Below, in pieces: positions 1 to 64,000 of a stretch of DNA of 64,000 nt. Position 1 is the stretch's first letter. Each line of letters opens with the position of its first letter. The translations under genes were made by a program, and so were the position numbers. Source of the stretch: Janthinobacterium sp. 64. GTDB taxonomy: Bacteria; Pseudomonadota; Gammaproteobacteria; Burkholderiales; Burkholderiaceae_D. The notes under the pieces were generated by a model. It saw only the letters and a list, made by a program, of their open reading frames with translations, did no database searches and had not been told where the DNA came from. The DNA lies in NCBI RefSeq assembly GCF_002813325.1, contig NZ_PHUG01000001.1:682001-746000 (forward strand), written 5' to 3'.

Positions 1-918
1 CATTTCAGCTTGGCTGTCGTGCAAGCCTACATGGGCCACGTGCAGGACAATGCCGAGGAAGCCGTGCGCCGGGTCATCACGACCCTGAAAGATGGCAGCT
101 ATGCGCTGGACCTGGACAACGGCGCGCAGATCAAGGTGGCGATCAGGGTCGATGTGGCGCAGCGCAGCGCCGTCATCGACTTCACGGGCACGTCCAGCCA
201 GTTGCCGAACAACTTCAACGCGCCGTCCGCCGTCTGCATGGCGGCCGTGCTGTACGTGTTCCGCACCCTGGTCGACGACGAGATTCCCCTGAACGCGGGC
301 TGCCTGAAGCCGTTGACCGTGATCATCCCGCCCGGTTCCATGCTCAACCCGCAGTATCCTGCGTCCGTCGTCTCGGGCAACGTGGAAACCTCGACCTGCA
401 TCACCAACGCCCTGTATGGCGCGCTGGGCGCCATGGCCGCGTCGCAGGGGACGATGAACAATTTCACGTTCGGCAGCGAAAAGTACCAGTATTACGAGAC
501 GATATCGGGCGGTTCGGGCGCCGGCCCAGGCTTCGACGGCACGGACGTGGTGCAGACGAACATGACCAATTCGCGCCTGACGGACCCGGAAATCCTCGAG
601 TGGCGCTTTCCCGTGCGGCTCGACAGCTACAGCATCCGTGCCGGTTCGGGCGGGGCGGGGCGCTGGTACGGCGGCAATGGCGGCGTGCGCCGGGTGCGCT
701 TTTTGGAACCGATGACGGCGGCGATCCTGTCGAACAACCGCATCCATCCGCCTTTCGGCATGGCCGGCGGCGCGCCGGGCGCGCTGGGACGCAATTATGT
801 GGAGCGGGCTGACGGCACGGTGGAGCACCTGGCGCATATCGGCAAGACCGCCATGGGGCCAGGCGACGTATTCGTGATCGAGACGCCGGGCGGCGGCGGT
901 TACGGCAAGACGGAATAG
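1..918 (+). CDS. Hydantoinase B/oxoprolinase family protein, C-terminal part
   Basis: The reading frame is open from base 1, so the gene begins before the window and only about 305 C-terminal residues are visible. The text matches the HyuB/5-oxoprolinase beta family, ATP-dependent cytoplasmic enzymes that open 5-oxoproline or hydantoin rings. Family-typical pieces are SGNVETS and the glycine-rich end GAGRWYGGNGGVRRVRF followed by ETPGGGGYG at the C terminus. A separate A subunit would be expected upstream but cannot be seen. The last 19 bases overlap the convergent AraC gene. Substrate (oxoproline, hydantoin or acetone-type) cannot be decided from this fragment. Confidence 0.88.
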   Translation, partial: HFSLAVVQAYMGHVQDNAEEAVRRVITTLKDGSYALDLDNGAQIKVAIRVDVAQRSAVIDFTGTSSQLPNNFNAPSAVCMAAVLYVFRTLVDDEIPLNAGCLKPLTVIIPPGSMLNPQYPASVVSGNVETSTCITNALYGALGAMAASQGTMNNFTFGSEKYQYYETISGGSGAGPGFDGTDVVQTNMTNSRLTDPEILEWRFPVRLDSYSIRAGSGGAGRWYGGNGGVRRVRFLEPMTAAILSNNRIHPPFGMAGGAPGALGRNYVERADGTVEHLAHIGKTAMGPGDVFVIETPGGGGYGKTE

Positions 919-1826
919 GCGGTGGTACCGCTCAGCTGCGCGCGCACCTGGCCCACGTCGCGCATGGGCGCGCGGCCGAACTGGCGGCTGTATTCGCGGC
1001 TGAACTGCGATTCGCTGGCGTAGCCGACGCGGTAGCCGGCCGTGCCCGCGTCGATCTGCTCGACCAGCATCAAGCGCCGCGCTTCCTGCAATCGCAGCAG
1101 CTTCTGGTACTGCATCGGCGTCATGGCCGTAATCGCCTTGAAATGGTGGTGCAGCGACGACATGCTCATGTTCGCCATGCCGGCCAGTTGCTCGATGCGC
1201 AGCGGTTGCGCGTAATTGACCTTGATCCAGTCGATGGCTTGCGCCACCTGGTGCGACTGGCTGCTGGCCAGCGCCATGTGGCGCAGGCGCGCGCCGACGG
1301 GGCCATTGAGCAGGCGGTACGTCAGTTCGCGGCGGATCAGGGGCGCCAGCGCGGCGATTTCCCCCGGTTTGTCGAGCAGGCGCACGAGGCGCAGCATGGC
1401 GTCGAGCAGTTCCGCCGAGACGTCGCTGACGGAGATGCCGCGCGTGGCGGGCAGGAGTTTCTGTTGCGCCGCGCTTTCACTGTCGAGCAGCGCGGCCACG
1501 TCGGCGATGTCGATGCCCAGCACCACGCACAGGTGCGGCTTGTCTTCACTCGCTTGCGCCACGCGCACCTGCACCGGCAAGTCGACGGAGGTCAGCAGAT
1601 ACTGCATGCGGCCGTAGTGGAAGGTGTCCGTGCCCAGGGTGACGTCCTTCGCCCCCTGCGCGATGATGGCCACGCTGGGCCGCGCCGCATGGAACAGCGA
1701 TTCCGTGACCGAGGACTGGCGGTGAAAAGTGAGGTTGCCGATGGCCGTCGCATAGTCGCCGTTGCGCGGCGCGTGGCGGCTGATCAGGACGGCGATTTCA
1801 TCTTGCGGGGAGATCTGTGTGGACAT
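900..1826 (-). CDS. AraC family transcriptional regulator (AraC_N type)
   Basis: A 308-aa protein. Residues about 20-190 match the AraC_N-type ligand domain (ATAIGNLTFHRQ, PSVAIIAQGAK). Residues about 200-300 hold the double helix-turn-helix of the AraC family (MSMSSLHHHFKAITAMTPMQYQK and GYRVGYASESQFSREYSRQFG region). It is transcribed away from the alcohol dehydrogenase gene at 2005. This arrangement is the same as E. coli yqhC/yqhD, where the regulator senses aldehydes and activates the reductase. A comparable aldehyde or alcohol role is inferred here from family and position. A 25-bp palindrome in the shared promoter region is its likely binding site. Start ATG at 1826. Confidence 0.9.
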   Translation of the reverse strand: MSTQISPQDEIAVLISRHAPRNGDYATAIGNLTFHRQSSVTESLFHAARPSVAIIAQGAKDVTLGTDTFHYGRMQYLLTSVDLPVQVRVAQASEDKPHLCVVLGIDIADVAALLDSESAAQQKLLPATRGISVSDVSAELLDAMLRLVRLLDKPGEIAALAPLIRRELTYRLLNGPVGARLRHMALASSQSHQVAQAIDWIKVNYAQPLRIEQLAGMANMSMSSLHHHFKAITAMTPMQYQKLLRLQEARRLMLVEQIDAGTAGYRVGYASESQFSREYSRQFGRAPMRDVGQVRAQLSGTTAYSVLP

Positions 1827-1884
1827 GGCGTTCAGTATGGGGAAGACGGGGAAGGGCAGGGCCTGATCTTACGCAGATTTGGAG

Positions 1885-1909
1885 GATCGTGCAAAGGTCT
1901 TGCAGGATC
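1885..1909. promoter_or_regulatory. Operator-like palindrome between AraC gene and adh
   Basis: A near-perfect 25-bp inverted repeat with arms GATCGTGCAA and TTGCAGGATC around a 5-base centre; only one position of each arm fails to pair. It lies 58 bases upstream of the AraC start and 95 bases upstream of the dehydrogenase start. The sequence also reads as two direct AGGATCG copies 20 bases apart, which would suit the two helix-turn-helix units of AraC proteins. Function is inferred from position and symmetry. Confidence 0.5.
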
Positions 1910-2004
1910 GCGGTAACGGCGGGCGGGCTTCTCAGGCACACTTGTGCAATCGCCTGCAAGGCACGCGTCCCCTTCGTCACACACATCTAGATACAGGAGT
2001 TTTC

Positions 2005-3051
2005 ATGACCGCCATCGCCAAAGGCTACGCCGCACTGGGCCCGACTTCCGCACTGCAACCGTTCACGTTCGAGCGCCGCGCCCCGCGCGAAGACGACGTG
2101 GCCATCTCGATCAAATACTGTGGCGTGTGCCATTCCGACATCCACCAGGCGCGCGATGAATGGGGCGGCGCTGCCTTCCCGATGGTGCCCGGCCATGAAA
2201 TCGCCGGCGTCGTCACGGCCGTCGGCGCCAACGTCAGCAAGTTCAAGGTGGGCGACCACGTGGGCGTGGGCTGCTTCGTCGACTCGTGCACCACCTGCAA
2301 GACGCGCAACGTGGAACTGGAACAGTACATGCCAGGCCTGATCCAGACCTACAACGGTGTCGAAGCCGATGGCAAGACGGCCACGCAGGGCGGCTACTCG
2401 GACAGCATCGTCGTCAAGGAAGGCTATGTGCTGTCGATTCCAGACAACCTGCCGCTGGATGCCGCCGCGCCGCTGCTGTGCGCCGGCATCACCCTGTATT
2501 CGCCGCTGAACCACTGGAAGGCCGGCCCTGGCAAGCAAGTCGCCATCCTGGGCATGGGTGGCCTGGGCCACATGGGTGTGAAAATCGCCCACGCCATGGG
2601 CGCCGAAGTGACGGTGCTGAGCCAGACCCTGTCGAAGCGCGAAGACGGCCTGCGCCTGGGCGCCGACCACTACTACGCCACCAATGACGCGGAAACGTTC
2701 ACCAAACTGGCCGGTACGTTTGATCTGATCATCTGCACCGTGGGCGCCTCCATCGACTGGAACCAGTACATCAACCTGCTGAAAGTCGATGGCAACATGG
2801 TCATCGTCGGCATCCCCGACGGCGCCGTGCCGCCCGTGAACGCCTTCGGCCTGGTCGGCGCCCGCCGCAGCCTGTCCGGCTCCATGATCGGCTCGATCAA
2901 GGAAACCCAGGAAATGCTGGATTTCTGCGGCAAGCACAATATCGTGTCGGACATCGAGATCATCCGCATCCAGGATATCAATGAGGCGTTTGAGCGCGTC
3001 GTCAAAAGCGATGTACGGTATCGCTTCGTGATCGACATGGCATCGCTGTAA
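2005..3051 (+). CDS. NAD(P)-dependent zinc alcohol dehydrogenase (YahK/AdhC-like)
   Basis: A 348-aa medium-chain dehydrogenase, the length of E. coli YahK. Start ATG 2005 is preceded by CAGGAG; the longer open frame upstream lacks a ribosome site. Catalytic zinc ligands are visible in CGVCHSD and PGHE, and the nucleotide-binding loop in GMGGLGHMG. The family reduces or oxidises aldehydes and alcohols, commonly with NADPH. The structural-zinc lobe is odd: [16 protein letters not shown] keeps only the first two of four expected cysteines, the others being Arg and Met. The neighbouring divergent AraC gene is its likely regulator. A role in aldehyde detoxification is inferred. Confidence 0.92.
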
Positions 3052-3148
3052 CGCTCGAGAAAAAGCCCAGGGCGTTGTTGCCTCGTCTCGCCGTACTATT
3101 CGTACTGTCTTCGACGAGGCGCCTAGCGCTGGGCATTTTTCGAGCGTT
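3050..3148. repeat. Nested long inverted repeat after adh, possible bidirectional terminator
   Basis: Outer arms of about 20 bases (3050-3070 and 3129-3148, AACGCTCGA...GCCCAG against CTGGGC...TCGAGCGTT) pair with one bulge. Inner arms GCCTCGTC (3080-3087) and GACGAGGC (3113-3120) pair perfectly. The first arm overlaps the adh stop codon. The A-rich and T-rich stretches on the two outer arms would allow terminator function in either direction. The elaborate shape also suits a dispersed intergenic repeat family. No second copy was seen in this window. Confidence 0.6.
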
Positions 3149-3259
3149 CCAACGGCGTTTGTTTAAACGTCAAAACCTGCAGCACCTCCTCCCATCCCCG
3201 CCAAAAATCAAGCTCCCACGTCAATTTTTCTTTCCTTGCGTCAAAAATCGGCATAAAAT

Positions 3260-3280
3260 GAAACCGTACAGTACAGTTTC
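3260..3280. promoter_or_regulatory. TetR-type operator upstream of glucose dehydrogenase
   Basis: A 21-bp palindrome with half-sites GAAACCGTAC and GTACAGTTTC around a central A. The arms pair except at one symmetric position. The GTAC-N-GTAC core with AAAC/GTTT flanks is the kind of site bound by many TetR repressors. It follows a TAAAAT -10-like element directly and lies about 70 bases before the glucose dehydrogenase start. The TetR gene at the end of the same operon (5790) is the obvious candidate ligand, which would make the operon self-repressed. Confidence 0.6.
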
Positions 3281-3351
3281 ACTACGTAGATTTAAAAAAT
3301 CAGCCATCCCCGGCGTGTTTGCCTGGGCAGGGGAGGCGTCATGGATAAAAA

Positions 3352-5778
3352 ATGGACACTTCAACAAAGAATGGAGCGGCGGCGATCCCGGCGGTCTCCA
3401 GGGGCAAGCGCATTGCGCTGGCGGTTTTTGGCATGTTTCTTGGACTTTCCGGCCTGGCCCTGGTGGCCGGCGGCATCGAACTCATTACCCTCGGCGGTTC
3501 CTGGTACTACCTGCTGGCCGGTCTGGGCCTGCTCCTCGCCGGCGTGCTGTATCTGCGTCGCAAGCCCTTCGCCAGCGGCATCGTCGCTGCGCTGGTCATC
3601 GCCACCTTGCTGTGGGCCGTGTGGGAAATCGGCTTTGCCTTCTGGCCCATGGTGCCGCGCCTGGCGCCGTTCCTCGTCATCGGCCTGCTGGCCGCCTTGC
3701 TGCATCCGTGGCTGACGGGGCGTAGGCACACGGGCCAGTCGCGCGGTTTCGCGGCGCTGTTTGCCGTCGTGCTGGCAGCCGGTTTCGCCTCCATGTTCAA
3801 GCCGCACGGCGTGACGGAAGCGACTGTGCGGCCGCAGCAGGATACTGTTACGGCCATCAATGACGGCAGCGCCAACTGGGCGCATTACGGCTATGGGCCG
3901 AAGGGCACGCGCTTCGCGCCGTACACGCAGATCGACAGGCAGAATGTCGACCAACTGCAGGTGGCGTGGACCTACCGCTCGGGCGAGGTAGCCGAAGGCG
4001 CGTCCGAATCACAAAACACGCCGCTGCAGATCGGCGACACCATCTACACGTGCACGCCGACGAGCAAAGTCATCGCGCTCGACGCCGATACGGGCAAAGA
4101 GCGCTGGAGCTTCGATCCGAAGCCGGCCAACATCAAGACGTGGAACCGCTGCCGCGGCGTGGCTTACTACGAGCCGGCGAAAGTGACGAATCCGTTCCGT
4201 TTTGACGGCATGGCCCCGGCCAGCGCGCCGGTGGCGGGTGCGTGCGCCAAGCGCATCGTGCAAGTGACCATGGATGCGCGCCTGATTCAGATCGACGCGC
4301 AGACGGGCAAGCAGTGCGAGGGCTTCGGCGACAAGGGTTCCGTCGACCTCACCGTCGGCCTGGGCAAAGTGAAAATGAACGTGCCGTACTACGCTTACAC
4401 GTCCGCGCCTACGGTGGCGCGCAACCTGATCATCCTCGGCGGCTGGGTCTTCGACGGCCGCTCGACCGACGAACCGTCGGGCGTCGTGCGCGCCTACAGC
4501 GCCGACACGGGGGAACTGGTGTGGGCCTGGGATCTGGGCAATCCGGCCATTACCAAGCTGCCGCCGGAAGGGCAGACCTACACGCGCAGCACGCCGAACA
4601 TGTGGTCGGCGCCCGCTTTTGACGATGCGCTGGGCCTGGTGTACCTGCCGACGGGGAATGAGCAACCCGACTTCTGGGGCGGCAAGCGTCCGCCGCTGAC
4701 GGAAAAATACGCGTCGGCCATCGTCGCCCTCGACATGGCCACGGGCCGCGAGCGCTGGACGTATCAGACCGTCCACCACGATATCTGGGATTACGACGTG
4801 GCCGCGCAGCCGGCCCTGTACGACGTCCCGGACGGCAAGGGCGGCACAATCCCCGCGCTGGTGCAGCTGACCAAGCGTGGCCAGATCTTCATGCTGGACC
4901 GCCGCACGGGCAAACCGATCGCCGATGTGGTGGAAAAAGCCGTGCCGCAGCAGCACGCGGCCGGCGACTGGGTGGCAAAGACGCAGCCATATTCCACCGG
5001 CATGCCGGCCCTCGGCGCGGAAACGCTGACGGAGCGCGACATGTGGGGCGCCACCTTCTTCGACCAGCTGGCGTGCCGCATCAGCTTCCGCAAGCTCAAT
5101 TACCAGGGCGAGTTCACGGCGCCCAGCACCAAAGAGACCTTGATCTATCCGGGCTACTACGGCGGCTTCAACTGGGGCGGCGCGGCCGTCGATGAGAGCA
5201 ATGGCTATATGTTCGTCAACGACATCCGCATGCCGCAAGTGGTCAGGCTGGTGCCGCGTGAAACGGTGGACGTGGCCAAGCTGACGTCGGGCCACGGCGT
5301 GGGCAGCACTTATCCGATGGATGGCACTCCGTTCGTCATCGACCACAAGGCCTTCAATTCGCCGCTGGGCATACCGTGCCAAAGCCCGCCCTGGGGCGTG
5401 TTTGCCGCCATCGACCTCAAGACGAAGAAAAAAGTGTGGGAGCGTCCGGCCGGCACGGTGCAGGATGCGGTGGTCAATGGCGTCAAGGCGAGGCTGCCCA
5501 TCCCGCTGGGCATGCCGACCCTGGGCGGCGGCATGAGCACGGCGTCCGGCCTGGTGTTTTATGCGGGCACGCAGGATTATTATCTGCGCGCCATGGATAT
5601 CGCCACGGGCCATGAAGTGTGGAAGGCGCGCATGCCCGTCGGCTCGCAAGGCACGCCGATGACGTATGTGTCGCCAGCCTCGGGCCGCCAGTACGTCGTG
5701 GTGGTGGCGGGCGGCGCCCGCCAGAGTCCGGACCGGGGGGATTACGTGATAGCATACGCGCTTCCCAAGACACAGTAA
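3352..5778 (+). CDS. gcd: Membrane-bound PQQ-dependent glucose dehydrogenase
   Basis: An 808-aa protein, close to the 796 aa of E. coli Gcd. About five hydrophobic segments fill residues 15-145, followed by a periplasmic PQQ beta-propeller. Family text is clear: WAHYGYGPKGTRFAPY at the start of the propeller, HHDIWDYDVAAQPALYD in the active-site region, and GMPTLGGGMSTASGLVFYAG near the end. The enzyme oxidises glucose to gluconolactone in the periplasm and passes electrons to ubiquinone. An in-frame stop at 3346 fixes ATG 3352 as the first possible start; the GGGAGG upstream is spaced better for an out-of-frame ATG at 3341. A TetR gene follows after 11 bases. Confidence 0.95.
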   Translation: MDTSTKNGAAAIPAVSRGKRIALAVFGMFLGLSGLALVAGGIELITLGGSWYYLLAGLGLLLAGVLYLRRKPFASGIVAALVIATLLWAVWEIGFAFWPMVPRLAPFLVIGLLAALLHPWLTGRRHTGQSRGFAALFAVVLAAGFASMFKPHGVTEATVRPQQDTVTAINDGSANWAHYGYGPKGTRFAPYTQIDRQNVDQLQVAWTYRSGEVAEGASESQNTPLQIGDTIYTCTPTSKVIALDADTGKERWSFDPKPANIKTWNRCRGVAYYEPAKVTNPFRFDGMAPASAPVAGACAKRIVQVTMDARLIQIDAQTGKQCEGFGDKGSVDLTVGLGKVKMNVPYYAYTSAPTVARNLIILGGWVFDGRSTDEPSGVVRAYSADTGELVWAWDLGNPAITKLPPEGQTYTRSTPNMWSAPAFDDALGLVYLPTGNEQPDFWGGKRPPLTEKYASAIVALDMATGRERWTYQTVHHDIWDYDVAAQPALYDVPDGKGGTIPALVQLTKRGQIFMLDRRTGKPIADVVEKAVPQQHAAGDWVAKTQPYSTGMPALGAETLTERDMWGATFFDQLACRISFRKLNYQGEFTAPSTKETLIYPGYYGGFNWGGAAVDESNGYMFVNDIRMPQVVRLVPRETVDVAKLTSGHGVGSTYPMDGTPFVIDHKAFNSPLGIPCQSPPWGVFAAIDLKTKKKVWERPAGTVQDAVVNGVKARLPIPLGMPTLGGGMSTASGLVFYAGTQDYYLRAMDIATGHEVWKARMPVGSQGTPMTYVSPASGRQYVVVVAGGARQSPDRGDYVIAYALPKTQ

Positions 5779-5789
5779 GAGTTTGCTTC

Positions 5790-6431
5790 ATGCCCCAGTT
5801 GCGCACCGTTCCAGCTTCCCCGAGTACCCGAAGCGAGGAGCGGCGGCGCAAGCTGCTGGTGGCGGCATCCGGACTCTTTCTTGACTCCGGCTACGACGGC
5901 GTCAGCATGGACGCCATCGTGGCCGAGGCAGGCGGCTCGAAAGCCACCGCCTACCGCTATTTCGGCAGCAAGCAGGAGCTGCTGGTGGCCGTAGTCGAAT
6001 ACCTGTGCGCCGATTTCATCATCGCGCTACGCCAGCTCGATACCTCGCAAGCGGGCCTGGAGCAGGGCTTGCAGCTGATCCTCGATGAACTGGTGGCCGT
6101 CGTCACCAGTCCCCGCCACGTGGCTTTCTACCGCCTCGTCGTCACGGGCGCCGCCGCCGTGCCAGCCGTGGGCCTCACCTGGTACGAACACGGCCCGCAA
6201 GTGTGGCATGCCTTGATCTTGCGCCTGCTGGAGCAGCAGCGCACCCAGGGCCGTATCGCGCCCGACACCTCGTTTTCCAACCTGCCGCAGATCCTGTTCG
6301 ACGCTGTTTTTTCGCACCTGACCACGCGCACCGTCATGCTGGGGCAGGGCGGCAGCGCGGCCACGTTCCGGCCGTTGATTGCGGAGTTGATTGAACTGGT
6401 CGTGGCGAGGGTGGAGCGCAGGGCGGATTAG
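5790..6431 (+). CDS. TetR/AcrR family transcriptional regulator
   Basis: A 213-aa protein with an N-terminal TetR helix-turn-helix (residues about 17-63: RRRKLLVAASGLFLDSGYDG, then SKATAYRYFGSKQELL) and an AefR-like C-terminal half. It starts 11 bases after the glucose dehydrogenase stop, so the two genes are very likely co-transcribed. The palindrome at 3260-3280 in front of the operon is the inferred binding site, giving autoregulated control of glucose oxidation. The ligand is unknown. A longer frame upstream overlaps gcd and is not the real start. Confidence 0.92.
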   Translation: MPQLRTVPASPSTRSEERRRKLLVAASGLFLDSGYDGVSMDAIVAEAGGSKATAYRYFGSKQELLVAVVEYLCADFIIALRQLDTSQAGLEQGLQLILDELVAVVTSPRHVAFYRLVVTGAAAVPAVGLTWYEHGPQVWHALILRLLEQQRTQGRIAPDTSFSNLPQILFDAVFSHLTTRTVMLGQGGSAATFRPLIAELIELVVARVERRAD

Positions 6432-6593
6432 GTCCGGCAGGGCCGTAATCCGACTGTGCTGAAAGGTAAGCAGCTGAAGCCATCGGGCAACATTGCTTTA
6501 GCCGTGGCGTTAGTCCTGCCAGGAAAACCTGCGCCATCTTATCCCTGGCCGTCGTGTACGTCTGCTTTGGCCCCAAAGCGGAAGTTGCCGCGC

Positions 6594-7151
6594 TCACTTT
6601 CCGTTGTCGACGCGGAGTTCGTTGATCGCCTTAACTGATAACTTCAAAGTATCGTTCTGAACATTGGATTGGCCGAAGGTATGAAAACAGTATCCTTCTT
6701 TGCCGAGTACGAGGAGGTACATTTCTCCTTGGGTCGGAATTCCATGGTAGCTGCCCGACCACTTGGCCCTTGCCATCGAATTCACTCCGACCTTCACCTG
6801 CTCAATAGACGAAACCTGCCAGCCTTGTACGTTCGTGCTAAACGTGTGCAGGAAGCCTTTTAGGAAATGCGTCGCAGCTTCATACCTAACCTTCTCAGTT
6901 ATATCGGGACGCGCTTCTGGAGTAACGACTCTCGTTAGCTGGAGGATAGTCGGCGGTATACCTTTCTGCGAAAAGTAGACGTGCAGTTCAGACGAGGGAT
7001 TGGGGGAGGTACGATCTGGCCCATTAAGCCCCATCGGCACATCAATGACGACCTGCCCGATACGAGCGGGCGCCGACTGCTGATCACTCGCGGCGGTCGA
7101 ACAAGTGTGGACGGCGAAGGTAATGAGCAACACTATTAAACGAAGGATCAT
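6594..7151 (-). CDS. Hypothetical secreted protein
   Basis: A protein of about 185 aa that I do not recognise. ATG 7151 gives MILRLIVLLITFAVHTCSTA, a clear signal peptide that could also be processed as a lipoprotein at Cys17 or by signal peptidase I after STAA; a TTG two codons earlier is the alternative start. The rest is a compact polar domain without recognised catalytic residues. GC content is lower than in neighbouring core genes, which together with the nearby relics suggests an accessory patch between 6.4 and 8 kb. Confidence 0.6.
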   Translation of the reverse strand: MILRLIVLLITFAVHTCSTAASDQQSAPARIGQVVIDVPMGLNGPDRTSPNPSSELHVYFSQKGIPPTILQLTRVVTPEARPDITEKVRYEAATHFLKGFLHTFSTNVQGWQVSSIEQVKVGVNSMARAKWSGSYHGIPTQGEMYLLVLGKEGYCFHTFGQSNVQNDTLKLSVKAINELRVDNGK

Positions 7152-7264
7152 ATTCAAACATTAAGAGTTTTAAGCGGCGTGGGAGAGGTGCTGGGAACCG
7201 CTCAGCCAAGATTCGTCCACGCTACTTTGAGCGTCTGCCTGTGGCTGGCAGCAGGCGGTGTAGG

Positions 7265-7522
7265 TCAGGCTTCCAGAGGCTTGCCGTCGATGAGTACGCG
7301 AAATCGCTCACCTGAAAACCCCGCCCGGTGGCTACCGTAAATGGCCTTTCCGATAGACTCATACCATTTGGAATCGGTGGCCTCGACAGAAACGGTCATG
7401 TCCGGGTTTTCGGCACCGATTTTCTCAAGAGCTTCCGCGACCTCACTTGTTGAGCGTAGTTTGACACCATTCAAGTCTACGCCGTCATTGTCGGAAATTC
7501 GCAATATAACTAGATTTTCCAA
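7265..7522 (-). CDS. Small hypothetical protein with ExbD-periplasmic-like fold text
   Basis: An 85-aa protein starting at TTG 7522, which has GGAG seven bases upstream; no ATG is available. The pattern VSVEATDSKWYESIGKAIYG, then RFRVLIDG, resembles the periplasmic domain of ExbD/TolR proteins, but there is no membrane anchor, so the resemblance may be only of fold. It lies in the low-GC accessory patch, in the same direction as the secreted protein downstream. Function unknown. Confidence 0.45.
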   Translation of the reverse strand: MENLVILRISDNDGVDLNGVKLRSTSEVAEALEKIGAENPDMTVSVEATDSKWYESIGKAIYGSHRAGFSGERFRVLIDGKPLEA

Positions 7523-7679
7523 ATCGATGCTCCAAAAATAAAAGAGGTGATGCTTCAGTTCTTACGTTGGCGAACGGCGGCAGATGGCCGGCTGCTACCA
7601 TTGGCAATTCAGCTCGGCGGGTCACTCCGCAAGATGCAACACTCTACCCTAAACGCAGGCAAGCCAGGCACCTTCCAGG

Positions 7680-7930
7680 CTCAGCAAAGGGGACTTCGTC
7701 ACCGTACTGCGCAAGCTGCTGCATGACGAAGCAAAGGCTGGCAAGTTCAGTGTGGACGTACGCGCTGCGAAGCTGCACACCGAGGTTGGCGTTTATCCGG
7801 CGCGCGGCCCTCGATGCCGACCTGTTGCACGGTGATGTATGAAGAGATGCCGCCGGGTGACGAGATACTGCTGACGCCACCCGGCGGCAAGGGACCTACG
7901 CTGCTGGTGCGGTATACACTCCCGCGCTGA
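7680..7930 (+). pseudogene. Frameshifted remnant of an unknown conserved protein
   Basis: Two adjacent frames read as one protein-like text. Frame one runs LSKGDFVTVLRKLLHDEAKA, then KLHTEVGVYPARGP up to about 7811. Frame two continues MPTCCTVMYEEMPPGDEILL, then TPPGGKGPTLLVRYTLPR to the TGA at 7928-7930. Adding one base between CCT-CG and ATG at 7812-7814 would join them as YPARGPRMPTCC. No convincing start codon lies upstream, so the 5' end is probably also lost. The remaining sequence from 7523 to 7680 shows no gene I can support. I do not recognise the parent family with certainty. Confidence 0.55.
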
Positions 7931-7971
7931 AAATCTCGAATCAGAAGTTTTCAAATATGGAACAATTTTAT

Positions 7972-7983
7972 ATAAGCTCTTAT
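7972..7983. promoter_or_regulatory. Possible MarR operator
   Basis: The palindrome ATAAG-CT-CTTAT sits 24 bases upstream of the MarR start, within an AT-rich promoter-like stretch (TTTTCAAATATGG, then ATTTTATATAAG). MarR proteins usually bind such short inverted repeats over their own promoters. The site is short, so this rests on position. Confidence 0.35.
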
Positions 7984-8006
7984 GTAAATGGTGCTACCAT
8001 GGCTAC

Positions 8007-8516
8007 ATGAAACCTGGACTCGGCACACAATTACGACATCTCATCGAACTGCTGGACGGCGCGGTCGAGCAGGCCTACGTGGAAGCGGGGCTCGATTACC
8101 GGCCCCGCTACACGCCGGTGATGCGGGTGCTCGCCGAGCAGCCGAGCGCGACCATTGGGGAGCTGGCGGCGGTGGCCGGCCTCACGCAGCCCGCCGCGAC
8201 GCAGACAGTGGCCTTGATGGTGAAGAAGGGCCTGCTGACGGTGACCACCGGCGGCGAAGATGGCAGGCAGCGCGTGGTGCGCCTCAGCGCCGCTGGCGCA
8301 GCGATGCTGCCGCGCCTGCGGGTATGCTGGCAGGCAACCAAATCCGCGGCCGACAGCCTCGATGCTGAACTGGCGTTTCCCTTGTCCGACTGCCTCGCAC
8401 AGGCGATCGCCGTGCTCGAGACGCGCTCCTTCGGCGCGCGCATCCGCGACGGCAGGCTGCGCCTGGATGCCGGCTCTGACGCAGGCATGGCAAGCCCTGA
8501 CGCTCAATCCGAATGA
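8007..8516 (+). CDS. MarR family transcriptional regulator
   Basis: A 169-aa protein with a winged helix covering residues about 35-110: RYTPVMRVLAEQPSATIGEL, then GLTQPAATQTVALMVKKGLL, and the wing TTGGEDGRQRVVRLS. This is the MarR pattern. The C-terminal 30 residues are longer and less ordered than usual. The S41 protease gene follows 63 bases later on the same strand, suggesting a regulator-target pair. The inducer is unknown. Confidence 0.88.
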   Translation: MKPGLGTQLRHLIELLDGAVEQAYVEAGLDYRPRYTPVMRVLAEQPSATIGELAAVAGLTQPAATQTVALMVKKGLLTVTTGGEDGRQRVVRLSAAGAAMLPRLRVCWQATKSAADSLDAELAFPLSDCLAQAIAVLETRSFGARIRDGRLRLDAGSDAGMASPDAQSE

Positions 8517-8579
8517 TGCCACCACGTACACTTTTTCACACAACAATCCATCGCTTCGTAGTCCAACTTGGAGGAATGT

Positions 8580-9674
8580 ATGTCAGGTAGAAAGAAGTTT
8601 GTCGCGGCAGCCGTGTTGAGCAGCATGTTGTCGTTTTCCGCCTTCGCGGCAGACGATACGCCGTTGAACGCGTCCGCCCGCGCTGCGATCGTGCAGACAC
8701 TGGTAACGAAAATGAACGCGAACTACATCGAGCCAGCGGTGGCTGAACGGGTCGGCAGTGCGATCGCCAGGAAAAATACCGAAGGAGGTTATGCGAGCGC
8801 CGCCAGCGTGAAGGCGTTCAGCGAGGCGCTGGCGAAGGACTTGCGCGAATTGAGCGGCGATTTGCATTTCGGCGCCGCGTTTTATGAAGGTCTTCGCGAG
8901 CGCAGCGCCACCCCCGAACTGCCCAGCCGCGCCAAGATGGAAGAATGGCGCGACCAGACCGCGCGGCGAGGCTATGACATCGAGAAGATAGAACGCCTTC
9001 CCGGTAACATCGGCTATATCGAGCTGCGCGGCTTCGGCGGCCCGGAATTCGTCGGCGCGGCGTACACGGCGGCGATGTCGCTCATGGCGGGGACGGATGC
9101 GCTGATCCTCGACCTGCGCCGTAACGGCGGCGGCAGCCCGGCCAGCGTGGCTTACCTGATGAGTCATTTCTTTCCGCTCGGCGACGAGCGCCACCTGATC
9201 GATATGTACGACCGCCCGACAGGTACGACGCGGCAGTTCTGGACCGTGAAGACGGTCACGCAGCGCTACGACAAGCCCTTGTACGTGCTGACCTCGGCCC
9301 GCACGTTTTCCGGCGGCGAGGATTTCTCCTATGGCATCCAGGCGCAGAAACGGGGCACGGTGGTCGGAGAAACCACCGGCGGTGGTTCCAATCCCGTGAG
9401 CTGGTTCAACGTGGGACAAGACATCATAGTCGCGATCCCGACCGCGCGCACGACCAATGCCGTCACCAAAACCAACTGGGAGCACGTCGGCGTGAAACCG
9501 GACATCGCCGTGCCCGCGGCGCAGGCGCTGCAGACGGCGCACGTCGCCATCCTGCGCAAGCTGGTGTCATCGGCCAAGGAGGGCAACGAGCGCAAGGAAC
9601 TGCAGCGTGTGCTGGCGATGGCGGAGAAGGGGGAGTCCGAGAAGCCGGTCTACACGCTCAGGGGCGAGCGTTAA
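8580..9674 (+). CDS. S41 family peptidase, secreted
   Basis: A 364-aa protein starting at ATG 8580 with GGAGG five bases upstream. Residues 1-24 are a signal peptide (MSGRKKFVAAAVLSSMLSF, cleavage near SAFA-AD). The C-terminal half is an S41 (tail-specific protease/IRBP-like) domain: DALILDLRRNGGGSP, TSARTFSGGEDFSYG with the presumed nucleophile serine, and GTVVGETTGGG. No PDZ domain is evident, unlike CtpA/Prc, so it belongs with the shorter IRBP-like hydrolases. It should act in the periplasm or outside. MarR control is inferred from adjacency. Confidence 0.88.
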   Translation: MSGRKKFVAAAVLSSMLSFSAFAADDTPLNASARAAIVQTLVTKMNANYIEPAVAERVGSAIARKNTEGGYASAASVKAFSEALAKDLRELSGDLHFGAAFYEGLRERSATPELPSRAKMEEWRDQTARRGYDIEKIERLPGNIGYIELRGFGGPEFVGAAYTAAMSLMAGTDALILDLRRNGGGSPASVAYLMSHFFPLGDERHLIDMYDRPTGTTRQFWTVKTVTQRYDKPLYVLTSARTFSGGEDFSYGIQAQKRGTVVGETTGGGSNPVSWFNVGQDIIVAIPTARTTNAVTKTNWEHVGVKPDIAVPAAQALQTAHVAILRKLVSSAKEGNERKELQRVLAMAEKGESEKPVYTLRGER

Positions 9675-9734
9675 TATCGCGGCGTTGATTGTGCTGGTGT
9701 TGGCACGTGTGGCGCGTCATCCGACACTGCGGAG

Positions 9735-9770
9735 CCGACAATGGTGTCGGATTACGCTACGCTAATCCGA
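9735..9770. repeat. REP-like double hairpin
   Basis: Two overlapping hairpins: CCGACA-ATGG-TGTCGG (9735-9750) and TCGGATTA-N8-TAATCCGA (9747-9770). The TCGGATTAnGCnTAATCCGA type of element is a widespread intergenic repeat in proteobacteria. It lies between the protease gene and the convergent response-regulator gene, a usual place for such repeats. The rest of the 193-base gap shows nothing else. Confidence 0.55.
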
Positions 9771-9867
9771 CCTACGCCGTCAAGAATGGGCTGTGCGTTT
9801 TTGACGCCAACGCACGTCACGACGCTTCTGCAAACCGTAGCAGCAGGTTTGCAGTGCGTCCTTCACA

Positions 9868-11492
9868 TCAGGTCGCAATACCATACTTGTGCTGCGTGGC
9901 TTCGTATTGCTGCTTGAGCGATTCCAGCTGCGGATGCCTGGGGTCGATCTTGCGGATCACCTGCATCTGGTGCTGCGCCTGTTCGGCCAGCGGGGCTTCC
10001 CAGCCCAGCATGTTGAGCTGGCGCAAGATGGCGTCGACGGAGGCGAACAGCACGGGCAGGTTGCCTGGCGTCTTGCGCAAGGCCTGGCGCAGCACGAAGA
10101 CGGCCCCCTTGAGCTCGCCGCTTTCCGACTTGCTGGCCGCATCCTGCATCAATTCCTGCACCTGGTGCGTAATCTGCTGGCCCATGCCTTGCGCCAGGTC
10201 ATGCCGGCCCGCTTTTTCAAAGACGTCGACGGCCGCTTCCATTGTCACGTCGCTGTCCGCTTCGTTGACGAGTTTCATCATGACGTCGGATGCGGCCTGT
10301 TCCAGGTTGTTTTTCAGGCAGCTTTGCACCAGGCCTACCTTCAGCTGCGTCGACAGGCCGCGCGCCGTGTCCAGGGCGGCGGCGGCCAGTTGCAGTTCGG
10401 CGGCGGCGGCGATGTCGTTGCCGGATAATTCATGCAGCATCGCGGCCGAGATGGCGCGGCAGGCTTCCACGTTGGCGCTGCCCCGCAGGGAGCGCTCCAT
10501 GTCGCGCAGCACGCCGCTCGCCTGCGGCGCATCGCCTTTCTTGACCAGCGTTTTCACCAGGTTGACGTGGTCCTCCGGGTCGCGGAATTCCGAGTACTTG
10601 GCCTTGGTCACCACCTGCTTGTAGGCCCGTTCGGCCGCGCCGATGTCGCCCGTATCGTAGGCGATGCCGCCCAGGTGGCGCAGGCGGCCCACCATGTGCG
10701 GCGAGATGGCCACCGCGTCTTCGAGGATTTTTTTGCCTGCAGCTGCTGGCCCATGGCTTCATGGTTTTGCGCCAGCAAGTCGTAGGCGGCCATGAAGCGG
10801 GGATAGGTTTCCACCAGTTCCAGCAGCGCCTCCTGCGCATCTTCATGGCGCTGCTGTTCGAACAGGGTGCGCGCCAGTCCCAGGTGGGCCCAGGCCATGG
10901 GCCGCGTGGCCAGCATGTCGGCGTACAGCTGTTCCGCTTCCTTCCATTCATCGAGGGCGATGTGCAGTTCGGCGCGCAGGCGGGTGAAATCGGCCGCCAG
11001 GCGCGGGTGCTGCAGTTCCGCCGCGCGGCAGCTTTTCACGGCTTCGCGCAAGTCGCCCTTGTCGATCAGCTGATACGTGGGCAGGAAAATGGCGCGCCGG
11101 TCGATGGCGCGCGCGATGCGTCCGCTCAGCACGTCGACGGTAAACGGTTTTAATATGTAGTCGGACGGTGTCAGTTCGGCCGCGCTGATCACCTTGCTGT
11201 GGATGGCTTCCGAGGTCAGCATGATGAAGATCGTCCACAGGCTGATCAGCTTGTGGTGGCGCAAGTCTTCCAGCAATTGCTGGCCATCCTGGCCGTCCGT
11301 GCCACTGCCAAGATCGTATTCGCACAGGATGATGTCGAACGGTTTCTTCATCAGCAAGCGGATGGCCGTACCGGCATTGACGGCATATTCCACCTTGGTG
11401 ATGGCCGCCTGGTTCAGCATATTGTGCAGATTGCCCCGCATGCTGGGGTTCGGGTCGACGATCAGGACAGATAAGTCGCTAGTTTCTGGCAT
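9868..11492 (-). pseudogene. TPR-containing response regulator, single-base frameshift
   Basis: Two frames form one protein of about 540 aa. The first (from ATG 11492) is a CheY-like receiver (VLIVDPNPSMRGNLHNML, IILCEYDLGSGTDGQ, IMLTSEA, DYILKPF) followed by TPR helices to QLQAKK. The second (to the stop at 9868) continues from ILEDAVAISPHMVGRLRHLG with more TPR-like repeats to the C terminus. They are out of register at a run of seven A residues on the coding strand (10728-10734). One extra A, or a -1 slip, would restore the frame. Output would be protein-protein interaction, not DNA binding. Whether it is broken, slipped or a sequence error cannot be told here. Confidence 0.8.
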
Positions 11493-11765
11493 GGTTCAGC
11501 TCTCGTTCATCTGTTCGGTCATTTGCGGGAACTCTTCTTATAGGTATCTGCCTGGCAGCATTACTTTTTATCAGCATACTGCAAAGCCGGGCGACACTGC
11601 CAGCAAAATGCATGCAATCGGGCGCAGGGCAGGGCGCCGGAGGCATCCTGTGGCGCGCGGCGTTGTATTTCATGGCGGCACCGCATATTCCAGCATTTAG
11701 TTGACTAGCATGATAGTATCCTAATTACAACTAGTGTTGGATGCCGCGCAAGCTTGCGGCCAGGC

Positions 11766-12884
11766 ATGCGCAAGGCTGTACCGGGCGCTCTTCTTCTTTC
11801 TGGTGTCGATACCCGTATGCGTGTTCCTGACCTTTCTTCCCTGCGGCGCATCGCCGTTCCCCTTGCCTTTGGCGGCAACAGCGAACAGCAGCATACCTAT
11901 TTTGCGGAATTGCACCGCGTGGGCCTCGTCACGCAAGTGATGGGCATCATCGCCTACAGCCTGACCTGGCTGATGATGCCCGATCCCTATCATCCGAACC
12001 TGCTGCACGCCGTGCTGGCGCTGCTGGGCATGCTGGCCAGCCTGGTGGCGCGCTACCGCTGCACCACCTTGCCCGTGCTGACCATTTCCGGCGCCTGCGC
12101 CGTGCTGGCCCTGACTTTCGGTCTGCGCACCATGGCCGACGCCGTGCAGCACGCCAGCTTCTGGGTCTTGCCCGTAGGGGTCTTCCTGACCCTGGCCATC
12201 GCCTCCATCTTCAATGGCGGTCTCAGCTACCTGGCCGTGGTGGCAGGCATCTGGTGGAACGTGGGTCACGGCCTGTACCCCGTCAATGCGGGCTTGCCCG
12301 ACCAATCCTGGGTGCCGTTGATGATCGCCGTCAGCGTGCTGTTCGGCCTGGCGCTCAACGTCAGCTTCAGCTTATTGCGCTTGCGAAACTATCACTCCAA
12401 GGTGGAATTGACGCGGCTGGCCTTTCAGGACAGCCTGACGGGCTTGAACAACCGCCGCATGTTCACGCAGCGCGCCCAGCAGATGCATGGCGCAAGCCAT
12501 GGCGGCATGCTGCATTTCCTCATGATCGATATCGACAATTTCAAGATCATCAATGACCAGCAGGGTCACGATGCAGGCGACGCCGTGCTCGTGCGCACGG
12601 CTGCCATCATCGCCGACAAGGCGCAGGGCCATCTGTGCGGGCGCCTGGGCGGCGAGGAGTTCGGCATCGTGTATGCGGGCAGCCGCGACGATGCGGGCGC
12701 CTTTGCCGGCGCCCTGGTCGAAGCCGTCAGCCAGGCTTTCCATGCGGCGCAGTTCGTGTCGATTAGCGTGGGCGTGGCCGAACTGGACCGGGGCAAGGAG
12801 CTGGGCCACAGCTACCGGCTGGCCGACGAGGCGCTGTACCTGGCCAAGCGGCAAGGCAAGAACCGCTATGTGATCGCCGGATGA
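11766..12884 (+). CDS. Diguanylate cyclase (GGDEF), membrane-bound
   Basis: About 372 aa. The N-terminal 200 residues hold five or six hydrophobic segments, a membrane sensor of unknown ligand. The C-terminal GGDEF domain starts at DSLTGLNNRRMF, with the metal site IDIDNFKIINDQQGHDAGD and the active site RLGGEEFGIVY, so it should make c-di-GMP. The inhibitory I-site RxxD is absent: the aligned four residues are AQGH. The start is uncertain; TTG 11754, ATG 11766 and ATG 11817 are in frame and none has a good ribosome site. A TTGACT box at 11701-11706 may be the -35 element. The gene is divergent from the TPR response regulator. Confidence 0.88.
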   Translation: MRKAVPGALLLSGVDTRMRVPDLSSLRRIAVPLAFGGNSEQQHTYFAELHRVGLVTQVMGIIAYSLTWLMMPDPYHPNLLHAVLALLGMLASLVARYRCTTLPVLTISGACAVLALTFGLRTMADAVQHASFWVLPVGVFLTLAIASIFNGGLSYLAVVAGIWWNVGHGLYPVNAGLPDQSWVPLMIAVSVLFGLALNVSFSLLRLRNYHSKVELTRLAFQDSLTGLNNRRMFTQRAQQMHGASHGGMLHFLMIDIDNFKIINDQQGHDAGDAVLVRTAAIIADKAQGHLCGRLGGEEFGIVYAGSRDDAGAFAGALVEAVSQAFHAAQFVSISVGVAELDRGKELGHSYRLADEALYLAKRQGKNRYVIAG

Positions 12885-12989
12885 TTGCTCGCACGGGTTG
12901 GTTGTTGCAAGTTGGCAAAAACTGCCGTTTTCAGGGCGGAAATGGCCGGAAAGCCATAAGTTCAGGTCATAAGGCAGGGGTAAAACGGG

Positions 12990-12995
12990 TATAAT
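12990..12995 (+). promoter_or_regulatory. -10 element upstream of purL
   Basis: A perfect TATAAT within GGGTATAATGCG, 85 bases before the purL start. The -35 region (GTCATA at 12966-12971, 18-base spacing) is weak, hinting at an activator or a moderate promoter. No purine operator could be recognised in the leader. Confidence 0.5.
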
Positions 12996-13080
12996 GCGCG
13001 CAAAGGAAATTTGCCGTACGAAAGATATTGTCATACCTACCTTTAACCCGCAGCCACGCTGCATCAACCACCTTCCAATC

Positions 13081-16000
13081 ATGTTGATACTGCCGGGTTC
13101 CAATGCCCTGTCCCATTTCCGTAGCCACCGTCTGTTAAGCCAACTGCAAGCCGTCTCGCCTGCGATTGTTGCCGTACAAGCACGCTATGTCCATTTCATC
13201 GATGCCAGCGCGCCCCTCACGGCCGACGACAGCACGCGCCTTGGCGCCTTGCTGACGTACGGCGAGCCGGCCCAGGCTGACAATACGGAAGGCGCTGCCG
13301 AAGCATTCTTCGTCATTCCCCGTTTCGGCACGATTTCTCCGTGGGCTTCGAAAGCCACCGACATCGCGCACAACTGCGGCATGGCGCACATCAAACGCGT
13401 CGAACGCGGCGTCGCTTTCCGCATCAACCTGAAATCGGGCATCCTGGGCAGCGCGATTCTAGCAGGCAAACTGACGGACGAGCAGGTACAGGCCGTGGCC
13501 GACTTGCTGCACGACCGCATGACGGAATCCGTGCTGCGCAGCGCGGACGACGCGAAGGATCTGTTCCGCACCCTGGAAGCGCGTCCGCTCGAATCGATCG
13601 ACTTGCTGGGGCAGGGCAAGGCCGCGCTGGAAACGGCGAACGTCGAGCTGGGCCTGGCGATGTCGGAAGACGAAATCGACTACCTGGACGCCGCCTTCAC
13701 CAAGGCCGGCCGCAACCCGACGGACGTGGAACTGATGATGTTCGCGCAGGCGAACAGCGAACATTGCCGTCACAAGATCTTCAACGCCGACTGGACCATC
13801 GACGGCGTGGCGCAACCCAAGTCGCTGTTCGGCATGATCAAGAACACGCACGAACTGCAGCCGAAGGGCACCGTCGTCGCCTACAGCGACAATTCGTCCA
13901 TCATGGAAGGCGCGACGGTCTCCCGTTTCTACCCGCGCGGTGCCAACCACGAATATGCGGCATCGACCGAGCTGACGCACACCCTGATGAAGGTGGAAAC
14001 GCATAACCACCCGACGGCCATCTCCCCATTCCCAGGCGCCTCCACGGGCGCGGGCGGCGAGATCCGCGACGAAGGCGCGACGGGCCGCGGCGCCAAGCCA
14101 AAAGCCGGTTTGACCGGTTTCACCGTGTCGAACCTGTCCCTGCCGGATGCCGTGCGCAGCTGGGAAACGGCCGCTTCCGTGACGGCGCCACTGGCTGGCC
14201 GCACGGATGCGGACCAATATGGCAAACCGGAACGCATCGCTTCGCCGCTGCAAATCATGATCGAAGGCCCGCTGGGCGGCGCCGCGTTCTCGAACGAATT
14301 CGGCCGTCCCGTCTTGGGCGGCTACTTCCGCACGTATGAACAGAACGTCGGCGTCGACAAAGACGCCGTGTTCGGCTACCACAAGCCGATCATGATCGCT
14401 GGCGGCATCGGCAATATCTCGGCGCAGCACACGCACAAGAACGACATCCCCGTCGGCAGCCTGCTGGTGCAGCTCGGTGGCCCGGGCATGCGCATCGGCA
14501 TGGGCGGCAGCGCCGCCTCGTCGATGACCACCGGCAGCAACACGGCCGACCTGGACTTCGATTCCGTCCAGCGCGGTAACCCTGAAATGGAACGCCGCGC
14601 CCAGGAAGTCATCAACGCCTGCTGGCAAATGGGCGCGGACAACCCGATCATCTCGATCCACGACGTGGGTGCGGGCGGCTTGTCGAACGCGTTCCCGGAA
14701 ATCACCAACGACGCCAAGCGCGGTGCGATTTTCGACCTGCGCAAAGTGCCGCTGGAAGAATCGGGCATGGCGCCGAAGGAAATCTGGAGCAATGAATCGC
14801 AGGAACGCTACGTTCTGGCCATCGCGCCGGAAAGCCTGCCACTGTTCAAAGCCATGTGCGAACGCGAACGCTGTCTGTTCGCCGCCGTGGGCGTGGCCAC
14901 CGAAGAGCGTCAACTGAAACTGATCGACCCGGAACTCGGCAACGAGCCGGTCGACATGCCGATGGATGTCTTGCTGGGCAAGCCGCCGAAGATGCAACGC
15001 GACGTGATCCACGTGGCCAACGATTTCCCGGCCATCGATCTGACGGGCATGGACTTGAAGGACGTGGCGCAAAAAGTGCTGCTGCTGCCGACCGTGGCCG
15101 ACAAATCGTTCCTGATCACCATCGGCGACCGCAGCGTGGGCGGCATGACCGTGCGCGACCAGATGGTGGGACCATGGCAAGTGCCGGTGGCCGATTGCGC
15201 CGTCACCACCATGAGCTTCGAGGGTTATCTGGGCGAAGCGATGGCCATGGGCGAACGCACGCCGCTGGCCGTCATCGACGCCGCAGCTTCCGGCCGCATG
15301 GCCGTGGGCGAAGCCGTCACCAACATCGCCGCCGCAGCGATTGCCGACATCTCCGACATCAAATTGTCCGCCAACTGGATGGCCGCCTGCGGCCAGCCTG
15401 GCCAGGACGCAGCCTTGTACGACACGGTCAAAGCCGTCGGCATGGACCTGTGCCCGGCGCTGGGCATCAGCATCCCCGTCGGCAAGGATTCGCTGTCGAT
15501 GCGCACGACGTGGAAAGACGACAGCACGGGCGCGGCGAAATCCGTCACGTCGCCGGTGTCGCTGATCGTCTCCTCGTTCGCACCAGTCACCGACGTGCGC
15601 AAGTCGCTCACGCCGCAGCTGAAAATGGACAAGGGCGACACGTCCTTGATCCTGATTGACCTGGGCCGCGGCAAAAACCGTTTGGGCGCTTCCGCCCTGG
15701 CGCAAGTCATGGGGCAGTTAGGCAATGAAACGCCGGACGTCGACAGCGCGGAAGACCTGAAAGGCTTCTTCGCCGCCATTCAAAAGCTCAATAGCGACGA
15801 CAAGCTGCTGGCCTACCATGACCGTTCGGACGGCGGCCTGTATGCCACCCTGACGGAAATGGCCTTTGCCGGCCACACGGGCATGTCCGTCAACCTCGAC
15901 ATGCTGACCATGGAAGGCGAGCATTCCAGCGACTGGGGCGACGCCAAGAACTGGACGGGCCAGGTAGCGGAACGCCGCAACGAACTGACCCTGCGCGCTT

Positions 16001-17118
16001 TGTTCAGCGAAGAGCTGGGCGCCGTCATCCAGGTGCGCGCGGAAGAAAAATCGCTCGTCATGGACGTGCTGCGCACGTTTAATTTGGGCGCCTGCAGCCA
16101 TATCATCGGCAAATTGAATGACCGCGACGTGATCGAATTCACGCGCGACGCCAAGCTGATTTACACCCAGCCGCGCGCGGACCTGCACCGCCTGTGGAGC
16201 GAAACGAGCTGGCGCATCGCCCGCCTGCGCGACAATCCAGCCTGCGCGGACGCCGAATACGACCGCCTGCTGGACGCGCAAGATCCGGGCATGTCGCCGA
16301 TCGTCACGTTTGATCAGAACGAGAACATCGCCGCGCCATTCATCGCCACCGGCGTGCGTCCGCGTGTCGCCATCCTGCGCGAGCAGGGCGTCAACTCGCA
16401 CATCGAGACGGCGTACGTCATGCACCAGGCAGGTTTTACGGCTGTCGACGTGCACATGAGCGACCTGATTGCGGGCCGCGTCAAGCTGGACGACTTCCAG
16501 GGCGTTATCGCCGTGGGCGGCTTCTCGTACGGCGACGTGCTGGGCGCGGGCGAAGGCTGGGCGAAAACGATACTGTTCAACGCCAGCCTGGCAGAACAGT
16601 TCGCGCGCTTCTTCAACCGCAAGGACAGTTTTGGTTTGGGTATCTGCAACGGCTGCCAGATGATGAGCAATTTGAAATCCATCATCCCTGGCGCCCACGC
16701 CTGGCCGAAGTTCACGCGCAACAAGTCGGAGAAATTCGAAGGCCGCTTTGCCATGGTCGAAGTGATGGATTCCCCATCGATCTTCTTCAACGGCATGGCC
16801 GGCACCCAAGCCGGCATCGCCATCGCCCACGGCGAAGGCTACGCCGACTTCTCGCAAACGGGCGACATCACCCAGGTCAGCAAAGCCATGCGTTTTGTGG
16901 ACAACAAGGGTGCTGCCACCGAAGCGTACCCGTACAACCCGAACGGCTCGCCGGAAGGCATCACCTCCGTCACCACGCCAGACGGCCGCTTCACCGTGCT
17001 GATGCCGCACGCGGAGCGCGTGTTCCGCAGCGTGCAGCAGTCCTACCACCCTGAAGCGTGGGGCGAAGATTCGCCTTGGATGCGCATGTTCAGGAATGCA
17101 CGGAAGTTTGTGGGGTAA
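13081..17118 (+). CDS. purL: Phosphoribosylformylglycinamidine synthase
   Basis: A 1345-aa single-chain (large-type) FGAM synthase; E. coli PurL has 1295 aa. It converts FGAR, glutamine and ATP to FGAM in purine synthesis. The N-terminal linker and the ATP-binding domains are clear ([38 protein letters not shown]). The C-terminal glutaminase carries its nucleophile in GICNGCQMM (Cys 1189) and [12 protein letters not shown] 13081 ([14 protein letters not shown]) matches the usual PurL beginning; the open frame upstream to 12994 overlaps the promoter. A terminator follows at 17181. Confidence 0.97.
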
Positions 17119-17180
17119 TTCAGCTATTTTCGGCGCGGCGCCTTGGTTCAGGGCGCTGCTGCTGGGGTAGGAATGAGAAA

Positions 17181-17208
17181 GCCGCTGTCGGGAGGCAGCG
17201 GCTTTTTT
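17181..17208 (+). terminator. Rho-independent terminator of purL
   Basis: Stem GCCGCTG/CAGCGGC with an 8-base loop followed by six T residues, 63 bases after the purL stop. GC content collapses immediately after it, marking the left edge of the AT-rich islet. Confidence 0.85.
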
Positions 17209-17284
17209 AATTATTGAAAATTCTGTTTTTAGTTTTGATAGAAGTGCGAATAAATCTGTAGAAGAAAAAACGTTTGAACGTAAT

Positions 17285-19546
17285 TTAGTATGTGCTTGGA
17301 GTTTTTCGTTTCTTTTCTTTAGATTTTAAATTTTCACTCTTCACAATATTATTTGAGGTTATTGATAAATTCAATATCCCATTTGGCCCGCCTCGCTCTA
17401 GAGAACTTGCAATTGAAAGATGGCGAATTGCTCTGCTTGCTCCCAAATACATCCGTGACACATATCTGCGTCTTGCACCTTGACTTATGTGTTCGACAGA
17501 AAGTTCCACTTCATCACAATTTATGAGGAATACTGTATCAAATTGTAATCCAGCTACATACTCAGGCATGCTGAAAACACATCTGTTTTTTGCATAGCGT
17601 AAATCTTTCATATCTTCACGTGAGGTTATTGCTATAAATTTGTCTTGTATTCTTCCTGCGTCACGATAAATGCTAAAAAGCTTTTCATTTAGACATAACA
17701 CGGCAACATCGTTTCCTTTTGCGGGGAGACTTTTTGCGGCATAAATGGCTTGTTCAAATATGGAATCCACCAGCTCAGTGTTATTTTTGAAAATTTGTAA
17801 TGTTGGAATTTCCCCGCTAGGTTGAGCAGATTGTCCTATATATGTATTAAATTCACCTTCTAGGTCAATTGCTGGAAATGACCCGTCTAAATCACGAAGT
17901 AAAGCAGTAATTTGAGGTGATGATCGGTACACTGTTTTTAGGTCAACGGGGATTGATTCTCCTACGCCTGGGTTTCTAAATCTTGAAATTCCGTTGCCAA
18001 AGTTTGTGTCACGGGTACTTTGTTTTAGATCGTATGCCATGTATAGTGGCCAGCGACCTGAAACGCCTGCTCGAGATTTGAATAAATTTTGCAAAACCAT
18101 TGTTTCGACGCGAGTAAAATAGTGATATTCATCTACAAATACCCGATCAAATCCATCTCGTTCTTTTAGTTGATTCCATTCATGTGTTGAAAGATATCTT
18201 CCGAAATCAGCTACCATCTGATCCATGCTAAGATATTTTTCTTTATGAAGCTCAAGGCAATATGCACTATGTATTTCTAAGAGAATTTTTCTGTGATTCA
18301 TAGTAGGTAATGACATTTGCCATGCCTCTCGATCTTCTTTTATATATCGTTCAGCATCAGTGGTGCCTTTTCTAATATTCTCTGCATCAATTGAACAAGC
18401 AAACTCATTCATTATTTCTTCAATAAGTGCATCTCGGGCGTCTAAGTCCTCCATTCTATCTGAAAAATCAGGGCATTCATTTAGTAGTCCGAATTTAATT
18501 CTTGCATCTGAGTTGGTTTGATTAATTGAATCGTTAATCATTACTCGTTGATAATCCCGTCCTTCGATTCCATCTAATGAGAGCGGGCTTAGTCCCTTTT
18601 TCTCATACCCTAACTGTAATTGAGCCAGTTCATAAAGTGTGCCGATCCATAGCCTAGGTTTTCCATCTTCTGTAAATAGATTTGCCCACCTTTCAGATGG
18701 ATCTAATGCATATAACATGCCTCGGACTACTTCATGTGCAAGGGCTGAGCTATGCGTTAAAAATGCGAATCGATAATCTAAATTTTTATCCGCAGCGTCA
18801 TAAAGATCTCGCAAACACTTTACGACCATTGCTTGTGTTTTTCCAGTGCCTGCGGCACCTCGTAACCTGAGAGGCCCATCGGTCGACTTATTTACAAAAT
18901 TTAGTTGTTCTGAGTTAAGTCGTTTTTCGTACCATTCTAACAAGGTCCCACTTCCTGCTAGACGTAGACCCAAAGGTTCACTTAGTACAATCCCGTAATT
19001 TCCTCCATTTATTATTGGCTGAATATCGGTGATTAATGCATCAACGATCTGCTCCATTGCAAAAGTGTAACACTCAATGTCGATAGGAACATTGTCCAGA
19101 TCTAATGCTTTTGATGTTACCGCAAATGCATAAATATTTGCTGTTCCGGCCGGTGATCTATCAAAACATATTCGTTCAACATTTCCACGTAAATATGACT
19201 CAGCATAGACTGATAATCTTGAACCTGCATGAAATTTTTGCCATGGAACGGGTACTGAAATGCCACGATCAAACTGTGTTAGGGCAACCCGAATTATTCG
19301 TTCAAAAACATTTCGACTTCTAGCGCTAGAGGAAAAGACACCATTCTCACCAATATATATTACGAGATAACCGCTGTTTTCGTCTGCTGCTTCCGATAGG
19401 ATGTAGATATTATCTCCTATTACAACTCGACGCAATTTCCCAGATGTTTCAGGCAATTTAAACTCGCGAAACCATTCATCTTCCACTAGGGCTGAATCAA
19501 GTAGAGGAAGAGAATATTGATCAATTACTAATATTTTTGGTTTCAT
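17285..19546 (-). CDS. UvrD-like superfamily 1 helicase in AT-rich islet
   Basis: A 753-aa protein. Residues 1-220 form a domain I do not recognise. From 230 follows an SF1A helicase core: Walker A GAAGTGKT (230-237), Walker B VFVDEYHYF (469-477, with Tyr-His where UvrD has Ala-Gln), a motif IV-like KTVYRSSPQI, a divergent motif V (MPEYVAGLQFDTVFLINCDE) and motif VI SRMYLGASRAIRHL. The C-terminal 30 residues are lysine-rich. No nuclease motif is evident. Its start overlaps the stop of the upstream gene by ATGA, so the two are translationally coupled. Base composition is about two-thirds A+T, unlike every neighbour. An anti-phage or DNA-processing role is inferred. Confidence 0.82.
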   Translation of the reverse strand: MKPKILVIDQYSLPLLDSALVEDEWFREFKLPETSGKLRRVVIGDNIYILSEAADENSGYLVIYIGENGVFSSSARSRNVFERIIRVALTQFDRGISVPVPWQKFHAGSRLSVYAESYLRGNVERICFDRSPAGTANIYAFAVTSKALDLDNVPIDIECYTFAMEQIVDALITDIQPIINGGNYGIVLSEPLGLRLAGSGTLLEWYEKRLNSEQLNFVNKSTDGPLRLRGAAGTGKTQAMVVKCLRDLYDAADKNLDYRFAFLTHSSALAHEVVRGMLYALDPSERWANLFTEDGKPRLWIGTLYELAQLQLGYEKKGLSPLSLDGIEGRDYQRVMINDSINQTNSDARIKFGLLNECPDFSDRMEDLDARDALIEEIMNEFACSIDAENIRKGTTDAERYIKEDREAWQMSLPTMNHRKILLEIHSAYCLELHKEKYLSMDQMVADFGRYLSTHEWNQLKERDGFDRVFVDEYHYFTRVETMVLQNLFKSRAGVSGRWPLYMAYDLKQSTRDTNFGNGISRFRNPGVGESIPVDLKTVYRSSPQITALLRDLDGSFPAIDLEGEFNTYIGQSAQPSGEIPTLQIFKNNTELVDSIFEQAIYAAKSLPAKGNDVAVLCLNEKLFSIYRDAGRIQDKFIAITSREDMKDLRYAKNRCVFSMPEYVAGLQFDTVFLINCDEVELSVEHISQGARRRYVSRMYLGASRAIRHLSIASSLERGGPNGILNLSITSNNIVKSENLKSKEKKRKTPSTY

Positions 19547-20409
19547 CTTATTTCCTTTGGGAAAATCTTTTCAATTAAAATATCTGCAGCCTCACCAGAG
19601 ACCTTTTCGAATGGAGCGGGCATGCCAATTCGAGAAAAAAGGAATGAGAATTTCTGAACAACTGCGTACCTTAAGTTGTCATTAAATCTACCTATTCTAT
19701 GAAATGAATTTTTTTGGCCTACTATTTTTTCTTCTAGTTCTGAATTAAATATTAAATTTGATTTGGTCGTTGATATTGATCTTAAAAGAATAATGAAGCA
19801 AAAATCATCCTCGCCTGGAATTTCAGGTACCACAAAAAAATCTGGAAACCCGTCGCTAGAATTTAAATATTCACGAATTCTACTTTCTTGTGTTTTTTTA
19901 TCTATTCCTACAATTTCCCAGCATTGGCATAGAGTGTGAAGTCTATTTTTCTTAGGCGGTCTGATCGATAGTTCGATTCCCTTCAGCGTGCTTTCTAATT
20001 TTTCTTCAATTTTTTTATCTTTTGGGTATATTAAATTGAGAATTTCCGAAGCAGATTTTTCTAGAAGCCACTCGCATAGATTTGAATGAGATAGTTCGGA
20101 AAGTTTTTGATGATTTTTTCTTATAATGGAATTTATTTTATCTAGGCAATATGTTGAGTATTTGGCACTAAATTTTCGCAATTGTTCTTCGCACCAAATA
20201 TTTTCCAGATATTCCATTGCCGGTATTATTTCCAGCCATGAATAGTTGGTTCCTGACTTCTTTTGTGCTATGTCGCAATCCGCCGTTAGTACGAATCCCC
20301 ATTGTGCTCTTTTATTTTTCCTATTTGGATTTTGCTTTATTATATCGCCCTGGCGTAGCTCTTGATTTGTTTCTACAGAGGTAAAAGATTCACTCATTTT
20401 TATTCGCAT
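19543..20409 (-). CDS. Unknown protein, partner of the islet helicase
   Basis: A 288-aa, lysine- and isoleucine-rich protein with no family I can name. The N-terminal region has a distinctive block, ELRQGDIIKQ then WGFVLTADCDIAQKKSG (residues 37-53), whose Cys-Asp pair could be a functional site. There is no signal peptide and no membrane segment. It is the first gene of the two-gene unit; the helicase start codon lies inside its stop. ATG 20409 has AAGGAT almost touching it, so ATG 20397 (MSESFTSVE) is a possible alternative. The A+T richness matches the helicase and indicates joint acquisition. Confidence 0.7.
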   Translation of the reverse strand: MRIKMSESFTSVETNQELRQGDIIKQNPNRKNKRAQWGFVLTADCDIAQKKSGTNYSWLEIIPAMEYLENIWCEEQLRKFSAKYSTYCLDKINSIIRKNHQKLSELSHSNLCEWLLEKSASEILNLIYPKDKKIEEKLESTLKGIELSIRPPKKNRLHTLCQCWEIVGIDKKTQESRIREYLNSSDGFPDFFVVPEIPGEDDFCFIILLRSISTTKSNLIFNSELEEKIVGQKNSFHRIGRFNDNLRYAVVQKFSFLFSRIGMPAPFEKVSGEAADILIEKIFPKEIR

Positions 20410-20492
20410 ATCCTTTTGATGTTTGTTATTTTTCAGGGGCGTATGTTGTTGCTTTTATTCTATTGCTAATTAATTGAGAATTAATGTAAAAA

Positions 20493-21299
20493 TTATATAT
20501 TTTGCGCCACCCCCACAATCACCACCGCCGACGGCACCAGCAAAAACTGCGCAATCAGCGTCCCCGCCAATCTGCTCCCCACCAGCCACACCACCGCGCG
20601 CCGGAATTGCGATTCTTCGATCTTGCCCTCGATGACGTCATCCGTCATGCCCGACATGTGCGGGTCGATGAAGACGGCCATCATGATTGTGGCGCCGCCG
20701 TTGATGATTGATGACAGCGTGCTGGAGGTCACGCGCACGCTGGGGTCCAGCACGCCCGCGTACAGGGCCGCGAAGACGCCTACCGTCCACAGGGCCGTGG
20801 CGATGACGTTCATGGCTGTCATGGAAATCGATACGCCGGATTGTTGGCGCAGGCCCGTGACGTTGGCGGGCTTGGGCAGGCTGGCGGAGGTCTTGAGGTA
20901 GGGCAGGCCGCCCTTGAAGACGGCGTGCAGCAGCAGTTTTGGTACCGACCTGTGCACCTGGAAATGCTCGACGGCGCGGCAGAAAGCGCGCTGGAAGGTG
21001 GGGATAAGGATTGCGCCCAGTATCGTCGCCAGGCTGGCGGAGAACAGCAGCCAGCGGAAGTCGACCAATAAGGTGCTGGCGGCAACATGGTGGTCTATGC
21101 GCGTTTCCACGCGCTTGGCCAGGAATGGTCCAAGGAATGAGTTCGAAGTGCGCGACAGCAGCATCAGAATGCTGAACAGGGCCAGCGACACGGCGATGCG
21201 CCGCGTGCGGATGCCGGCGATGCGCACGGAGTAGGCGAGGGTGCCGATGATGTGGATGATGAACGTCAGTGCGCAAATCAACAGCAATTGCTTGTCCAT
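20493..21299 (-). CDS. amj: Amj family lipid II flippase (DUF2837)
   Basis: A 268-aa polytopic membrane protein of the family of B. subtilis Amj, the alternate lipid II flippase to MurJ. The N terminus LTFIIHIIGTLAYSVRIAGI, then SLALFSILMLLSRTSNSFLG is the family hallmark, and length matches. It would move the peptidoglycan precursor across the inner membrane. ATG 21299 has AAGG five bases upstream; a GTG one codon earlier is less likely. The gene resumes normal high GC right after the AT-rich islet. Assignment is by recognition of the family pattern, not by alignment. Confidence 0.8.
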   Translation of the reverse strand: MDKQLLLICALTFIIHIIGTLAYSVRIAGIRTRRIAVSLALFSILMLLSRTSNSFLGPFLAKRVETRIDHHVAASTLLVDFRWLLFSASLATILGAILIPTFQRAFCRAVEHFQVHRSVPKLLLHAVFKGGLPYLKTSASLPKPANVTGLRQQSGVSISMTAMNVIATALWTVGVFAALYAGVLDPSVRVTSSTLSSIINGGATIMMAVFIDPHMSGMTDDVIEGKIEESQFRRAVVWLVGSRLAGTLIAQFLLVPSAVVIVGVAQNI

Positions 21300-21452
21300 C
21301 ACAACCTTGCAGTAAAGAAAATGTCATTCCATGCTGCCATGGAGTTACTTATTTTTCAACTGCAAATAAGATAATTTTCTTATTAATTGGGTTTGGTGGT
21401 GTTTTGGGCGTTTGTATGCAGTTGGCGGTTTTTCACCCCAAAGGCAGAAACT

Positions 21453-21479
21453 GGGGTCAGACCCTTAGGGTCTGACCCC
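21453..21479. repeat. 27-bp palindromic repeat, copy 1
   Basis: A perfect inverted repeat, GGGGTCAGACCC - TTA - GGGTCTGACCCC. Further copies lie at 31390 and 36735. It sits in the 320-base gap between amj and the TerB gene, where nothing else is recognisable apart from a ribosome site (AGGAG) before 21620. Confidence 0.8.
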
Positions 21480-21619
21480 GGCCCTTGCTCTGGGTTTGGC
21501 TATGCTTTCATCGGAGGCAAGATTCGTTCCCGCCGCTTGCATTCCACCCCCGCGCCCTCATCTGGGTGGCAATGGTAGCCTGTAGCGCTGCCTCATTTGA
21601 ACCAACCAGGAGAACCGCC

Positions 21620-22075
21620 ATGAGTTTCGATTCCTTTCTGTCCAAACTGAAGACCAAAGCCAGTGAACTGAAAACCGAAGCGCTGAAGTACAAGAACAAG
21701 GATTTCCTGAATGCCGCGATGGCGGGTTCGGCCTTGATTTCCATGGCCGACGGCAGCGTCAGTGCGGAAGAGAAGCAGAAGATGGTCAAATTCATTGAAA
21801 GCAATGATGCGCTGTCGGTGTTTACCACCACGGACGTGATCAAGGCGTTCCAGGACTATGTCGGCCAGCTGGAGTTCGACAAGGATATCGGCGAAGCCAA
21901 GGCGTATCAGGCGCTGGGCAAGATGAAGTCGAATGTGGAGGCGTCGCGCTTGCTGGTGCGCATGATTATCGCCGTCGCTTCGTCAGACGGCAATTTCGAC
22001 GCCAACGAGCAGCGCGTGGCCAGCAAGATCGCGCGCGAGCTGGGCTTGACTCCGGCGGAGTTCGAGCTGCAGTAA
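21620..22075 (+). CDS. TerB family tellurite resistance protein
   Basis: A 151-aa acidic, helical protein starting at ATG 21620 with AGGAG nine bases upstream. The TerB pattern is clear: FLNAAMAGSALISMADGSVS, then EEKQKMVKFIE in the first half and LLVRMIIAVASSDGNFDANE in the second, each with the acidic loop that binds metal in TerB. TerB proteins act at the inner face of the membrane in Ter stress systems. It lies 2.8 kb before a TerY-like vWA/phosphatase/kinase operon, which may be functionally related. Substrate or stress is unknown. Confidence 0.88.
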   Translation: MSFDSFLSKLKTKASELKTEALKYKNKDFLNAAMAGSALISMADGSVSAEEKQKMVKFIESNDALSVFTTTDVIKAFQDYVGQLEFDKDIGEAKAYQALGKMKSNVEASRLLVRMIIAVASSDGNFDANEQRVASKIARELGLTPAEFELQ

Positions 22076-22110
22076 CTGCCAGGCCAGCCGGCTCTGGCTT
22101 GCTGGCTAGC

Positions 22111-22632
22111 TTAGCTCTTGTCCCACCACGGCGGCGTGCCCGAAGACCAGGGGCACGCCATTTCCAATTCGTTGATCCTGTAGCGGATCTCTATCACCTG
22201 GCCATGGTGAAACGGACCGCGTCGCCAGTCGCCGGAGTCAAAGACGTAGCCTTTGCCCTTGATGCAGTGGTGGTTCGGATTGTTGCCGATGGGGCCGGTA
22301 GAGTGCAGGGTGACGCGCACTTCGCCGTTGGCGTCCAGCGGGGCGTCGCCGCCCATGAACAGTGGATCCGAGCCGACGTCGCAGACAGTGGTGCTACCTA
22401 TCTTGCTGCAGTGCTTGATATACGTTTGCTGGCGCGCATTGGCCAGGTAATCGTCATGCCGCATCGGCTTGCCGTCATCATAGGTAAAGCGCAGGATGAC
22501 TTGCGTGGGTTCGCTGGCCGGATGGCGGGTGGTGCTGGTGCAGGCGGCGCTGACCAGGGCCAGCAAGGGCCAGGCCAGCAGGCGCAGGGTGCGTCGCAGC
22601 AGGCGGGCTGGAATCTTTTCAGTCTGGGACAT
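22111..22632 (-). CDS. Hypothetical lipoprotein
   Basis: A 173-aa protein with a lipoprotein signal: basic start, hydrophobic core LLAWPLLALVSA and lipobox SAAC (Cys 31). The mature part resembles a beta-sandwich with ordered pairs of cysteines (HCSKIGSTTVCDVG, HHCIKGKG). I do not recognise the family. It should sit on the periplasmic face of a membrane. It is the last gene of a minus-strand run that starts at 24566. Confidence 0.6.
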   Translation of the reverse strand: MSQTEKIPARLLRRTLRLLAWPLLALVSAACTSTTRHPASEPTQVILRFTYDDGKPMRHDDYLANARQQTYIKHCSKIGSTTVCDVGSDPLFMGGDAPLDANGEVRVTLHSTGPIGNNPNHHCIKGKGYVFDSGDWRRGPFHHGQVIEIRYRINELEMACPWSSGTPPWWDKS

Positions 22633-22725
22633 GGTGCTCCATGGAGAGTGGCTGCGGCGGCGTCGCGCCGAAGGCGGCGATCATAGCATGCAACTATTTT
22701 TCCCCGCAGCACGCCTGCGGCAACG

Positions 22726-23163
22726 CTAGCGCGCCGCGATCGGCAGCGCCGCCACCCGTTCCAGCTGCATGCTGCCGTCGGCAAGGCGCTGCGGCGGCAC
22801 CATCATCACCAGTTCCCCTGTCACCGTGCCGTCGCTGCGGCGGTCGATGCGCACCTTGAGCTTGCGGTCGAGGGCGACAAATACGTTGGGCGCGGCGGCG
22901 ACGATGCGGTGTTCCTCGCCGTCGCCCACCTTGGCATACTGCAAGCCGCCGTACTGGCGCAGGCGCAAGCTCTGGCCATTGGCCAAGGTGTACTCGCCCG
23001 CATATGGCTGGAAGTCTTCGCGGCTGAGGTAGCGGGGCTGGGCGGGCGGCGTGATGCGCAGCGACAGGGCCGGCACTTCGACCGTGCGCTGCGGCGGCAG
23101 CACCTGGGCCGTGGCCAGGGCGCTGGCGGCGATGACGATGATGGTAATCACGGTATTTTTCAT
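22726..23163 (-). CDS. Hypothetical secreted protein, paralogue of the 24123 gene
   Basis: A 145-aa protein with signal peptide MKNTVITIIVIAASALATA. The mature domain shares long patterns with the protein at 24123-24566: REDF-x3-AG-x-Y, EHRIVA, FVALDRKLKVRID, DGTVTGELVM and LADGS. The two are clearly duplicates. Its start ATG overlaps the stop of the LuxR gene, so it is translationally coupled to that regulator. Function unknown. Confidence 0.65.
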   Translation of the reverse strand: MKNTVITIIVIAASALATAQVLPPQRTVEVPALSLRITPPAQPRYLSREDFQPYAGEYTLANGQSLRLRQYGGLQYAKVGDGEEHRIVAAAPNVFVALDRKLKVRIDRRSDGTVTGELVMMVPPQRLADGSMQLERVAALPIAAR

Positions 23164-24096
23164 GGTGAATACTCCTTTCTGATGGTTGGGCTGGCGCTCT
23201 GGTGGATCTTGGCGATCAGCTCGCCCTGGCGCGCCGTGCCCGTCTTGTCGTAGATGTGGTGCAGATGCGTCCTGACGGTGTTGATGGAGACGCCCGTATC
23301 GGCGGCGATGCGGTCGATGGCGGTGCCTTGCGCCAGCGCCTGGGCCACCAGCGCTTCGGCCTGCGTCAGGTCAAACAGCTGCTGCAATGCAGGGGCGGCG
23401 ATGGCTGCCGCCAGCCGGGCAATGCAGGCTGCGTTCCAGGCCGGGACCGAACAGGGCCAGTGCGCTGGCGTTCGCGTAGAGCACGTCGAGCCGGCCATCG
23501 ACCAGCAGCACGGCCGTGCCGAGCGCATCGAGCGCCGCGCGCGTGGTGCGTGCCTGCATGCCGCTCTGGGCCAGGCGGGAACGGATGTGCAGGGCGCGCT
23601 GCAGGTGGGGCAGCAGCGCTTGCAGTTGCGCCTGCACCAGTGGGCTGTCCGCAAACGGCCCCTGCGTGCGCTGGCGGTGCACACCCAGCTGGGCAGATTC
23701 CCCGGGCGCCATGGGCAAGATCGCGCAGATGACGTGGTAAAGGTCATGCGGGCGGCAAAAGTCGGCATAGAATTCCGTGCGCTCGAAATCGCGCGGACGA
23801 ATGTGCTCTGCGCAGTCGTGAACCTGGCCCACGCCCAGGCGGTATGCCACTTTCGCCCAGATATCGTGCTGCCAGTAATACGCTTCATACGCGCTGCTGG
23901 CCTCCTTGCCGAAGTGGCCCGCCGGATTGAGCAGCTGCGCGCCGCTGTCGCTTTGCAGGATCAGGATGGTCTCACTGCCGCCGCCGAAGGCATCGGCCAG
24001 GTCGCGGCACAGCTGTGGCCACAGTGCATCGTCGAGCGCGGCGTCATACAGGCGGGCGATCAATCCCTGCTGCTGCGCTGTCATCGGCATGTCCAT
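23160..24096 (-). pseudogene. LuxR family regulator with a single-base frameshift
   Basis: The N-terminal frame from ATG 24096 (MDMPMTAQQQGLIARLYDAA) runs through a sensory domain (YYWQHDIWAKVAYRLGVGQV) and a PAS-like stretch to GPGLERSLHC near 23435. The C-terminal frame then provides LFDLTQAEALVAQALAQGTA and the LuxR helix-turn-helix ADTGVSINTVRTHLHHIYDK to the TGA at 23160. The length, 937 bases, is one over a multiple of three, consistent with one inserted base between about 23410 and 23450. It lies between two paralogous secreted-protein genes. Decay or a sequence error are both possible. Confidence 0.75.
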
Positions 24097-24122
24097 GGCG
24101 TCCGCCAGCTCATGCCATGCCG

Positions 24123-24566
24123 TCAGCGGCCGGGAAAGCCCAGCGTGGCCAGATGCTCGCCCTGCGCGCTGCCATCGGCCAACTGGCGTGCCGGCACCAC
24201 CATCACCAGCTCGCCACCCACGCTGCCATCGTCGTGATGGTCGATGCGCACTTTCAGCTGACGGTCCAGCGCCACGAAGGCGTTGCGGCTGGTGGCGACG
24301 ATGCGGTGTTCGGGCTGGTTGCCGATGCGCGCATACATGATGCTGCCGGAGCGGCGCAGCTGCAGGGTGTCGCCATTTGACAGGTCGTAGGCGCCTGCGA
24401 AGTTCAGGAAGTCTTCGCGCAGCATGTAATGGGGCTGGTCCGGAACGTCGATGCGCAGCGAGTGACCGGGCACTTCCACGGTCTTGTCTTGCGGCAGGGT
24501 TTGCGCACTCGCCGCCAGGCAGGTGGCTGACAGGCCCAGCAATGTGCTCAGGATGATGGTTTTCAT
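24123..24566 (-). CDS. Hypothetical secreted protein, paralogue of the 22726 gene
   Basis: A 147-aa protein with signal peptide MKTIILSTLLGLSATCLAAS and cleavage near ASA-QT. The mature domain repeats the pattern of the 22726-23163 protein (LREDFLNFAGAYDLSNGD, EHRIVATSRNAFVALDRQLK, VRIDHHDDGS). It is the first gene of the run and ends 26 bases before the LuxR start. The 275-base gap upstream to the vWA gene shows no gene I can support. Function unknown; a periplasmic structural or binding role is a guess. Confidence 0.65.
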   Translation of the reverse strand: MKTIILSTLLGLSATCLAASAQTLPQDKTVEVPGHSLRIDVPDQPHYMLREDFLNFAGAYDLSNGDTLQLRRSGSIMYARIGNQPEHRIVATSRNAFVALDRQLKVRIDHHDDGSVGGELVMVVPARQLADGSAQGEHLATLGFPGR

Positions 24567-24841
24567 GATGTCGTCCCTCGATGGTTGAGTGCCCCTTGCG
24601 CGTGGCCCGGTCGGGCGGGCGTGAGGCTGAAGCCAGTCTAGGCAAGGGCGCTGCGCGGCGCATCATTCATCCGAATGAGATGGGGATTGATATTTTGCGG
24701 GGTGCGGTTATCTGGCGTCAGGCAAAGCCGACCAAGGCGCCGCGCCGTCAAAAATCTTTCATCAACGCAATCTCGCGCGGCAAGTTGTGGCGCGTGATGT
24801 AAGATTCGCACTATGTCCGATTTCACATTTTCCGATTGCCC

Positions 24842-25525
24842 ATGAGTTCAATAATGATCCCCGACGTCGCCCTGGTCGACAATACCGAACAACGCACGCC
24901 GCTGGTGCTCGTGCTGGACTGTTCCGGCAGCATGGATGGCGAACCCGTCTCGCTGCTCAACGATGGCCTGGCCTTGCTGGAGCAGGAACTCAAGTCCGAC
25001 GTGATCGCCGCCAAGCGCGTGCGCATCCTGGTGATTCAATATGGCGCCCACGATGAAGCGGTGGTGGCCAGCAACTGGTGCGACGCCATGGATTTCACCG
25101 CGCCCCGCCTTGAGGCGAACGGCACCACGCCGACCGGCGCGGCCGTGGAACTGGCCCTGGCGGAAATCGAGCAGGAAAAACAGCGTTTCCGCGCCGCTGG
25201 CGTGGCGTACACGCGGCCCTGGCTGTTCTTGATGTCGGACGGCGAGCCGACGGACCGCTGGCAGCACGGCGCCGAACAGGCGCGCGCGGCCGAGCAGGCG
25301 AATAAAGTGGCGATCTTCCCCATCGCCGTGGGCGACCACGCGAATATCGATACCCTGGGGCAGTTTTCCAGCCGTGGCGAACGGGGCGTGAAGCAGCTGA
25401 AAGGCTTGCAGTTCCGCGAACTGTTCCTGTGGCTGAGCGCCAGCATGCAGGTGGTGTCGCAATCGCGTCCCGGCGCGCAGGCGCAGCTGGCCTCGACGGA
25501 CGGCTGGTCCGTCGTCAATACGTGA
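24842..25525 (+). CDS. TerY-like von Willebrand factor A domain protein
   Basis: A 227-aa cytoplasmic vWA protein. The metal-ion-dependent adhesion site is complete: DCSGSMDG (residues 26-33), a threonine in GTTPTGAAVE, and the aspartate in LMSDGEPTDRW. This is the TerY form of vWA seen in Ter-linked signalling. The next genes are a PP2C phosphatase and a protein kinase, which together form the TerY-P phosphorylation triad described by comparative genomics. TTG 24836 and ATG 24854 are alternative starts; no good ribosome site decides among them. Confidence 0.88.
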   Translation: MSSIMIPDVALVDNTEQRTPLVLVLDCSGSMDGEPVSLLNDGLALLEQELKSDVIAAKRVRILVIQYGAHDEAVVASNWCDAMDFTAPRLEANGTTPTGAAVELALAEIEQEKQRFRAAGVAYTRPWLFLMSDGEPTDRWQHGAEQARAAEQANKVAIFPIAVGDHANIDTLGQFSSRGERGVKQLKGLQFRELFLWLSASMQVVSQSRPGAQAQLASTDGWSVVNT

Positions 25526-25539
25526 AAGCCCGCTGATCC

Positions 25540-26298
25540 ATGACTGCGGTACAGAATACCTGGCGCGTGTTCGGCGCGTCCGTCACGGGCAAGGCGCACC
25601 TGGATAAAGCCATCCCTTGCCAGGATGCGCACGCGCACGCCGTCGTGGGCGACGTGCTGGTGGCCATCGTCTGCGATGGCGCCGGTTCGGCCAGGCTCAG
25701 CGAACAGGGCGCGCAGTTTGTTGCCGCGCACACCGTGCAGGCGCTGGCTGGCCGTCTGGAGCAGGGCGCCAGCGTGCAGGATTTGCACGACGGCGCGCTG
25801 GCGGGCACCCTGGCGCAGATCCGCGCTGCGCTCGACGACATCGCCCGCGCCGCCAACGCCACCCTCGACGACTACGCGGCCACGGTCGTCGGCGTGGTCA
25901 TGGGGCAAGATGCCGGCTTCTTTTTCCACCTGGGCGATGGCCTGGGCGTGGCGCAACTGGGCGATGGGGGCGAACTGATCTCGCTGCCCGCCAATGGCGA
26001 ATACGCCAACGAAACCTATTTTCTGTCGGGAGAGCGCTGGCGCGAACAGCTGCGCCTGCTGCCGATATCCCAATCCGTGCGCGGCGTCGTGCTGATGTCG
26101 GACGGCTGCATGCCCTTTGCCATGAGCAAGAACAATGCGGCGCTGTACGCACCGTTCATGGATGCCGTGCAAGGCTATCTGCGCACGGTCGACAGCGTGG
26201 AGCTGGGCAACGAAGCATTGGCATCCACCTTGGCCGACCCGCGCACGCACCAGATCACGGGCGACGACAAGACCCTGCTGCTGGCCTTGCGCGCATGA
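25540..26298 (+). CDS. PP2C family serine/threonine phosphatase
   Basis: A 252-aa PP2C-type phosphatase. The metal-binding acids are visible in CQDAHAH (Asp 29), VCDGAGSA (Asp 46), LMSDGCMPF and GDDKTLLLAL. It begins 14 bases after the vWA gene and overlaps the kinase gene by ATGA. It should reverse the phosphorylation made by that kinase. A compact, divergent member without extra domains. Confidence 0.88.
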   Translation: MTAVQNTWRVFGASVTGKAHLDKAIPCQDAHAHAVVGDVLVAIVCDGAGSARLSEQGAQFVAAHTVQALAGRLEQGASVQDLHDGALAGTLAQIRAALDDIARAANATLDDYAATVVGVVMGQDAGFFFHLGDGLGVAQLGDGGELISLPANGEYANETYFLSGERWREQLRLLPISQSVRGVVLMSDGCMPFAMSKNNAALYAPFMDAVQGYLRTVDSVELGNEALASTLADPRTHQITGDDKTLLLALRA

Positions 26299-28658
26299 GC
26301 CGCAAGCAAGGAGTTGCGCCCGGTCTGAGTCCGGGCGGCAAGATATGGCTCGACAAAGTCCGTAGCCTGGTGCTGGGAAAACTCGTCAAGAGTGGCGGCG
26401 CGGGCAGCGTGTATTTGCTGCCGGACGCGCCCGCGCAGGTGGCCAAGCTGTACCATCCGCACCTGGACCGGGCCGCCAACCGGCGCAAGCTCGAAGCGAT
26501 GCTGGAGTTGTCGCCCGAGCTGCCGGACCAGCTGGAAAACGGCAAGCGCTACGTGCAGATTGCGTGGCCGCAGGCGGCCGTGTTCGACGGCCAGGGCGGC
26601 TTCGCCGGTTTCGTCATGCCCTTGCTGGACATGGCGCAGACGGCCGAGCTGGAACAGATCATGCAGGAGAGGCAGGCGCGCGCGGCCGGCTTGCCCACGG
26701 GACTCGGTCCCAAGCTGACCCTGGCTGCCAACCTGGCCGCTGTCCTCGATGCCTTGCACCAGCAGCAGCATTACGTGGTCGATTTAAAGCCCGTGAATCT
26801 GCGCTTTTACCGCGATTCGCTGTACATCGCCATGCTCGATTGCGACGGTTTCAGCATCCAGGGCCATGCCGAGCGTTTTCCTGCGGAGCAATTCACGGCC
26901 GACTACCTGGCGCCGGAATTCCAGCGCAAGGGCATGCCGGCGGGCACGGAAATGGCGCAAGACCGCTTTGCGCTGGCCGTCGTCATCTTCCAGTTGCTCA
27001 ACTTTGGCATTCACCCGTACAGCGGGCGGCCCGGCAATGCGCAAGTGGCGACCGATATTCCCGGGCGTATCCGCGACGGCTGCTATGCGTATGGGATCAA
27101 ACGCCACAAGCAGCTGGCGCCGAACGCCACCAGCGGCCATGCGCTGATGCCGCCAGAACTGCGCGCCATGTTCGACCGCGCTTTTTCGCAATCCCCCAAA
27201 CCGCAGCGGCCGTCGGCAGCCGACTGGGCACAATTGCTGCGCGGCTATGCGCAGCGCAGCGGCGGCAAGTTGGTCGTGTGCGCCGCGAATCCCGAACATC
27301 AGCATTTTGCCGGCTTCGGCTGCGCCGCCTGTGCGCGCGACAAGGTCATCGTCGCGGCCGGGCAGGCGTCCGTGCAGGCGCAGCAGATGCAGTTGCAACA
27401 GCAATCGTTGCCACAGCAGCGCAGCCCGCGCGGCGCGCACGGCGCGCATCATACGGCGCCGGGGCAGACGCCCGTACGGCTGCCTGCAGGCGGTGGGCAG
27501 GCCAATGCGGTCGGCATTTCCGGCAAGGGCTGGGCCGTGGTGGTGCTGCTGATCGTGCTGTTCCTGATCGGCTTTACGGCCTGGATCTCGTCGTCCGATG
27601 AAGTCAAGGACAAGGCCGCCCTGCAGGCGCAGGCCGAGCAGGCGGCAGGCCTGGAAGTATTTGGCTGGCGCCCGCGCAAGGCGGCCGGTTTCCAGCCGTC
27701 CGATGCGCGCAAGGCCGTGCGCAGCCTGTCGCAAGCGATCAGCAAGGGCGACGATGACGCCGTCACGCGCGGCTTGCAACTGTTGTACCGTTCCGGCCAG
27801 GAAAAGCCGTCCGGCTACGGCATCGATCGCACGCAGGCGCAGCTGCGCGCCTCGTTGCTCGAGGGCCTGGGCTGGGTGCCCGGCTATGAGCCGGGGCTGG
27901 TCGCGACCTATCTCGACCTGCTACAAGCGAACCCGCGCGACCATCTGGTGGCGGCGGCCATGGGCCGCATGCATCTGAGCCTGAACGAACCGCAGGCGGC
28001 GCGCCAGTACTTCGAGCAAGCCGTGTGGGCACGCCCGACCGATGGCACGGCCTGGCTGGGCATCGCGGCCGCGGCGCAGCTGCGCGGCGGCGACGAGGGC
28101 GATGCCGTCAATCTGGTGGCGCTGGCGCAGCTGACGGCTTACCGCTACGCCGTGGAGCATGCCTTGCCAACCGAGCCGGGCCAGCCGGCCGACAATGGCG
28201 TGGCGCGCATGACGCAGCGCATGGACCTGAACGCCAAGGTGCTGCGCCTGGCGCAGCCGGGCGCTTACCAGAAACGCTGGGACAAGGTGCTGGCCGAGGG
28301 CGCGCTGCTGGCAGCCAAACTCAAGGCCATGCCGCCCTTGCGGGACCAGGTCGGCAGTGTACAGCGCGAGACGATGACGACGGTTGCCTATGGCGTGCTG
28401 GACGAAAAGCACGCAAGGGGTGAAAACCGCTTGACCCTGACCATTGCGGCCGACGGCACCCTGAGCTATGCGGCGGCCGAGTTGCCGATGGAGCCGATGC
28501 TCAACAAGGTGCTGCTCGACAGCGTCAAGCGCTGGACCTATTTGCCGGCCGTGCAGCACGGTCAATTGCAGGATGCCAAGGTGGTGGTGCTCGTGCGCTA
28601 CCGCGATGGCCGGGTCAGCTTCGAGCCGGGCGGTGTGGCCGTCACGGCGGATAATTAA
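26295..28658 (+). CDS. Transmembrane protein kinase with periplasmic TPR and TonB-like C-terminal domain
   Basis: A 787-aa protein. Residues 25-320 are a divergent kinase: glycine loop SGGAGSVYL (33-41), Lys 51, catalytic loop VVDLKPVNLRF (161-171) and DCDGF (182-186) in place of DFG. Cys 329, His 335, His 337, Cys 343 and Cys 346 form a probable zinc site. Glutamine-rich linker, one membrane segment (about 412-431), then a periplasmic half with TPR-like helices and, at the end, a TonB-C-like domain (TLTIAADGTLSYAAAE, then VKRWTYLPA and VVVLVRYRDGRVSF). Start ATG 26295 overlaps the phosphatase stop. It could carry a signal across the inner membrane, in either direction. Confidence 0.85.
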   Translation: MSRKQGVAPGLSPGGKIWLDKVRSLVLGKLVKSGGAGSVYLLPDAPAQVAKLYHPHLDRAANRRKLEAMLELSPELPDQLENGKRYVQIAWPQAAVFDGQGGFAGFVMPLLDMAQTAELEQIMQERQARAAGLPTGLGPKLTLAANLAAVLDALHQQQHYVVDLKPVNLRFYRDSLYIAMLDCDGFSIQGHAERFPAEQFTADYLAPEFQRKGMPAGTEMAQDRFALAVVIFQLLNFGIHPYSGRPGNAQVATDIPGRIRDGCYAYGIKRHKQLAPNATSGHALMPPELRAMFDRAFSQSPKPQRPSAADWAQLLRGYAQRSGGKLVVCAANPEHQHFAGFGCAACARDKVIVAAGQASVQAQQMQLQQQSLPQQRSPRGAHGAHHTAPGQTPVRLPAGGGQANAVGISGKGWAVVVLLIVLFLIGFTAWISSSDEVKDKAALQAQAEQAAGLEVFGWRPRKAAGFQPSDARKAVRSLSQAISKGDDDAVTRGLQLLYRSGQEKPSGYGIDRTQAQLRASLLEGLGWVPGYEPGLVATYLDLLQANPRDHLVAAAMGRMHLSLNEPQAARQYFEQAVWARPTDGTAWLGIAAAAQLRGGDEGDAVNLVALAQLTAYRYAVEHALPTEPGQPADNGVARMTQRMDLNAKVLRLAQPGAYQKRWDKVLAEGALLAAKLKAMPPLRDQVGSVQRETMTTVAYGVLDEKHARGENRLTLTIAADGTLSYAAAELPMEPMLNKVLLDSVKRWTYLPAVQHGQLQDAKVVVLVRYRDGRVSFEPGGVAVTADN

Positions 28659-28667
28659 AGGAATAGC

Positions 28668-30014
28668 ATGAAAATCAAGACGATATGCGCCGTGCTGGGC
28701 GCATCCTTGCTGGCCTCAGGCATGGCGCAGGCGGACATCGTGCAGCGCCTGGTGGTAACAGCCATGGCGGCCGAGCCAGATAGCGAAGGCGGCGATGTGT
28801 TCAGTATTGCGGGCAAGACGGCTTGCGGCGGCAAGCAGATACGCATGGATGCGCGCTCGGTGAACCTGGACGAGGCGCCGTACGAGGCGCTGAAAGCGGG
28901 GCTGGCCAAGCAGATCCGCAGCAAGACGCCCATGCTCGTCACCCTGAAAAAATGCCCGGACGATGTGAGCGTGCCCATCGTGCGCAAGATCGCCGACTGC
29001 ACGCCCGGCACTTGTGCCGATGGCCAGGCGCGGCTGTACCTGCACGAGCGTTTCTACCCCATCGAGCAGGAAAAGGCGCCGAATGTGCTGATCTTGCCCT
29101 TGCCAAAAGGCAAGCAGCCTGGCACGTGGAAGGTGGAGATTTACAGCGTGGCGGGCCACAAGCTGCGCCTGTCGGGCCAGGTCAACCGCGCCGATTATGC
29201 ATCCGGCGAGTTGGTGGGCGGCTATGTCTCGTATTACCCGGATGGCAAGATCGAGAAACAGGTGGCGCAGGATGGGCAGGGCCGTCAGCATGGCATCGGC
29301 AGCAAGTATTTTCCCGATGGCACGCTGGAGCTGCGTGGTGACTGGCGCCATGGCTTGCCAGAAGGCGAGCATCAGCGCTATCACGCGACCGGCAAGTTGA
29401 GTGAAACGAGCATCTACCGCGATGGCAAGCAGCTCGACGGGCCAGTGCAGACGTTTGATGAAAATGGCAAGCTGAGTAGCAGCTACACTTTGCGCGGCGG
29501 CAAGATGGAAGGCGAGATGCTCACATACTTCCCTGATGGAAAAATCTCCAGCCGCGCGGAAATGCAGAACGGTAAGTTCAATGGCGTGAGCACGAATTAC
29601 TACCCGGATGGCGCCGTGCAAGCCAGGATGACGCAGGTTAACGACTTGCCCACGGGCGAGGCAATGGAATTCTATGCGGACGGCAAGGTGAAAAGCCGCC
29701 AGCAATATGGAGACAAGGGCGGGCTGCTCAGTATCCAGCGCTACAGCCCTCAGGGCGTGCTGGTGCTGGAACGGAAATGGGATGCACGACTGCGCGAACA
29801 GGGCACGTCGCGCTCGTGGTACGAGAACGGCAAGCCGGAACAAGCCATCGACTACGTGAACGACCGGCGCGACGGCTGGAGCCGCAGCTGGCACGAGGAT
29901 GGCAGTTTGAAGGGCGAATGCCAGTACCTGGCCGGCAAGGCCCAGGGCGGCTGCGGCGAAGCGCCGCCAGCGCCGGAACTGCAGCGCAAGGAGCAGGCAT
30001 GGCGCGCCTTGTGA
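28668..30014 (+). CDS. Secreted MORN-repeat (YwqK-like) protein 1
   Basis: A 448-aa protein with signal peptide MKIKTICAVLGASLLASGMA. Residues 23-170 form an N-terminal domain with four cysteines; residues about 180-430 hold around nine MORN_2-type repeats (YYPDGKIEKQV, YFPDGTLELRG, YFPDGKISSRAE, YYPDGAVQARM, SWYENGKPEQ, SWHEDGSLKGE). It starts nine bases after the kinase gene, placing it in the same operon. MORN_2 proteins are often listed as YwqK-type antitoxins, but secretion and size argue for an envelope role here. Paralogue of the next gene. Confidence 0.82.
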   Translation: MKIKTICAVLGASLLASGMAQADIVQRLVVTAMAAEPDSEGGDVFSIAGKTACGGKQIRMDARSVNLDEAPYEALKAGLAKQIRSKTPMLVTLKKCPDDVSVPIVRKIADCTPGTCADGQARLYLHERFYPIEQEKAPNVLILPLPKGKQPGTWKVEIYSVAGHKLRLSGQVNRADYASGELVGGYVSYYPDGKIEKQVAQDGQGRQHGIGSKYFPDGTLELRGDWRHGLPEGEHQRYHATGKLSETSIYRDGKQLDGPVQTFDENGKLSSSYTLRGGKMEGEMLTYFPDGKISSRAEMQNGKFNGVSTNYYPDGAVQARMTQVNDLPTGEAMEFYADGKVKSRQQYGDKGGLLSIQRYSPQGVLVLERKWDARLREQGTSRSWYENGKPEQAIDYVNDRRDGWSRSWHEDGSLKGECQYLAGKAQGGCGEAPPAPELQRKEQAWRAL

Positions 30015-31360
30015 AGCATGTGCTGCTGGCAACGCTGCTGTGGCCGGTACTGGCCCACGCCGAGATCGAACAGCGGCAAGTGGTCAGCGCGATCAAGGCG
30101 ACGCCCGACGGCGATGTGCTGACCCTGGCCAGCGACAGCGGCTGCGGCGGCAGGGAGGTGCTGATGGATGCCGTGTCCGTGGGCCTGGACGCGCAGCAAT
30201 ACGCCGCCATGAAGCAGCAATTGGCCAAGCTGATACGTGACAAAACGCCCTTGTTGATGCGTATCAGATCTTGTCCCGCGCCAGGTGGCGCCGGACCGCT
30301 TGGCATGCCCGATGTCGGCAAGCTGGGCGGTTGCGAGCCGCAAGCCTGTACCGATGGCAAGGCGCGCCTGTACCTGAATCACAATCTGACGCGCGGCGAA
30401 GTCAAGGAACATGCGCGCTATGCGCTGGTCGTCCCGCTGCCGCCAGGCAAGACGCGCGCCACCTGGCAAGTCGAGATCTATCACGTGCGCGAAGGCGAGC
30501 CGAAGCGGCTGATTGGCGAGGTCAACGATCCCGATTACCTGCGCGGCAAGCTGGTGGGCAACTACAGCATGTACTACCCGCATGGCCAGTTGGAAATGCA
30601 GGTGGAGCAAGATGGCCGCGGCGTGCAGGAAGGTGTGCAGACCCTGTATCGTCCTGAGGGCCAGATTTCCATGCGCAACACGTGGCGCAATGGCGTGCAG
30701 GAAGGCGAACAGCGGACCTATCACGATACGGGCAAGCTGAACGAGGCCAGCCAGTACGTGAACGGCGCCCGCGCCGATGGCCTGGTGGAAACCTTCGATG
30801 AGGATGGCAAGTTGCGCACGCGCATGAATCAGATCAAGGGCCAGACGGAGGGCGAGCTGCTGCTATTTTATCCCGATGGCACGGTGGAAAGCCGCAGCCG
30901 GTACGAGAACGGCATCCAGTCAGGACCGAGCACCGGCTACTTCCCGGATGGCAAGGTGCAGCGTACAACGCAATACGTGGACGACAAGCCGGCCGGCGAC
31001 AGCGTCGAGTATTACCCGGATGGCACAGTGGCCAGCAAGCGCACGCACAGCGGCCACTTCGTCTTGCGCAGCGAACAGCGCTTCAGCCGGGCCGGCATAT
31101 TGATGGTGCAGAAACAGTGGAACGCGGGCGGCCGCGAGGAGGGCGCGCTGCGTTCCTGGCATGCGAATGGCAAGCCGCGTCAATTGATCGAGTATGTCGA
31201 TGGCGAGCGCCAGGGCTGGACGCGGCACTGGCGGGAAGATGGTAGCCTGGAAAGCGAATGCCGCTATGTGGCGGACGAGCCGCATGGGGAGTGCACGGGG
31301 GCGTCCGCGAAGATGTCGTACACGGAAGATGGAATTGAGTTTGAGATGCCGGAGCAGTGA
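29999..31360 (+). CDS. Secreted MORN-repeat (YwqK-like) protein 2
   Basis: A 453-aa paralogue of the preceding protein, with the same plan: signal peptide (MARLVKHVLLATLLWPVLAHA), a cysteine-containing N-terminal domain (SGCGGREVLMDAVSVGLD), and MORN_2 repeats (YYPHGQLEMQV, FYPDGTVESRS, YFPDGKVQRTT, YYPDGTVASKR, SWHANGKPRQL). ATG 29999 has AAGGAG six bases upstream and lies inside the end of the first MORN gene, so the pair is translationally coupled. The tandem duplication ends the five-gene operon; the palindromic repeat at 31390 follows. Confidence 0.82.
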   Translation: MARLVKHVLLATLLWPVLAHAEIEQRQVVSAIKATPDGDVLTLASDSGCGGREVLMDAVSVGLDAQQYAAMKQQLAKLIRDKTPLLMRIRSCPAPGGAGPLGMPDVGKLGGCEPQACTDGKARLYLNHNLTRGEVKEHARYALVVPLPPGKTRATWQVEIYHVREGEPKRLIGEVNDPDYLRGKLVGNYSMYYPHGQLEMQVEQDGRGVQEGVQTLYRPEGQISMRNTWRNGVQEGEQRTYHDTGKLNEASQYVNGARADGLVETFDEDGKLRTRMNQIKGQTEGELLLFYPDGTVESRSRYENGIQSGPSTGYFPDGKVQRTTQYVDDKPAGDSVEYYPDGTVASKRTHSGHFVLRSEQRFSRAGILMVQKQWNAGGREEGALRSWHANGKPRQLIEYVDGERQGWTRHWREDGSLESECRYVADEPHGECTGASAKMSYTEDGIEFEMPEQ

Positions 31361-31389
31361 AGCATGTCAATTAACCCAAGACAAGGACT

Positions 31390-31416
31390 GGGGTCAGACC
31401 CGTCGGGTCTGACCCC
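31390..31416. repeat. 27-bp palindromic repeat, copy 2
   Basis: A perfect inverted repeat, GGGGTCAGACCC - GTC - GGGTCTGACCCC, identical in both arms to copy 1 and differing only in the 3-base centre. It lies between the MORN operon and the convergent nadB gene and may act as a terminator hairpin there, although no T-run follows. Confidence 0.8.
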
Positions 31417-31481
31417 GGCTCTTTGCCTGAGGGTTCGGTGATGCTATCGGCTTACAAATAGTCTAGGACTGCGGCGTAACA

Positions 31482-33095
31482 TTACCGGTGCGGCGGCGTC
31501 AGCACACTGGCGATTGCCTTCGGCAAGGTTTCCGGATAATCGCGGCTGAAGTGCAGACCGCGGCTTTCGCGGCGCGACAGGGCGCTGTTGACGATCATCG
31601 AGGCCACGTCGACGAGGTTGCGCAGTTCCAGTAAATCGTGCGTGATGCGGAAGTTGCGGTAGTACTCGTCGATTTCTTCCTTCAACAGGGCGATGCGGTG
31701 CTGGGCCCGCTCCAGGCGCTTGGTCGTGCGCACGATGCCCACATAATTCCACATGAAGCGGCGCAGCTCGTCCCAGTTGTGGGCAATGACCACTTCCTCG
31801 TCCGCATCGGTGACGCGGCTTTCATCCCAGTCGGGCAGGTACGGCGTGCCCAGCTTTTCCTTGCTTTCGATATCCTGCGCGCAGGCGCGGCCGATGACGA
31901 TGCATTCCAGCAAAGAGTTCGATGCCAGGCGGTTTGCGCCATGCAGGCCCGTGCAGGCCGTCTCGCCGACCGCATACAGGCCCGGCAAGTCGGCGCGGCC
32001 CGCCAGGTCCGTCACCACGCCGCCGCAGGTGTAGTGGGCGGCGGGCACGATGGGGATAGGCTGCTTGGTGATGTCGATGCCCAGTTCCAGGCAGCGCGCG
32101 TAGATGGTGGGGAAGTGTTCGATGAGGAATGCGGCCGGCTTGTGGCTGATGTCCAGGTGCACGTAGTCGAGACCGCGTTTCTTGATTTCGAAGTCGATGG
32201 CGCGCGCCACCACGTCGCGCGGCGCCAGTTCTGCCCGCTCATCGTGGGCCAGCATGAAGCGCGTACCCGCTGCCGCGCCCGCTTCAGGCGGCAGTTTCAG
32301 CAAGCCCCCTTCGCCACGGATGGCTTCGGTGATCAAAAACGATTTGGCATAGGGGTGGTACAGGCAAGTCGGGTGGAACTGGATGAATTCCATGTTCGAC
32401 ACGCGGCAGCCCGCGCGCCAGGCCATGGCGATGCCGTCGCCGCTGGCCGTGTCGGGGTTGGTGGTATATAAATACACCTTGCCGGCGCCGCCCGTGGCCA
32501 GCACGGTGTGCTCGGCGGCGAAGGTCAGCACTTTACCCGTTTGCTCATCCTGCACGTACAGGCCGTGGCAATGCGGTTGCGCGTTGCGCTGGGTCGGCTT
32601 CATGCCCAGCTTGTCGGAGGTGATCAGGTCGATCGCGCAATGGTGTTCGAACAGGCTGATGTTCGGGTGGGCGCGTACCTTTTCTTCCAGCGTCACTTGC
32701 ACGGCATGGCCTGTGGCGTCGGCTGCGTGGATGATGCGGCGCTGGCTGTGTCCGCCTTCGCGGGTCAAATGAAACCCCAGCTCGGCCGTGGCGTCGCGCG
32801 TAAACGGCACGCCTTGCTCGATCAGCCATTCGATGGCTTCGCGGCCGTGCTCGACGATGTAGCGCGTGGCGCTCTCGTCGCACAGGCCGCCGCCCGCGAT
32901 CAGGGTGTCTTCGATGTGTTGCTGGTGGCTGTCGCCCGAGTCCAGCACGGCCGCGATCCCGCCCTGCGCCCAGTTGCTGGCGCCATCGAGCAGCGCGCGT
33001 TTGGAAATGATCGCGACGGTGCGCGTCTCAGCTAAATGCAGTGCAACCGATAAACCCGCCAGGCCACTGCCGACAATCGCTACATCAAATTTCAT
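31482..33095 (-). CDS. nadB: L-aspartate oxidase
   Basis: A 537-aa FAD flavoprotein, the usual length of NadB, which oxidises L-aspartate to iminoaspartate for NAD synthesis. The FAD-binding start [39 protein letters not shown], the active-site region [20 protein letters not shown], and [20 protein letters not shown], then [15 protein letters not shown], are family-specific. ATG 33095 (MKFDVAI) has AAGAG nine bases upstream and is preferred to ATG 33104. NadA and NadC are not in view. It is divergent from the sugar transferase gene. Confidence 0.95.
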
Positions 33096-33298
33096 GACAT
33101 TCATCTCTTTTAGGGGAAGCATACTATATGCCATTTCCCCTCATTCGGTAATGTGTTGAGATAAATTATGCAAGCGAAAGATAGCTGGGGCCGTAGCTTG
33201 TGGCGCATCAATGTCTTCGCGGAACAGTTCGCCATCATGGCAAGACAGCCGCAAGCCGCCCCGTGCGCGGCGTGATGCTTTTTGCCGCAGGAGGAACC

Positions 33299-34687
33299 AT
33301 GATCCGCATCTTCAGCCATTATGTCTCGAAAACAGCATTTATCTTGCTGTTGCTGGAAATCCTGATCCTGCTGCTGTCGGCCACCCTGACATCGATGCTG
33401 TGGCTGGCGGACGGCAGCCGCGTGCTGCGCGTGGGCGAGATCTACCTGTCGTCCACGATCTTTGCGCTGGTCATCGTTTTCAGCATGAGCGCGCTGGGCA
33501 TGTACCAGCACCGCTCGCGCGAAGACATCCGCAATACGCTGTTGCGCATCCTGCCGTCGTTCGCGCTGGGTTTTGCCGTACTCAGTGTGTTGATCCGTTT
33601 TATCCCTTCCTTGCATTTCGGGCGTGGCAGCGTGCTGATCTTCGGCCTGGGCGCCATCGGCGTGCTGCTGGCGCGCCTGGTGGTGTTCAAGTCGTCACAA
33701 TCGACGCTGATGGAAGGCCGGCTGATCCTGGTGGGCGGCGGGGCGCTGGCGCGCGAATGCATGGACTTGGCAGCGAGCAAGAGCGGTTTCCACCAGTTTA
33801 CCGTCGTCGGCTGCATCGATGTGGCGGGAGAGCAATGCTGTGTGCCGGCCTCGGCCTTGCTGCCGGCCGAACCGTCGCTGCTGGCCATGGCCCAGCGCCA
33901 TGCCGCGCATGAAATCGTCGTTTCCGTCAGCGACCGGCGCAATGGCGCGTTTCCTGCCAAGCAACTACTGGAATGCGCGCTGGGTGGGGTCAAGGTGATC
34001 GACGCGGCCACGTTTTTCGAGCGCGAAGCGTGCCAGATCCGCATCGATTCATTGCAACCGAGCTATCTGATCTACGGCGGCGGCTTCGACCAGAGCTTTT
34101 TCCGCGCTAGCTCGAAGCGGATGTTCGACCTGGCGGCAAGCAGCATCATCTGCCTGGCGGCGCTGCCCGTGATGCTGGCCACGGCCCTGTGTATTCGGCT
34201 GGAAGATGGCGGCCCCGTGTTTTACCAGCAAGAGCGGGTGGGGCGCGACGGCTTGCCCTTCAACGTGCTGAAATTTCGCAGCATGCGCTGCGATGCGGAG
34301 CGCGATGGCAAACCCATCTGGGCGCTGGCCAACGATGCGCGCATCACGCGCGTGGGCAATCTGATCCGCAAGCTGCGCATCGACGAGTTGCCGCAGATGC
34401 TCAATGTGTTTCGCGGCGAGATGAGTTTTGTCGGACCACGGCCCGAACGTGCCTATTTTGTCGAGCAATTGAAGGAACAGGTGCCGTACTACAACATCCG
34501 TCACAGCATCAAGCCTGGCATCACGGGCCTGGCCCAGGTGCGCTATCAATATGGCGCTTCCGTCGACGATGCCGTCAAGAAGCTGCAATACGATTTGTAT
34601 TATGTGAAAAACAATAGCCTGTTCCTCGACTTGCTGATCTTGCTCGACACGGTGCAGGTGGTGCTGTTTGGCAAAGGCAGCCGATGA
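33299..34687 (+). CDS. Sugar transferase, PEP-CTERM system associated (EpsB-like)
   Basis: A 462-aa membrane glycosyltransferase. The N-terminal half has four or five membrane segments and a CoA-binding-like fold (LILVGGGALARECMDLA). The C-terminal half is the bacterial sugar transferase domain: SSKRMFDLAASSIICLAALP, VFYQQERVGRDGLPFNVLKF, IRKLRIDELPQMLNVFRGEM and SFVGPRPER. It loads the first sugar phosphate onto undecaprenyl phosphate. The N terminus and its neighbours PrsK/PrsR place it in the type linked to exosortase exopolysaccharide loci. Start ATG 33299 follows GGAGG. The prsK start overlaps its stop (ATGA). Confidence 0.9.
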   Translation: MIRIFSHYVSKTAFILLLLEILILLLSATLTSMLWLADGSRVLRVGEIYLSSTIFALVIVFSMSALGMYQHRSREDIRNTLLRILPSFALGFAVLSVLIRFIPSLHFGRGSVLIFGLGAIGVLLARLVVFKSSQSTLMEGRLILVGGGALARECMDLAASKSGFHQFTVVGCIDVAGEQCCVPASALLPAEPSLLAMAQRHAAHEIVVSVSDRRNGAFPAKQLLECALGGVKVIDAATFFEREACQIRIDSLQPSYLIYGGGFDQSFFRASSKRMFDLAASSIICLAALPVMLATALCIRLEDGGPVFYQQERVGRDGLPFNVLKFRSMRCDAERDGKPIWALANDARITRVGNLIRKLRIDELPQMLNVFRGEMSFVGPRPERAYFVEQLKEQVPYYNIRHSIKPGITGLAQVRYQYGASVDDAVKKLQYDLYYVKNNSLFLDLLILLDTVQVVLFGKGSR

Positions 34688-36786
34688 TGCGGGAGCAGTC
34701 GGACTGGCTGGCGGCAGCCGATGCGGCGGCGCTCAGCCATGGCCTGGCGTCGCTGGCCTTCTTCGTGCTGGCGCTGCTACTCATCAGCAACTGGCGCGCG
34801 CGGCAAAATGTGCGCGCCTTGCTCGTGGCGTGCCTGGCGACGGGTGGCTGGGCCACGGGCACGGTGGTGCTGGTGCTGCTGGGGCAACGCACCGCGCTGG
34901 CCGGCGATGCGCTCGAATTGCTGCGCACCCTGGCCTGGCTGCTGTTTTTGCTGCTGCTGATCGAACCGTCGCGGCCCCGCCTGCGCCTGGTACTGGTGGG
35001 CATCGTCCTCACGGCGCTGGCGCCCGCGTTGTCCGCGCTGGCCTCGTCGTGGCTGGCGCTGCCTTTGCCTGCGCGCATCATCGCCAGCGTCAGCCGTTTG
35101 CTGCTGGCCGTGCTGGGCATGCTGCTGGTGGAACAGTGGTACCGCAACACGCCTCCCTTGAAACGCTGGGGCATCAAGTTTGCCTGCCTGGGCGTGGGCG
35201 GCTTGTTTGCCTACGATTTTTATCTGTACAGCGATGCATTGCTGTTTCGCGCGATCAACGACGATATCTGGTCCGCGCGCGGCATCGTCGACGCCCTGTG
35301 CGCGCCGCTGCTGGCCGTGTCGGCCGCGCGCAATCCCGGCTGGGCGCTGGGCCTGTCCGTTTCGCGCCAGATGCTGTACCGCTCGGCCGCCTTGCTGGGC
35401 TCGGCGATCTATCTGCTGGCCATGGCGGCCAGCGCCTATTACTTGCGCTATTTCGGCGGCACCTGGGGTTCCTTGATGCAGATGGCATACCTGGGCGGGG
35501 CGGCCCTGCTGCTGGCGGGCGTGCTGTTTTCCGGCAGCTTGCGCGCCAAGCTCAAGGTCTATATCAATAAACATTTTTACAATGCCATCTTCGATTACCG
35601 CGAAGAATGGCTGAGATTTACGCGCGCGCTGTCCGAAGACGGGCCAGCCTTGGGCGAACGCACGATACAGGCCATGGCGCAGCTGGTGGAAAGCCGCGCC
35701 GGCGCGCTGTGGATCTTGCGCGAACAGGGGCAGTTCGCTCCCGCCGCCAGCTGGAACTGGCCGCCTGGCACGTGGAGCGAACCGGCGTCCGGCCCCCTGT
35801 GCCAGTTCCTGGAGGCAAGACTATGGGTGATCGACGTGCCCGATTGTGTGCAAAATCCGGGCCAGTATGGCGGTTTGCGCTTGCCGCCGGCACTGCTGGC
35901 GCTGCCCGATGTATGGCTGCTGGTGCCCTTGATGCTGCATGGCCAGCTGTTCGCCTTTGTGGCACTGGCGCGGCCCCGCACGCACATCAGCTTGAACTGG
36001 GAAATCCGCGACGTGCTGAAAATTGCCGGCAGCCAGGCCGCCAGCTACCTGGCCCACCGCGAATCGCTCGACACCTTGACGGTGGCGCGCCAGTTCGATT
36101 CGTTCAACCGCATGTCCACGTTTATCGTGCACGACCTCAAAAACCTCGTGTTCCAGCTGTCCTTGCTATTAAGCAATGCGGAAAAGCACCGCGCCAATCC
36201 CGCATTTCAGGAAGACATGCTGGGCACGCTCGACCATTCCGTGCAGAAAATGAAGACCTTGCTGCAGAAGCTCGCGCGCGGCGAGGCGCCGGAAGCACCG
36301 GCGCCGCTGCTGCTCGACGGCTTGCTGCGCCAGGCCGTGGCAGCCAAGGCCAGCCTGGCGCCGGCACCCCGGCTGGAAATCGTCGATGGCGAGCTGACGG
36401 TGCTGGCCAACCGCGCGCGCCTGGAACGGGTGCTGGGCCATTTGATCCAGAACGCCATCGAGGCGACGGCCAGCGATGGCACGGTGGACGTGCGGCTGCG
36501 GCGCGTACAGCATACGGCCGTGGTGGAACTCGACGATACGGGGCAGGGCATGAGCGAGCAATTCATCCGCGAGCGCCTGTTCAAGCCGTTCGACACGACC
36601 AAGACGGCGGGCATGGGCATCGGCGTGTTTGAAAGCCGCGAATACCTGCGCGAAGTGGGCGGCAGCCTGGAAGTGCGCAGCGAGCCGCAAGTAGGCACGA
36701 CGTTTCGCATGATCTTGCCGCTGTATGCGGCCATGGGGTCTGACCCGCCGGGTCATACCCCAGATTTCCGCTGTTCTACCCGTTGA
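34684..36786 (+). CDS. prsK: PEP-CTERM system histidine kinase PrsK
   Basis: A 700-aa sensor kinase. About eight or more membrane segments occupy residues 10-290, then a GAF-like domain (about 315-465), the phospho-acceptor box STFIVHDLKNLVFQLSLL with His 483, and an ATPase domain (HLIQNAIEATASDGTV, DDTGQGMSEQFI, GMGIGVFESREYL, GTTFRMILPL). This is the arrangement of PrsK, which with PrsR controls exosortase/PEP-CTERM loci. After ILPLYAAM the last 16 residues (GSDPPGHTPDFRCSTR) are encoded by an intergenic-type palindromic repeat, so the C terminus is an unusual extension. Confidence 0.92.
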   Translation: MMREQSDWLAAADAAALSHGLASLAFFVLALLLISNWRARQNVRALLVACLATGGWATGTVVLVLLGQRTALAGDALELLRTLAWLLFLLLLIEPSRPRLRLVLVGIVLTALAPALSALASSWLALPLPARIIASVSRLLLAVLGMLLVEQWYRNTPPLKRWGIKFACLGVGGLFAYDFYLYSDALLFRAINDDIWSARGIVDALCAPLLAVSAARNPGWALGLSVSRQMLYRSAALLGSAIYLLAMAASAYYLRYFGGTWGSLMQMAYLGGAALLLAGVLFSGSLRAKLKVYINKHFYNAIFDYREEWLRFTRALSEDGPALGERTIQAMAQLVESRAGALWILREQGQFAPAASWNWPPGTWSEPASGPLCQFLEARLWVIDVPDCVQNPGQYGGLRLPPALLALPDVWLLVPLMLHGQLFAFVALARPRTHISLNWEIRDVLKIAGSQAASYLAHRESLDTLTVARQFDSFNRMSTFIVHDLKNLVFQLSLLLSNAEKHRANPAFQEDMLGTLDHSVQKMKTLLQKLARGEAPEAPAPLLLDGLLRQAVAAKASLAPAPRLEIVDGELTVLANRARLERVLGHLIQNAIEATASDGTVDVRLRRVQHTAVVELDDTGQGMSEQFIRERLFKPFDTTKTAGMGIGVFESREYLREVGGSLEVRSEPQVGTTFRMILPLYAAMGSDPPGHTPDFRCSTR
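36735..36761. repeat. 27-bp palindromic repeat, copy 3, inside prsK
   Basis: GGGGTCTGACCC - GCC - GGGTCATACCCC, with one mismatch between arms. Compared with copies 1 and 2, the arms carry the reverse-strand version of the inner bases. It lies in frame within the last codons of prsK and encodes part of its C-terminal tail. Confidence 0.7.
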
Positions 36787-36801
36787 CTGGAGTGCATACG
36801 C

Positions 36802-38172
36802 ATGGCGAAACAAAAACTGCTGGTCATCGAAGACGATCCCGGCCTGCAAAAGCAGCTGCACTGGAGTTTTGACGGCTATGACGTCTTGCTGGCGGGCGAG
36901 CGCGAAACGGCGCTGGCGCTGGTGCGGCGCCACCAGCCGGCCGTGGTGACGATGGACCTGGGCTTGCCGCCCGACCCGGACGGCGCCACGGAAGGGCTGG
37001 CCACCCTGCAGCAGATCCTTGCGCTGGCGCCGGACACGAAAGTCATCATCCTCTCGGGCAACCAGGAACGCGCGCATGCCTTGAAAGCGATTGCCCTGGG
37101 CGCCTATGATTTCCACCAGAAACCGTTTGACGCCGACATGCTGGGCCTGGTGATCGCCCGCGCGTTCTACTTGCACGCGATGCAACAGGAAAACCGGCGC
37201 ATGCTGCAGACGCAGGCCGACTCGCCGCTGGCGGGCATCGTCAGCCGCGACCCCGGCATGCTGAAACTGTGCCGCAGTGTGGAAAAAGTGGCGCCCTCGT
37301 CGGCCAGCGTCATGCTGCTGGGCGACTCGGGCAGCGGCAAGGAATTGATTGCGCGGGGCTTGCATGCGCTGTCGAGCCGCCACGCGCAGCGCTTCATCGC
37401 CATCAATTGCGCGGCGATTCCCGAAAACCTGCTGGAAAGCGAGCTCTTCGGCTACGAGCGGGGGGCATTTACGGGCGCGGCGCGGCAAACCCTGGGCAAG
37501 ATCGAGCTGGCCCACGGCGGCACCTTCTTTCTCGACGAGGTCGGCGACATGCCGATGGCCTTGCAGGCGAAATTGTTGCGCTTTTTGCAGGAAAGAGTCA
37601 TCGAAAGGGTGGGCGGGCGCGCCGAGATCGCCGTCGATGTGCGCATCGTCTGCGCCACGCACCAGGATCTGAAGGTGCTGGCGGAACAGGGGCGTTTCCG
37701 CGAAGACCTGTTTTACCGGCTCAGCGAAATCGTCTTGCGCATTCCGCCGCTGCGCGAGCGGGCCGGCGATGCGGCCTTGCTGGCCCACCATTTCAAGAAC
37801 AAGTTCTGCGCCAGCGAAGGACGCAGCAACCTGCATTTCAGCGCCGGTGCGCTGCAGCTGATCGAAAGCTATGGCTGGCCCGGCAATGTGCGCGAGGTGG
37901 AAAACTGCATCAAGCGCGCCGTCATCATGAGCGACGGGCCGCAGATCGCCGCCGACGACCTGGGCTTGCCGGCCAGCGCCCAGGCGGCGCCCGCGGACGA
38001 GGCCATCAATCTGCGCCAGGCCCGCGAAGCGGCCGAATACAAGGTGATGGTGCGCGCGCTGGCGCGGGCCGACGGCAATATCGCCAAGGCAGCCGAACTG
38101 CTGGGCGTGAGCCGGCCCACCCTGTACGACTTGATGGGCCATCACGGCATCAAGTCGCAGGTGAATAGCTGA
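36802..38172 (+). CDS. prsR: PEP-CTERM-box response regulator PrsR (sigma-54 activator)
   Basis: A 456-aa NtrC-type regulator: receiver domain with Asp 52 in VTMDLGLPP and Lys 107 in HQKPFD; AAA+ domain with Walker A GDSGSGKE (174-181), the sigma-54 contact loop GAFTGA (221-226) and FFLDEVGDMP; Fis-type helix-turn-helix at the end (IAKAAELLGVSRPTLYDLMG). It starts 15 bases after prsK with GGAG upstream. PrsR proteins activate RpoN promoters of exosortase-sorted protein genes. The receiver lacks the usual DNA-binding fusion variants seen in other NtrC subfamilies. Confidence 0.93.
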   Translation: MAKQKLLVIEDDPGLQKQLHWSFDGYDVLLAGERETALALVRRHQPAVVTMDLGLPPDPDGATEGLATLQQILALAPDTKVIILSGNQERAHALKAIALGAYDFHQKPFDADMLGLVIARAFYLHAMQQENRRMLQTQADSPLAGIVSRDPGMLKLCRSVEKVAPSSASVMLLGDSGSGKELIARGLHALSSRHAQRFIAINCAAIPENLLESELFGYERGAFTGAARQTLGKIELAHGGTFFLDEVGDMPMALQAKLLRFLQERVIERVGGRAEIAVDVRIVCATHQDLKVLAEQGRFREDLFYRLSEIVLRIPPLRERAGDAALLAHHFKNKFCASEGRSNLHFSAGALQLIESYGWPGNVREVENCIKRAVIMSDGPQIAADDLGLPASAQAAPADEAINLRQAREAAEYKVMVRALARADGNIAKAAELLGVSRPTLYDLMGHHGIKSQVNS

Positions 38173-38262
38173 GTGTATTAAAAATCAAGATTGTGTAAGG
38201 CGTCGCACATACGCTGGCGCCGCCGTGGCGCATCCTTGTCTCATCCACAACAAGGAGGCGCC

Positions 38263-38706
38263 ATGAACGCAATCACATTATTGATGCAGGACCACAAGGC
38301 CGTCAAAGCCCTGTTTGCCCAGTATGAAGGCTTGAGCGACCGCTCATTTGCCACGAAGAAAAAGCTGGCCGACCAGATCTGCCAGGAACTCACCGTGCAT
38401 ACGCAGATCGAAGAAGAAATCTTCTACCCGGCCGTGCGTCGTCCCATCCACGACGGCGACCTGATGGATGAAGCCCTCGTCGAGCACGCGAGCGCCAAGG
38501 AGCTCATCGCGCAGATCGCCGCCATGGACCCGGCCGACGACCTGTACGACGCCAAGGTCAAGGTGCTGTCCGAGCAGATCGAGCATCACGTCAAGGAAGA
38601 AGAGGGCGACATGTTTCCCAAGGTGCGTGATACGGCCGTCGATCTCGACGCGCTGGGCCAGGAAATGGCCGCGCGCAAGGAGCAGCTGACGGGCGTGCCC
38701 GCTTGA
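38263..38706 (+). CDS. Hemerythrin domain-containing protein
   Basis: A 147-aa four-helix protein with the hemerythrin ligand set: QDHKAVKALF (His 10), TVHTQIEEEIFYPAV, LVEHASAKELI and IEHHVKEEEGDMFPKV. Such proteins bind a di-iron centre and are implicated in oxygen or nitric-oxide handling and iron-sulfur repair. The start ATG 38263 has AAGGAGG six bases upstream. A second gene follows after 35 bases. A possible sigma-54 promoter lies at 38215-38229. Confidence 0.9.
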   Translation: MNAITLLMQDHKAVKALFAQYEGLSDRSFATKKKLADQICQELTVHTQIEEEIFYPAVRRPIHDGDLMDEALVEHASAKELIAQIAAMDPADDLYDAKVKVLSEQIEHHVKEEEGDMFPKVRDTAVDLDALGQEMAARKEQLTGVPA

Positions 38707-38741
38707 GCGGCTTACAAAATCAACAAGCAAGGGAGAATTCC

Positions 38742-39653
38742 ATGCAAGCTACACAACTGTCCGCGTCGGACCTGAACAATCCGGGCGTGTCCTGGGGCGC
38801 CGTGCTGGCGGGCGCTGCCGCTGCGGCCGCCTTGTCCTTCATCCTGCTGATCCTCGGCGTGGGCCTGGGCCTGTCGTCCGTGTCGCCCTGGTCGTTCAAT
38901 GCGACGGCCATCGGCGTGTCGACCATCGCCTGGCTGGCCTTCATGCAACTGGCCGCGTCCGGCATCGGCGGCTACATGGCGGGCCGGCTGCGCGTGAAAT
39001 GGAGCGCCATCCACACGGATGAAGTGCATTTCCGCGATACGGCGCACGGCTTGCTGGCCTGGGCCGTGGCCACCCTGATCACCGTGGCCGTGCTGGCCGG
39101 CGGCACGCGCGCCGTGCTCAGCGGCGCCATCGATGCGGGCAGCGGCGTGGCGGCGGCAGTGTCCCCGGCTGCGGCGGCCGGTGCCGGGGCAGCAGGCGCC
39201 AAGGCGGGCGAGGGCAGCGCCGCCAATCCGCTCGATTATTTCTCGGACATGCTGCTGCGCGCCGCACCCGCGGCTGCCACGGGCGAGGCGGGCGGTACTG
39301 TCGCCGAGCAGCGCGTGGAAACCGGCAAGATCTTCGCCATGGGTCTGTCCACGGGCAGCCTGGCCGCCGATGACCGCGCCTACCTGGGCCAGCTCGTCGC
39401 CGGCCGCACGGGCTTGACGCAGGCTGAAGCGGAAGCGCGCGTCGACGCCGTCTACGCCCGCGCCGCCAAGGCCGCCGCCGATGCCAAGGCGAAAGCACAG
39501 CAGGCGGCCGAGGCTGCCCGCAAGGCCGGCGCGCATACGGCGTTGTGGATGTTCGTCGCCTTGCTGCTCGGCGCTTTCGTCGCCAGCCTGGCGGCCACGT
39601 TCGGCGGCCGCCAGCGCGACCATGAGCGCGTGCTGCGCCACGTGACCATTTAA
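38742..39653 (+). CDS. Hypothetical membrane protein, alanine-rich
   Basis: A 303-aa protein with three membrane segments near the N terminus (WGAVLAGAAAAAALSFILLI, TIAWLAFMQLAASGIGGYM, LLAWAVATLITVAVLAGG), an alanine/glycine-rich central part, an alanine/lysine coiled stretch (RAAKAAADAKAKAQQAAEAA) and a final membrane segment (ALWMFVALLLGAFVASLAA). The first part resembles families of stress-linked inner-membrane proteins without known function. It lies between the hemerythrin gene and a 24-residue membrane peptide, all on one strand, suggesting one transcript. Confidence 0.7.
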   Translation: MQATQLSASDLNNPGVSWGAVLAGAAAAAALSFILLILGVGLGLSSVSPWSFNATAIGVSTIAWLAFMQLAASGIGGYMAGRLRVKWSAIHTDEVHFRDTAHGLLAWAVATLITVAVLAGGTRAVLSGAIDAGSGVAAAVSPAAAAGAGAAGAKAGEGSAANPLDYFSDMLLRAAPAAATGEAGGTVAEQRVETGKIFAMGLSTGSLAADDRAYLGQLVAGRTGLTQAEAEARVDAVYARAAKAAADAKAKAQQAAEAARKAGAHTALWMFVALLLGAFVASLAATFGGRQRDHERVLRHVTI

Positions 39654-39681
39654 ATCATCCATTTCAATTCAGGAGTCTGCC

Positions 39682-39756
39682 ATGCGTTCCATCCTCTTGC
39701 TGCTGCTGGGCATTCCATTGCCCATCGTCATACTGATCGCCCTGTTCGTGCGCTGA
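39682..39756 (+). CDS. Very small membrane protein (24 aa)
   Basis: A 24-residue reading frame, MRSILLLLLGIPLPIVILIA ending LFVR, preceded by AGGAG eight bases before ATG. It is a single hydrophobic helix with a proline-containing centre. I recall very similar tiny proteins annotated as hypothetical in many proteobacteria, but could not check. It begins 29 bases after the membrane protein gene and is followed by a strong terminator, so it is the last gene of the hemerythrin operon. Confidence 0.65.
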   Translation: MRSILLLLLGIPLPIVILIALFVR

Positions 39757-39768
39757 CAAGGCCAATAC

Positions 39769-39806
39769 AAAAGCCGGCGCCCGCTGCAAGGTGGGCGCCG
39801 GCTTTT
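39769..39806 (+). terminator. Rho-independent terminator
   Basis: Perfect stem AAAAGCCGGCGCCC / GGGCGCCGGCTTTT with a 10-base loop, 13 bases after the 24-aa gene. The T-run is short, but the stem is very strong. It closes the hemerythrin-membrane protein unit. Confidence 0.8.
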
Positions 39807-39860
39807 GCGTGAAAGCGGGCGCATGTGTAAGATGGCGCCATCTTTCCACCGAGACTAACC

Positions 39861-40418
39861 ATGACCTTTCCCTTGCTGAAAACCGCCGCCATCGCCGCTT
39901 TTGCCTGCACCATGCTGGCCGCGTGTTCCACCCTGATCGGCCCGCGCGACGTGAATGTGTCGCTGAGCAAGATGCAGCAAGGCCTGGAACGCCGCTTTCC
40001 CATCGACAAGCGCGTGCTGTCCGTGCTGGACGTCAAGCTGACCCGCCCGCAGTTGTCGCTGCAGCCCGAGCGCGAACGGGTCGCCTTGAGCGTGGACGCC
40101 AGCGTCTTGCCGCCGTTCATACGCCAGAGCTGGCGCGGCAGCCTCGCCATGTCGGGCCGCCTCGTGCTCGACGCCCGGCGCAATGCCGTCTACCTGAGCG
40201 AGGCGAGCGTCGACAAGGTCAGCATCGACGGCATGGATGAAGCCCAGCAGCGCCAGTTCGCCAAGGTGGCTAGCCTGGTGGCCGACCAGCTCATGCATGA
40301 AACGCCGATCTACACCTTCAAGCCCGACGAATTGCGCTATGCGGGCGTGCAATTCGTGCCGACGCAGATCAGGACCACGGGCAATGGATTGACGGTGACG
40401 TTCGAGCCGGTGAAGTAG
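39861..40418 (+). CDS. DUF1439 domain lipoprotein
   Basis: A 185-aa protein with a lipoprotein signal (LKTAAIAAFACTMLAAC, lipid on Cys 22). The mature part has the DUF1439 pattern: beginning with VNVSLSKMQQGLERRFP, then LDVKLTRPQLSLQPERERVA and a lipid-binding-like beta structure. E. coli YceB belongs to this family; function is unknown, with an envelope location expected. Confidence 0.85.
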   Translation: MTFPLLKTAAIAAFACTMLAACSTLIGPRDVNVSLSKMQQGLERRFPIDKRVLSVLDVKLTRPQLSLQPERERVALSVDASVLPPFIRQSWRGSLAMSGRLVLDARRNAVYLSEASVDKVSIDGMDEAQQRQFAKVASLVADQLMHETPIYTFKPDELRYAGVQFVPTQIRTTGNGLTVTFEPVK

Positions 40419-40453
40419 GGGCGCATTGCATCAGAATGCTTTATGGGCAAAAT

Positions 40454-40954
40454 TTACGGGCAAAAGTAATGACGGCTATCGGCAGGCGGATCTATTCGCT
40501 CAAGACCCACCCGGGCGAGCAGCTTTTCGATGACTGCAGCGTCGCGCACATTCTGCTCTGACACTGCATAGCCATCATGCAAAGAAATTTTCACCACCCC
40601 GGCGTGGCACCAGATAAAGACCTCGATACCCGTGATGTTGCACTGACCTGGCTGTTGCCACGAGGTATCATCAATCAGCGATGGAAACTGCAAGAACACA
40701 TCGCCCTGGTATGCGACGCCCGGCACGGGCTGCGGTGGCAGTGCGTCAAATTTCACCAGGCCGACGCCCAGGTCCGCCAAAAATGTGTCAAGTTGCGCCG
40801 GTTCCTTATAGACAAAGGAGACATCCAATGAGTCGCCGTCATTGGCATGTCCTCCAAGTGCCCTGAAAAAACGGAAGAATTTCAGCCGTCGTGCCCATCT
40901 GCGTAGCTTTTTTTCGCTATGGTCCCTGAACAGGTATTGCATCCATCTATTCAC
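40454..40954 (-). CDS. Hypothetical protein
   Basis: A 166-aa soluble protein that I do not recognise. The N terminus is basic and aromatic (KKLRRWARRLKFFRFFRALG), the rest mixed alpha/beta with three conserved-looking cysteines. Its start overlaps the stop of the upstream 76-aa gene by ATGA, so the two are translationally coupled and probably act together. GC content is lower than in neighbours, suggesting an accessory pair. Confidence 0.55.
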   Translation of the reverse strand: MNRWMQYLFRDHSEKKLRRWARRLKFFRFFRALGGHANDGDSLDVSFVYKEPAQLDTFLADLGVGLVKFDALPPQPVPGVAYQGDVFLQFPSLIDDTSWQQPGQCNITGIEVFIWCHAGVVKISLHDGYAVSEQNVRDAAVIEKLLARVGLERIDPPADSRHYFCP

Positions 40955-41181
40955 GGCGATCCCGCATCAAGCTGTGTCGTTGTGTTATTGCGCGGCGTCG
41001 CCTCTTCATGGAACAGGTCCGCCAGGTACTCGCACAGCGCATCTGCTTCAATATCGTCCGGAATAATGAAATCGGCGGGGCGGCGCTTGCCTTCCGCACC
41101 GAGATAGAATGCGCGCCATGCCCCTGGATCCCCGCGGACGGCAATCAGCGTGCCGAAAACATTGAATCTGCATTCCTGCAT
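40951..41181 (-). CDS. Small hypothetical protein (DUF7661-like)
   Basis: A 76-aa protein. The pattern FNVFGTLIAV, AFYLGAEGKRRPADFIIPDD and LCEYLADLFHE resembles a family of small proteins labelled DUF7661. ATG 41181 is preferred; a TTG one codon earlier is in frame. It is coupled to the following gene by a 4-base overlap. Function unknown. Confidence 0.6.
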   Translation of the reverse strand: MQECRFNVFGTLIAVRGDPGAWRAFYLGAEGKRRPADFIIPDDIEADALCEYLADLFHEEATPRNNTTTQLDAGSP

Positions 41182-41228
41182 CAATCTGCTCCATTCCCTT
41201 GCTCAGGCTTGAGCATTTATTGTGCTAT

Positions 41229-41259
41229 AGTAATATTTACTTATATAGTAACATTTACT
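41229..41259. promoter_or_regulatory. Tandem operator-like repeats before the 41277 gene
   Basis: Two near-identical 13-base units, AGTAATATTTACT (41229-41241) and AGTAACATTTACT (41247-41259), start 18 bases apart in an AT-rich promoter region. Each is close to palindromic (AGTAA...TTACT). The second ends 17 bases before the start codon of the hypothetical gene. Spacing near two helical turns suits a cooperative regulator. Confidence 0.4.
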
Positions 41260-41276
41260 GATCCAGGGGGCGGGCA

Positions 41277-42062
41277 ATGGTGAATATCAGCACGGCGGGA
41301 ATCCAACCCGGGGCACTGTCTGCCGCGGCAGGCAGCAAGGTGTCATCTGACAAGGCAGCATCGGACAAGGCCCAGACAACCCAGGCGCCGGCCGGCGCTG
41401 GCGCCGTGGCGGGAGAGGTCGTGATTTCGACCCTGGCCGGGCGTTTGTCGGTAGCTTCGACGGCCACCAGCGCCACCATCCGGGGCTACGATCATGCGGC
41501 ACTGGGCGCGTGGGTGAATGACAATACCACTGATATCCTGTATCCGCTGGACGCCGAACACAAGGCAGCGGCCGCCAAACAGCTGCCGCAACCGAATGAC
41601 GCGGCAGCGGCAAAGTCGGCCGCCGCCGCGACGGCGTTTGTCGACAGGAAGGGTCCCAATCCGTTTGCGGGCTTGTCGCGCGAGCAATTGTCCACCATTT
41701 CGAACGATGACAGCGGCACATTCACCATCAACGAGCGGCGCGCCGCCTTTACGCAGGCGTATCAGGAAGAAGAGGCCTGGCGCGCCCAAGTCGTGGCGCA
41801 AGCCATGCAGGAATACAATACCACTGGCAAGATGACCAATTTCTTCAAGTCGGTGCTGGGGCATTTCAATACATTGCCGCAGCTGGAACAATCGCAATAT
41901 CCTGCCAATTATGCGAGCGACCTGGAAGACAAGATCAAGCTCGATTTTAATTATTTCAATCACGCGGCCGGCGATGGCGGGCCAACGCCGGGTTCGCTTG
42001 CAGACCTGCTGAAAAAGCAGGATAAAAAAGGCCAGGATCTGTTTGATCTGCTGATACGCTGA
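41277..42062 (+). CDS. Hypothetical protein, low-complexity N terminus
   Basis: A 261-aa protein without a signal peptide that I do not recognise. Residues 1-60 are alanine-, serine- and threonine-rich (GALSAAAGSKVSSDKAASDK), a region also seen in Oxalobacteraceae proteins linked to flagella or secretion, though this is only an impression. The rest is helical and polar, with FTINERRAAFTQAYQEEEAW and an acidic-basic C terminus. The start ATG follows GGGGGCGGG. Two operator-like repeats precede it. Confidence 0.6.
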   Translation: MVNISTAGIQPGALSAAAGSKVSSDKAASDKAQTTQAPAGAGAVAGEVVISTLAGRLSVASTATSATIRGYDHAALGAWVNDNTTDILYPLDAEHKAAAAKQLPQPNDAAAAKSAAAATAFVDRKGPNPFAGLSREQLSTISNDDSGTFTINERRAAFTQAYQEEEAWRAQVVAQAMQEYNTTGKMTNFFKSVLGHFNTLPQLEQSQYPANYASDLEDKIKLDFNYFNHAAGDGGPTPGSLADLLKKQDKKGQDLFDLLIR

Positions 42063-42181
42063 TCTCTGGAATTGTTCAACTGTCATTGTTGCGCGGCAGG
42101 CTGGCGGACTATAATCCCGCCTTCCATGCCTGGACACAGCATGTTCCCCAACATGAAGTTAAAACAATTAAAGGAATCTTC

Positions 42182-44227
42182 GTGAAACGTTCACTCATCA
42201 GCGCAGCCTGCTGCGCCTTGCTCGCCTTGTCGTCGCCGTCGCTGTACGCCCAAGCCACCAATGCCGCCGCGCCCGTCTCCGGCATCGACCTGAAAACCCT
42301 GGACCCGGCCGTCAGCCCCCGGGATGATTTCTACGGCTACGTCAACGGCGTCTGGACCCGCAATACGGACATCCCGGCCGACAAATCCGTCTGGGGCACG
42401 TATATCGAATTGCGCGAAATCGCGCAAAGCCAGTTGCGCGGCCTGATCGATGCGACCGTCAAGAACCCCGGCAAGCGGGGCAGCGAGGCGCACAAGATCG
42501 CCGACCTGTACACGAGCTTCATGAATGACAAGGCGCGCGATGCAGCCGGCTTCAAGCCCCTGCGCGCCGAGCTGGCCCGCGTGGCCAGCGTGACAGACAA
42601 GAAAGACTTGCCGGCGCTGTTCGCCTACCTGCAGGGCAATGGCGTCGCTACGCCGTTTTCCGCCTATGTGGCGCCCGATGCGCAAGACCCCGAGCAGTAC
42701 ACGGTCAACATCAGCCAGTCCGGCCTGGGCTTGCCCGACCGCGATTACTACTTGAAGGAGGACGACGCCAAGCTGCAAGCCGTGCGCGCCAAATACCTCA
42801 AGCATATCGAAACCATGCTGGCCATGAGCGGCGACAAGGCCGCTGCCGAGCACGCGGCGCAGATCCTCGACATCGAAACGCGTTTGGCGGCAGTGCAGTG
42901 GACGCGCGTGCAGATGCGCGACCCCGTCAAATCGTACAACCGCGTCGACTTCGACAAATTTACGGCACTGGCGCCGGCCTTCGACTGGAACGCCTACTTT
43001 ACGGCCGCCGGCCTGGCGCCGAAAGCTTCTTCGGCCGTGGTGCGCCAGCCCAGCTTCATGACGGGTTTTTCCGAGACCGTGGCCGCCGTGCCCCTGGCAT
43101 CGTGGAAGAGCTATCTGAACTGGCGCATCATCGAAAGCTATGCTTCCTACCTGGACAGCGCCACCGTCAAGGAGCGCTTTGCCTTCGACGGCACGGTGCT
43201 GCGCGGTGTGCCGCAAAGCGAACCGCAGTGGCAGCTGGCGCTGCGCTTCACGGATGGCGCCATCAGCGACGCCGTCGGCAAGCGCTACGTGCAAATGTAT
43301 CTGCCGCCGGAAACGAAGCCACGCGTGATGGCCATGTTCGACAATTTCGTCGCCTCGTTCAAGGATGGCATCGAGCAGCTCGACTGGATGGGCCCGGAAA
43401 CCAAGAAGGAAGCCCAGCTCAAGCTGGCAGCCTTGAAGCCGAAGATCGCCTACCCGGACACCTGGCGCGACTACAGCAGCATGCAGACGCGGCCGAACGA
43501 CCTGATCGCCAACGTGCGCGCCGCGCGCGCATGGAGCCGCCAGCAAAACCTGGGCAAGCTGGGCAAACCGGTCGACCGCGACGAATGGTCGATGACGCCG
43601 CAAACCGTCAACGCCAGCTACAGCCCGGCCCTCAATGCCATCACGATCCCGGCCGCCATTCTGCAGCCGCCGTTCTTCAACGTGAAAGCGGAAGATGCCG
43701 TCAATTATGGCTTGCTGGGTATCACCTTCGGCCATGAAATCAGCCATGCCTTCGACGATTCGGGCAGCCAGTACGATGCCAAGGGCCGTTTGCGCAATTG
43801 GTGGACGGCAGAGGACCGCACGGCCTTCAAGGCGCTGGCCGCCGGCCTCGTCAAGCAATACGGCGCCTACAGCCCCGTGCCTGGCTACCACATCAATGGC
43901 GAGCTGACCCTGGGCGAAAACATCGGCGACAATTCCGGCCTGTCGATCACCTACAAGGCGTACCAGCGTTCGCTCGGTGGCAAGCCGTCACCCGTCATCG
44001 ATGGCTTGACGGGCGAACAGCGCCTGTACATCGGCTTTGCGCAGAAGTGGCGCGCCAAACTGCGTCCCGAAGCGGCGATTGCGCAGATCAAGAGCGACCC
44101 GCATTCGCCGGGCGAATTCCGCGCCAAGGGAACCGTGAAAAACCAGCCCGGCTTTTACGAAGCGTTCGGCATCAAGCCGGGCGACCCGATGTATCTGCCG
44201 CCCGAGCAGCGCGTGATCATGTGGTAA
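42182..44227 (+). CDS. M13 family metallopeptidase (neprilysin/PepO-like)
   Basis: A 681-aa secreted zinc peptidase starting at GTG 42182, with AAGGA six bases upstream. Residues 1-23 are a signal peptide (MKRSLISAACCALLALSSPS). Family signatures: SPRDDFYGYVNGVWTRNTDI near the start, zinc site GHEISHAF (His 518, His 522), third ligand in GENIGDNSG (Glu 579, with Asp 583), and the closing SPGEFRAKGTVKNQPGFYEA. It should cleave short peptides in the periplasm or outside. Confidence 0.94.
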   Translation: MKRSLISAACCALLALSSPSLYAQATNAAAPVSGIDLKTLDPAVSPRDDFYGYVNGVWTRNTDIPADKSVWGTYIELREIAQSQLRGLIDATVKNPGKRGSEAHKIADLYTSFMNDKARDAAGFKPLRAELARVASVTDKKDLPALFAYLQGNGVATPFSAYVAPDAQDPEQYTVNISQSGLGLPDRDYYLKEDDAKLQAVRAKYLKHIETMLAMSGDKAAAEHAAQILDIETRLAAVQWTRVQMRDPVKSYNRVDFDKFTALAPAFDWNAYFTAAGLAPKASSAVVRQPSFMTGFSETVAAVPLASWKSYLNWRIIESYASYLDSATVKERFAFDGTVLRGVPQSEPQWQLALRFTDGAISDAVGKRYVQMYLPPETKPRVMAMFDNFVASFKDGIEQLDWMGPETKKEAQLKLAALKPKIAYPDTWRDYSSMQTRPNDLIANVRAARAWSRQQNLGKLGKPVDRDEWSMTPQTVNASYSPALNAITIPAAILQPPFFNVKAEDAVNYGLLGITFGHEISHAFDDSGSQYDAKGRLRNWWTAEDRTAFKALAAGLVKQYGAYSPVPGYHINGELTLGENIGDNSGLSITYKAYQRSLGGKPSPVIDGLTGEQRLYIGFAQKWRAKLRPEAAIAQIKSDPHSPGEFRAKGTVKNQPGFYEAFGIKPGDPMYLPPEQRVIMW

Positions 44228-44261
44228 GCATGGTCAGGTAAGCAAGCCGCCGCGCCGGGGA

Positions 44262-44594
44262 CTATTCCTTGGCGTGGTTGATGGTGTATCTGGGCAGCTC
44301 GACCGTCAGGTCTTCCTGCGCCAGGCGCGCCTGGCATGACAGGCGCGAGTGGGGCTGCAAGCCCCAGGCCTGGTCCAGCATGTCTTCTTCATTGTCGCCC
44401 AGTTCATTGAGCGAGTCGAAACCCTGCACCACGATCACGTGGCAGGTGGAGCAGGCGCCCACCTGGCCGCAGGCATGTTCTATCTCTATTTTATTGCGCT
44501 GCAATGCATCGCAAATGCTCATGTTCTCTGGCGCGTCGAACACGGCGCCGTCGGGGGCCAGCTCGGGATGGGGCAGGACGGTGATTTTTGGCAT
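44262..44594 (-). CDS. fdx: ISC-type [2Fe-2S] ferredoxin
   Basis: A 110-aa adrenodoxin-type ferredoxin. Cluster ligands are Cys 42, Cys 48, Cys 51 and Cys 87 (HACGQVGACSTCH and LSCQARL). It supplies electrons for iron-sulfur assembly. In most proteobacteria fdx sits in the isc operon with hscBA; here it stands alone, next to M13 and lpxO genes. The 180-base gap upstream contains a terminator for lpxO at 44729 and otherwise nothing recognised. Confidence 0.93.
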   Translation of the reverse strand: MPKITVLPHPELAPDGAVFDAPENMSICDALQRNKIEIEHACGQVGACSTCHVIVVQGFDSLNELGDNEEDMLDQAWGLQPHSRLSCQARLAQEDLTVELPRYTINHAKE

Positions 44595-44728
44595 GCGGGA
44601 TTCTCCTTGAGTTCCTTGAATACCGTCACCTTGGACCTTCCCGCCTTGGCAAGGTCAAGCGTTCATCGGCCACGTGATGCATCGTGGCACTCGTTAGCAT
44701 TTGTTTGCGATCCCGTTCCAGCAGCGCA

Positions 44729-44753
44729 GAAAAAAACCGCCCGAAGGCGGTTC
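44729..44753 (-). terminator. Rho-independent terminator of lpxO
   Basis: Read on the minus strand: stem ACCGCC - TTCG - GGCGGT followed by a run of T residues. It lies just after the lpxO stop codon. Confidence 0.75.
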
Positions 44754-44774
44754 TCTTGTGCGGTAATGTAGCGC

Positions 44775-45674
44775 TTAAATGAAATAGATCAGCGCGATGA
44801 TGCCCACCACCAGGGCCACGCGGGTGACCTGGTAGGCCGTCTTGTTCCACGCCTTGAAGCGGCGGCGGTACTGGCCCATGGTCCAGGAAATCTGGAACAG
44901 CTTGCTCACGCCGCCCACCTGGTCGCCCAGTTCGTTGGGCGAGGCGGCGGCCGTCATCAGGGTGCGGCCCAGCCAGCGGTTCAATCCTTGCGCCCAGCGG
45001 TAGCGCATCGGGCGCTCGATGTCGCAGAACAGGATGATGCGGTCGCTGTCGGCATCGTTGCGCGCCCAGTGGATATACGTTTCATCGAACATCACGGCCT
45101 GGCCGTCGCGCCAGCTGTGGCGTTCGCCATCGACGTCGATGAAGCAGCGGTCGTCGTTCGGCGTCTGCAAGCCCAGGTGGTAGCGCAGGGAACCGGCGAA
45201 CGGGTCGCGGTGCGGGTTGAGCTTGCCGCCTTGCGGCAGTTCCGCAAACATGGCCGCCTTGATCGAGGGAATCGATTGCAGCAGCGCATAGGTTTGCGGA
45301 CACATTTGCTGTGCCGACGGGTGATTCGCGTCATACCATTTCAGGTAGAAACGCTTCCAGCCATATTTGAAGAAGGAGTTGAAACCCACGTCATTGTTCT
45401 TTTCAGCGGCCTTGATCTTTTTCATTTCCTGCATGCGCAGCGCTTCATCGCGGATGATTTGCCAGTTCTGCTGCAGCGGCGCCAGTTCCGGAAATTGCTC
45501 TACGGAAAGATATGGCGTGGCCGGCACCTTGGAAAAGGTGTGCATGAACAGGTTCAGCGGCGCCATGAACGAGGAGTGATCGAAGATCTGGCGGCGAAAC
45601 GGCAGGCGTACCTTGCCCCGAAAATGAATATGTAAAACAGAAAACACAAAAATGCCCAGCAAGGCCCACTTCAT
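44775..45674 (-). CDS. lpxO: Lipid A hydroxylase LpxO family (aspartyl/asparaginyl beta-hydroxylase)
   Basis: A 299-aa Fe(II)/2-oxoglutarate dioxygenase with a hydrophobic N-terminal anchor (MKWALLGIFVFSVLHIHF) and a C-terminal membrane segment. The iron site is in LNPHRDPFAGSLRYHLGLQT (His and Asp) and the distal histidine in FDETYIHWARND, with Arg in DRIILFCDIERPMR binding 2-oxoglutarate. LpxO adds a 2-hydroxyl to lipid A acyl chains; a broader aspartyl hydroxylase role cannot be excluded. ATG 45674 has GAGG five bases upstream. Confidence 0.88.
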   Translation of the reverse strand: MKWALLGIFVFSVLHIHFRGKVRLPFRRQIFDHSSFMAPLNLFMHTFSKVPATPYLSVEQFPELAPLQQNWQIIRDEALRMQEMKKIKAAEKNNDVGFNSFFKYGWKRFYLKWYDANHPSAQQMCPQTYALLQSIPSIKAAMFAELPQGGKLNPHRDPFAGSLRYHLGLQTPNDDRCFIDVDGERHSWRDGQAVMFDETYIHWARNDADSDRIILFCDIERPMRYRWAQGLNRWLGRTLMTAAASPNELGDQVGGVSKLFQISWTMGQYRRRFKAWNKTAYQVTRVALVVGIIALIYFI

Positions 45675-45818
45675 ACACAACCTCGTTTTTTAAGAATGGG
45701 GCAATTATAACCAGTTAATGCCTTCGCCACCCCGTGCCACGGTGAAGGAAAGATGAAGCGGCGCGCAGGGCGCGGCTGCCCTACAATGGTTTTTTCTCTA
45801 CACATATCCGAGGTAATC

Positions 45819-46244
45819 ATGGAAATCTGGCACACACCGCTCGACCTGGCCACGCTCAACGCCGCCAGCGAGGGCACGGCCATGCGCCACCTGGGCATCG
45901 TCTTCACGGCCTTCGGCCCCGACTGGATCGAGGCGACCATGCCCGTCGACCACCGCACCATGCAGCCGTTCAAGCTGCTGCATGGCGGCGCTTCCGTCTT
46001 GCTGGCCGAAACCCTGGGCAGCATGGCCGCGAATGCCTGCCTCGATTCCAGCCGGCACGTGAGCGTGGGGCAGGAAATCAACGCCAACCACGTGCGCGGC
46101 GTGCGAGGCGGCCACGTGACGGGGCGCGCCACGCCGATCCACCGGGGCCGCAGCAGCCAGGTCTGGGAAATCCGCATCGTCGACGAGGCCGGCAAGCTGT
46201 GCTGCATCTCGCGCATCACCATGGCCGTCATCGACGCTCCTTGA
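45819..46244 (+). CDS. PaaI/EntH-like hotdog thioesterase
   Basis: A 141-aa hotdog protein of the 4HBT/PaaI superfamily. The active-site pattern is QPFKLLHGGASVLLAETLGS, with the catalytic Glu in AETLGSMAA; the helical start and VGQEINANHVRGVRGG are also typical. It most resembles MenI/EntH-type thioesterases acting on hydroxybenzoyl- or DHNA-like CoA esters. The actual substrate cannot be told. ATG 45819 has AGG close by. Confidence 0.88.
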   Translation: MEIWHTPLDLATLNAASEGTAMRHLGIVFTAFGPDWIEATMPVDHRTMQPFKLLHGGASVLLAETLGSMAANACLDSSRHVSVGQEINANHVRGVRGGHVTGRATPIHRGRSSQVWEIRIVDEAGKLCCISRITMAVIDAP

Positions 46245-46299
46245 CTTGCATCAAAGCATTAAAAGTGAGCGCGTGGAATCATCCATAACGCTGTTCGCT

Positions 46300-46497
46300 T
46301 ATAATGCGGTGTGCTGTTGTATGGCGTGCGGTGTCTCCCGCACGCCTGCATTGCCCGACATTAGAAGCTGACTGCCCAAAAAACGCCAGTTAGAAACCCA
46401 TCCTGCGTCATGCGGGAAAGGCAACACGACGGCGAGCAGATCGCCCGGTTCTAGCGGAACCGGCAAAAATCAACTTTATTACAGGGTAATAACAACA
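46300..46497 (+). promoter_or_regulatory. Promoter and structured leader of the chemotaxis receptor
   Basis: A perfect TATAAT lies at 46300-46305, about 190 bases before the receptor start. The leader contains a perfect 9-bp hairpin, GGCGTGCGG (46323-46331) with CCGCACGCC (46338-46346), and the weaker CCGGTTC-TAGC-GGAACCGG near 46450. No known riboswitch core was recognised. Confidence 0.4.
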
Positions 46498-48078
46498 ATG
46501 ATGTCATTCAATCGCTTGACGATAGGCGCGCGCCTGAGCGCAGGCTTCGGGCTGCTGGTCTTGCTCATGCTGGTGCTGGCCGCCTTCGCGCTGCTGCGCA
46601 TCGGCGCCATCTCCGGCGCCATGGATGCGCAAGAAAAAGTCCAACTGGAAAAACTCGAACCGCTGTACGTGGCGCGCGAAGCGCTCGACCAGACGGGCCT
46701 GGCCGCCCGCAACGCGTATATCTTCCATGACCAGGCCGCGGCCGAAAAGGAGCTGGCCATCCTCGACAGCCAGAAGGCGCTGTACCTGGAAGCGCTGGCC
46801 CGCCTGGCGCCAAAGTTTACCGGCGATGCCCAGTTCGAGAAAGTCAGCACGGGCCTGAAAACCATGGCGCAGGAACTGCAGCGTCCGCGCCAGTTCCGCG
46901 CCACGGGGCAGATGGAGCAGTACGGCACCTTCCTCGTCGAGGAGTGCAGCCCCTTGCGGCGCCAGATCGTCGCCGACATCGACACGGTGCTGAAAAACGT
47001 GCAGCGCGAATCGGAGCAGGCCAGCGTGGACGCGCGCGCCATCTATGGCCAGTCGCTGCGCTGGATCGGCGTGCTGGCCGCGCTCAGCGTACTCATTTGC
47101 ATTGCAGTGGCCACCGTCATCACGCGGGGCTTGCTGCGCCAGCTGGGCGGCGAACCCGCGTACGCGGCCTCGATCGCCGGGCGCATCGCGCTGGGCGAAC
47201 TGGCCATCGACGTGCACACGCGCGATGGCGACGACAGCAGCCTGCTGTTTGCCATCAAGACCATGCGCGACAACCTGGCCGCCATCGTCGGCAAGGTGCG
47301 CCACGGTACGGAAAGCATCGCCACGGCCTCGACCGAGATCGCTTCGGGCAACCGCGATTTGTCGCAGCGCACGGAGCAGCAGGCCGGTTCGCTCGAAGAG
47401 GTCGCCTCATCGATGGAAGAACTGATTTCCACCGTGCGCCAGAATGCGGACAACGCGCAGCAGGCGAACCATTTGGCGCGCGAAGCGTCGAAGGTGTCGG
47501 AGCAGGGCGGCAAGGCCGTGGCCGAAGTGGTGCACACCATGGGCCTGATCAATGCTTCATCGAACAAGATCGTCGACATCATCGGCGTGATCGACAGCAT
47601 CGCCTTCCAGACGAATATTTTGGCCTTGAACGCGGCTGTGGAAGCGGCGCGCGCCGGTGAGCAGGGGCGCGGCTTTGCCGTGGTCGCCACCGAGGTGCGC
47701 AGCCTGGCACAGCGTTCCGCCGCCGCCGCGCGCGAAATCAAGACCCTGATCGACGATTCCGTCAGCAAGGTGGGCACGGGCACGGTGCTCGTCGAGCAGG
47801 CGGGCGCCACCATGCATGAGGTGGTGGCCGGCATCGGCAGGGTGACGGGCATCATGGCCGAGATCAGCCACGCCACGCAGGAGCAGGGCGCCGGCATCGA
47901 GCAAGTCAACCGCGCCATCGTCGACATGGACAGGGTCACCCAGCAAAACGCGGCCCTGGTGGAACAGGCGGCCGCCGCCGCGCACGAACTGCAGCAGCAG
48001 GCGGCGCAGCTGGAACAGGAAGTGGGCATCTTCAAACTGGCCCAGCCGGCCAACGCTCCCCTGCGCCTGGCGGCCTGA
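46498..48078 (+). CDS. Methyl-accepting chemotaxis protein
   Basis: A 526-aa receptor of the standard four-helix-bundle type: TM1 (about 12-34), periplasmic helices 35-188 without PAS fold, TM2 (189-209), HAMP, then the signalling domain with hairpin tip [20 protein letters not shown] and [20 protein letters not shown]. The C terminus ends in LRLAA with no NWETF methyltransferase tether. The ligand is unknown. It is preceded by a long, structured leader. Confidence 0.95.
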
Positions 48079-48172
48079 CGCCGCCCGCACTGCCGCGCGG
48101 CGCACCACGTGCCGCGCGCCAACCGCCATATAACGCGCTACAATGAGAGCTGGATCACCGCCAGGACTTCTC

Positions 48173-48709
48173 ATGCAAGTGCGCAGCAGCCACGATCTAT
48201 CCAGCCCGGACGATGACCAAGCGGCGCCGCCCGTGCTGCAGCTGGCCCTTGCCGGCCTCGGCTGGGGTCTGCTCACCTGCATGCTGTGCTTTGCCATCTT
48301 GTTCCTCACCAAATGGCTGTTGCCGCCCGCCTACTGGGGTGCGCACACGGGCCTGGCCAAGTTCAAGCACGAAATGTCGCTGCCCCTGCTGGTGTTCTGG
48401 GTGGTCATCTATTCTCCCATCCTGGAAACCTTCCTCGGCCAGCTGCTGCCGCTGGAAATCCTCAAGCGCCTGGGCGCCAGCCGCCAGCTGAGCATTTTTA
48501 TTGGCGCCCTCCTGTGGGCCATCGTGCATTTCATCAGCGGCGGCTTGCTGCACGCCATCGTCGCGCTGGGCTCGGGCGCCATGTTCAGCTTTGTCTATCT
48601 GCGCTACCGCGGCCCCAGCGTGGCCGTTGCCTATGCGACAACGGCGTTTGCGCGCGCCTGCAACAATATTGCCATCCTCGTTGCTGTTTTTTACGGCCTC
48701 GACGCCTGA
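48173..48709 (+). CDS. CPBP family intramembrane protease-like protein
   Basis: A 178-aa membrane protein with about five helices. The pattern resembles CPBP/CAAX-like proteins: YSPILETFLGQLLPLEIL where family members have an EExxxR motif, ALLWAIVHFISGGLLHAIVA with a histidine, and FARACNNIAILV at the end. The first motif has a single Glu and no Arg, so catalysis is doubtful. ATG 48173 has AGGA seven bases upstream. The last 19 bases overlap the convergent MFS gene. Confidence 0.7.
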   Translation: MQVRSSHDLSSPDDDQAAPPVLQLALAGLGWGLLTCMLCFAILFLTKWLLPPAYWGAHTGLAKFKHEMSLPLLVFWVVIYSPILETFLGQLLPLEILKRLGASRQLSIFIGALLWAIVHFISGGLLHAIVALGSGAMFSFVYLRYRGPSVAVAYATTAFARACNNIAILVAVFYGLDA

Positions 48710-50190
48710 GTCGCACCATTTCGAAGCAAATACGGCACCAGCGCCGCCAGCGCCACGGCCAGCAGCGCCAGGCCGAGCAGTAACTGGCGGAAGGCGGCGT
48801 CATAGCTGGCGCGCAGCAGCGCTTCCTGGCCGCCCAGCAGCTGCGTCGCTTGCGCGATATCGCCGAGTGCGGCGCGGCTGGCAGCGGCCAGCACGGGCAA
48901 GTCGCCGGGCAGCTGCTGCGCCAGGCCCGTGCCGATCAGGCCGGCCAGCACGGCGCCTGCCAGGGCCAGCGCCACGCCATCTGCGCTGACGCGCACGGTA
49001 TTGAAGATGCCCGTCGCCATGCCGGCCCGCTCCGTCTCCACCACGCTCAGGGCCATGCCATCCATCAAGCCCCACGGCAAGCCGATGCCCACGCCGATCA
49101 ACAGCAGGGGCCCGGCCAATGTACCAGCGTCACCGCCACCCAGCACCTGCGCCAGCCAGGCCAGACCCGCCGCCGCCAGCAGCAGTCCCGCCGCGCACAG
49201 GGCACCGGTCTGAAACCAGCGCGACAGCAGCGCCGCCAGCATGGGCACGAGCAGCAGCGGCGCGGCCAGGGCGATCATCAAACGGCCCGCCGCCAGTGCC
49301 GACATGGCATCGATGCCGATGAAGCGCCCCGGCAGCATGACGATGAGCACGATGAACAGGAAGGCGGGCGAGGCGGCCAGCACTTGCACGGCGACAAAGC
49401 GGCGCTGGCGGAACAGCGATAAATCGAGCATGGGCCGCGCCGTCCGGCGCTCGATGGCGCCAAAGGCGAGGAACAGCAGCACGGATGCGGCGACGGACAG
49501 CAGCACGGCGCCGTTGCGCCAGCCGTGTTCGGGCACCAGCAGCATGCCCAGGGTCAGCAGGCCCAGCGCGGTGCTGAAGCTGATCGCGCCGGGCCAGTCC
49601 AGCCGGCCCTGGCCGCGCGCCGGATCGGCCGGCACGCTGGCCCATACCAGCAGCATGCCGATGCCGCCCAGCACGGCCGTGGCGTAAAAGATGGCGGGCC
49701 AGCGGGCCAGCGCCAGCATGGCGCCGGCCGCCAGCGGACCGAAAGCCAGGCCCAGGCCAAACGTCGTGCCCAGCACGCTCATCACGCGGCCGCGCGCCGC
49801 GCCGTGGAACAAGGGCGCCAGCGACGACATCGCGGCGGCGAACGCGGCCGCGCCGCCCAGGCCCTGCACGAAGCGCAGCGCGGCGATCCATGCCACCGAG
49901 GGCGCGATGGCGATGGCCAGGGTCGCTGCGCAAAACAGCGCCAGCCCGGCCAGCCAGACGCGGCGCCGTCCCAGTACGTCCGTCAGGCTGCCGGCCACCA
50001 TCATGGCGCTGCCATAGCTGAGGATATACGCATTGATGACCCAGTTCAGTGCGGCGGCGCTGCCGTGCAATTCGGCGCCGAGCGCGGGCAGGGCCACGGC
50101 CGGGCCCGTGAAGCACAGGGGTATCAGCAAGCCCGTCAGGCAAGCGGCCAGCACTTGCAGGGGGAGTGAAAGACGTGAGGAATAGGACAT
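48691..50190 (-). CDS. MFS transporter, DHA2-like drug exporter
   Basis: A 499-aa protein with about 14 membrane helices. Typical motifs are NWVINAYILSYGSAMMVAGS and the motif A-like loop DVLGRRRVW, then FGLGLAFGPLAAGAMLALA. Proteins of this type export drugs or small toxic molecules with protons. ATG 50190 is preferred; longer upstream reading overlaps the LysR gene. The divergent LysR gene at 50300 is the likely regulator. Confidence 0.9.
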   Translation of the reverse strand: MSYSSRLSLPLQVLAACLTGLLIPLCFTGPAVALPALGAELHGSAAALNWVINAYILSYGSAMMVAGSLTDVLGRRRVWLAGLALFCAATLAIAIAPSVAWIAALRFVQGLGGAAAFAAAMSSLAPLFHGAARGRVMSVLGTTFGLGLAFGPLAAGAMLALARWPAIFYATAVLGGIGMLLVWASVPADPARGQGRLDWPGAISFSTALGLLTLGMLLVPEHGWRNGAVLLSVAASVLLFLAFGAIERRTARPMLDLSLFRQRRFVAVQVLAASPAFLFIVLIVMLPGRFIGIDAMSALAAGRLMIALAAPLLLVPMLAALLSRWFQTGALCAAGLLLAAAGLAWLAQVLGGGDAGTLAGPLLLIGVGIGLPWGLMDGMALSVVETERAGMATGIFNTVRVSADGVALALAGAVLAGLIGTGLAQQLPGDLPVLAAASRAALGDIAQATQLLGGQEALLRASYDAAFRQLLLGLALLAVALAALVPYLLRNGATQASRP

Positions 50191-50272
50191 GGGTGTCGGA
50201 TATGAAAGAAGGAGCAGCGAGTATGGCGCGCCCGGCATTGAAGAAAAATGGGCTAAACTGATCAACATATCG

Positions 50273-50284
50273 GACATAAATGTC
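50273..50284. promoter_or_regulatory. Palindrome between MFS and LysR genes
   Basis: GACAT-AA-ATGTC, a perfect 5-bp inverted repeat, lies 15 bases before the LysR start within the 109-base divergent promoter. It may be part of an operator. It does not have the classic T-N11-A form. Confidence 0.3.
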
Positions 50285-50299
50285 TTCAATGGAGCGCAA

Positions 50300-51193
50300 A
50301 TGGATAGCTTGGGCGGCATCGCCATGTTCGTGCAGGTGGCCGACAGCGGCAGTTTTTCGGCCACGGGCCGGCTGCTGGGCCTATCATCGTCGGCCGTGGG
50401 CAAGAGCGTGGCGCGCATGGAAGCGCGGCTCGGCGCGCGCCTGTTCCAGCGCAGCACGCGGCATTTGGCGCTGACGGCGGAAGGGGAAAAATTCCTGCAG
50501 CGCTGCAAGCGCATCCTGGCCGAGGTGGAAGCGGCCGAGCGCGAGCTGGGCGAAGCGTCCGGCGCACCCAGCGGCCGCCTGCGCATCAGTCTGCCACGCT
50601 ACAGCGGCCTGTTCGAGCCGGCCATCGGCGCCTTCATGCAAGCCTATCCCGACATCGAACTCGATCTCGATTTCTCCGACGCCATGGTCAACATCGTCAG
50701 CGACGGCTTTGACGCGGCCGTGCGCACGGGCGAGCTGGCCGACTCAAGCTTGATGCGGCGCAAACTGTGCACCTTCCGCCGCCTGCTGGTGGCGTCGCCC
50801 GCCTATCTGGCGCGCCACGGCCGGCCCGATGACGGCGCCGCGCTGCTGCGGCACGCGCGCCTGGACTACCGCTTTCCCGCCACGGGCCGCCTGGAACAGT
50901 GGCCGCTGATGGACGAGACTACCCAGCCGGTGCCCGGCATGGTCTGCAACAGCGTGGAAATGCGCGTTTTCCTGGCCGTGCAGGGGCAGGGCATCGCCTA
51001 CCTGCCCGCATTCGCCGTGCAGCGCGAGCTGGCGGCCGGGCAACTGGTGTCGCTGCTGGACGCGCACACGCAGGCGCGCACGGCCTTCTGGCTGCTGTGG
51101 CCGGCCAGCCGCCACCTGCCGCCGCGCTTGCGCGTGTTCATCGATTTCCTGGTGCAGCAATTACAGGATCAAACTTTTGGCACTGTGCCATGA
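50300..51193 (+). CDS. LysR family transcriptional regulator
   Basis: A 297-aa regulator. The helix-turn-helix at residues 1-60 is clear (FVQVADSGSFSATGRLLGLS, then SAVGKSVARMEARLGARLFQ), followed by a substrate-binding domain beginning PSGRLRISLP. The sequence is of the CrgA/PtxR-like branch (SSAVGKSVARME, DAAVRTGELADSSLMRRKL). ATG 50300 has GGAG five bases upstream. Divergent position implies control of the MFS exporter. Confidence 0.92.
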   Translation: MDSLGGIAMFVQVADSGSFSATGRLLGLSSSAVGKSVARMEARLGARLFQRSTRHLALTAEGEKFLQRCKRILAEVEAAERELGEASGAPSGRLRISLPRYSGLFEPAIGAFMQAYPDIELDLDFSDAMVNIVSDGFDAAVRTGELADSSLMRRKLCTFRRLLVASPAYLARHGRPDDGAALLRHARLDYRFPATGRLEQWPLMDETTQPVPGMVCNSVEMRVFLAVQGQGIAYLPAFAVQRELAAGQLVSLLDAHTQARTAFWLLWPASRHLPPRLRVFIDFLVQQLQDQTFGTVP

Positions 51194-51224
51194 CGGCTCT
51201 GGCGCCGCGCGTATCGTTGACGGC

Positions 51225-52376
51225 TTACTTCGTGCTTTCCAGGGATGCCACCGTGTCGAAAATAGACGCCAGCGCGCTTTCCATGGCGCCGGCGGTCGCG
51301 TCGCCGCTCTGGTTGGTGATGATGAAGACCCCCAGCTGATATTGCGGCACTACCCAGGCGTAGCTTTGCGCACGCGGCACGCCGCCGTGGTGTACATAAT
51401 GCGTGCCCAACTGGCGATTGCTGCCGATGTTCCAGAAGTAGCCAATGCTGAAGTCGTCCTGAAAGCGCACCAGCGGCTGGTGCGATTCGATGACCGCGGG
51501 ATGGGCGCTCAATTGCAGGCGCAGGTATTTCGCCATGTCCGGCATGGTCGACTTCAGGTTGCCGGCCGCTCCCCAGGGCAGTTGCGGCATCGGTGTTGTC
51601 ATGACGGGATTGTCGCTATGGTAGCCGGGCGCCAGCCGGCCGCTATCCTGGGCTGCGATTCTGAGCCTGGTAGCGTGCATGCCCGCTTCGCGTGCGAAGA
51701 ATTGCGTGAGCAGGACTTCATAGGGCATGCCGTAGATTTTTTCGAGCGTGTGTGCAATGAGTTCGGTGCCGGCGCTTGAATAGGCGTAGTCCTTGCCTAG
51801 CGGACCCGTGATGCTGACCGTGTGCAAGTCCTGCCAGAATTGCTGTTGTCCGTAGTTGGCATAGGCCGCATTGAGCTTTGCCGGCGTGGCGTGTGCTGTG
51901 AAATCCTTCAATATGGTGTTCACCTGCAATGGCAGCATGCCCGGCATGGTGCTGGTGTGCGTGATCAAATGGCGCAAGCGCACTGGCTGCCCTTGCGACT
52001 GCAGGTTCGGGTAGGCGTCCGGCAGGTATTTTTGGATGGGATCGTCGAGCGCGGCCTTCCCGTCAAGCACAGCATTTGCCAGTAGCAGGCCGGCAAAAGT
52101 TTTGCTGACTGAGCCGATTTCATACAGCGTTGTATCGTTCGGCGGATTGGCTTTGCCCGTCTCCAGTTCGCCTTGATGCAGCATGAATTCCTTGCCGCGA
52201 TACACGACGGCAATCGAGGTCGCGTGCAGCAATGGTGACTGCAGCAGGGTGGTCGCGGTCTGGCGCATGGCCGCGGGAATGTCATGCGCAGGTGCCGCGG
52301 CTGCCGGCTTGCAAGCTGCCAGCGCGAGTGTCATTACAGTGATGCTTGCGGCGAGTTTGGTCATTATGCGCACCAT
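51225..52376 (-). CDS. Serine hydrolase, class C beta-lactamase-like
   Basis: A 383-aa protein with a lipoprotein-type signal (MTKLAASITVMTLALAAC). The penicillin-binding fold has SVSK as SxxK (Ser 89, Lys 92), YSSAG as the second motif, and HHGG in place of KTG. The fold matches AmpC-like lactamases and esterases, but the YSS form and HHGG are usual for hydrolases or peptidases of this family. Start ATG 52376 or 52364. Confidence 0.88.
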   Translation of the reverse strand: MVRIMTKLAASITVMTLALAACKPAAAAPAHDIPAAMRQTATTLLQSPLLHATSIAVVYRGKEFMLHQGELETGKANPPNDTTLYEIGSVSKTFAGLLLANAVLDGKAALDDPIQKYLPDAYPNLQSQGQPVRLRHLITHTSTMPGMLPLQVNTILKDFTAHATPAKLNAAYANYGQQQFWQDLHTVSITGPLGKDYAYSSAGTELIAHTLEKIYGMPYEVLLTQFFAREAGMHATRLRIAAQDSGRLAPGYHSDNPVMTTPMPQLPWGAAGNLKSTMPDMAKYLRLQLSAHPAVIESHQPLVRFQDDFSIGYFWNIGSNRQLGTHYVHHGGVPRAQSYAWVVPQYQLGVFIITNQSGDATAGAMESALASIFDTVASLESTK

Positions 52377-52543
52377 CCAGGGGGGAAGGGCATTTTCGCA
52401 CAATAACAGTGCCTGTCCCGATTGCGCGTCATAAGGCGTCCTGGACGGTCATAGGCTCAAAACCCGCGCTATCCGCGCGCCACGCCGGCGCAATAGTGAC
52501 TATATTAGAGGCGCAAATCCACACACCGGACTAGGGAGACATC

Positions 52544-53041
52544 ATGCACAGCGTACACAAGATTACCCCGTGTTTATGGTTCAACGGCAACGCCGAGGCG
52601 GCGGCCCGGTTTTATACGGAAATTTTTCCCAATTCGAAGATCGGCCAGATCCTGCGCTATGGCGAGGAAGGCAGGGAAATCCACGGCCAGGAGCCGGGCA
52701 GCGTGCTGACGGTGGCCTTCGAACTCGATGGCCAGACGTTCACGGGCTTGAACGGCGGCCCCCTGTTCCAGTTTTCCGAAGCGATCTCGTTCCAGGTCAA
52801 CTGCGAAACCCAGGACGAGGTCGATCACTACTGGAAGCTGCTGTCCGAAGGCGGGCCGCCGGAAGCGCAGCAATGCAGCTGGCTCAAGGACAAGTTCGGC
52901 GTGTCCTGGCAGATCGTGCCCACCATCATGGTCAAGCTGCTGGGCGATCCCGACCCCATCAAGGCCCAGCGCGTGATGAAGGCCATGATGGGCATGAAAA
53001 AAATCGACATCGCCGAGATCAAGCGGGCGTACGCGGGCTAG
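52544..53041 (+). CDS. VOC family protein (PhnB-like)
   Basis: A 165-aa vicinal-oxygen-chelate protein of the PhnB/3-demethylubiquinone methyltransferase-like group: ITPCLWFNGNAEAAARFYTE, FELDGQTFTGLNGGPLFQFS, and CSWLKDKFGVSWQIVPTIMV. Members are often annotated as methyltransferases without proof; no methyltransferase motif is present. The final bases overlap the convergent receptor gene. Confidence 0.88.
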   Translation: MHSVHKITPCLWFNGNAEAAARFYTEIFPNSKIGQILRYGEEGREIHGQEPGSVLTVAFELDGQTFTGLNGGPLFQFSEAISFQVNCETQDEVDHYWKLLSEGGPPEAQQCSWLKDKFGVSWQIVPTIMVKLLGDPDPIKAQRVMKAMMGMKKIDIAEIKRAYAG

Positions 53042-55506
53042 AAACTGGCTCGCAAGGTCAGCTGCGCGTTGCGCGGATCGCCATAGTGGCCGCTGCCGTA
53101 CAGGCCGTAGCCGCTGTAATAGCGCTTGTCGAAGACATTGTTGATGTTCAGCACGGCGCTGAGCCGCTTGCTGAACTCGTAGCGCGCCATCAGTCCGGCC
53201 ACGCCAAAGCTGCCTTCGTCGGCGCGCGCCGGCACGTCGTCTGCCAGGACCGTGTGGTAATACGTCCGGCCTTGCCAGTTGATATTGCCACCCACGCTCA
53301 GGCGGCGCCAGTCGCCGCCCAGGCGGTAACTGGTCGCGAGCTTGAAGCTGCGTTCGGGGCGCGTCGTATCGATGCGCTGGCCATCCTTGTCGCGCGGGCG
53401 GCTGAACGTCGCTCCCGCCTGCACTTGCCAGCCGGGCAACAGCTGGCCGGCCACTTCCAGCTCCACGCCGCGCGTGGTGGTGCCGTCGATGGGCCGGTAG
53501 ACTTCCCGTTCGTTGGCGTCCGTGCCCACGTAATCGGCCAGATTGTCTTGCTGGATATGAAACAGGGCCACGCTGGCGTTCAGCTTGCGCTCGAAAAACT
53601 CGCCCTTGATGCCGCTTTCCCAGGATTTTCCCGTAGTGGGCGGCAGTGCCCTGGCATTGGCGTCGCTGACCGATTGCGGCTCGAAGATGCTGGCATAGCT
53701 GAGATACGCGGAATACGTGCCGTTCAAGTCGTAGACGGCGCCCGCATACGGCACCAGCCGGTGCTTTTCCTTCGCGTCGTCGCGGCCCGTGCCGCCCCAG
53801 CCGTAGATCAGCTCGCCCGTGCGTTCATAGCTGTTCAGGCGGCTGCCGACGATCAGCGACCAGCCATCGGCCGGTTTGAAACGGGCCGCGCCATACGCTG
53901 CATATTCCTTGAAGCTGTATTGTTGCGTCAGGCTGACGGCCATGCTGGCCGGCAGGGGAACGTGGTTGTTCCAGTGACGGTAATCGATTTCCACATTGCC
54001 GCCGCCATAGGCCAGGTAGTCGGACTTGCGGTGACTGGCGTTGATGCCCAGCACCAGTTCATGCTGGCGGCCCAGCCACTGGAATGGTCCCGTGGCGTAG
54101 GCATCGAGCGAATTGCTGTCGATGCCATAGGTTTTTGCGCCGCGCTGCACCGTGGCCAGGCCCGTGGCCGGGTCCGGATAGGGACCCCAGCTGATGATGT
54201 TCGCTTGCAACTGGTCCGTATCGCCTTTCCAGTGGCTCGCTTCCGCCTTCACTTGCCAGCCATTGTCGAACAGGTGCTCGGCGGCGGCGAAGAGGCGCGT
54301 GCTGGTGCTGCCCGCGTTCGTCCAGCGCGCGGCGGGGTTGAAGGCGCGCTCGAAGCGCGTGCGGCTGCCATCCGTGTAGAACAGGGGATTCTGGCCGAAG
54401 GACGAACCCTTGGAATCGATTTTCTGGTAATCGATCCCGGCCAGCACGCGCGTGCGCGGCGTCAGATCGGCCTCGATGACGCCGTAGACCACGCTCTTGT
54501 CCTGCTGGTAATAGTCGATGTAGGAGCCGTGATCCTGGTGCGCGGCCACCAGGCGCGCGCGCACGGAGCCGTCCGCATTCAGGGGACCGGAGACATCGGC
54601 TTCCGCCCGGTAGCGGTCCCAGCTGCCGAGGCCCGCCTGCGCATACGCCTGGAACTGGCGCGTGGGTTTCTTGCGCACCAGGTTGACGGCGCCGGCCGGG
54701 CTGCCGGCGCCGCTCATCAGGCCATTCGCGCCGCGCACCACTTCCACCCGGTCGTAGATGGCCATGTCGCGGATGCCCAGGCCGTTCGAATTGGTGCTGA
54801 AATCGAAGGTGGGCACGCCGTCGTACTGGAAGCTGTTCAGGCTGAAGCCGCGCGCATAGTAGTTATAGCGCTCCGTATCGTCGTGCGAGACGGTCACGCC
54901 CGGCGTCTGCTGCAGCACGTCGGCCAGGCTGAGGACGCCCTGGTCATCCATCTGCTGGCGCGTGATGACGGTCAGCGATTGCGGCGTTTCGCGTGGCGAC
55001 AGGGTAAAGCGCGTGGCCGTGCCGGCCAATGCCGCCGCATACGCGCCGCTGCCTTCCGTTTCCAGCGCGGGTACGCCGCCGGCCGTGACGGTGATTTCGG
55101 CCAGTTGCTGCGCGCCATCAGTGGCCGCGTTCGCCGGCCTGGGCAGCGGGCGCAGGACGAAATCGTTGGGCGCCAGCTGCTGCGCCGCCAGGCCGCTGCC
55201 GGCCAGCAGCGCCTCGAGGCCGGCCGCGGCACTGTAGCTGCCAGTCAGGCCAGCCGTGCGCAGGCCGCGCACCTCGCTCGCCTGGTAGGTGAGCGTCAGG
55301 CCGGCCTTGCGCGCCAGCTGTTCCAGCGCCGCATCGAGCGGGCCGGCGGCGATCTGCAGGGCGTGCATGGCGCTGGCGTTGCTGGCCTGGAGTGGATTTT
55401 GCTGGGCCAGGACGGGCGCCGCGCCGAGCAGCAGCAGGGCGCCGGCGACGGCGCCAGCGAGACGGGAACGGACGGGATGGGAGCAGGAGAGATAAGCTTG
55501 GGTCAT
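53038..55506 (-). CDS. TonB-dependent siderophore receptor with signalling domain
   Basis: An 822-aa outer-membrane receptor. Signal peptide to about residue 35 (VLAQQ), then an STN (secretin/TonB N-terminal) signalling domain (about 50-105, beginning AAGPLDAALEQLARKAGLTL), the plug (LSPRETPQSLTVITRQQMDD and VEVVRGANGLMSGAGSPAGA) and a beta-barrel ending in the usual terminal Phe (LTLRASF). The STN domain and the linked FecR and sigma-factor genes mean that substrate binding is relayed to the nucleus of transcription. Ferric siderophore import is the known role of this type. Confidence 0.93.
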   Translation of the reverse strand: MTQAYLSCSHPVRSRLAGAVAGALLLLGAAPVLAQQNPLQASNASAMHALQIAAGPLDAALEQLARKAGLTLTYQASEVRGLRTAGLTGSYSAAAGLEALLAGSGLAAQQLAPNDFVLRPLPRPANAATDGAQQLAEITVTAGGVPALETEGSGAYAAALAGTATRFTLSPRETPQSLTVITRQQMDDQGVLSLADVLQQTPGVTVSHDDTERYNYYARGFSLNSFQYDGVPTFDFSTNSNGLGIRDMAIYDRVEVVRGANGLMSGAGSPAGAVNLVRKKPTRQFQAYAQAGLGSWDRYRAEADVSGPLNADGSVRARLVAAHQDHGSYIDYYQQDKSVVYGVIEADLTPRTRVLAGIDYQKIDSKGSSFGQNPLFYTDGSRTRFERAFNPAARWTNAGSTSTRLFAAAEHLFDNGWQVKAEASHWKGDTDQLQANIISWGPYPDPATGLATVQRGAKTYGIDSNSLDAYATGPFQWLGRQHELVLGINASHRKSDYLAYGGGNVEIDYRHWNNHVPLPASMAVSLTQQYSFKEYAAYGAARFKPADGWSLIVGSRLNSYERTGELIYGWGGTGRDDAKEKHRLVPYAGAVYDLNGTYSAYLSYASIFEPQSVSDANARALPPTTGKSWESGIKGEFFERKLNASVALFHIQQDNLADYVGTDANEREVYRPIDGTTTRGVELEVAGQLLPGWQVQAGATFSRPRDKDGQRIDTTRPERSFKLATSYRLGGDWRRLSVGGNINWQGRTYYHTVLADDVPARADEGSFGVAGLMARYEFSKRLSAVLNINNVFDKRYYSGYGLYGSGHYGDPRNAQLTLRASF

Positions 55507-55572
55507 ATATCGGTATCATTTGAGTGGTATCAAGCTGTATGCCGTGCGGCCAGTCCGATCCCCTCATCTTTT

Positions 55573-56553
55573 TTACGCTTTTTTCAGCGTGACCCAAAAA
55601 CGCGTGCGGTACACGGCCACGATAGGCTGCGTGTGCAGCAGTACGCGCAGGGCCCGCTCGGGATCGTCCAGCTGGAAGACGCCGGAAACGGGCAAGTGGG
55701 CGATATCGGCGTCGCACAGCAGCAAGCCATGCCGGTGGCGCGCCAGTTCGGCCACCAGCTGGCCCAGTGGCATGTCGCGCGCAGCAATCACGCCATCGAG
55801 CCAGGCGGCCGGATCGTCATGGGCCGGCTCGCGCCAGACGCGCACGCCATCGGTCAGGACGCTGTCGCCGGCCTGCACCAGCACGGGCCGCGCCGCGCCG
55901 GCTGCGGCCTGCAGCTGCACCGCGTGTTCCTGCACGGCCAGGCGCGTCAGCGTGGCATCGGCGCCATCGGTGCCATCGTCACCAGCGAGGCGGCGCACCG
56001 TGAAGCGCGTGCCCAGCGCCAGCATGCGCGCTTCGCCCGTGTCGACGAGGAACGGCCGGCGCTGCGGGTCGGCGTGCGTGGTGATGGCAATTTCGCCATG
56101 CAGCAAGCTCAGCAGCCTTTGCGTGCCGTCAAAGCGCAGCCTGACGGCCGTGCCCGCATTCAGGTGCAGCAAGCTGCCGTCCGGCAGGCGCACGGCCAGG
56201 CGCTGCCCCGTGCCCGTGCGGTAGTCGGCGCGCGTGTCGATGGCGAACCAGGCGGCCGTGCCGGCAAAACCGATGCCGGCCAGCACTTTCAGGGCCTGGC
56301 GGCGCTGGCGGCGGCGCGCCAGGCTGGCGTCGAGGGTGGCGCGGCTCGCTTCCGCCGCCAGACCGGACAATTGAGCGCCGATGCTGGTGATACGCTGCCA
56401 CGCCTGTTCGTGGCCGGGGTCGGCCTCACGCCAGCGCTGCAGCGACAGCAGCGCGTCCGGCGAGGCGCCATGCATCTGCAGGCGCACGGCCCAGGCGATG
56501 GCTTGTTCCACGGGGTCTTCCGGCAAGGTGGCGGCCGTCATGGGAAATGTCAT
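55573..56553 (-). CDS. FecR family anti-sigma/sigma regulator
   Basis: A 326-aa inner-membrane protein: DUF4880-like N-terminal part (AIAWAVRLQMHGASPDALLS, LQRWREADPGHEQAWQRI), one membrane segment (about 88-106), and the periplasmic FecR domain (RLAVRLPDGSLLHLNAGTAV, LLHGEIAI, FTVRRL). The C-terminal STN-like half is typical for FecR interacting with the receptor. Its start overlaps the sigma gene stop by ATGA. Confidence 0.92.
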   Translation of the reverse strand: MTFPMTAATLPEDPVEQAIAWAVRLQMHGASPDALLSLQRWREADPGHEQAWQRITSIGAQLSGLAAEASRATLDASLARRRQRRQALKVLAGIGFAGTAAWFAIDTRADYRTGTGQRLAVRLPDGSLLHLNAGTAVRLRFDGTQRLLSLLHGEIAITTHADPQRRPFLVDTGEARMLALGTRFTVRRLAGDDGTDGADATLTRLAVQEHAVQLQAAAGAARPVLVQAGDSVLTDGVRVWREPAHDDPAAWLDGVIAARDMPLGQLVAELARHRHGLLLCDADIAHLPVSGVFQLDDPERALRVLLHTQPIVAVYRTRFWVTLKKA

Positions 56554-57056
56554 TGAAAATAGACGCGGTAGCAGGCGCGCCAGGCGCTGGCCAGGTCGCG
56601 CTCGACGGTGGCCAGCGATACCCCGAGCCTGGCGGCGATGGCGGGACCCGTCAAGCCGTCCAGCTGGGCCAGCAAAAAGGCCTGCCTGGCGCGCGGCTTG
56701 AGGGCGTCGAGCGCCGTATCGAGGCGCACCAGGGTGTCGATCACCAGCAGCCGTGTTTCGGGCGACGGCGCCGTCTGTTCGGGCAAGGCGGCCAGTGCCT
56801 GCAGGTAGGCGTATTCCACGTCGCGGCGCCGGTAATGGTCGATCACCAGGCCTTGCGCGATGCGCGTCAGGTAGGCGCGCGGCTCGCGCAGGGCGGGCTG
56901 CGGCCGTTCGCGCCGCTGCAGCAGGCGCAGGAACGTCTCGTGCGCCACATCGGCCGCATCGGCGCCGCAGCCCAGTTTATGCCGCAGCCAGCCCTGCAGC
57001 CAGCCGTGGTGGGCGCGGTACAGGGTGGCAAGGTCGGGCGGTGCGGCAGGGTTCAT
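56550..57056 (-). CDS. FecI-type ECF sigma factor
   Basis: A 168-aa sigma-70 family protein with regions 2 (LYRAHHGWLQGWLRHKLGCG, DVAHETFLRLLQ) and 4 (LDALKPRARQAFLLAQLDGL, then IAARLGVSLATVERDLASAW). It should direct transcription of the receptor gene at 53038. It is the first gene of the operon and is preceded by a strong Fur box at 57089. Confidence 0.93.
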   Translation of the reverse strand: MNPAAPPDLATLYRAHHGWLQGWLRHKLGCGADAADVAHETFLRLLQRRERPQPALREPRAYLTRIAQGLVIDHYRRRDVEYAYLQALAALPEQTAPSPETRLLVIDTLVRLDTALDALKPRARQAFLLAQLDGLTGPAIAARLGVSLATVERDLASAWRACYRVYFQ

Positions 57057-57088
57057 GGCGGCAAGGACGATGATGGATGATGGTTAAC

Positions 57089-57103
57089 TGAGAATCATTC
57101 TCA
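57089..57103. promoter_or_regulatory. Fur box of the fecI-like gene
   Basis: A perfect palindrome, TGAGAATCATTCTCA, 33 bases upstream of the sigma factor start; continuing A/T bases fit the 19-bp Fur consensus (GAGAATCATTCTC core). Iron-bound Fur would repress the whole receptor locus. Confidence 0.8.
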
Positions 57104-57231
57104 ATTATTGCATCGACTGCCTGCGCTGGCAAGTGCCGCCGCCAGCGGCCGCACCGTTGCCGCGCCCTGTCCAAGTTGGCCGGCATTTGTTATAGTCCCA
57201 GCCATCTTTCCATCCGCCTATAGATCCTGCC

Positions 57232-58467
57232 ATGACCACTAGCACCATCACCAGCAGCACCATCGCGCCCCGCACCTTCGGCACACCGCTGTCGTCCACT
57301 GCCATCAAAGTCATGCTGCTGGGTTCGGGCGAACTGGGCAAGGAAGTGATCATGGCGTTGCAGCGCCTGGGCGTGGAAGTGATCGCCGTCGACCGCTATC
57401 CGAATGCGCCGGGCCACCCGGTGGCACACCGCTCGCACGTGATCGACATGAGCGACGGCGTGGCCCTGGCCGCCCTGATAGCCCTGGAAAAGCCGGATCT
57501 GATCGTGCCGGAAATCGAAGCCATCGCCACGGAGACCCTGGCGGCGCTGGAAGCGGCCGGGCAAATCACGTGCATCCCGAACGCGCGCGCGGCCGTGCTG
57601 ACGATGAACCGCGAAGGCATCCGCACGCTGGCTGCCGAAACCCTGGGCGTGGCCACGTCGCCGTACCGCTTCGCCAGCAGCCTGCAGGAGCTGCAGCTGG
57701 CCTGCCAGGAAATCGGCTTCCCGTGCGTGGTCAAACCCGTGATGTCGTCGTCGGGCAAGGGCCAGTCCAGGCTCGATGGCGCCGCTGACGTCGACGCGGC
57801 ATGGGCGTATGCGGCCAGCGGCGGCCGGGTCGACACGGGCCGCGTGATCGTCGAAGGCTTCATCGACTTCGATTACGAAATCACCTTGCTGACGGTGCGT
57901 GCCGTCGGCGCGTCGGGCCAGATCGAGACGCAGTTTTGCGAGCCGATCGGCCACTTGCAGGTGCACGGCGACTACGTGGAATCGTGGCAGCCAGCCCGCA
58001 TGGCGCCCCTGGCCCTGGAGCGCTCGCGCGAGATCGCGCGCAAGGTGACGGACAACCTGGGCGGCCTGGGCCTGTTTGGCGTGGAGCTGTTCGTCAAGGG
58101 CGACATGGTGTGGTTCTCGGAAGTGAGTCCGCGTCCGCACGACACGGGCATGGTCACCATGGCCAGCCAGGTGCAGAGCGAATTCGAGCTGCACGCGAAA
58201 GCCATCCTGGGCTTGCCCGTCAACGTGGCGCTGCGTTCGCCCGGCGCCTCGGCCGTCATCTACGGCCAGCTGGAAGCGAAAGGCATCGCCTTCGAAGGCG
58301 TGGCCGACGCCTTGAGCGTGCCGGGCGCCGACTTGCGCCTGTTCGGCAAGCCCGAATCGTTCGCCCGCCGCCGCATGGGCGTGGCGCTGGCCACGGCCGA
58401 CGATATCGACACGGCCCGCGCGCGCGCCGTGCTGGCCGCGTCCAAGGTCAAGCCGGTGGCTCGCTGA
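57232..58467 (+). CDS. purT: Formate-dependent phosphoribosylglycinamide formyltransferase
   Basis: A 411-aa ATP-grasp enzyme. PurT uses formate and ATP to formylate GAR, an alternative to folate-dependent PurN. Signatures: [55 protein letters not shown], and [19 protein letters not shown] 57232 ([20 protein letters not shown]) opens a slightly extended N terminus. Its stop overlaps the next start by TGATG. Confidence 0.96.
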
Positions 58468-58904
58468 TGGCAGAGGCCAGCCTGCCGCTGGCCGACGCCG
58501 GCGGCGGCGACATCAAGCGCAAGCTGCGCGGCCACATCGCGCGGCGCAACCTGGCGGGGGCCGCCAACGACTGCAAGTGGAACGAGCTGCTGGCCTTCAT
58601 GCGCGGGCGCACCGACTGGGCGCCGTCGTACCGCTACGGCTCCGTGTCCGGCTACGTCTCGCGCTGGGACACGGAATGGGATTACCACCCGCCGTTCCCC
58701 TTCCTGGGCGTGGAATGGTTCGACATCAGCCTGTATTCCGAAGAACACGTGGCCATGCTGCTGCCAAAGAAAATCATCGACCACGGCGTGTGGATCGTGC
58801 CGGAACTGGAACGCATTGGCTTTGATTTCGAAGTGCAGGGCCGGGTGGCGCGCATCTGGGGTTATCTGCCCCGTTCCTATCACGATTTTCCACCCACCGA
58901 CTAG
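58467..58904 (+). CDS. DUF6678-like protein
   Basis: A 145-aa protein with a DUF6678-like pattern: NDCKWNELLAFMRGR, YVSRWDTEWDYHPPFPFLGV and EWFDISLYSEE, a domain of unknown function resembling immunity-type proteins. It starts inside the purT stop, so it is translationally coupled to a purine-synthesis gene. This is an odd partner and may reflect insertion after purT. Confidence 0.65.
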   Translation: MAEASLPLADAGGGDIKRKLRGHIARRNLAGAANDCKWNELLAFMRGRTDWAPSYRYGSVSGYVSRWDTEWDYHPPFPFLGVEWFDISLYSEEHVAMLLPKKIIDHGVWIVPELERIGFDFEVQGRVARIWGYLPRSYHDFPPTD

Positions 58905-58913
58905 AGTAATCGC

Positions 58914-59651
58914 ATGCCTGAAAACGCTATCCCCCAAGTACCGCAACCGGACGACGTCGTCGTCGGCAAGGAAGCGGGCGCGCAGATGCTGGCCACGGCC
59001 TGCGCCGCGCGCGACGCCTTTTATGCCACCCTGGGCGCCATGGACGCCGACGTGCTGGCGCCGCTGCTCAATCCCGCCTTCATGGGAGGTCCGCGCTGGC
59101 CCTCGCTGCGCCAGGCCTGGCGGGTGATCCGCCGTGCCGATTCGATCGTCATCGCCAGCGACGGCTTGAGCGATCCGTTCGAAGATGACGACGACGTGTT
59201 CGTGCCGCGCGGCCACCTGCTGGAAGTGTGCATCGAGGCGCCGCTGGCCGCCTTCGACGGCGCCCCCGTGCAGGCATCGTGGCTCTTCGACGTGATCTAT
59301 CAAGTCAGCCAGAACGTGGCCGACCACGGCTCCATCGACTTGCTGCTGCAGCGCCACGGCAGCGTGTCGATGGCGCTCGACTTGCAGGATGCGCCAGCAG
59401 GCCTTGAAGACGAAAACGAACAGGTGGGCGTGCTGCTGGCCCAGGGCGCGGCCACGATTCCCCCATCGTTCGCCACGCCGTATGGCGAGGTGATGCTGTT
59501 GACGCTTACCGTGCTGCAGCCGGCCGAACTGGCATACATCGGCGAGGCCGAAGACAAGGCGCAGTCGCGGCGCGACCTGGCCGCCGCGCTGGCCGCGTCG
59601 CCGACGGGGCAGTGGAGCGTGGCCGCGCGGCCGGCCGTCATTCCCCGCTAG
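58914..59651 (+). CDS. Hypothetical protein
   Basis: A 245-aa acidic protein that I do not recognise, with no signal peptide and no membrane segment. Patterns include SIVIASDGLSDPFEDDDDVF and WLFDVIYQVSQNVADHGSID; the overall look is of a SUFU- or immunity-like domain, which is a weak impression. It follows the DUF6678-like gene by nine bases, so the two may work together. Its last 14 bases overlap the convergent TPR gene. Confidence 0.6.
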   Translation: MPENAIPQVPQPDDVVVGKEAGAQMLATACAARDAFYATLGAMDADVLAPLLNPAFMGGPRWPSLRQAWRVIRRADSIVIASDGLSDPFEDDDDVFVPRGHLLEVCIEAPLAAFDGAPVQASWLFDVIYQVSQNVADHGSIDLLLQRHGSVSMALDLQDAPAGLEDENEQVGVLLAQGAATIPPSFATPYGEVMLLTLTVLQPAELAYIGEAEDKAQSRRDLAAALAASPTGQWSVAARPAVIPR

Positions 59652-60339
59652 GCGGTTCTGTCGGCGGCACGGCCGGTTTTTCCGGTTCGGCGGCCGACGC
59701 GTCAACAGCGACGGCGGGCGCGGGCGGCGGTTCTTTCCACTTGCCCGCCGCCTTCAGCTTGTTCTTCAGCCCCGGCAGGGGAAAGCCCAGCGCATAGGCT
59801 TTTTGCGCGTGCGCGCTGGCCTTCTCGTATTCCTTCTTTTTCACATACATCAGGCCCAGGTTGTACTGGATGGTGGCCTGCTCGGGCGCCAGGCGGCTGG
59901 CAGAGTCCAGCTGCTCCAGCGCCATGGCGTCCTGGCCCGTGGCCAGCAGGTAGCTGCCATATACCATGCGCACCGTCACGTCGTGCGGCGCGAAGGCGAT
60001 CGCCCGTTCGAAGTAGCAGCTGACCGTGTAGCGGGCGCCGACCGGTTGCGCGCTTTTCTGGCGCAAGCCCAGTTTCGCCATCGACGCCAGCGCCCGGTGG
60101 TGGTTCGGGAAGTGTTCCAGGGTGTAGCTGATGTCGCCGCCCAGGCTGCCCGTCATGCCTTGCGTGAGCGTTTCCACGGCGCGCGAAAAATGGAATTGTT
60201 CGACCACGGACAGGCCCTTGCGGTCTTCCGCGCTCGTGTAGTCGCCGCCCGTGCTGCCCTTGACGTAGGGCGGGCAGGCGGCGGCGCTGGCGCTGGCGCA
60301 GCAGGCGGCCAGGGCGCAGGCAAGTATCAGGTGTTTCAT
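59638..60339 (-). CDS. Secreted tetratricopeptide-repeat protein
   Basis: A 233-aa protein with signal peptide MKHLILACALAACCASASA and cleavage near ASAA-AC; a lipoprotein reading is possible. The middle holds two or three TPR-like helices (VRMVYGSYLLATGQDAMALE, TIQYNLGLMYVKKKEYEKAS) and the end is proline-rich. It is the last gene of the exosortase-accessory operon, overlapping the glycosyltransferase stop by ATGA. Confidence 0.78.
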   Translation of the reverse strand: MKHLILACALAACCASASAAACPPYVKGSTGGDYTSAEDRKGLSVVEQFHFSRAVETLTQGMTGSLGGDISYTLEHFPNHHRALASMAKLGLRQKSAQPVGARYTVSCYFERAIAFAPHDVTVRMVYGSYLLATGQDAMALEQLDSASRLAPEQATIQYNLGLMYVKKKEYEKASAHAQKAYALGFPLPGLKNKLKAAGKWKEPPPAPAVAVDASAAEPEKPAVPPTEPPSGE

Positions 60340-61607
60340 GCTGTTCTCCTGTGGCTGACCTGGTCCAGCAAGTCGGCCAGGGCGTTGCTGCGGGCTTGCC
60401 GCGATTGCAGGGCGATGGCGGCGGGGCTGGCCAGCGGGGCGCGGCCCTGGCGCGCCAGTTCCAGGAAGCGCAGCAGCGCGCGCGCGCAGTCGGCGCTGGA
60501 CGCCAGCTGGCCGATGGTGTCGATGCCGCAGTGGCGCAGCTTGGCCGCGCTGTCGCCCGCCAGGTCGGTCAGCGCCAGGATGGGCCGGCGGCAGCGCAGG
60601 TATTCATACAGCTTGGCGGGAATCTGCGCATTGCAATTGGCCGCCTGCAGCAGCAGCAGGCCATCGGCCGCCAGCATTTCCTGCAGCGCCGCGCCGTGCG
60701 GCTGCAACGGTTCCAGGCGCACCAGGTCGAGGATGCCGTATTTCGCCAGCAGGCAGGCCAGCCATGCGTCGTGGCCCGTGGCGCGCAGCACCAGCTGGAA
60801 ATTGTGGGCGTGCAGCACGCCGTCGCGGCGCAGCCGTGCCAGCGCCTCGAACAGCGCTTGCGGATCGCGCTCGGACGGGTAGATCACGCCGCTGTGCAGC
60901 AGCAGGAAGCGGCTGCGGTGGCCCGTGCGCGCAGGGCTGCCGTCATGGCCGTCTTCGTCGTAGCCGTTCTCGATCAGGTGGAAGCGCTCGCGCCCCAGCT
61001 GTGCCAGGCGATGCCGGTGCGCATCGATGGCGCCCGGCGTGGTGCAGACGATGGCCGCGCTGCGCGCCGCGATGCGCTGTTCTATCCACGCATGCATGCG
61101 GTGCAAACGCGCCTCGGACGGATACGGCGCCAGCGGGTCGCTGTCATCGAGCATGGGGTCGCGCTGGTCGGCGATCCATGGCAGGCCGCTGAGTTTTTGC
61201 AGGGTCAGCGCGATCAGGTGCGCCGTGGCGATCGGGTACGTCGACCAGATGGCGTCGGGCCGGTATTGCCGGATCATGCGCAGGCCGGCCGGCACGGCGC
61301 TCAGCCACCAGGAACTCCAGCGGTCGGGCAGGGCCAGGCAGCGCGGATAGCGCCCGCCGATGGAGAAATGGCGCGCCGCGTCCAGCGCCAGGGTGCGCCG
61401 CACGGTGGCGCGCTCGCCGATCTGCTCCAGCTGGGACATGCCTTTCTGCGCATACGCGGCAGGGCTGGGACTGAGCACCAGCGGCTGCCAGCCGCAGTCG
61501 GGCAAATGGCGCGCGAATCCCAGCGTGCGCAGGATGCCGCTGCCGCCAGCGAACGGTGGAAAATGGTAGGCGACCATCAGCACGCGTTTTGTCGAGGGTT
61601 TTACCAT
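60336..61607 (-). CDS. Glycosyltransferase of exosortase-linked exopolysaccharide locus
   Basis: A 423-aa GT4-like (GT-B fold) transferase. N-terminal Rossmann start VLMVAYHFPPFAGGSGILRT and C-terminal nucleotide-sugar region (LPLQPHGAALQEMLAADGLL, then NCNAQIPAKLYEYLRCRRPI) with the Glu-containing EYLRC motif. ATG 61607 overlaps the stop of the upstream hydrolase by 7 bases. In exosortase A loci such transferases build the exopolysaccharide; the acceptor is unknown. Confidence 0.85.
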   Translation of the reverse strand: MVKPSTKRVLMVAYHFPPFAGGSGILRTLGFARHLPDCGWQPLVLSPSPAAYAQKGMSQLEQIGERATVRRTLALDAARHFSIGGRYPRCLALPDRWSSWWLSAVPAGLRMIRQYRPDAIWSTYPIATAHLIALTLQKLSGLPWIADQRDPMLDDSDPLAPYPSEARLHRMHAWIEQRIAARSAAIVCTTPGAIDAHRHRLAQLGRERFHLIENGYDEDGHDGSPARTGHRSRFLLLHSGVIYPSERDPQALFEALARLRRDGVLHAHNFQLVLRATGHDAWLACLLAKYGILDLVRLEPLQPHGAALQEMLAADGLLLLQAANCNAQIPAKLYEYLRCRRPILALTDLAGDSAAKLRHCGIDTIGQLASSADCARALLRFLELARQGRAPLASPAAIALQSRQARSNALADLLDQVSHRRTA

Positions 61608-62485
61608 GACTGCAGCCACCGCGCGCACAGCTGTTCCACTTCGCCGCGCCAGGCGGCGCTGGCGAAGGTGTGGTTGGCGCCATCGACCTGCGCCTGTGTC
61701 CATTGCGCGCGGGCCGCGACGGCGCGCCAGGCCGCGTCGCCCCGGAGCAGGGCTTGCCACTCGCGCGCGCCCAGGTCGTCGCCGCTGAGGATCAGCAGCA
61801 CCTTGCCCTGGAATTGCGTCAAGGCCCGCAGCAGGGCCGGCGCGGGCGCATCGTCCAGCGGCTCGGCTTCCTGCGTGGCTGCCGCCACCTGCCGCAGCGA
61901 GGCCAGGCTGGCGCCCGGCTGCAGTGCGCCGCTGGCCAGCTTGCGCCAGAACGCGCCTTGCAGCAGGCGTGGCAAATAGTAATGGCGCAAGGTGGCGCGC
62001 GCCAGGCCGGCGCTGCTGCGCACCCACGGATTGAGCAGGATCAGGGCATTGATGCGCGCATCGCGCGGCGCATGGCAGGCGGCGGCCGTGGCGCCGTCGC
62101 ACAAGCCCCACAGCGCCACTTCGCGCAAGGTCGGCACGGCGTCGAAGAATTGCGCCAGCGCGCCGGCGATGTCGGGACCGGCGGCGCGGTAGTCGCGCGC
62201 GCTGCCCTCGCTGTCGCCCATGCCGCGCAAGTCGAAACGCAGCACGGGCCAGCCTTGCGCGGCCAGGGCGCGGGCCAGCAGGACGAACTGGCGATGGCTG
62301 CCGACCCGGTACTGCGGGCCGCCCGTGACGATCAATATGCCGCGCGGTCCCGGTGCGGCGGGCAAGCTGAGGATGCCGACCATGCGCGCCTGCGCTTCAC
62401 CGTCTTCGGCCGCGCTGCGAAAGCGCAGGGGCAGCTCGCGCACGCTGTGCCCTGCGAGGTGCTGCTGACTGCTGTCGCGCTTCAT
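61601..62485 (-). CDS. Exosortase A system-associated hydrolase 1
   Basis: A 294-aa alpha/beta hydrolase. The pattern ILIVTGGPQYRVGSHRQFVL, ALAAQGWPVLRFDLRGMGDS and LWGLCDGATAAACHA (nucleophile Cys or Asp in place of Ser in GxSxG) is that of the hydrolase family called hydrolase 1 of exosortase A systems. It overlaps the next gene by 4 bases (ATGA). The reaction is unknown; adjacency to an acyl carrier protein suggests thioester chemistry. Confidence 0.85.
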   Translation of the reverse strand: MKRDSSQQHLAGHSVRELPLRFRSAAEDGEAQARMVGILSLPAAPGPRGILIVTGGPQYRVGSHRQFVLLARALAAQGWPVLRFDLRGMGDSEGSARDYRAAGPDIAGALAQFFDAVPTLREVALWGLCDGATAAACHAPRDARINALILLNPWVRSSAGLARATLRHYYLPRLLQGAFWRKLASGALQPGASLASLRQVAAATQEAEPLDDAPAPALLRALTQFQGKVLLILSGDDLGAREWQALLRGDAAWRAVAARAQWTQAQVDGANHTFASAAWRGEVEQLCARWLQSW

Positions 62486-63339
62486 GGCGCCGTCCTTTCC
62501 TCGTCGAGCCAGTCGCGGCACACGGTGCGCGTGGCGGCCAGCAGCTGCGGACACGCCAGCAGCTCGCCACTGTGCCAGAACGGGCCGTCGCCGAAGCTGG
62601 CCACGTGCACGGCGGCGCCCTGTTCGCGCCATGTTCTCGCCAGCGGCGGCAACGCTGCGCCGGCTTGCTCCGGTGCCTGGTAATCGAGCCAATAGACAGG
62701 TACCGCGGGCAGCAGCGCCGCTGCGCTGACGCCGTCGATGGCCAGCGCCAGCTCGGGCGCCAGCAGGTAGCCGGCCACTTCCACAGGCTCGCTTTTCGCC
62801 AGCGCGGCGCGCGCGTGTCCCGGTGCTTCCTGCGTGCCGCCGGCCAGCATGCTTGTCGCCAGGCGCAGGCGCAGGAAACGGTCGATGCTGCGACGGCCAT
62901 CGGTTTCCGGCTGCCATAGCAGCAAACGCGCCAGCGGCAGCGGCGCGCGGCTGGCGAAATCGAGGGCCAGCAAAGCACCCAGGCGCAAGCCCCACATGGT
63001 CAAGGGGCCGTCGACCCGCTGCGCCAGCCAGGCGCAAGCCAGGTGCAGGTCGTTGTGCCAGATGTCCCAGCGCGCTTCGTTAAAATCGCCGCTGCTGTCG
63101 CCGCAGCCGTACAGGTCGATCTGCAGCACGCTGTAACCCAAGGCGGCAAAGGCGCGCGCCTGCGCGGCGGCCACGTGGCGGCTTTTATTGAGTTCTTCGG
63201 CGAATGGATGGACGTAGATGATGCCGCCGCGCACGCTGCGGCCCGGCGGCGGCAGGTGCAGCAGGCAGTAGCGCTGGCCGCCGCTGGCGGGCAGAAAGAA
63301 GGGCAGCAGCGGCAGCGCGTCGAAGGCGGCGCTGTTCAT
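62482..63339 (-). CDS. Exosortase A system-associated hydrolase 2
   Basis: A 285-aa alpha/beta hydrolase with GGIIYVHPFAEELNKSRHVA, LGYSVLQIDLYGCGDSSGDF and TMWGLRLGALLALDFAS, where the nucleophile elbow GxRxG lacks the usual Ser. This matches hydrolase 2 of exosortase A systems, which always travels with hydrolase 1. Start ATG 63339 overlaps the acyl carrier protein gene by 4 bases. Confidence 0.85.
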   Translation of the reverse strand: MNSAAFDALPLLPFFLPASGGQRYCLLHLPPPGRSVRGGIIYVHPFAEELNKSRHVAAAQARAFAALGYSVLQIDLYGCGDSSGDFNEARWDIWHNDLHLACAWLAQRVDGPLTMWGLRLGALLALDFASRAPLPLARLLLWQPETDGRRSIDRFLRLRLATSMLAGGTQEAPGHARAALAKSEPVEVAGYLLAPELALAIDGVSAAALLPAVPVYWLDYQAPEQAGAALPPLARTWREQGAAVHVASFGDGPFWHSGELLACPQLLAATRTVCRDWLDEERTAP

Positions 63340-63581
63340 GGCCGCAGCTGTGCAAACACGAAGTCGTGCAGGGTGCCGACGGTGGCGAAGTGGCGCGCGT
63401 GGATGTCGTCGTCGGCGACAGTGATGCCGAAATGGTCTTCCAGCGCGGCGATAACGCCGATCACGGCCATCGAATCGAGTTCCGGCACGCTGCCCAGAAG
63501 CGGCGTGTGCGCTTCCAGCGCGCGCCCGTTCAAGCCCAGCGTGGTGTCGAGGATGCGTTTTACTGCTTCAAGATGCGGCAT
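63336..63581 (-). CDS. Acyl carrier protein of the exosortase-associated operon
   Basis: An 81-aa acyl carrier-like protein. The phosphopantetheine site is PELDSMAVIGV with Ser 37, followed by LEDHFGITVADDDI, a typical helix-three region. It would carry an acyl or amino-acyl group for the neighbouring hydrolases and the AMP ligase/decarboxylase genes usually found in such loci. ATG 63581; it overlaps the upstream gene by 22 bases. Confidence 0.85.
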   Translation of the reverse strand: MPHLEAVKRILDTTLGLNGRALEAHTPLLGSVPELDSMAVIGVIAALEDHFGITVADDDIHARHFATVGTLHDFVFAQLRP

Positions 63582-64000
63582 GTCAGCTCCAGGGAAGGGT
63601 AGTGCGGCAGGCGGCTGGTATCGAAGGCCAGGCAGGGAATGTCGTCCGGGTGGCGCGACAGGTGGACATACGGCGGCAGGCTGGCGGCCATCCATTGCCA
63701 GCGCCCGCAGCGGATAAAGGTGGCCGTACCCAGCGCGTGCGTGCCCAGGCGCGCATGGGCGCCCAGCGAGGCGCGGTTGAAACGCGAAATGCGGCTGCAC
63801 GACCAGCGCACGCCCTGCGCGTACAGCACGGCGTTGGCTTCTTCCCACAGCCGGGCGAAGACCAGGCCACCGCGCTGCCCGGGATGCACCCACACGTCCA
63901 GGTCCCACGACGACTGCTGCGAGGCCAGCGCATAGCGGGCGCGCACCTCGTCTTCCTGGCAGCCGTGGCGCTGCAGCCAGATCCAGCCGGCCATGCCGGA
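63560..64000 (-). CDS. GNAT-like acetyltransferase, partial
   Basis: The frame is open to the window edge, so the N terminus may be missing; at least 146 residues are visible. The text RARYALASQQSSWDLDVWVH, GLVFARLWEEANAVLYAQGV and SRFNRASLGAHARLGTHALG has a GNAT pattern: acetyl-CoA-type loop and the xNxxSxxxHxxLG motif. In exosortase A operons a GNAT-type gene commonly sits before the acyl carrier protein, as here. Confidence 0.75.
   Translation of the reverse strand, partial: SGMAGWIWLQRHGCQEDEVRARYALASQQSSWDLDVWVHPGQRGGLVFARLWEEANAVLYAQGVRWSCSRISRFNRASLGAHARLGTHALGTATFIRCGRWQWMAASLPPYVHLSRHPDDIPCLAFDTSRLPHYPSLELTCRILKQ

Follow-up and report, generated by a model that had tools for sequence, protein, structure and literature searches.

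A pair of AT-rich genes, one encoding a helicase and the other a partner protein, lies between purL and amj in the genome of Janthinobacterium sp. 64. The question raised by this locus is what the two genes do and why they are found there. The window referred to below is the whole 64,000-nucleotide stretch of DNA that was analysed, and the names purL and amj are those given from the sequence by a first-pass annotation, which took the pair for a mobile two-gene defence unit of a new or poorly described type. That description fits the results presented here: the two genes occur together, the pair is not universal at this position, and no system model tried is matched over its length. In all probability the two genes make up an antivirus system of bacteria that has yet to be described.

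Organization of the helicase-partner pair

The two genes had been described as coupled through an ATGA overlap, AT-rich, and set between the high-GC purL terminator and amj. The ORF coordinates in Table 1 agree with this, as do base composition (GC of 32–42% for the pair versus 61–67% for purL and 63–64% for amj) and the edges of the interval, which runs from the amj stop codon to the purL terminator hairpin. The gap between amj and the partner gene is 83 nt, and among the listed ORFs of at least 80 aa the next gene after the partner is the helicase.

Table 1 Features of the locus, with positions in the window.
Feature	Position	Strand	Remarks
Helicase gene	17285..19546	-	753 aa; N-terminal ~200 aa and UvrD/Rep-type SF1A core, motifs intact
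Partner gene	19543..20409	-	288 aa; predicted MazF/Kid/CcdB-type barrel with helical insert
ATGA start/stop overlap, 4 nt	19543..19546	-	Couples helicase and partner
purL terminator hairpin, then T run	17180..17216		Distal slot edge; similar hairpin in most relatives
amj	20493..21302	-	Proximal slot edge; last codons differ by cassette
purL	12994..17118	+	Distal flanking gene; C-terminal part matched in 39/40 genus genomes

The two genes form a genuine operon that is conserved among relatives. In the protein collection, 47 partner matches and at least 325 helicase matches were obtained, the window's own included, and co-occurrence was scored by running the partner profile on the fetched loci. 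Alignment of the helicase led to 16 genome loci, 14 of which carry a helicase of the family and can be read upstream of it; the partner lies directly upstream in all 14, and the genes overlap or nearly abut. The loci left out are L083, where a contig edge cuts into the helicase (the remainder is on L086), and L087, a short 37% fragment without a partner. At L073 and L085 the partner is split into two reading pieces. The partner was also present in the four other relatives with a helicase match (L002–L005) and in five records (L036–L040) chosen from the 91 plasmid and two phage records with a helicase match, and the same two viral contigs, each with both genes, were found by either protein. Searches seeded with the partner returned four genomes beyond the window's (one in the order, three in the phylum), and the helicase adjoins in all four, although the partner is broken in one (L136/L137). 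The exception is a Shewanella plasmid with a truncated partner and no helicase match. Across 20 loci, the pairwise identities of the two proteins were correlated (Mantel r 0.905, reached in 0 of 5000 permutations), and some of this correlation would be expected from shared descent alone.

The helicase

UvrD-helicase was the sole Pfam match above cut-off for the pair (E 1.2e-8), and residues ~201–745 gave a fold match to UvrD/Rep, with the N-terminal domain outside the matched span and assigned to no family. The first-pass placement of the Walker A motif and the DEYH sequence held: Walker A spans G230–T237 and DEYH residues 472–475, and the first motif and the DE of the second are conserved among diverse relatives. 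Read by eye, the helicase motifs were intact in 13 of 13 homologues. By these motifs and its UvrD/Rep core fold, the protein is a UvrD/SF1A helicase. Its fusion to an N-terminal extension was likewise confirmed, with the length corrected to ~200 aa from the 220 first given.

The partner

The partner is predicted, from a structural model, to adopt a MazF/Kid/CcdB-like (SH3-like barrel) fold, in which residues ~17–63 and 184–262 would form the barrel and a helical insert of ~120 residues would lie between them. Seven positions (Q20, G21, A43, C45, D46, Q252 and G262) are invariant among 32 diverse partners; A43, C45 and D46 fall within the VLTADCDIAQ block, whose conserved appearance had been noted from the single sequence. 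No Pfam or PADLOC match was obtained for the partner, and its sole NCBIfam match (0.099) was judged to be chance.

Sequence comparison with toxins of the predicted fold gave no significant match. PF02452 (PemK) matched none of 47 partners, and hhalign against 16 PemK proteins was not significant with the whole partner (P 0.35 and 0.41) or with the partner as two pieces (0.022 and 0.083). The catalytic residues of MazF are an Arg and a Thr; neither was evident in the weak PemK alignment of the partner's N-terminal piece. When PDB sequences were searched with the partner profile (hmmsearch), no MazF was returned, and the only matches were chance-like ones to helical proteins (best 2.9e-6). Foldseek against viral models gave no match at or below 0.001, and the partner alone as a query on genome contigs gave none.

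Among closer relatives, conservation is lower in the partner than in the helicase (38% versus 58% identity to the window at L079), as might be the case for a part in conflict with phage. This difference was given no weight because the order reverses in the most distant group (partner 30% versus helicase 23% at L039, by crude global alignments).

A cassette slot between amj and purL

Among 40 genomes of the genus, amj was matched in 28, window included, and purL in 39. purL lies beyond amj in 25 of the 27 other genomes with amj, giving 26 slots with the window's. Of these, 25 are filled, and one (L053, 151 bp) is the kind of empty site that the first-pass annotation had proposed to look for in related strains. 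Universal presence at this position would have counted against its proposal; the pair occupies the window's slot only (1/26) and is absent from the other 25. The remaining 24 filled slots hold other DNA of 721–3436 bp, with a GC content of 33–42% versus 63–65% for adjoining purL, and the main gene is codirectional with amj in 22 of the 25 filled slots. In most slots, homology judged by eye is lost within the final codons of amj and regained at the purL terminator hairpin, a different hairpin being present at the purL end in L048, L049 and L063. When cassettes were compared as DNA, none of the 25 filled slots shared its cassette with the genome closest to it by purL. Three cassettes recur between genomes that are not nearest relatives, one of them 98.2% identical where purL is 94.8% identical and the other two 92.0% (purL 94.7%) and 74.7% (purL 95.0%). 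Homologous recombination within the core genes on either side is the probable route by which the slot is refilled.

Leaving the window's aside, 24 slots are filled, and 20 cargo proteins from 18 of them were scanned. The other six comprise repeats of scanned cassettes (L060, L062 and L064), L044, which by eye resembles L043, and L046 and L063, where the ORFs are all short (150 and 84 aa) and may be remnants. At 1e-10, 12 of the 20 proteins matched PADLOC models, at the level of the protein and not as proof of a complete system: a dGTPase, a dCTPase, PDC-S06, HerA, SIR2, a GmrSD_N protein, two Old proteins, a DUF3800 protein, Drt8, an Old/AriA-like ATPase and a SIR2-domain protein. The eight without a match are a HATPase protein (L042), a P-loop protein found in two species (L047 and L064), a DUF6119 protein (L055), a DUF4062 protein (L066), two ORFs of a ParA-led three-gene unit (L054), a 206-aa protein (L061) and a weakly ApeA-like protein (L065); these are candidate undescribed defence genes. 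The controls were the 29 longest non-overlapping window ORFs of at least 200 aa, purL and amj among them and spurious ones possibly included. One of the 29 matched at the same cut-off (Fisher p 1.4e-5 for 12/20 versus 1/29). It is of RtcR type; three PADLOC rows gave one match each, counted here as a single protein and at most three. The window's own pair fell below the cut-off. With core flanks and variable cargo enriched in defence families, the slot is a genus-wide hotspot for defence cassettes.

For the 12 genomes without an amj match, the downstream flank of purL was obtained in 11, the twelfth having no purL match. An AT-rich gene was present in two of these flanks (L125 and L127), the purL end was not located in L126, and the other eight showed no AT-rich ORF of at least 100 aa beside purL. 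In the two genomes with amj away from purL (G027 and G034), one showed no AT-rich ORF beside purL and the other was unreadable. Three of the relatives lacking amj (L121, L122 and L124), described below, suggest that amj and the cassette may have arrived together.

Distribution and neighborhoods of the pair

The pair is rare. With the window's own genome included in each count, the helicase was found in 5 of 198 relatives at E 1e-3, and partner-seeded searches at 1e-6 gave 2 of 399 genomes for the order and 4 of 398 for the phylum; at 1e-60, the helicase was matched across the class in the window's genome only (1/369). The two other helicase matches within the genus are located outside the amj-purL slot. 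A constant AT-rich composition was rejected as a trait of the pair: its GC is within 3 points of the flanks at 7 of 14 genome loci and at least 8 points below them at the other 7, unlike the cargo of the amj-purL slot, which is AT-rich throughout.

Plasmid records with a relative of the helicase number 91, including 79 from Escherichia, all at less than 60% identity. The pair is also carried by Klebsiella phage ST16-OXA48phi5.4 (one phage, two records), between the portal and replication genes with small hypothetical ORFs on either side; the portal-adjacent locus of P2-like phages is a defence hotspot according to Vassallo et al. (PMC9519451). DNA related to the pair of this phage was found in 113 of 5426 E. 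coli genomes, in every case on a plasmid and in none on the chromosome, with coverage of at least 80% in 109.

Some copies lie in defence-rich neighborhoods. In Sinorhizobium psoraleae (L072), the pair begins ~120 bp past a CBASS set of three genes (phospholipase effector 2e-102, cyclase 6e-149, E1-E2 1e-235), and Drt2-type pieces lie ~3 kb downstream. A CBASS-type phospholipase is located ~5 kb from the pair at L074, and the L080 copy has a type II methyltransferase and Vsr nearby. A multiubiquitin-ThiF-DUF6527 operon is located within 3 kb of the pair on two Agrobacterium plasmids and one Undibacterium plasmid (L036–L038); as these three plasmids come from two classes, the association may be a recurrent one. 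The one E. coli plasmid inspected showed no defence neighbor in its annotation, which is incomplete. Since the scanned neighbors were 10 proteins picked by eye, they are evidence that defence neighbors exist and not of their rate.

Comparison with described systems

No system model tried matched the pair over its length, in answer to the concern that it might prove to be a well-described system. Gabija is the closest likeness, since it too consists of two genes, one of them a UvrD/SF1A helicase, and GajB models gave the best PADLOC matches. These were weak for the window helicase (GajB 8.2e-5, with the best stretch at residues 396–485; RTasHel 1.5e-4). More distant homologues scored better against GajB (3.5e-14 for an E. 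coli plasmid homologue), still in separate stretches, and neither they nor the window helicase matched the GajB profile over its full length. Unlike in Gabija, the helicase has an extra N-terminal domain of ~200 aa, and Pfam shows neither an ATPase nor a TOPRIM or OLD domain in the partner. The first-pass view that the partner is not an OLD nuclease was correct: OLD, AAA and TOPRIM families were absent from the matches of 47 partners, and six divergent partners likewise gave no Pfam or PADLOC match. Membership in Gabija was rejected, as no GajA-type OLD-family ATPase-TOPRIM nuclease lies beside the helicase.

Helicase + DUF2290 also joins a helicase to a small partner and is found in phage and satellite hotspots, as described by Rousset et al. 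2022 (PMC9122126). Membership was rejected because the partner differs, with no DUF2290 match in the 47 partners or the six divergent ones. MazF, Kid and CcdB toxins share the partner's predicted barrel fold but lack its ~120-aa helical insert, and no small antitoxin gene of the MazEF-like kind was seen by the partner among the listed ORFs of at least 80 aa.

The pair adds to the helicase-plus-partner kind and is apparently not described in the models or literature searched. It is absent from the library models and from the open-licence main texts searched, and the main text of PMC13092281 makes no mention of UvrD or helicase; a description elsewhere is possible.

Core-gene defence hotspots have reportedly been described in P. 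aeruginosa. Those of E. coli have conserved flanks and variable cargo with known defence systems, some without a detectable mobile element (PMC10121019). The amj-purL slot is a further example of this known kind, with conserved core flanks and variable defence cargo. It differs in that its cassettes are unusually small (0.7–3.4 kb, AT-rich, usually with one main gene) and mostly end at the purL terminator, and no integrase was found among the 20 cargo proteins scanned.

Proposed function and alternatives

A defence role for the pair is very likely. Whether it is, more fully, a mobile two-gene anti-phage module in a genus-wide slot, with the helicase as sensor and motor and the partner as effector, is evenly balanced. 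In this mechanism, the helicase with its extra N-terminal domain would load on DNA ends or intermediates from phage replication, and the partner, held or delivered by the helicase, would halt growth or phage propagation once the helicase is engaged. The roles are assigned from the presence of a DNA motor and a conserved partner in defence contexts, as in Gabija; there, according to a review (PMC10952713), GajB attaches to DNA termini and stimulates GajA. The analogy suggests a similar division of labour. Granted defence, a toxin-like effector is by a little the better guess for the partner. More tentatively, the pair might act by abortive infection, the helicase instead of a small antitoxin guarding and triggering an effector of MazF/CcdB fold whose active site (invariant Q20, C45, D46 and Q252) would be new. 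The insert would dock on the N-terminal domain of the helicase, and the module would spread by plasmids, P2-like phages and an integrase-free slot that swaps single cassettes.

A less probable but substantial alternative retains defence and reverses or merges the roles: the helicase would be the effector, unwinding or stripping intermediates of phage replication, and would be recruited or licensed by the partner, itself an adaptor or sensor without catalytic activity. The only recognizable catalytic machinery is indeed that of the helicase, intact in 13 of 13 homologues, and the partner has no evident MazF catalytic residues or PemK sequence match and a large helical insert that would suit protein binding. 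Against this, the invariant Q20, C45, D46 and Q252 look like an active or ligand site, and no Pfam nuclease domain was found in either protein, so unwinding alone would have to block the phage.

An addiction module resembling toxin-antitoxin systems, in which the helicase neutralizes a toxic partner to stabilize plasmids, prophages and islands and defence is a by-product or absent, is improbable. It would account for the MazF/CcdB-type predicted fold, the regular two-gene organization and the plasmid location of 113 of 113 E. coli occurrences, but few antitoxins would be expected to be ATPases of 753 aa, and the many defence-type cassettes of the chromosomal slot are swapped and not retained. 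Still less probable is an accessory DNA repair or recombination pair moved by chance, with no defence role. The core belongs to the UvrD/Rep family and many repair helicases show comparably weak GajB similarity; the rare, patchy distribution (5/198, 2/399 and 4/398) and the presence on a phage and plasmids, by defence operons in some genomes and in a defence-rich slot argue against it. An ordinary housekeeping helicase was rejected on its patchy, mobile distribution.

If the proposed module with the partner as effector is correct, a widely dispersed and apparently undescribed helicase-plus-partner module joins bacterial immunity, and a toxin fold is linked to a DNA motor. The amj-purL slot is a ready source of further defence candidates and a clean natural case of single defence cassettes swapped between two core genes.

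Additional observations

A distant copy of the pair (helicase 39%) was found in the same genus at L068 (G007 contig 32), in a genome whose slot, L046, is on a different contig and holds the short ORF described above. Beyond amj at the empty slot L053 lies a partial second copy of the 3' part of purL. amj matches came only in gapped pieces at L064–L067, where the cassette is still present, so amj looks broken in several species. By eye, the L067 slot additionally contains IS-like ORFs and the short ORF of L063 resembles a RelA/SpoT-type remnant. No AT-rich gene was seen beside purL at L121, L122 and L124, which have no amj match; at the latter two, the next ORF resembles the window ORF at 21485–22075.
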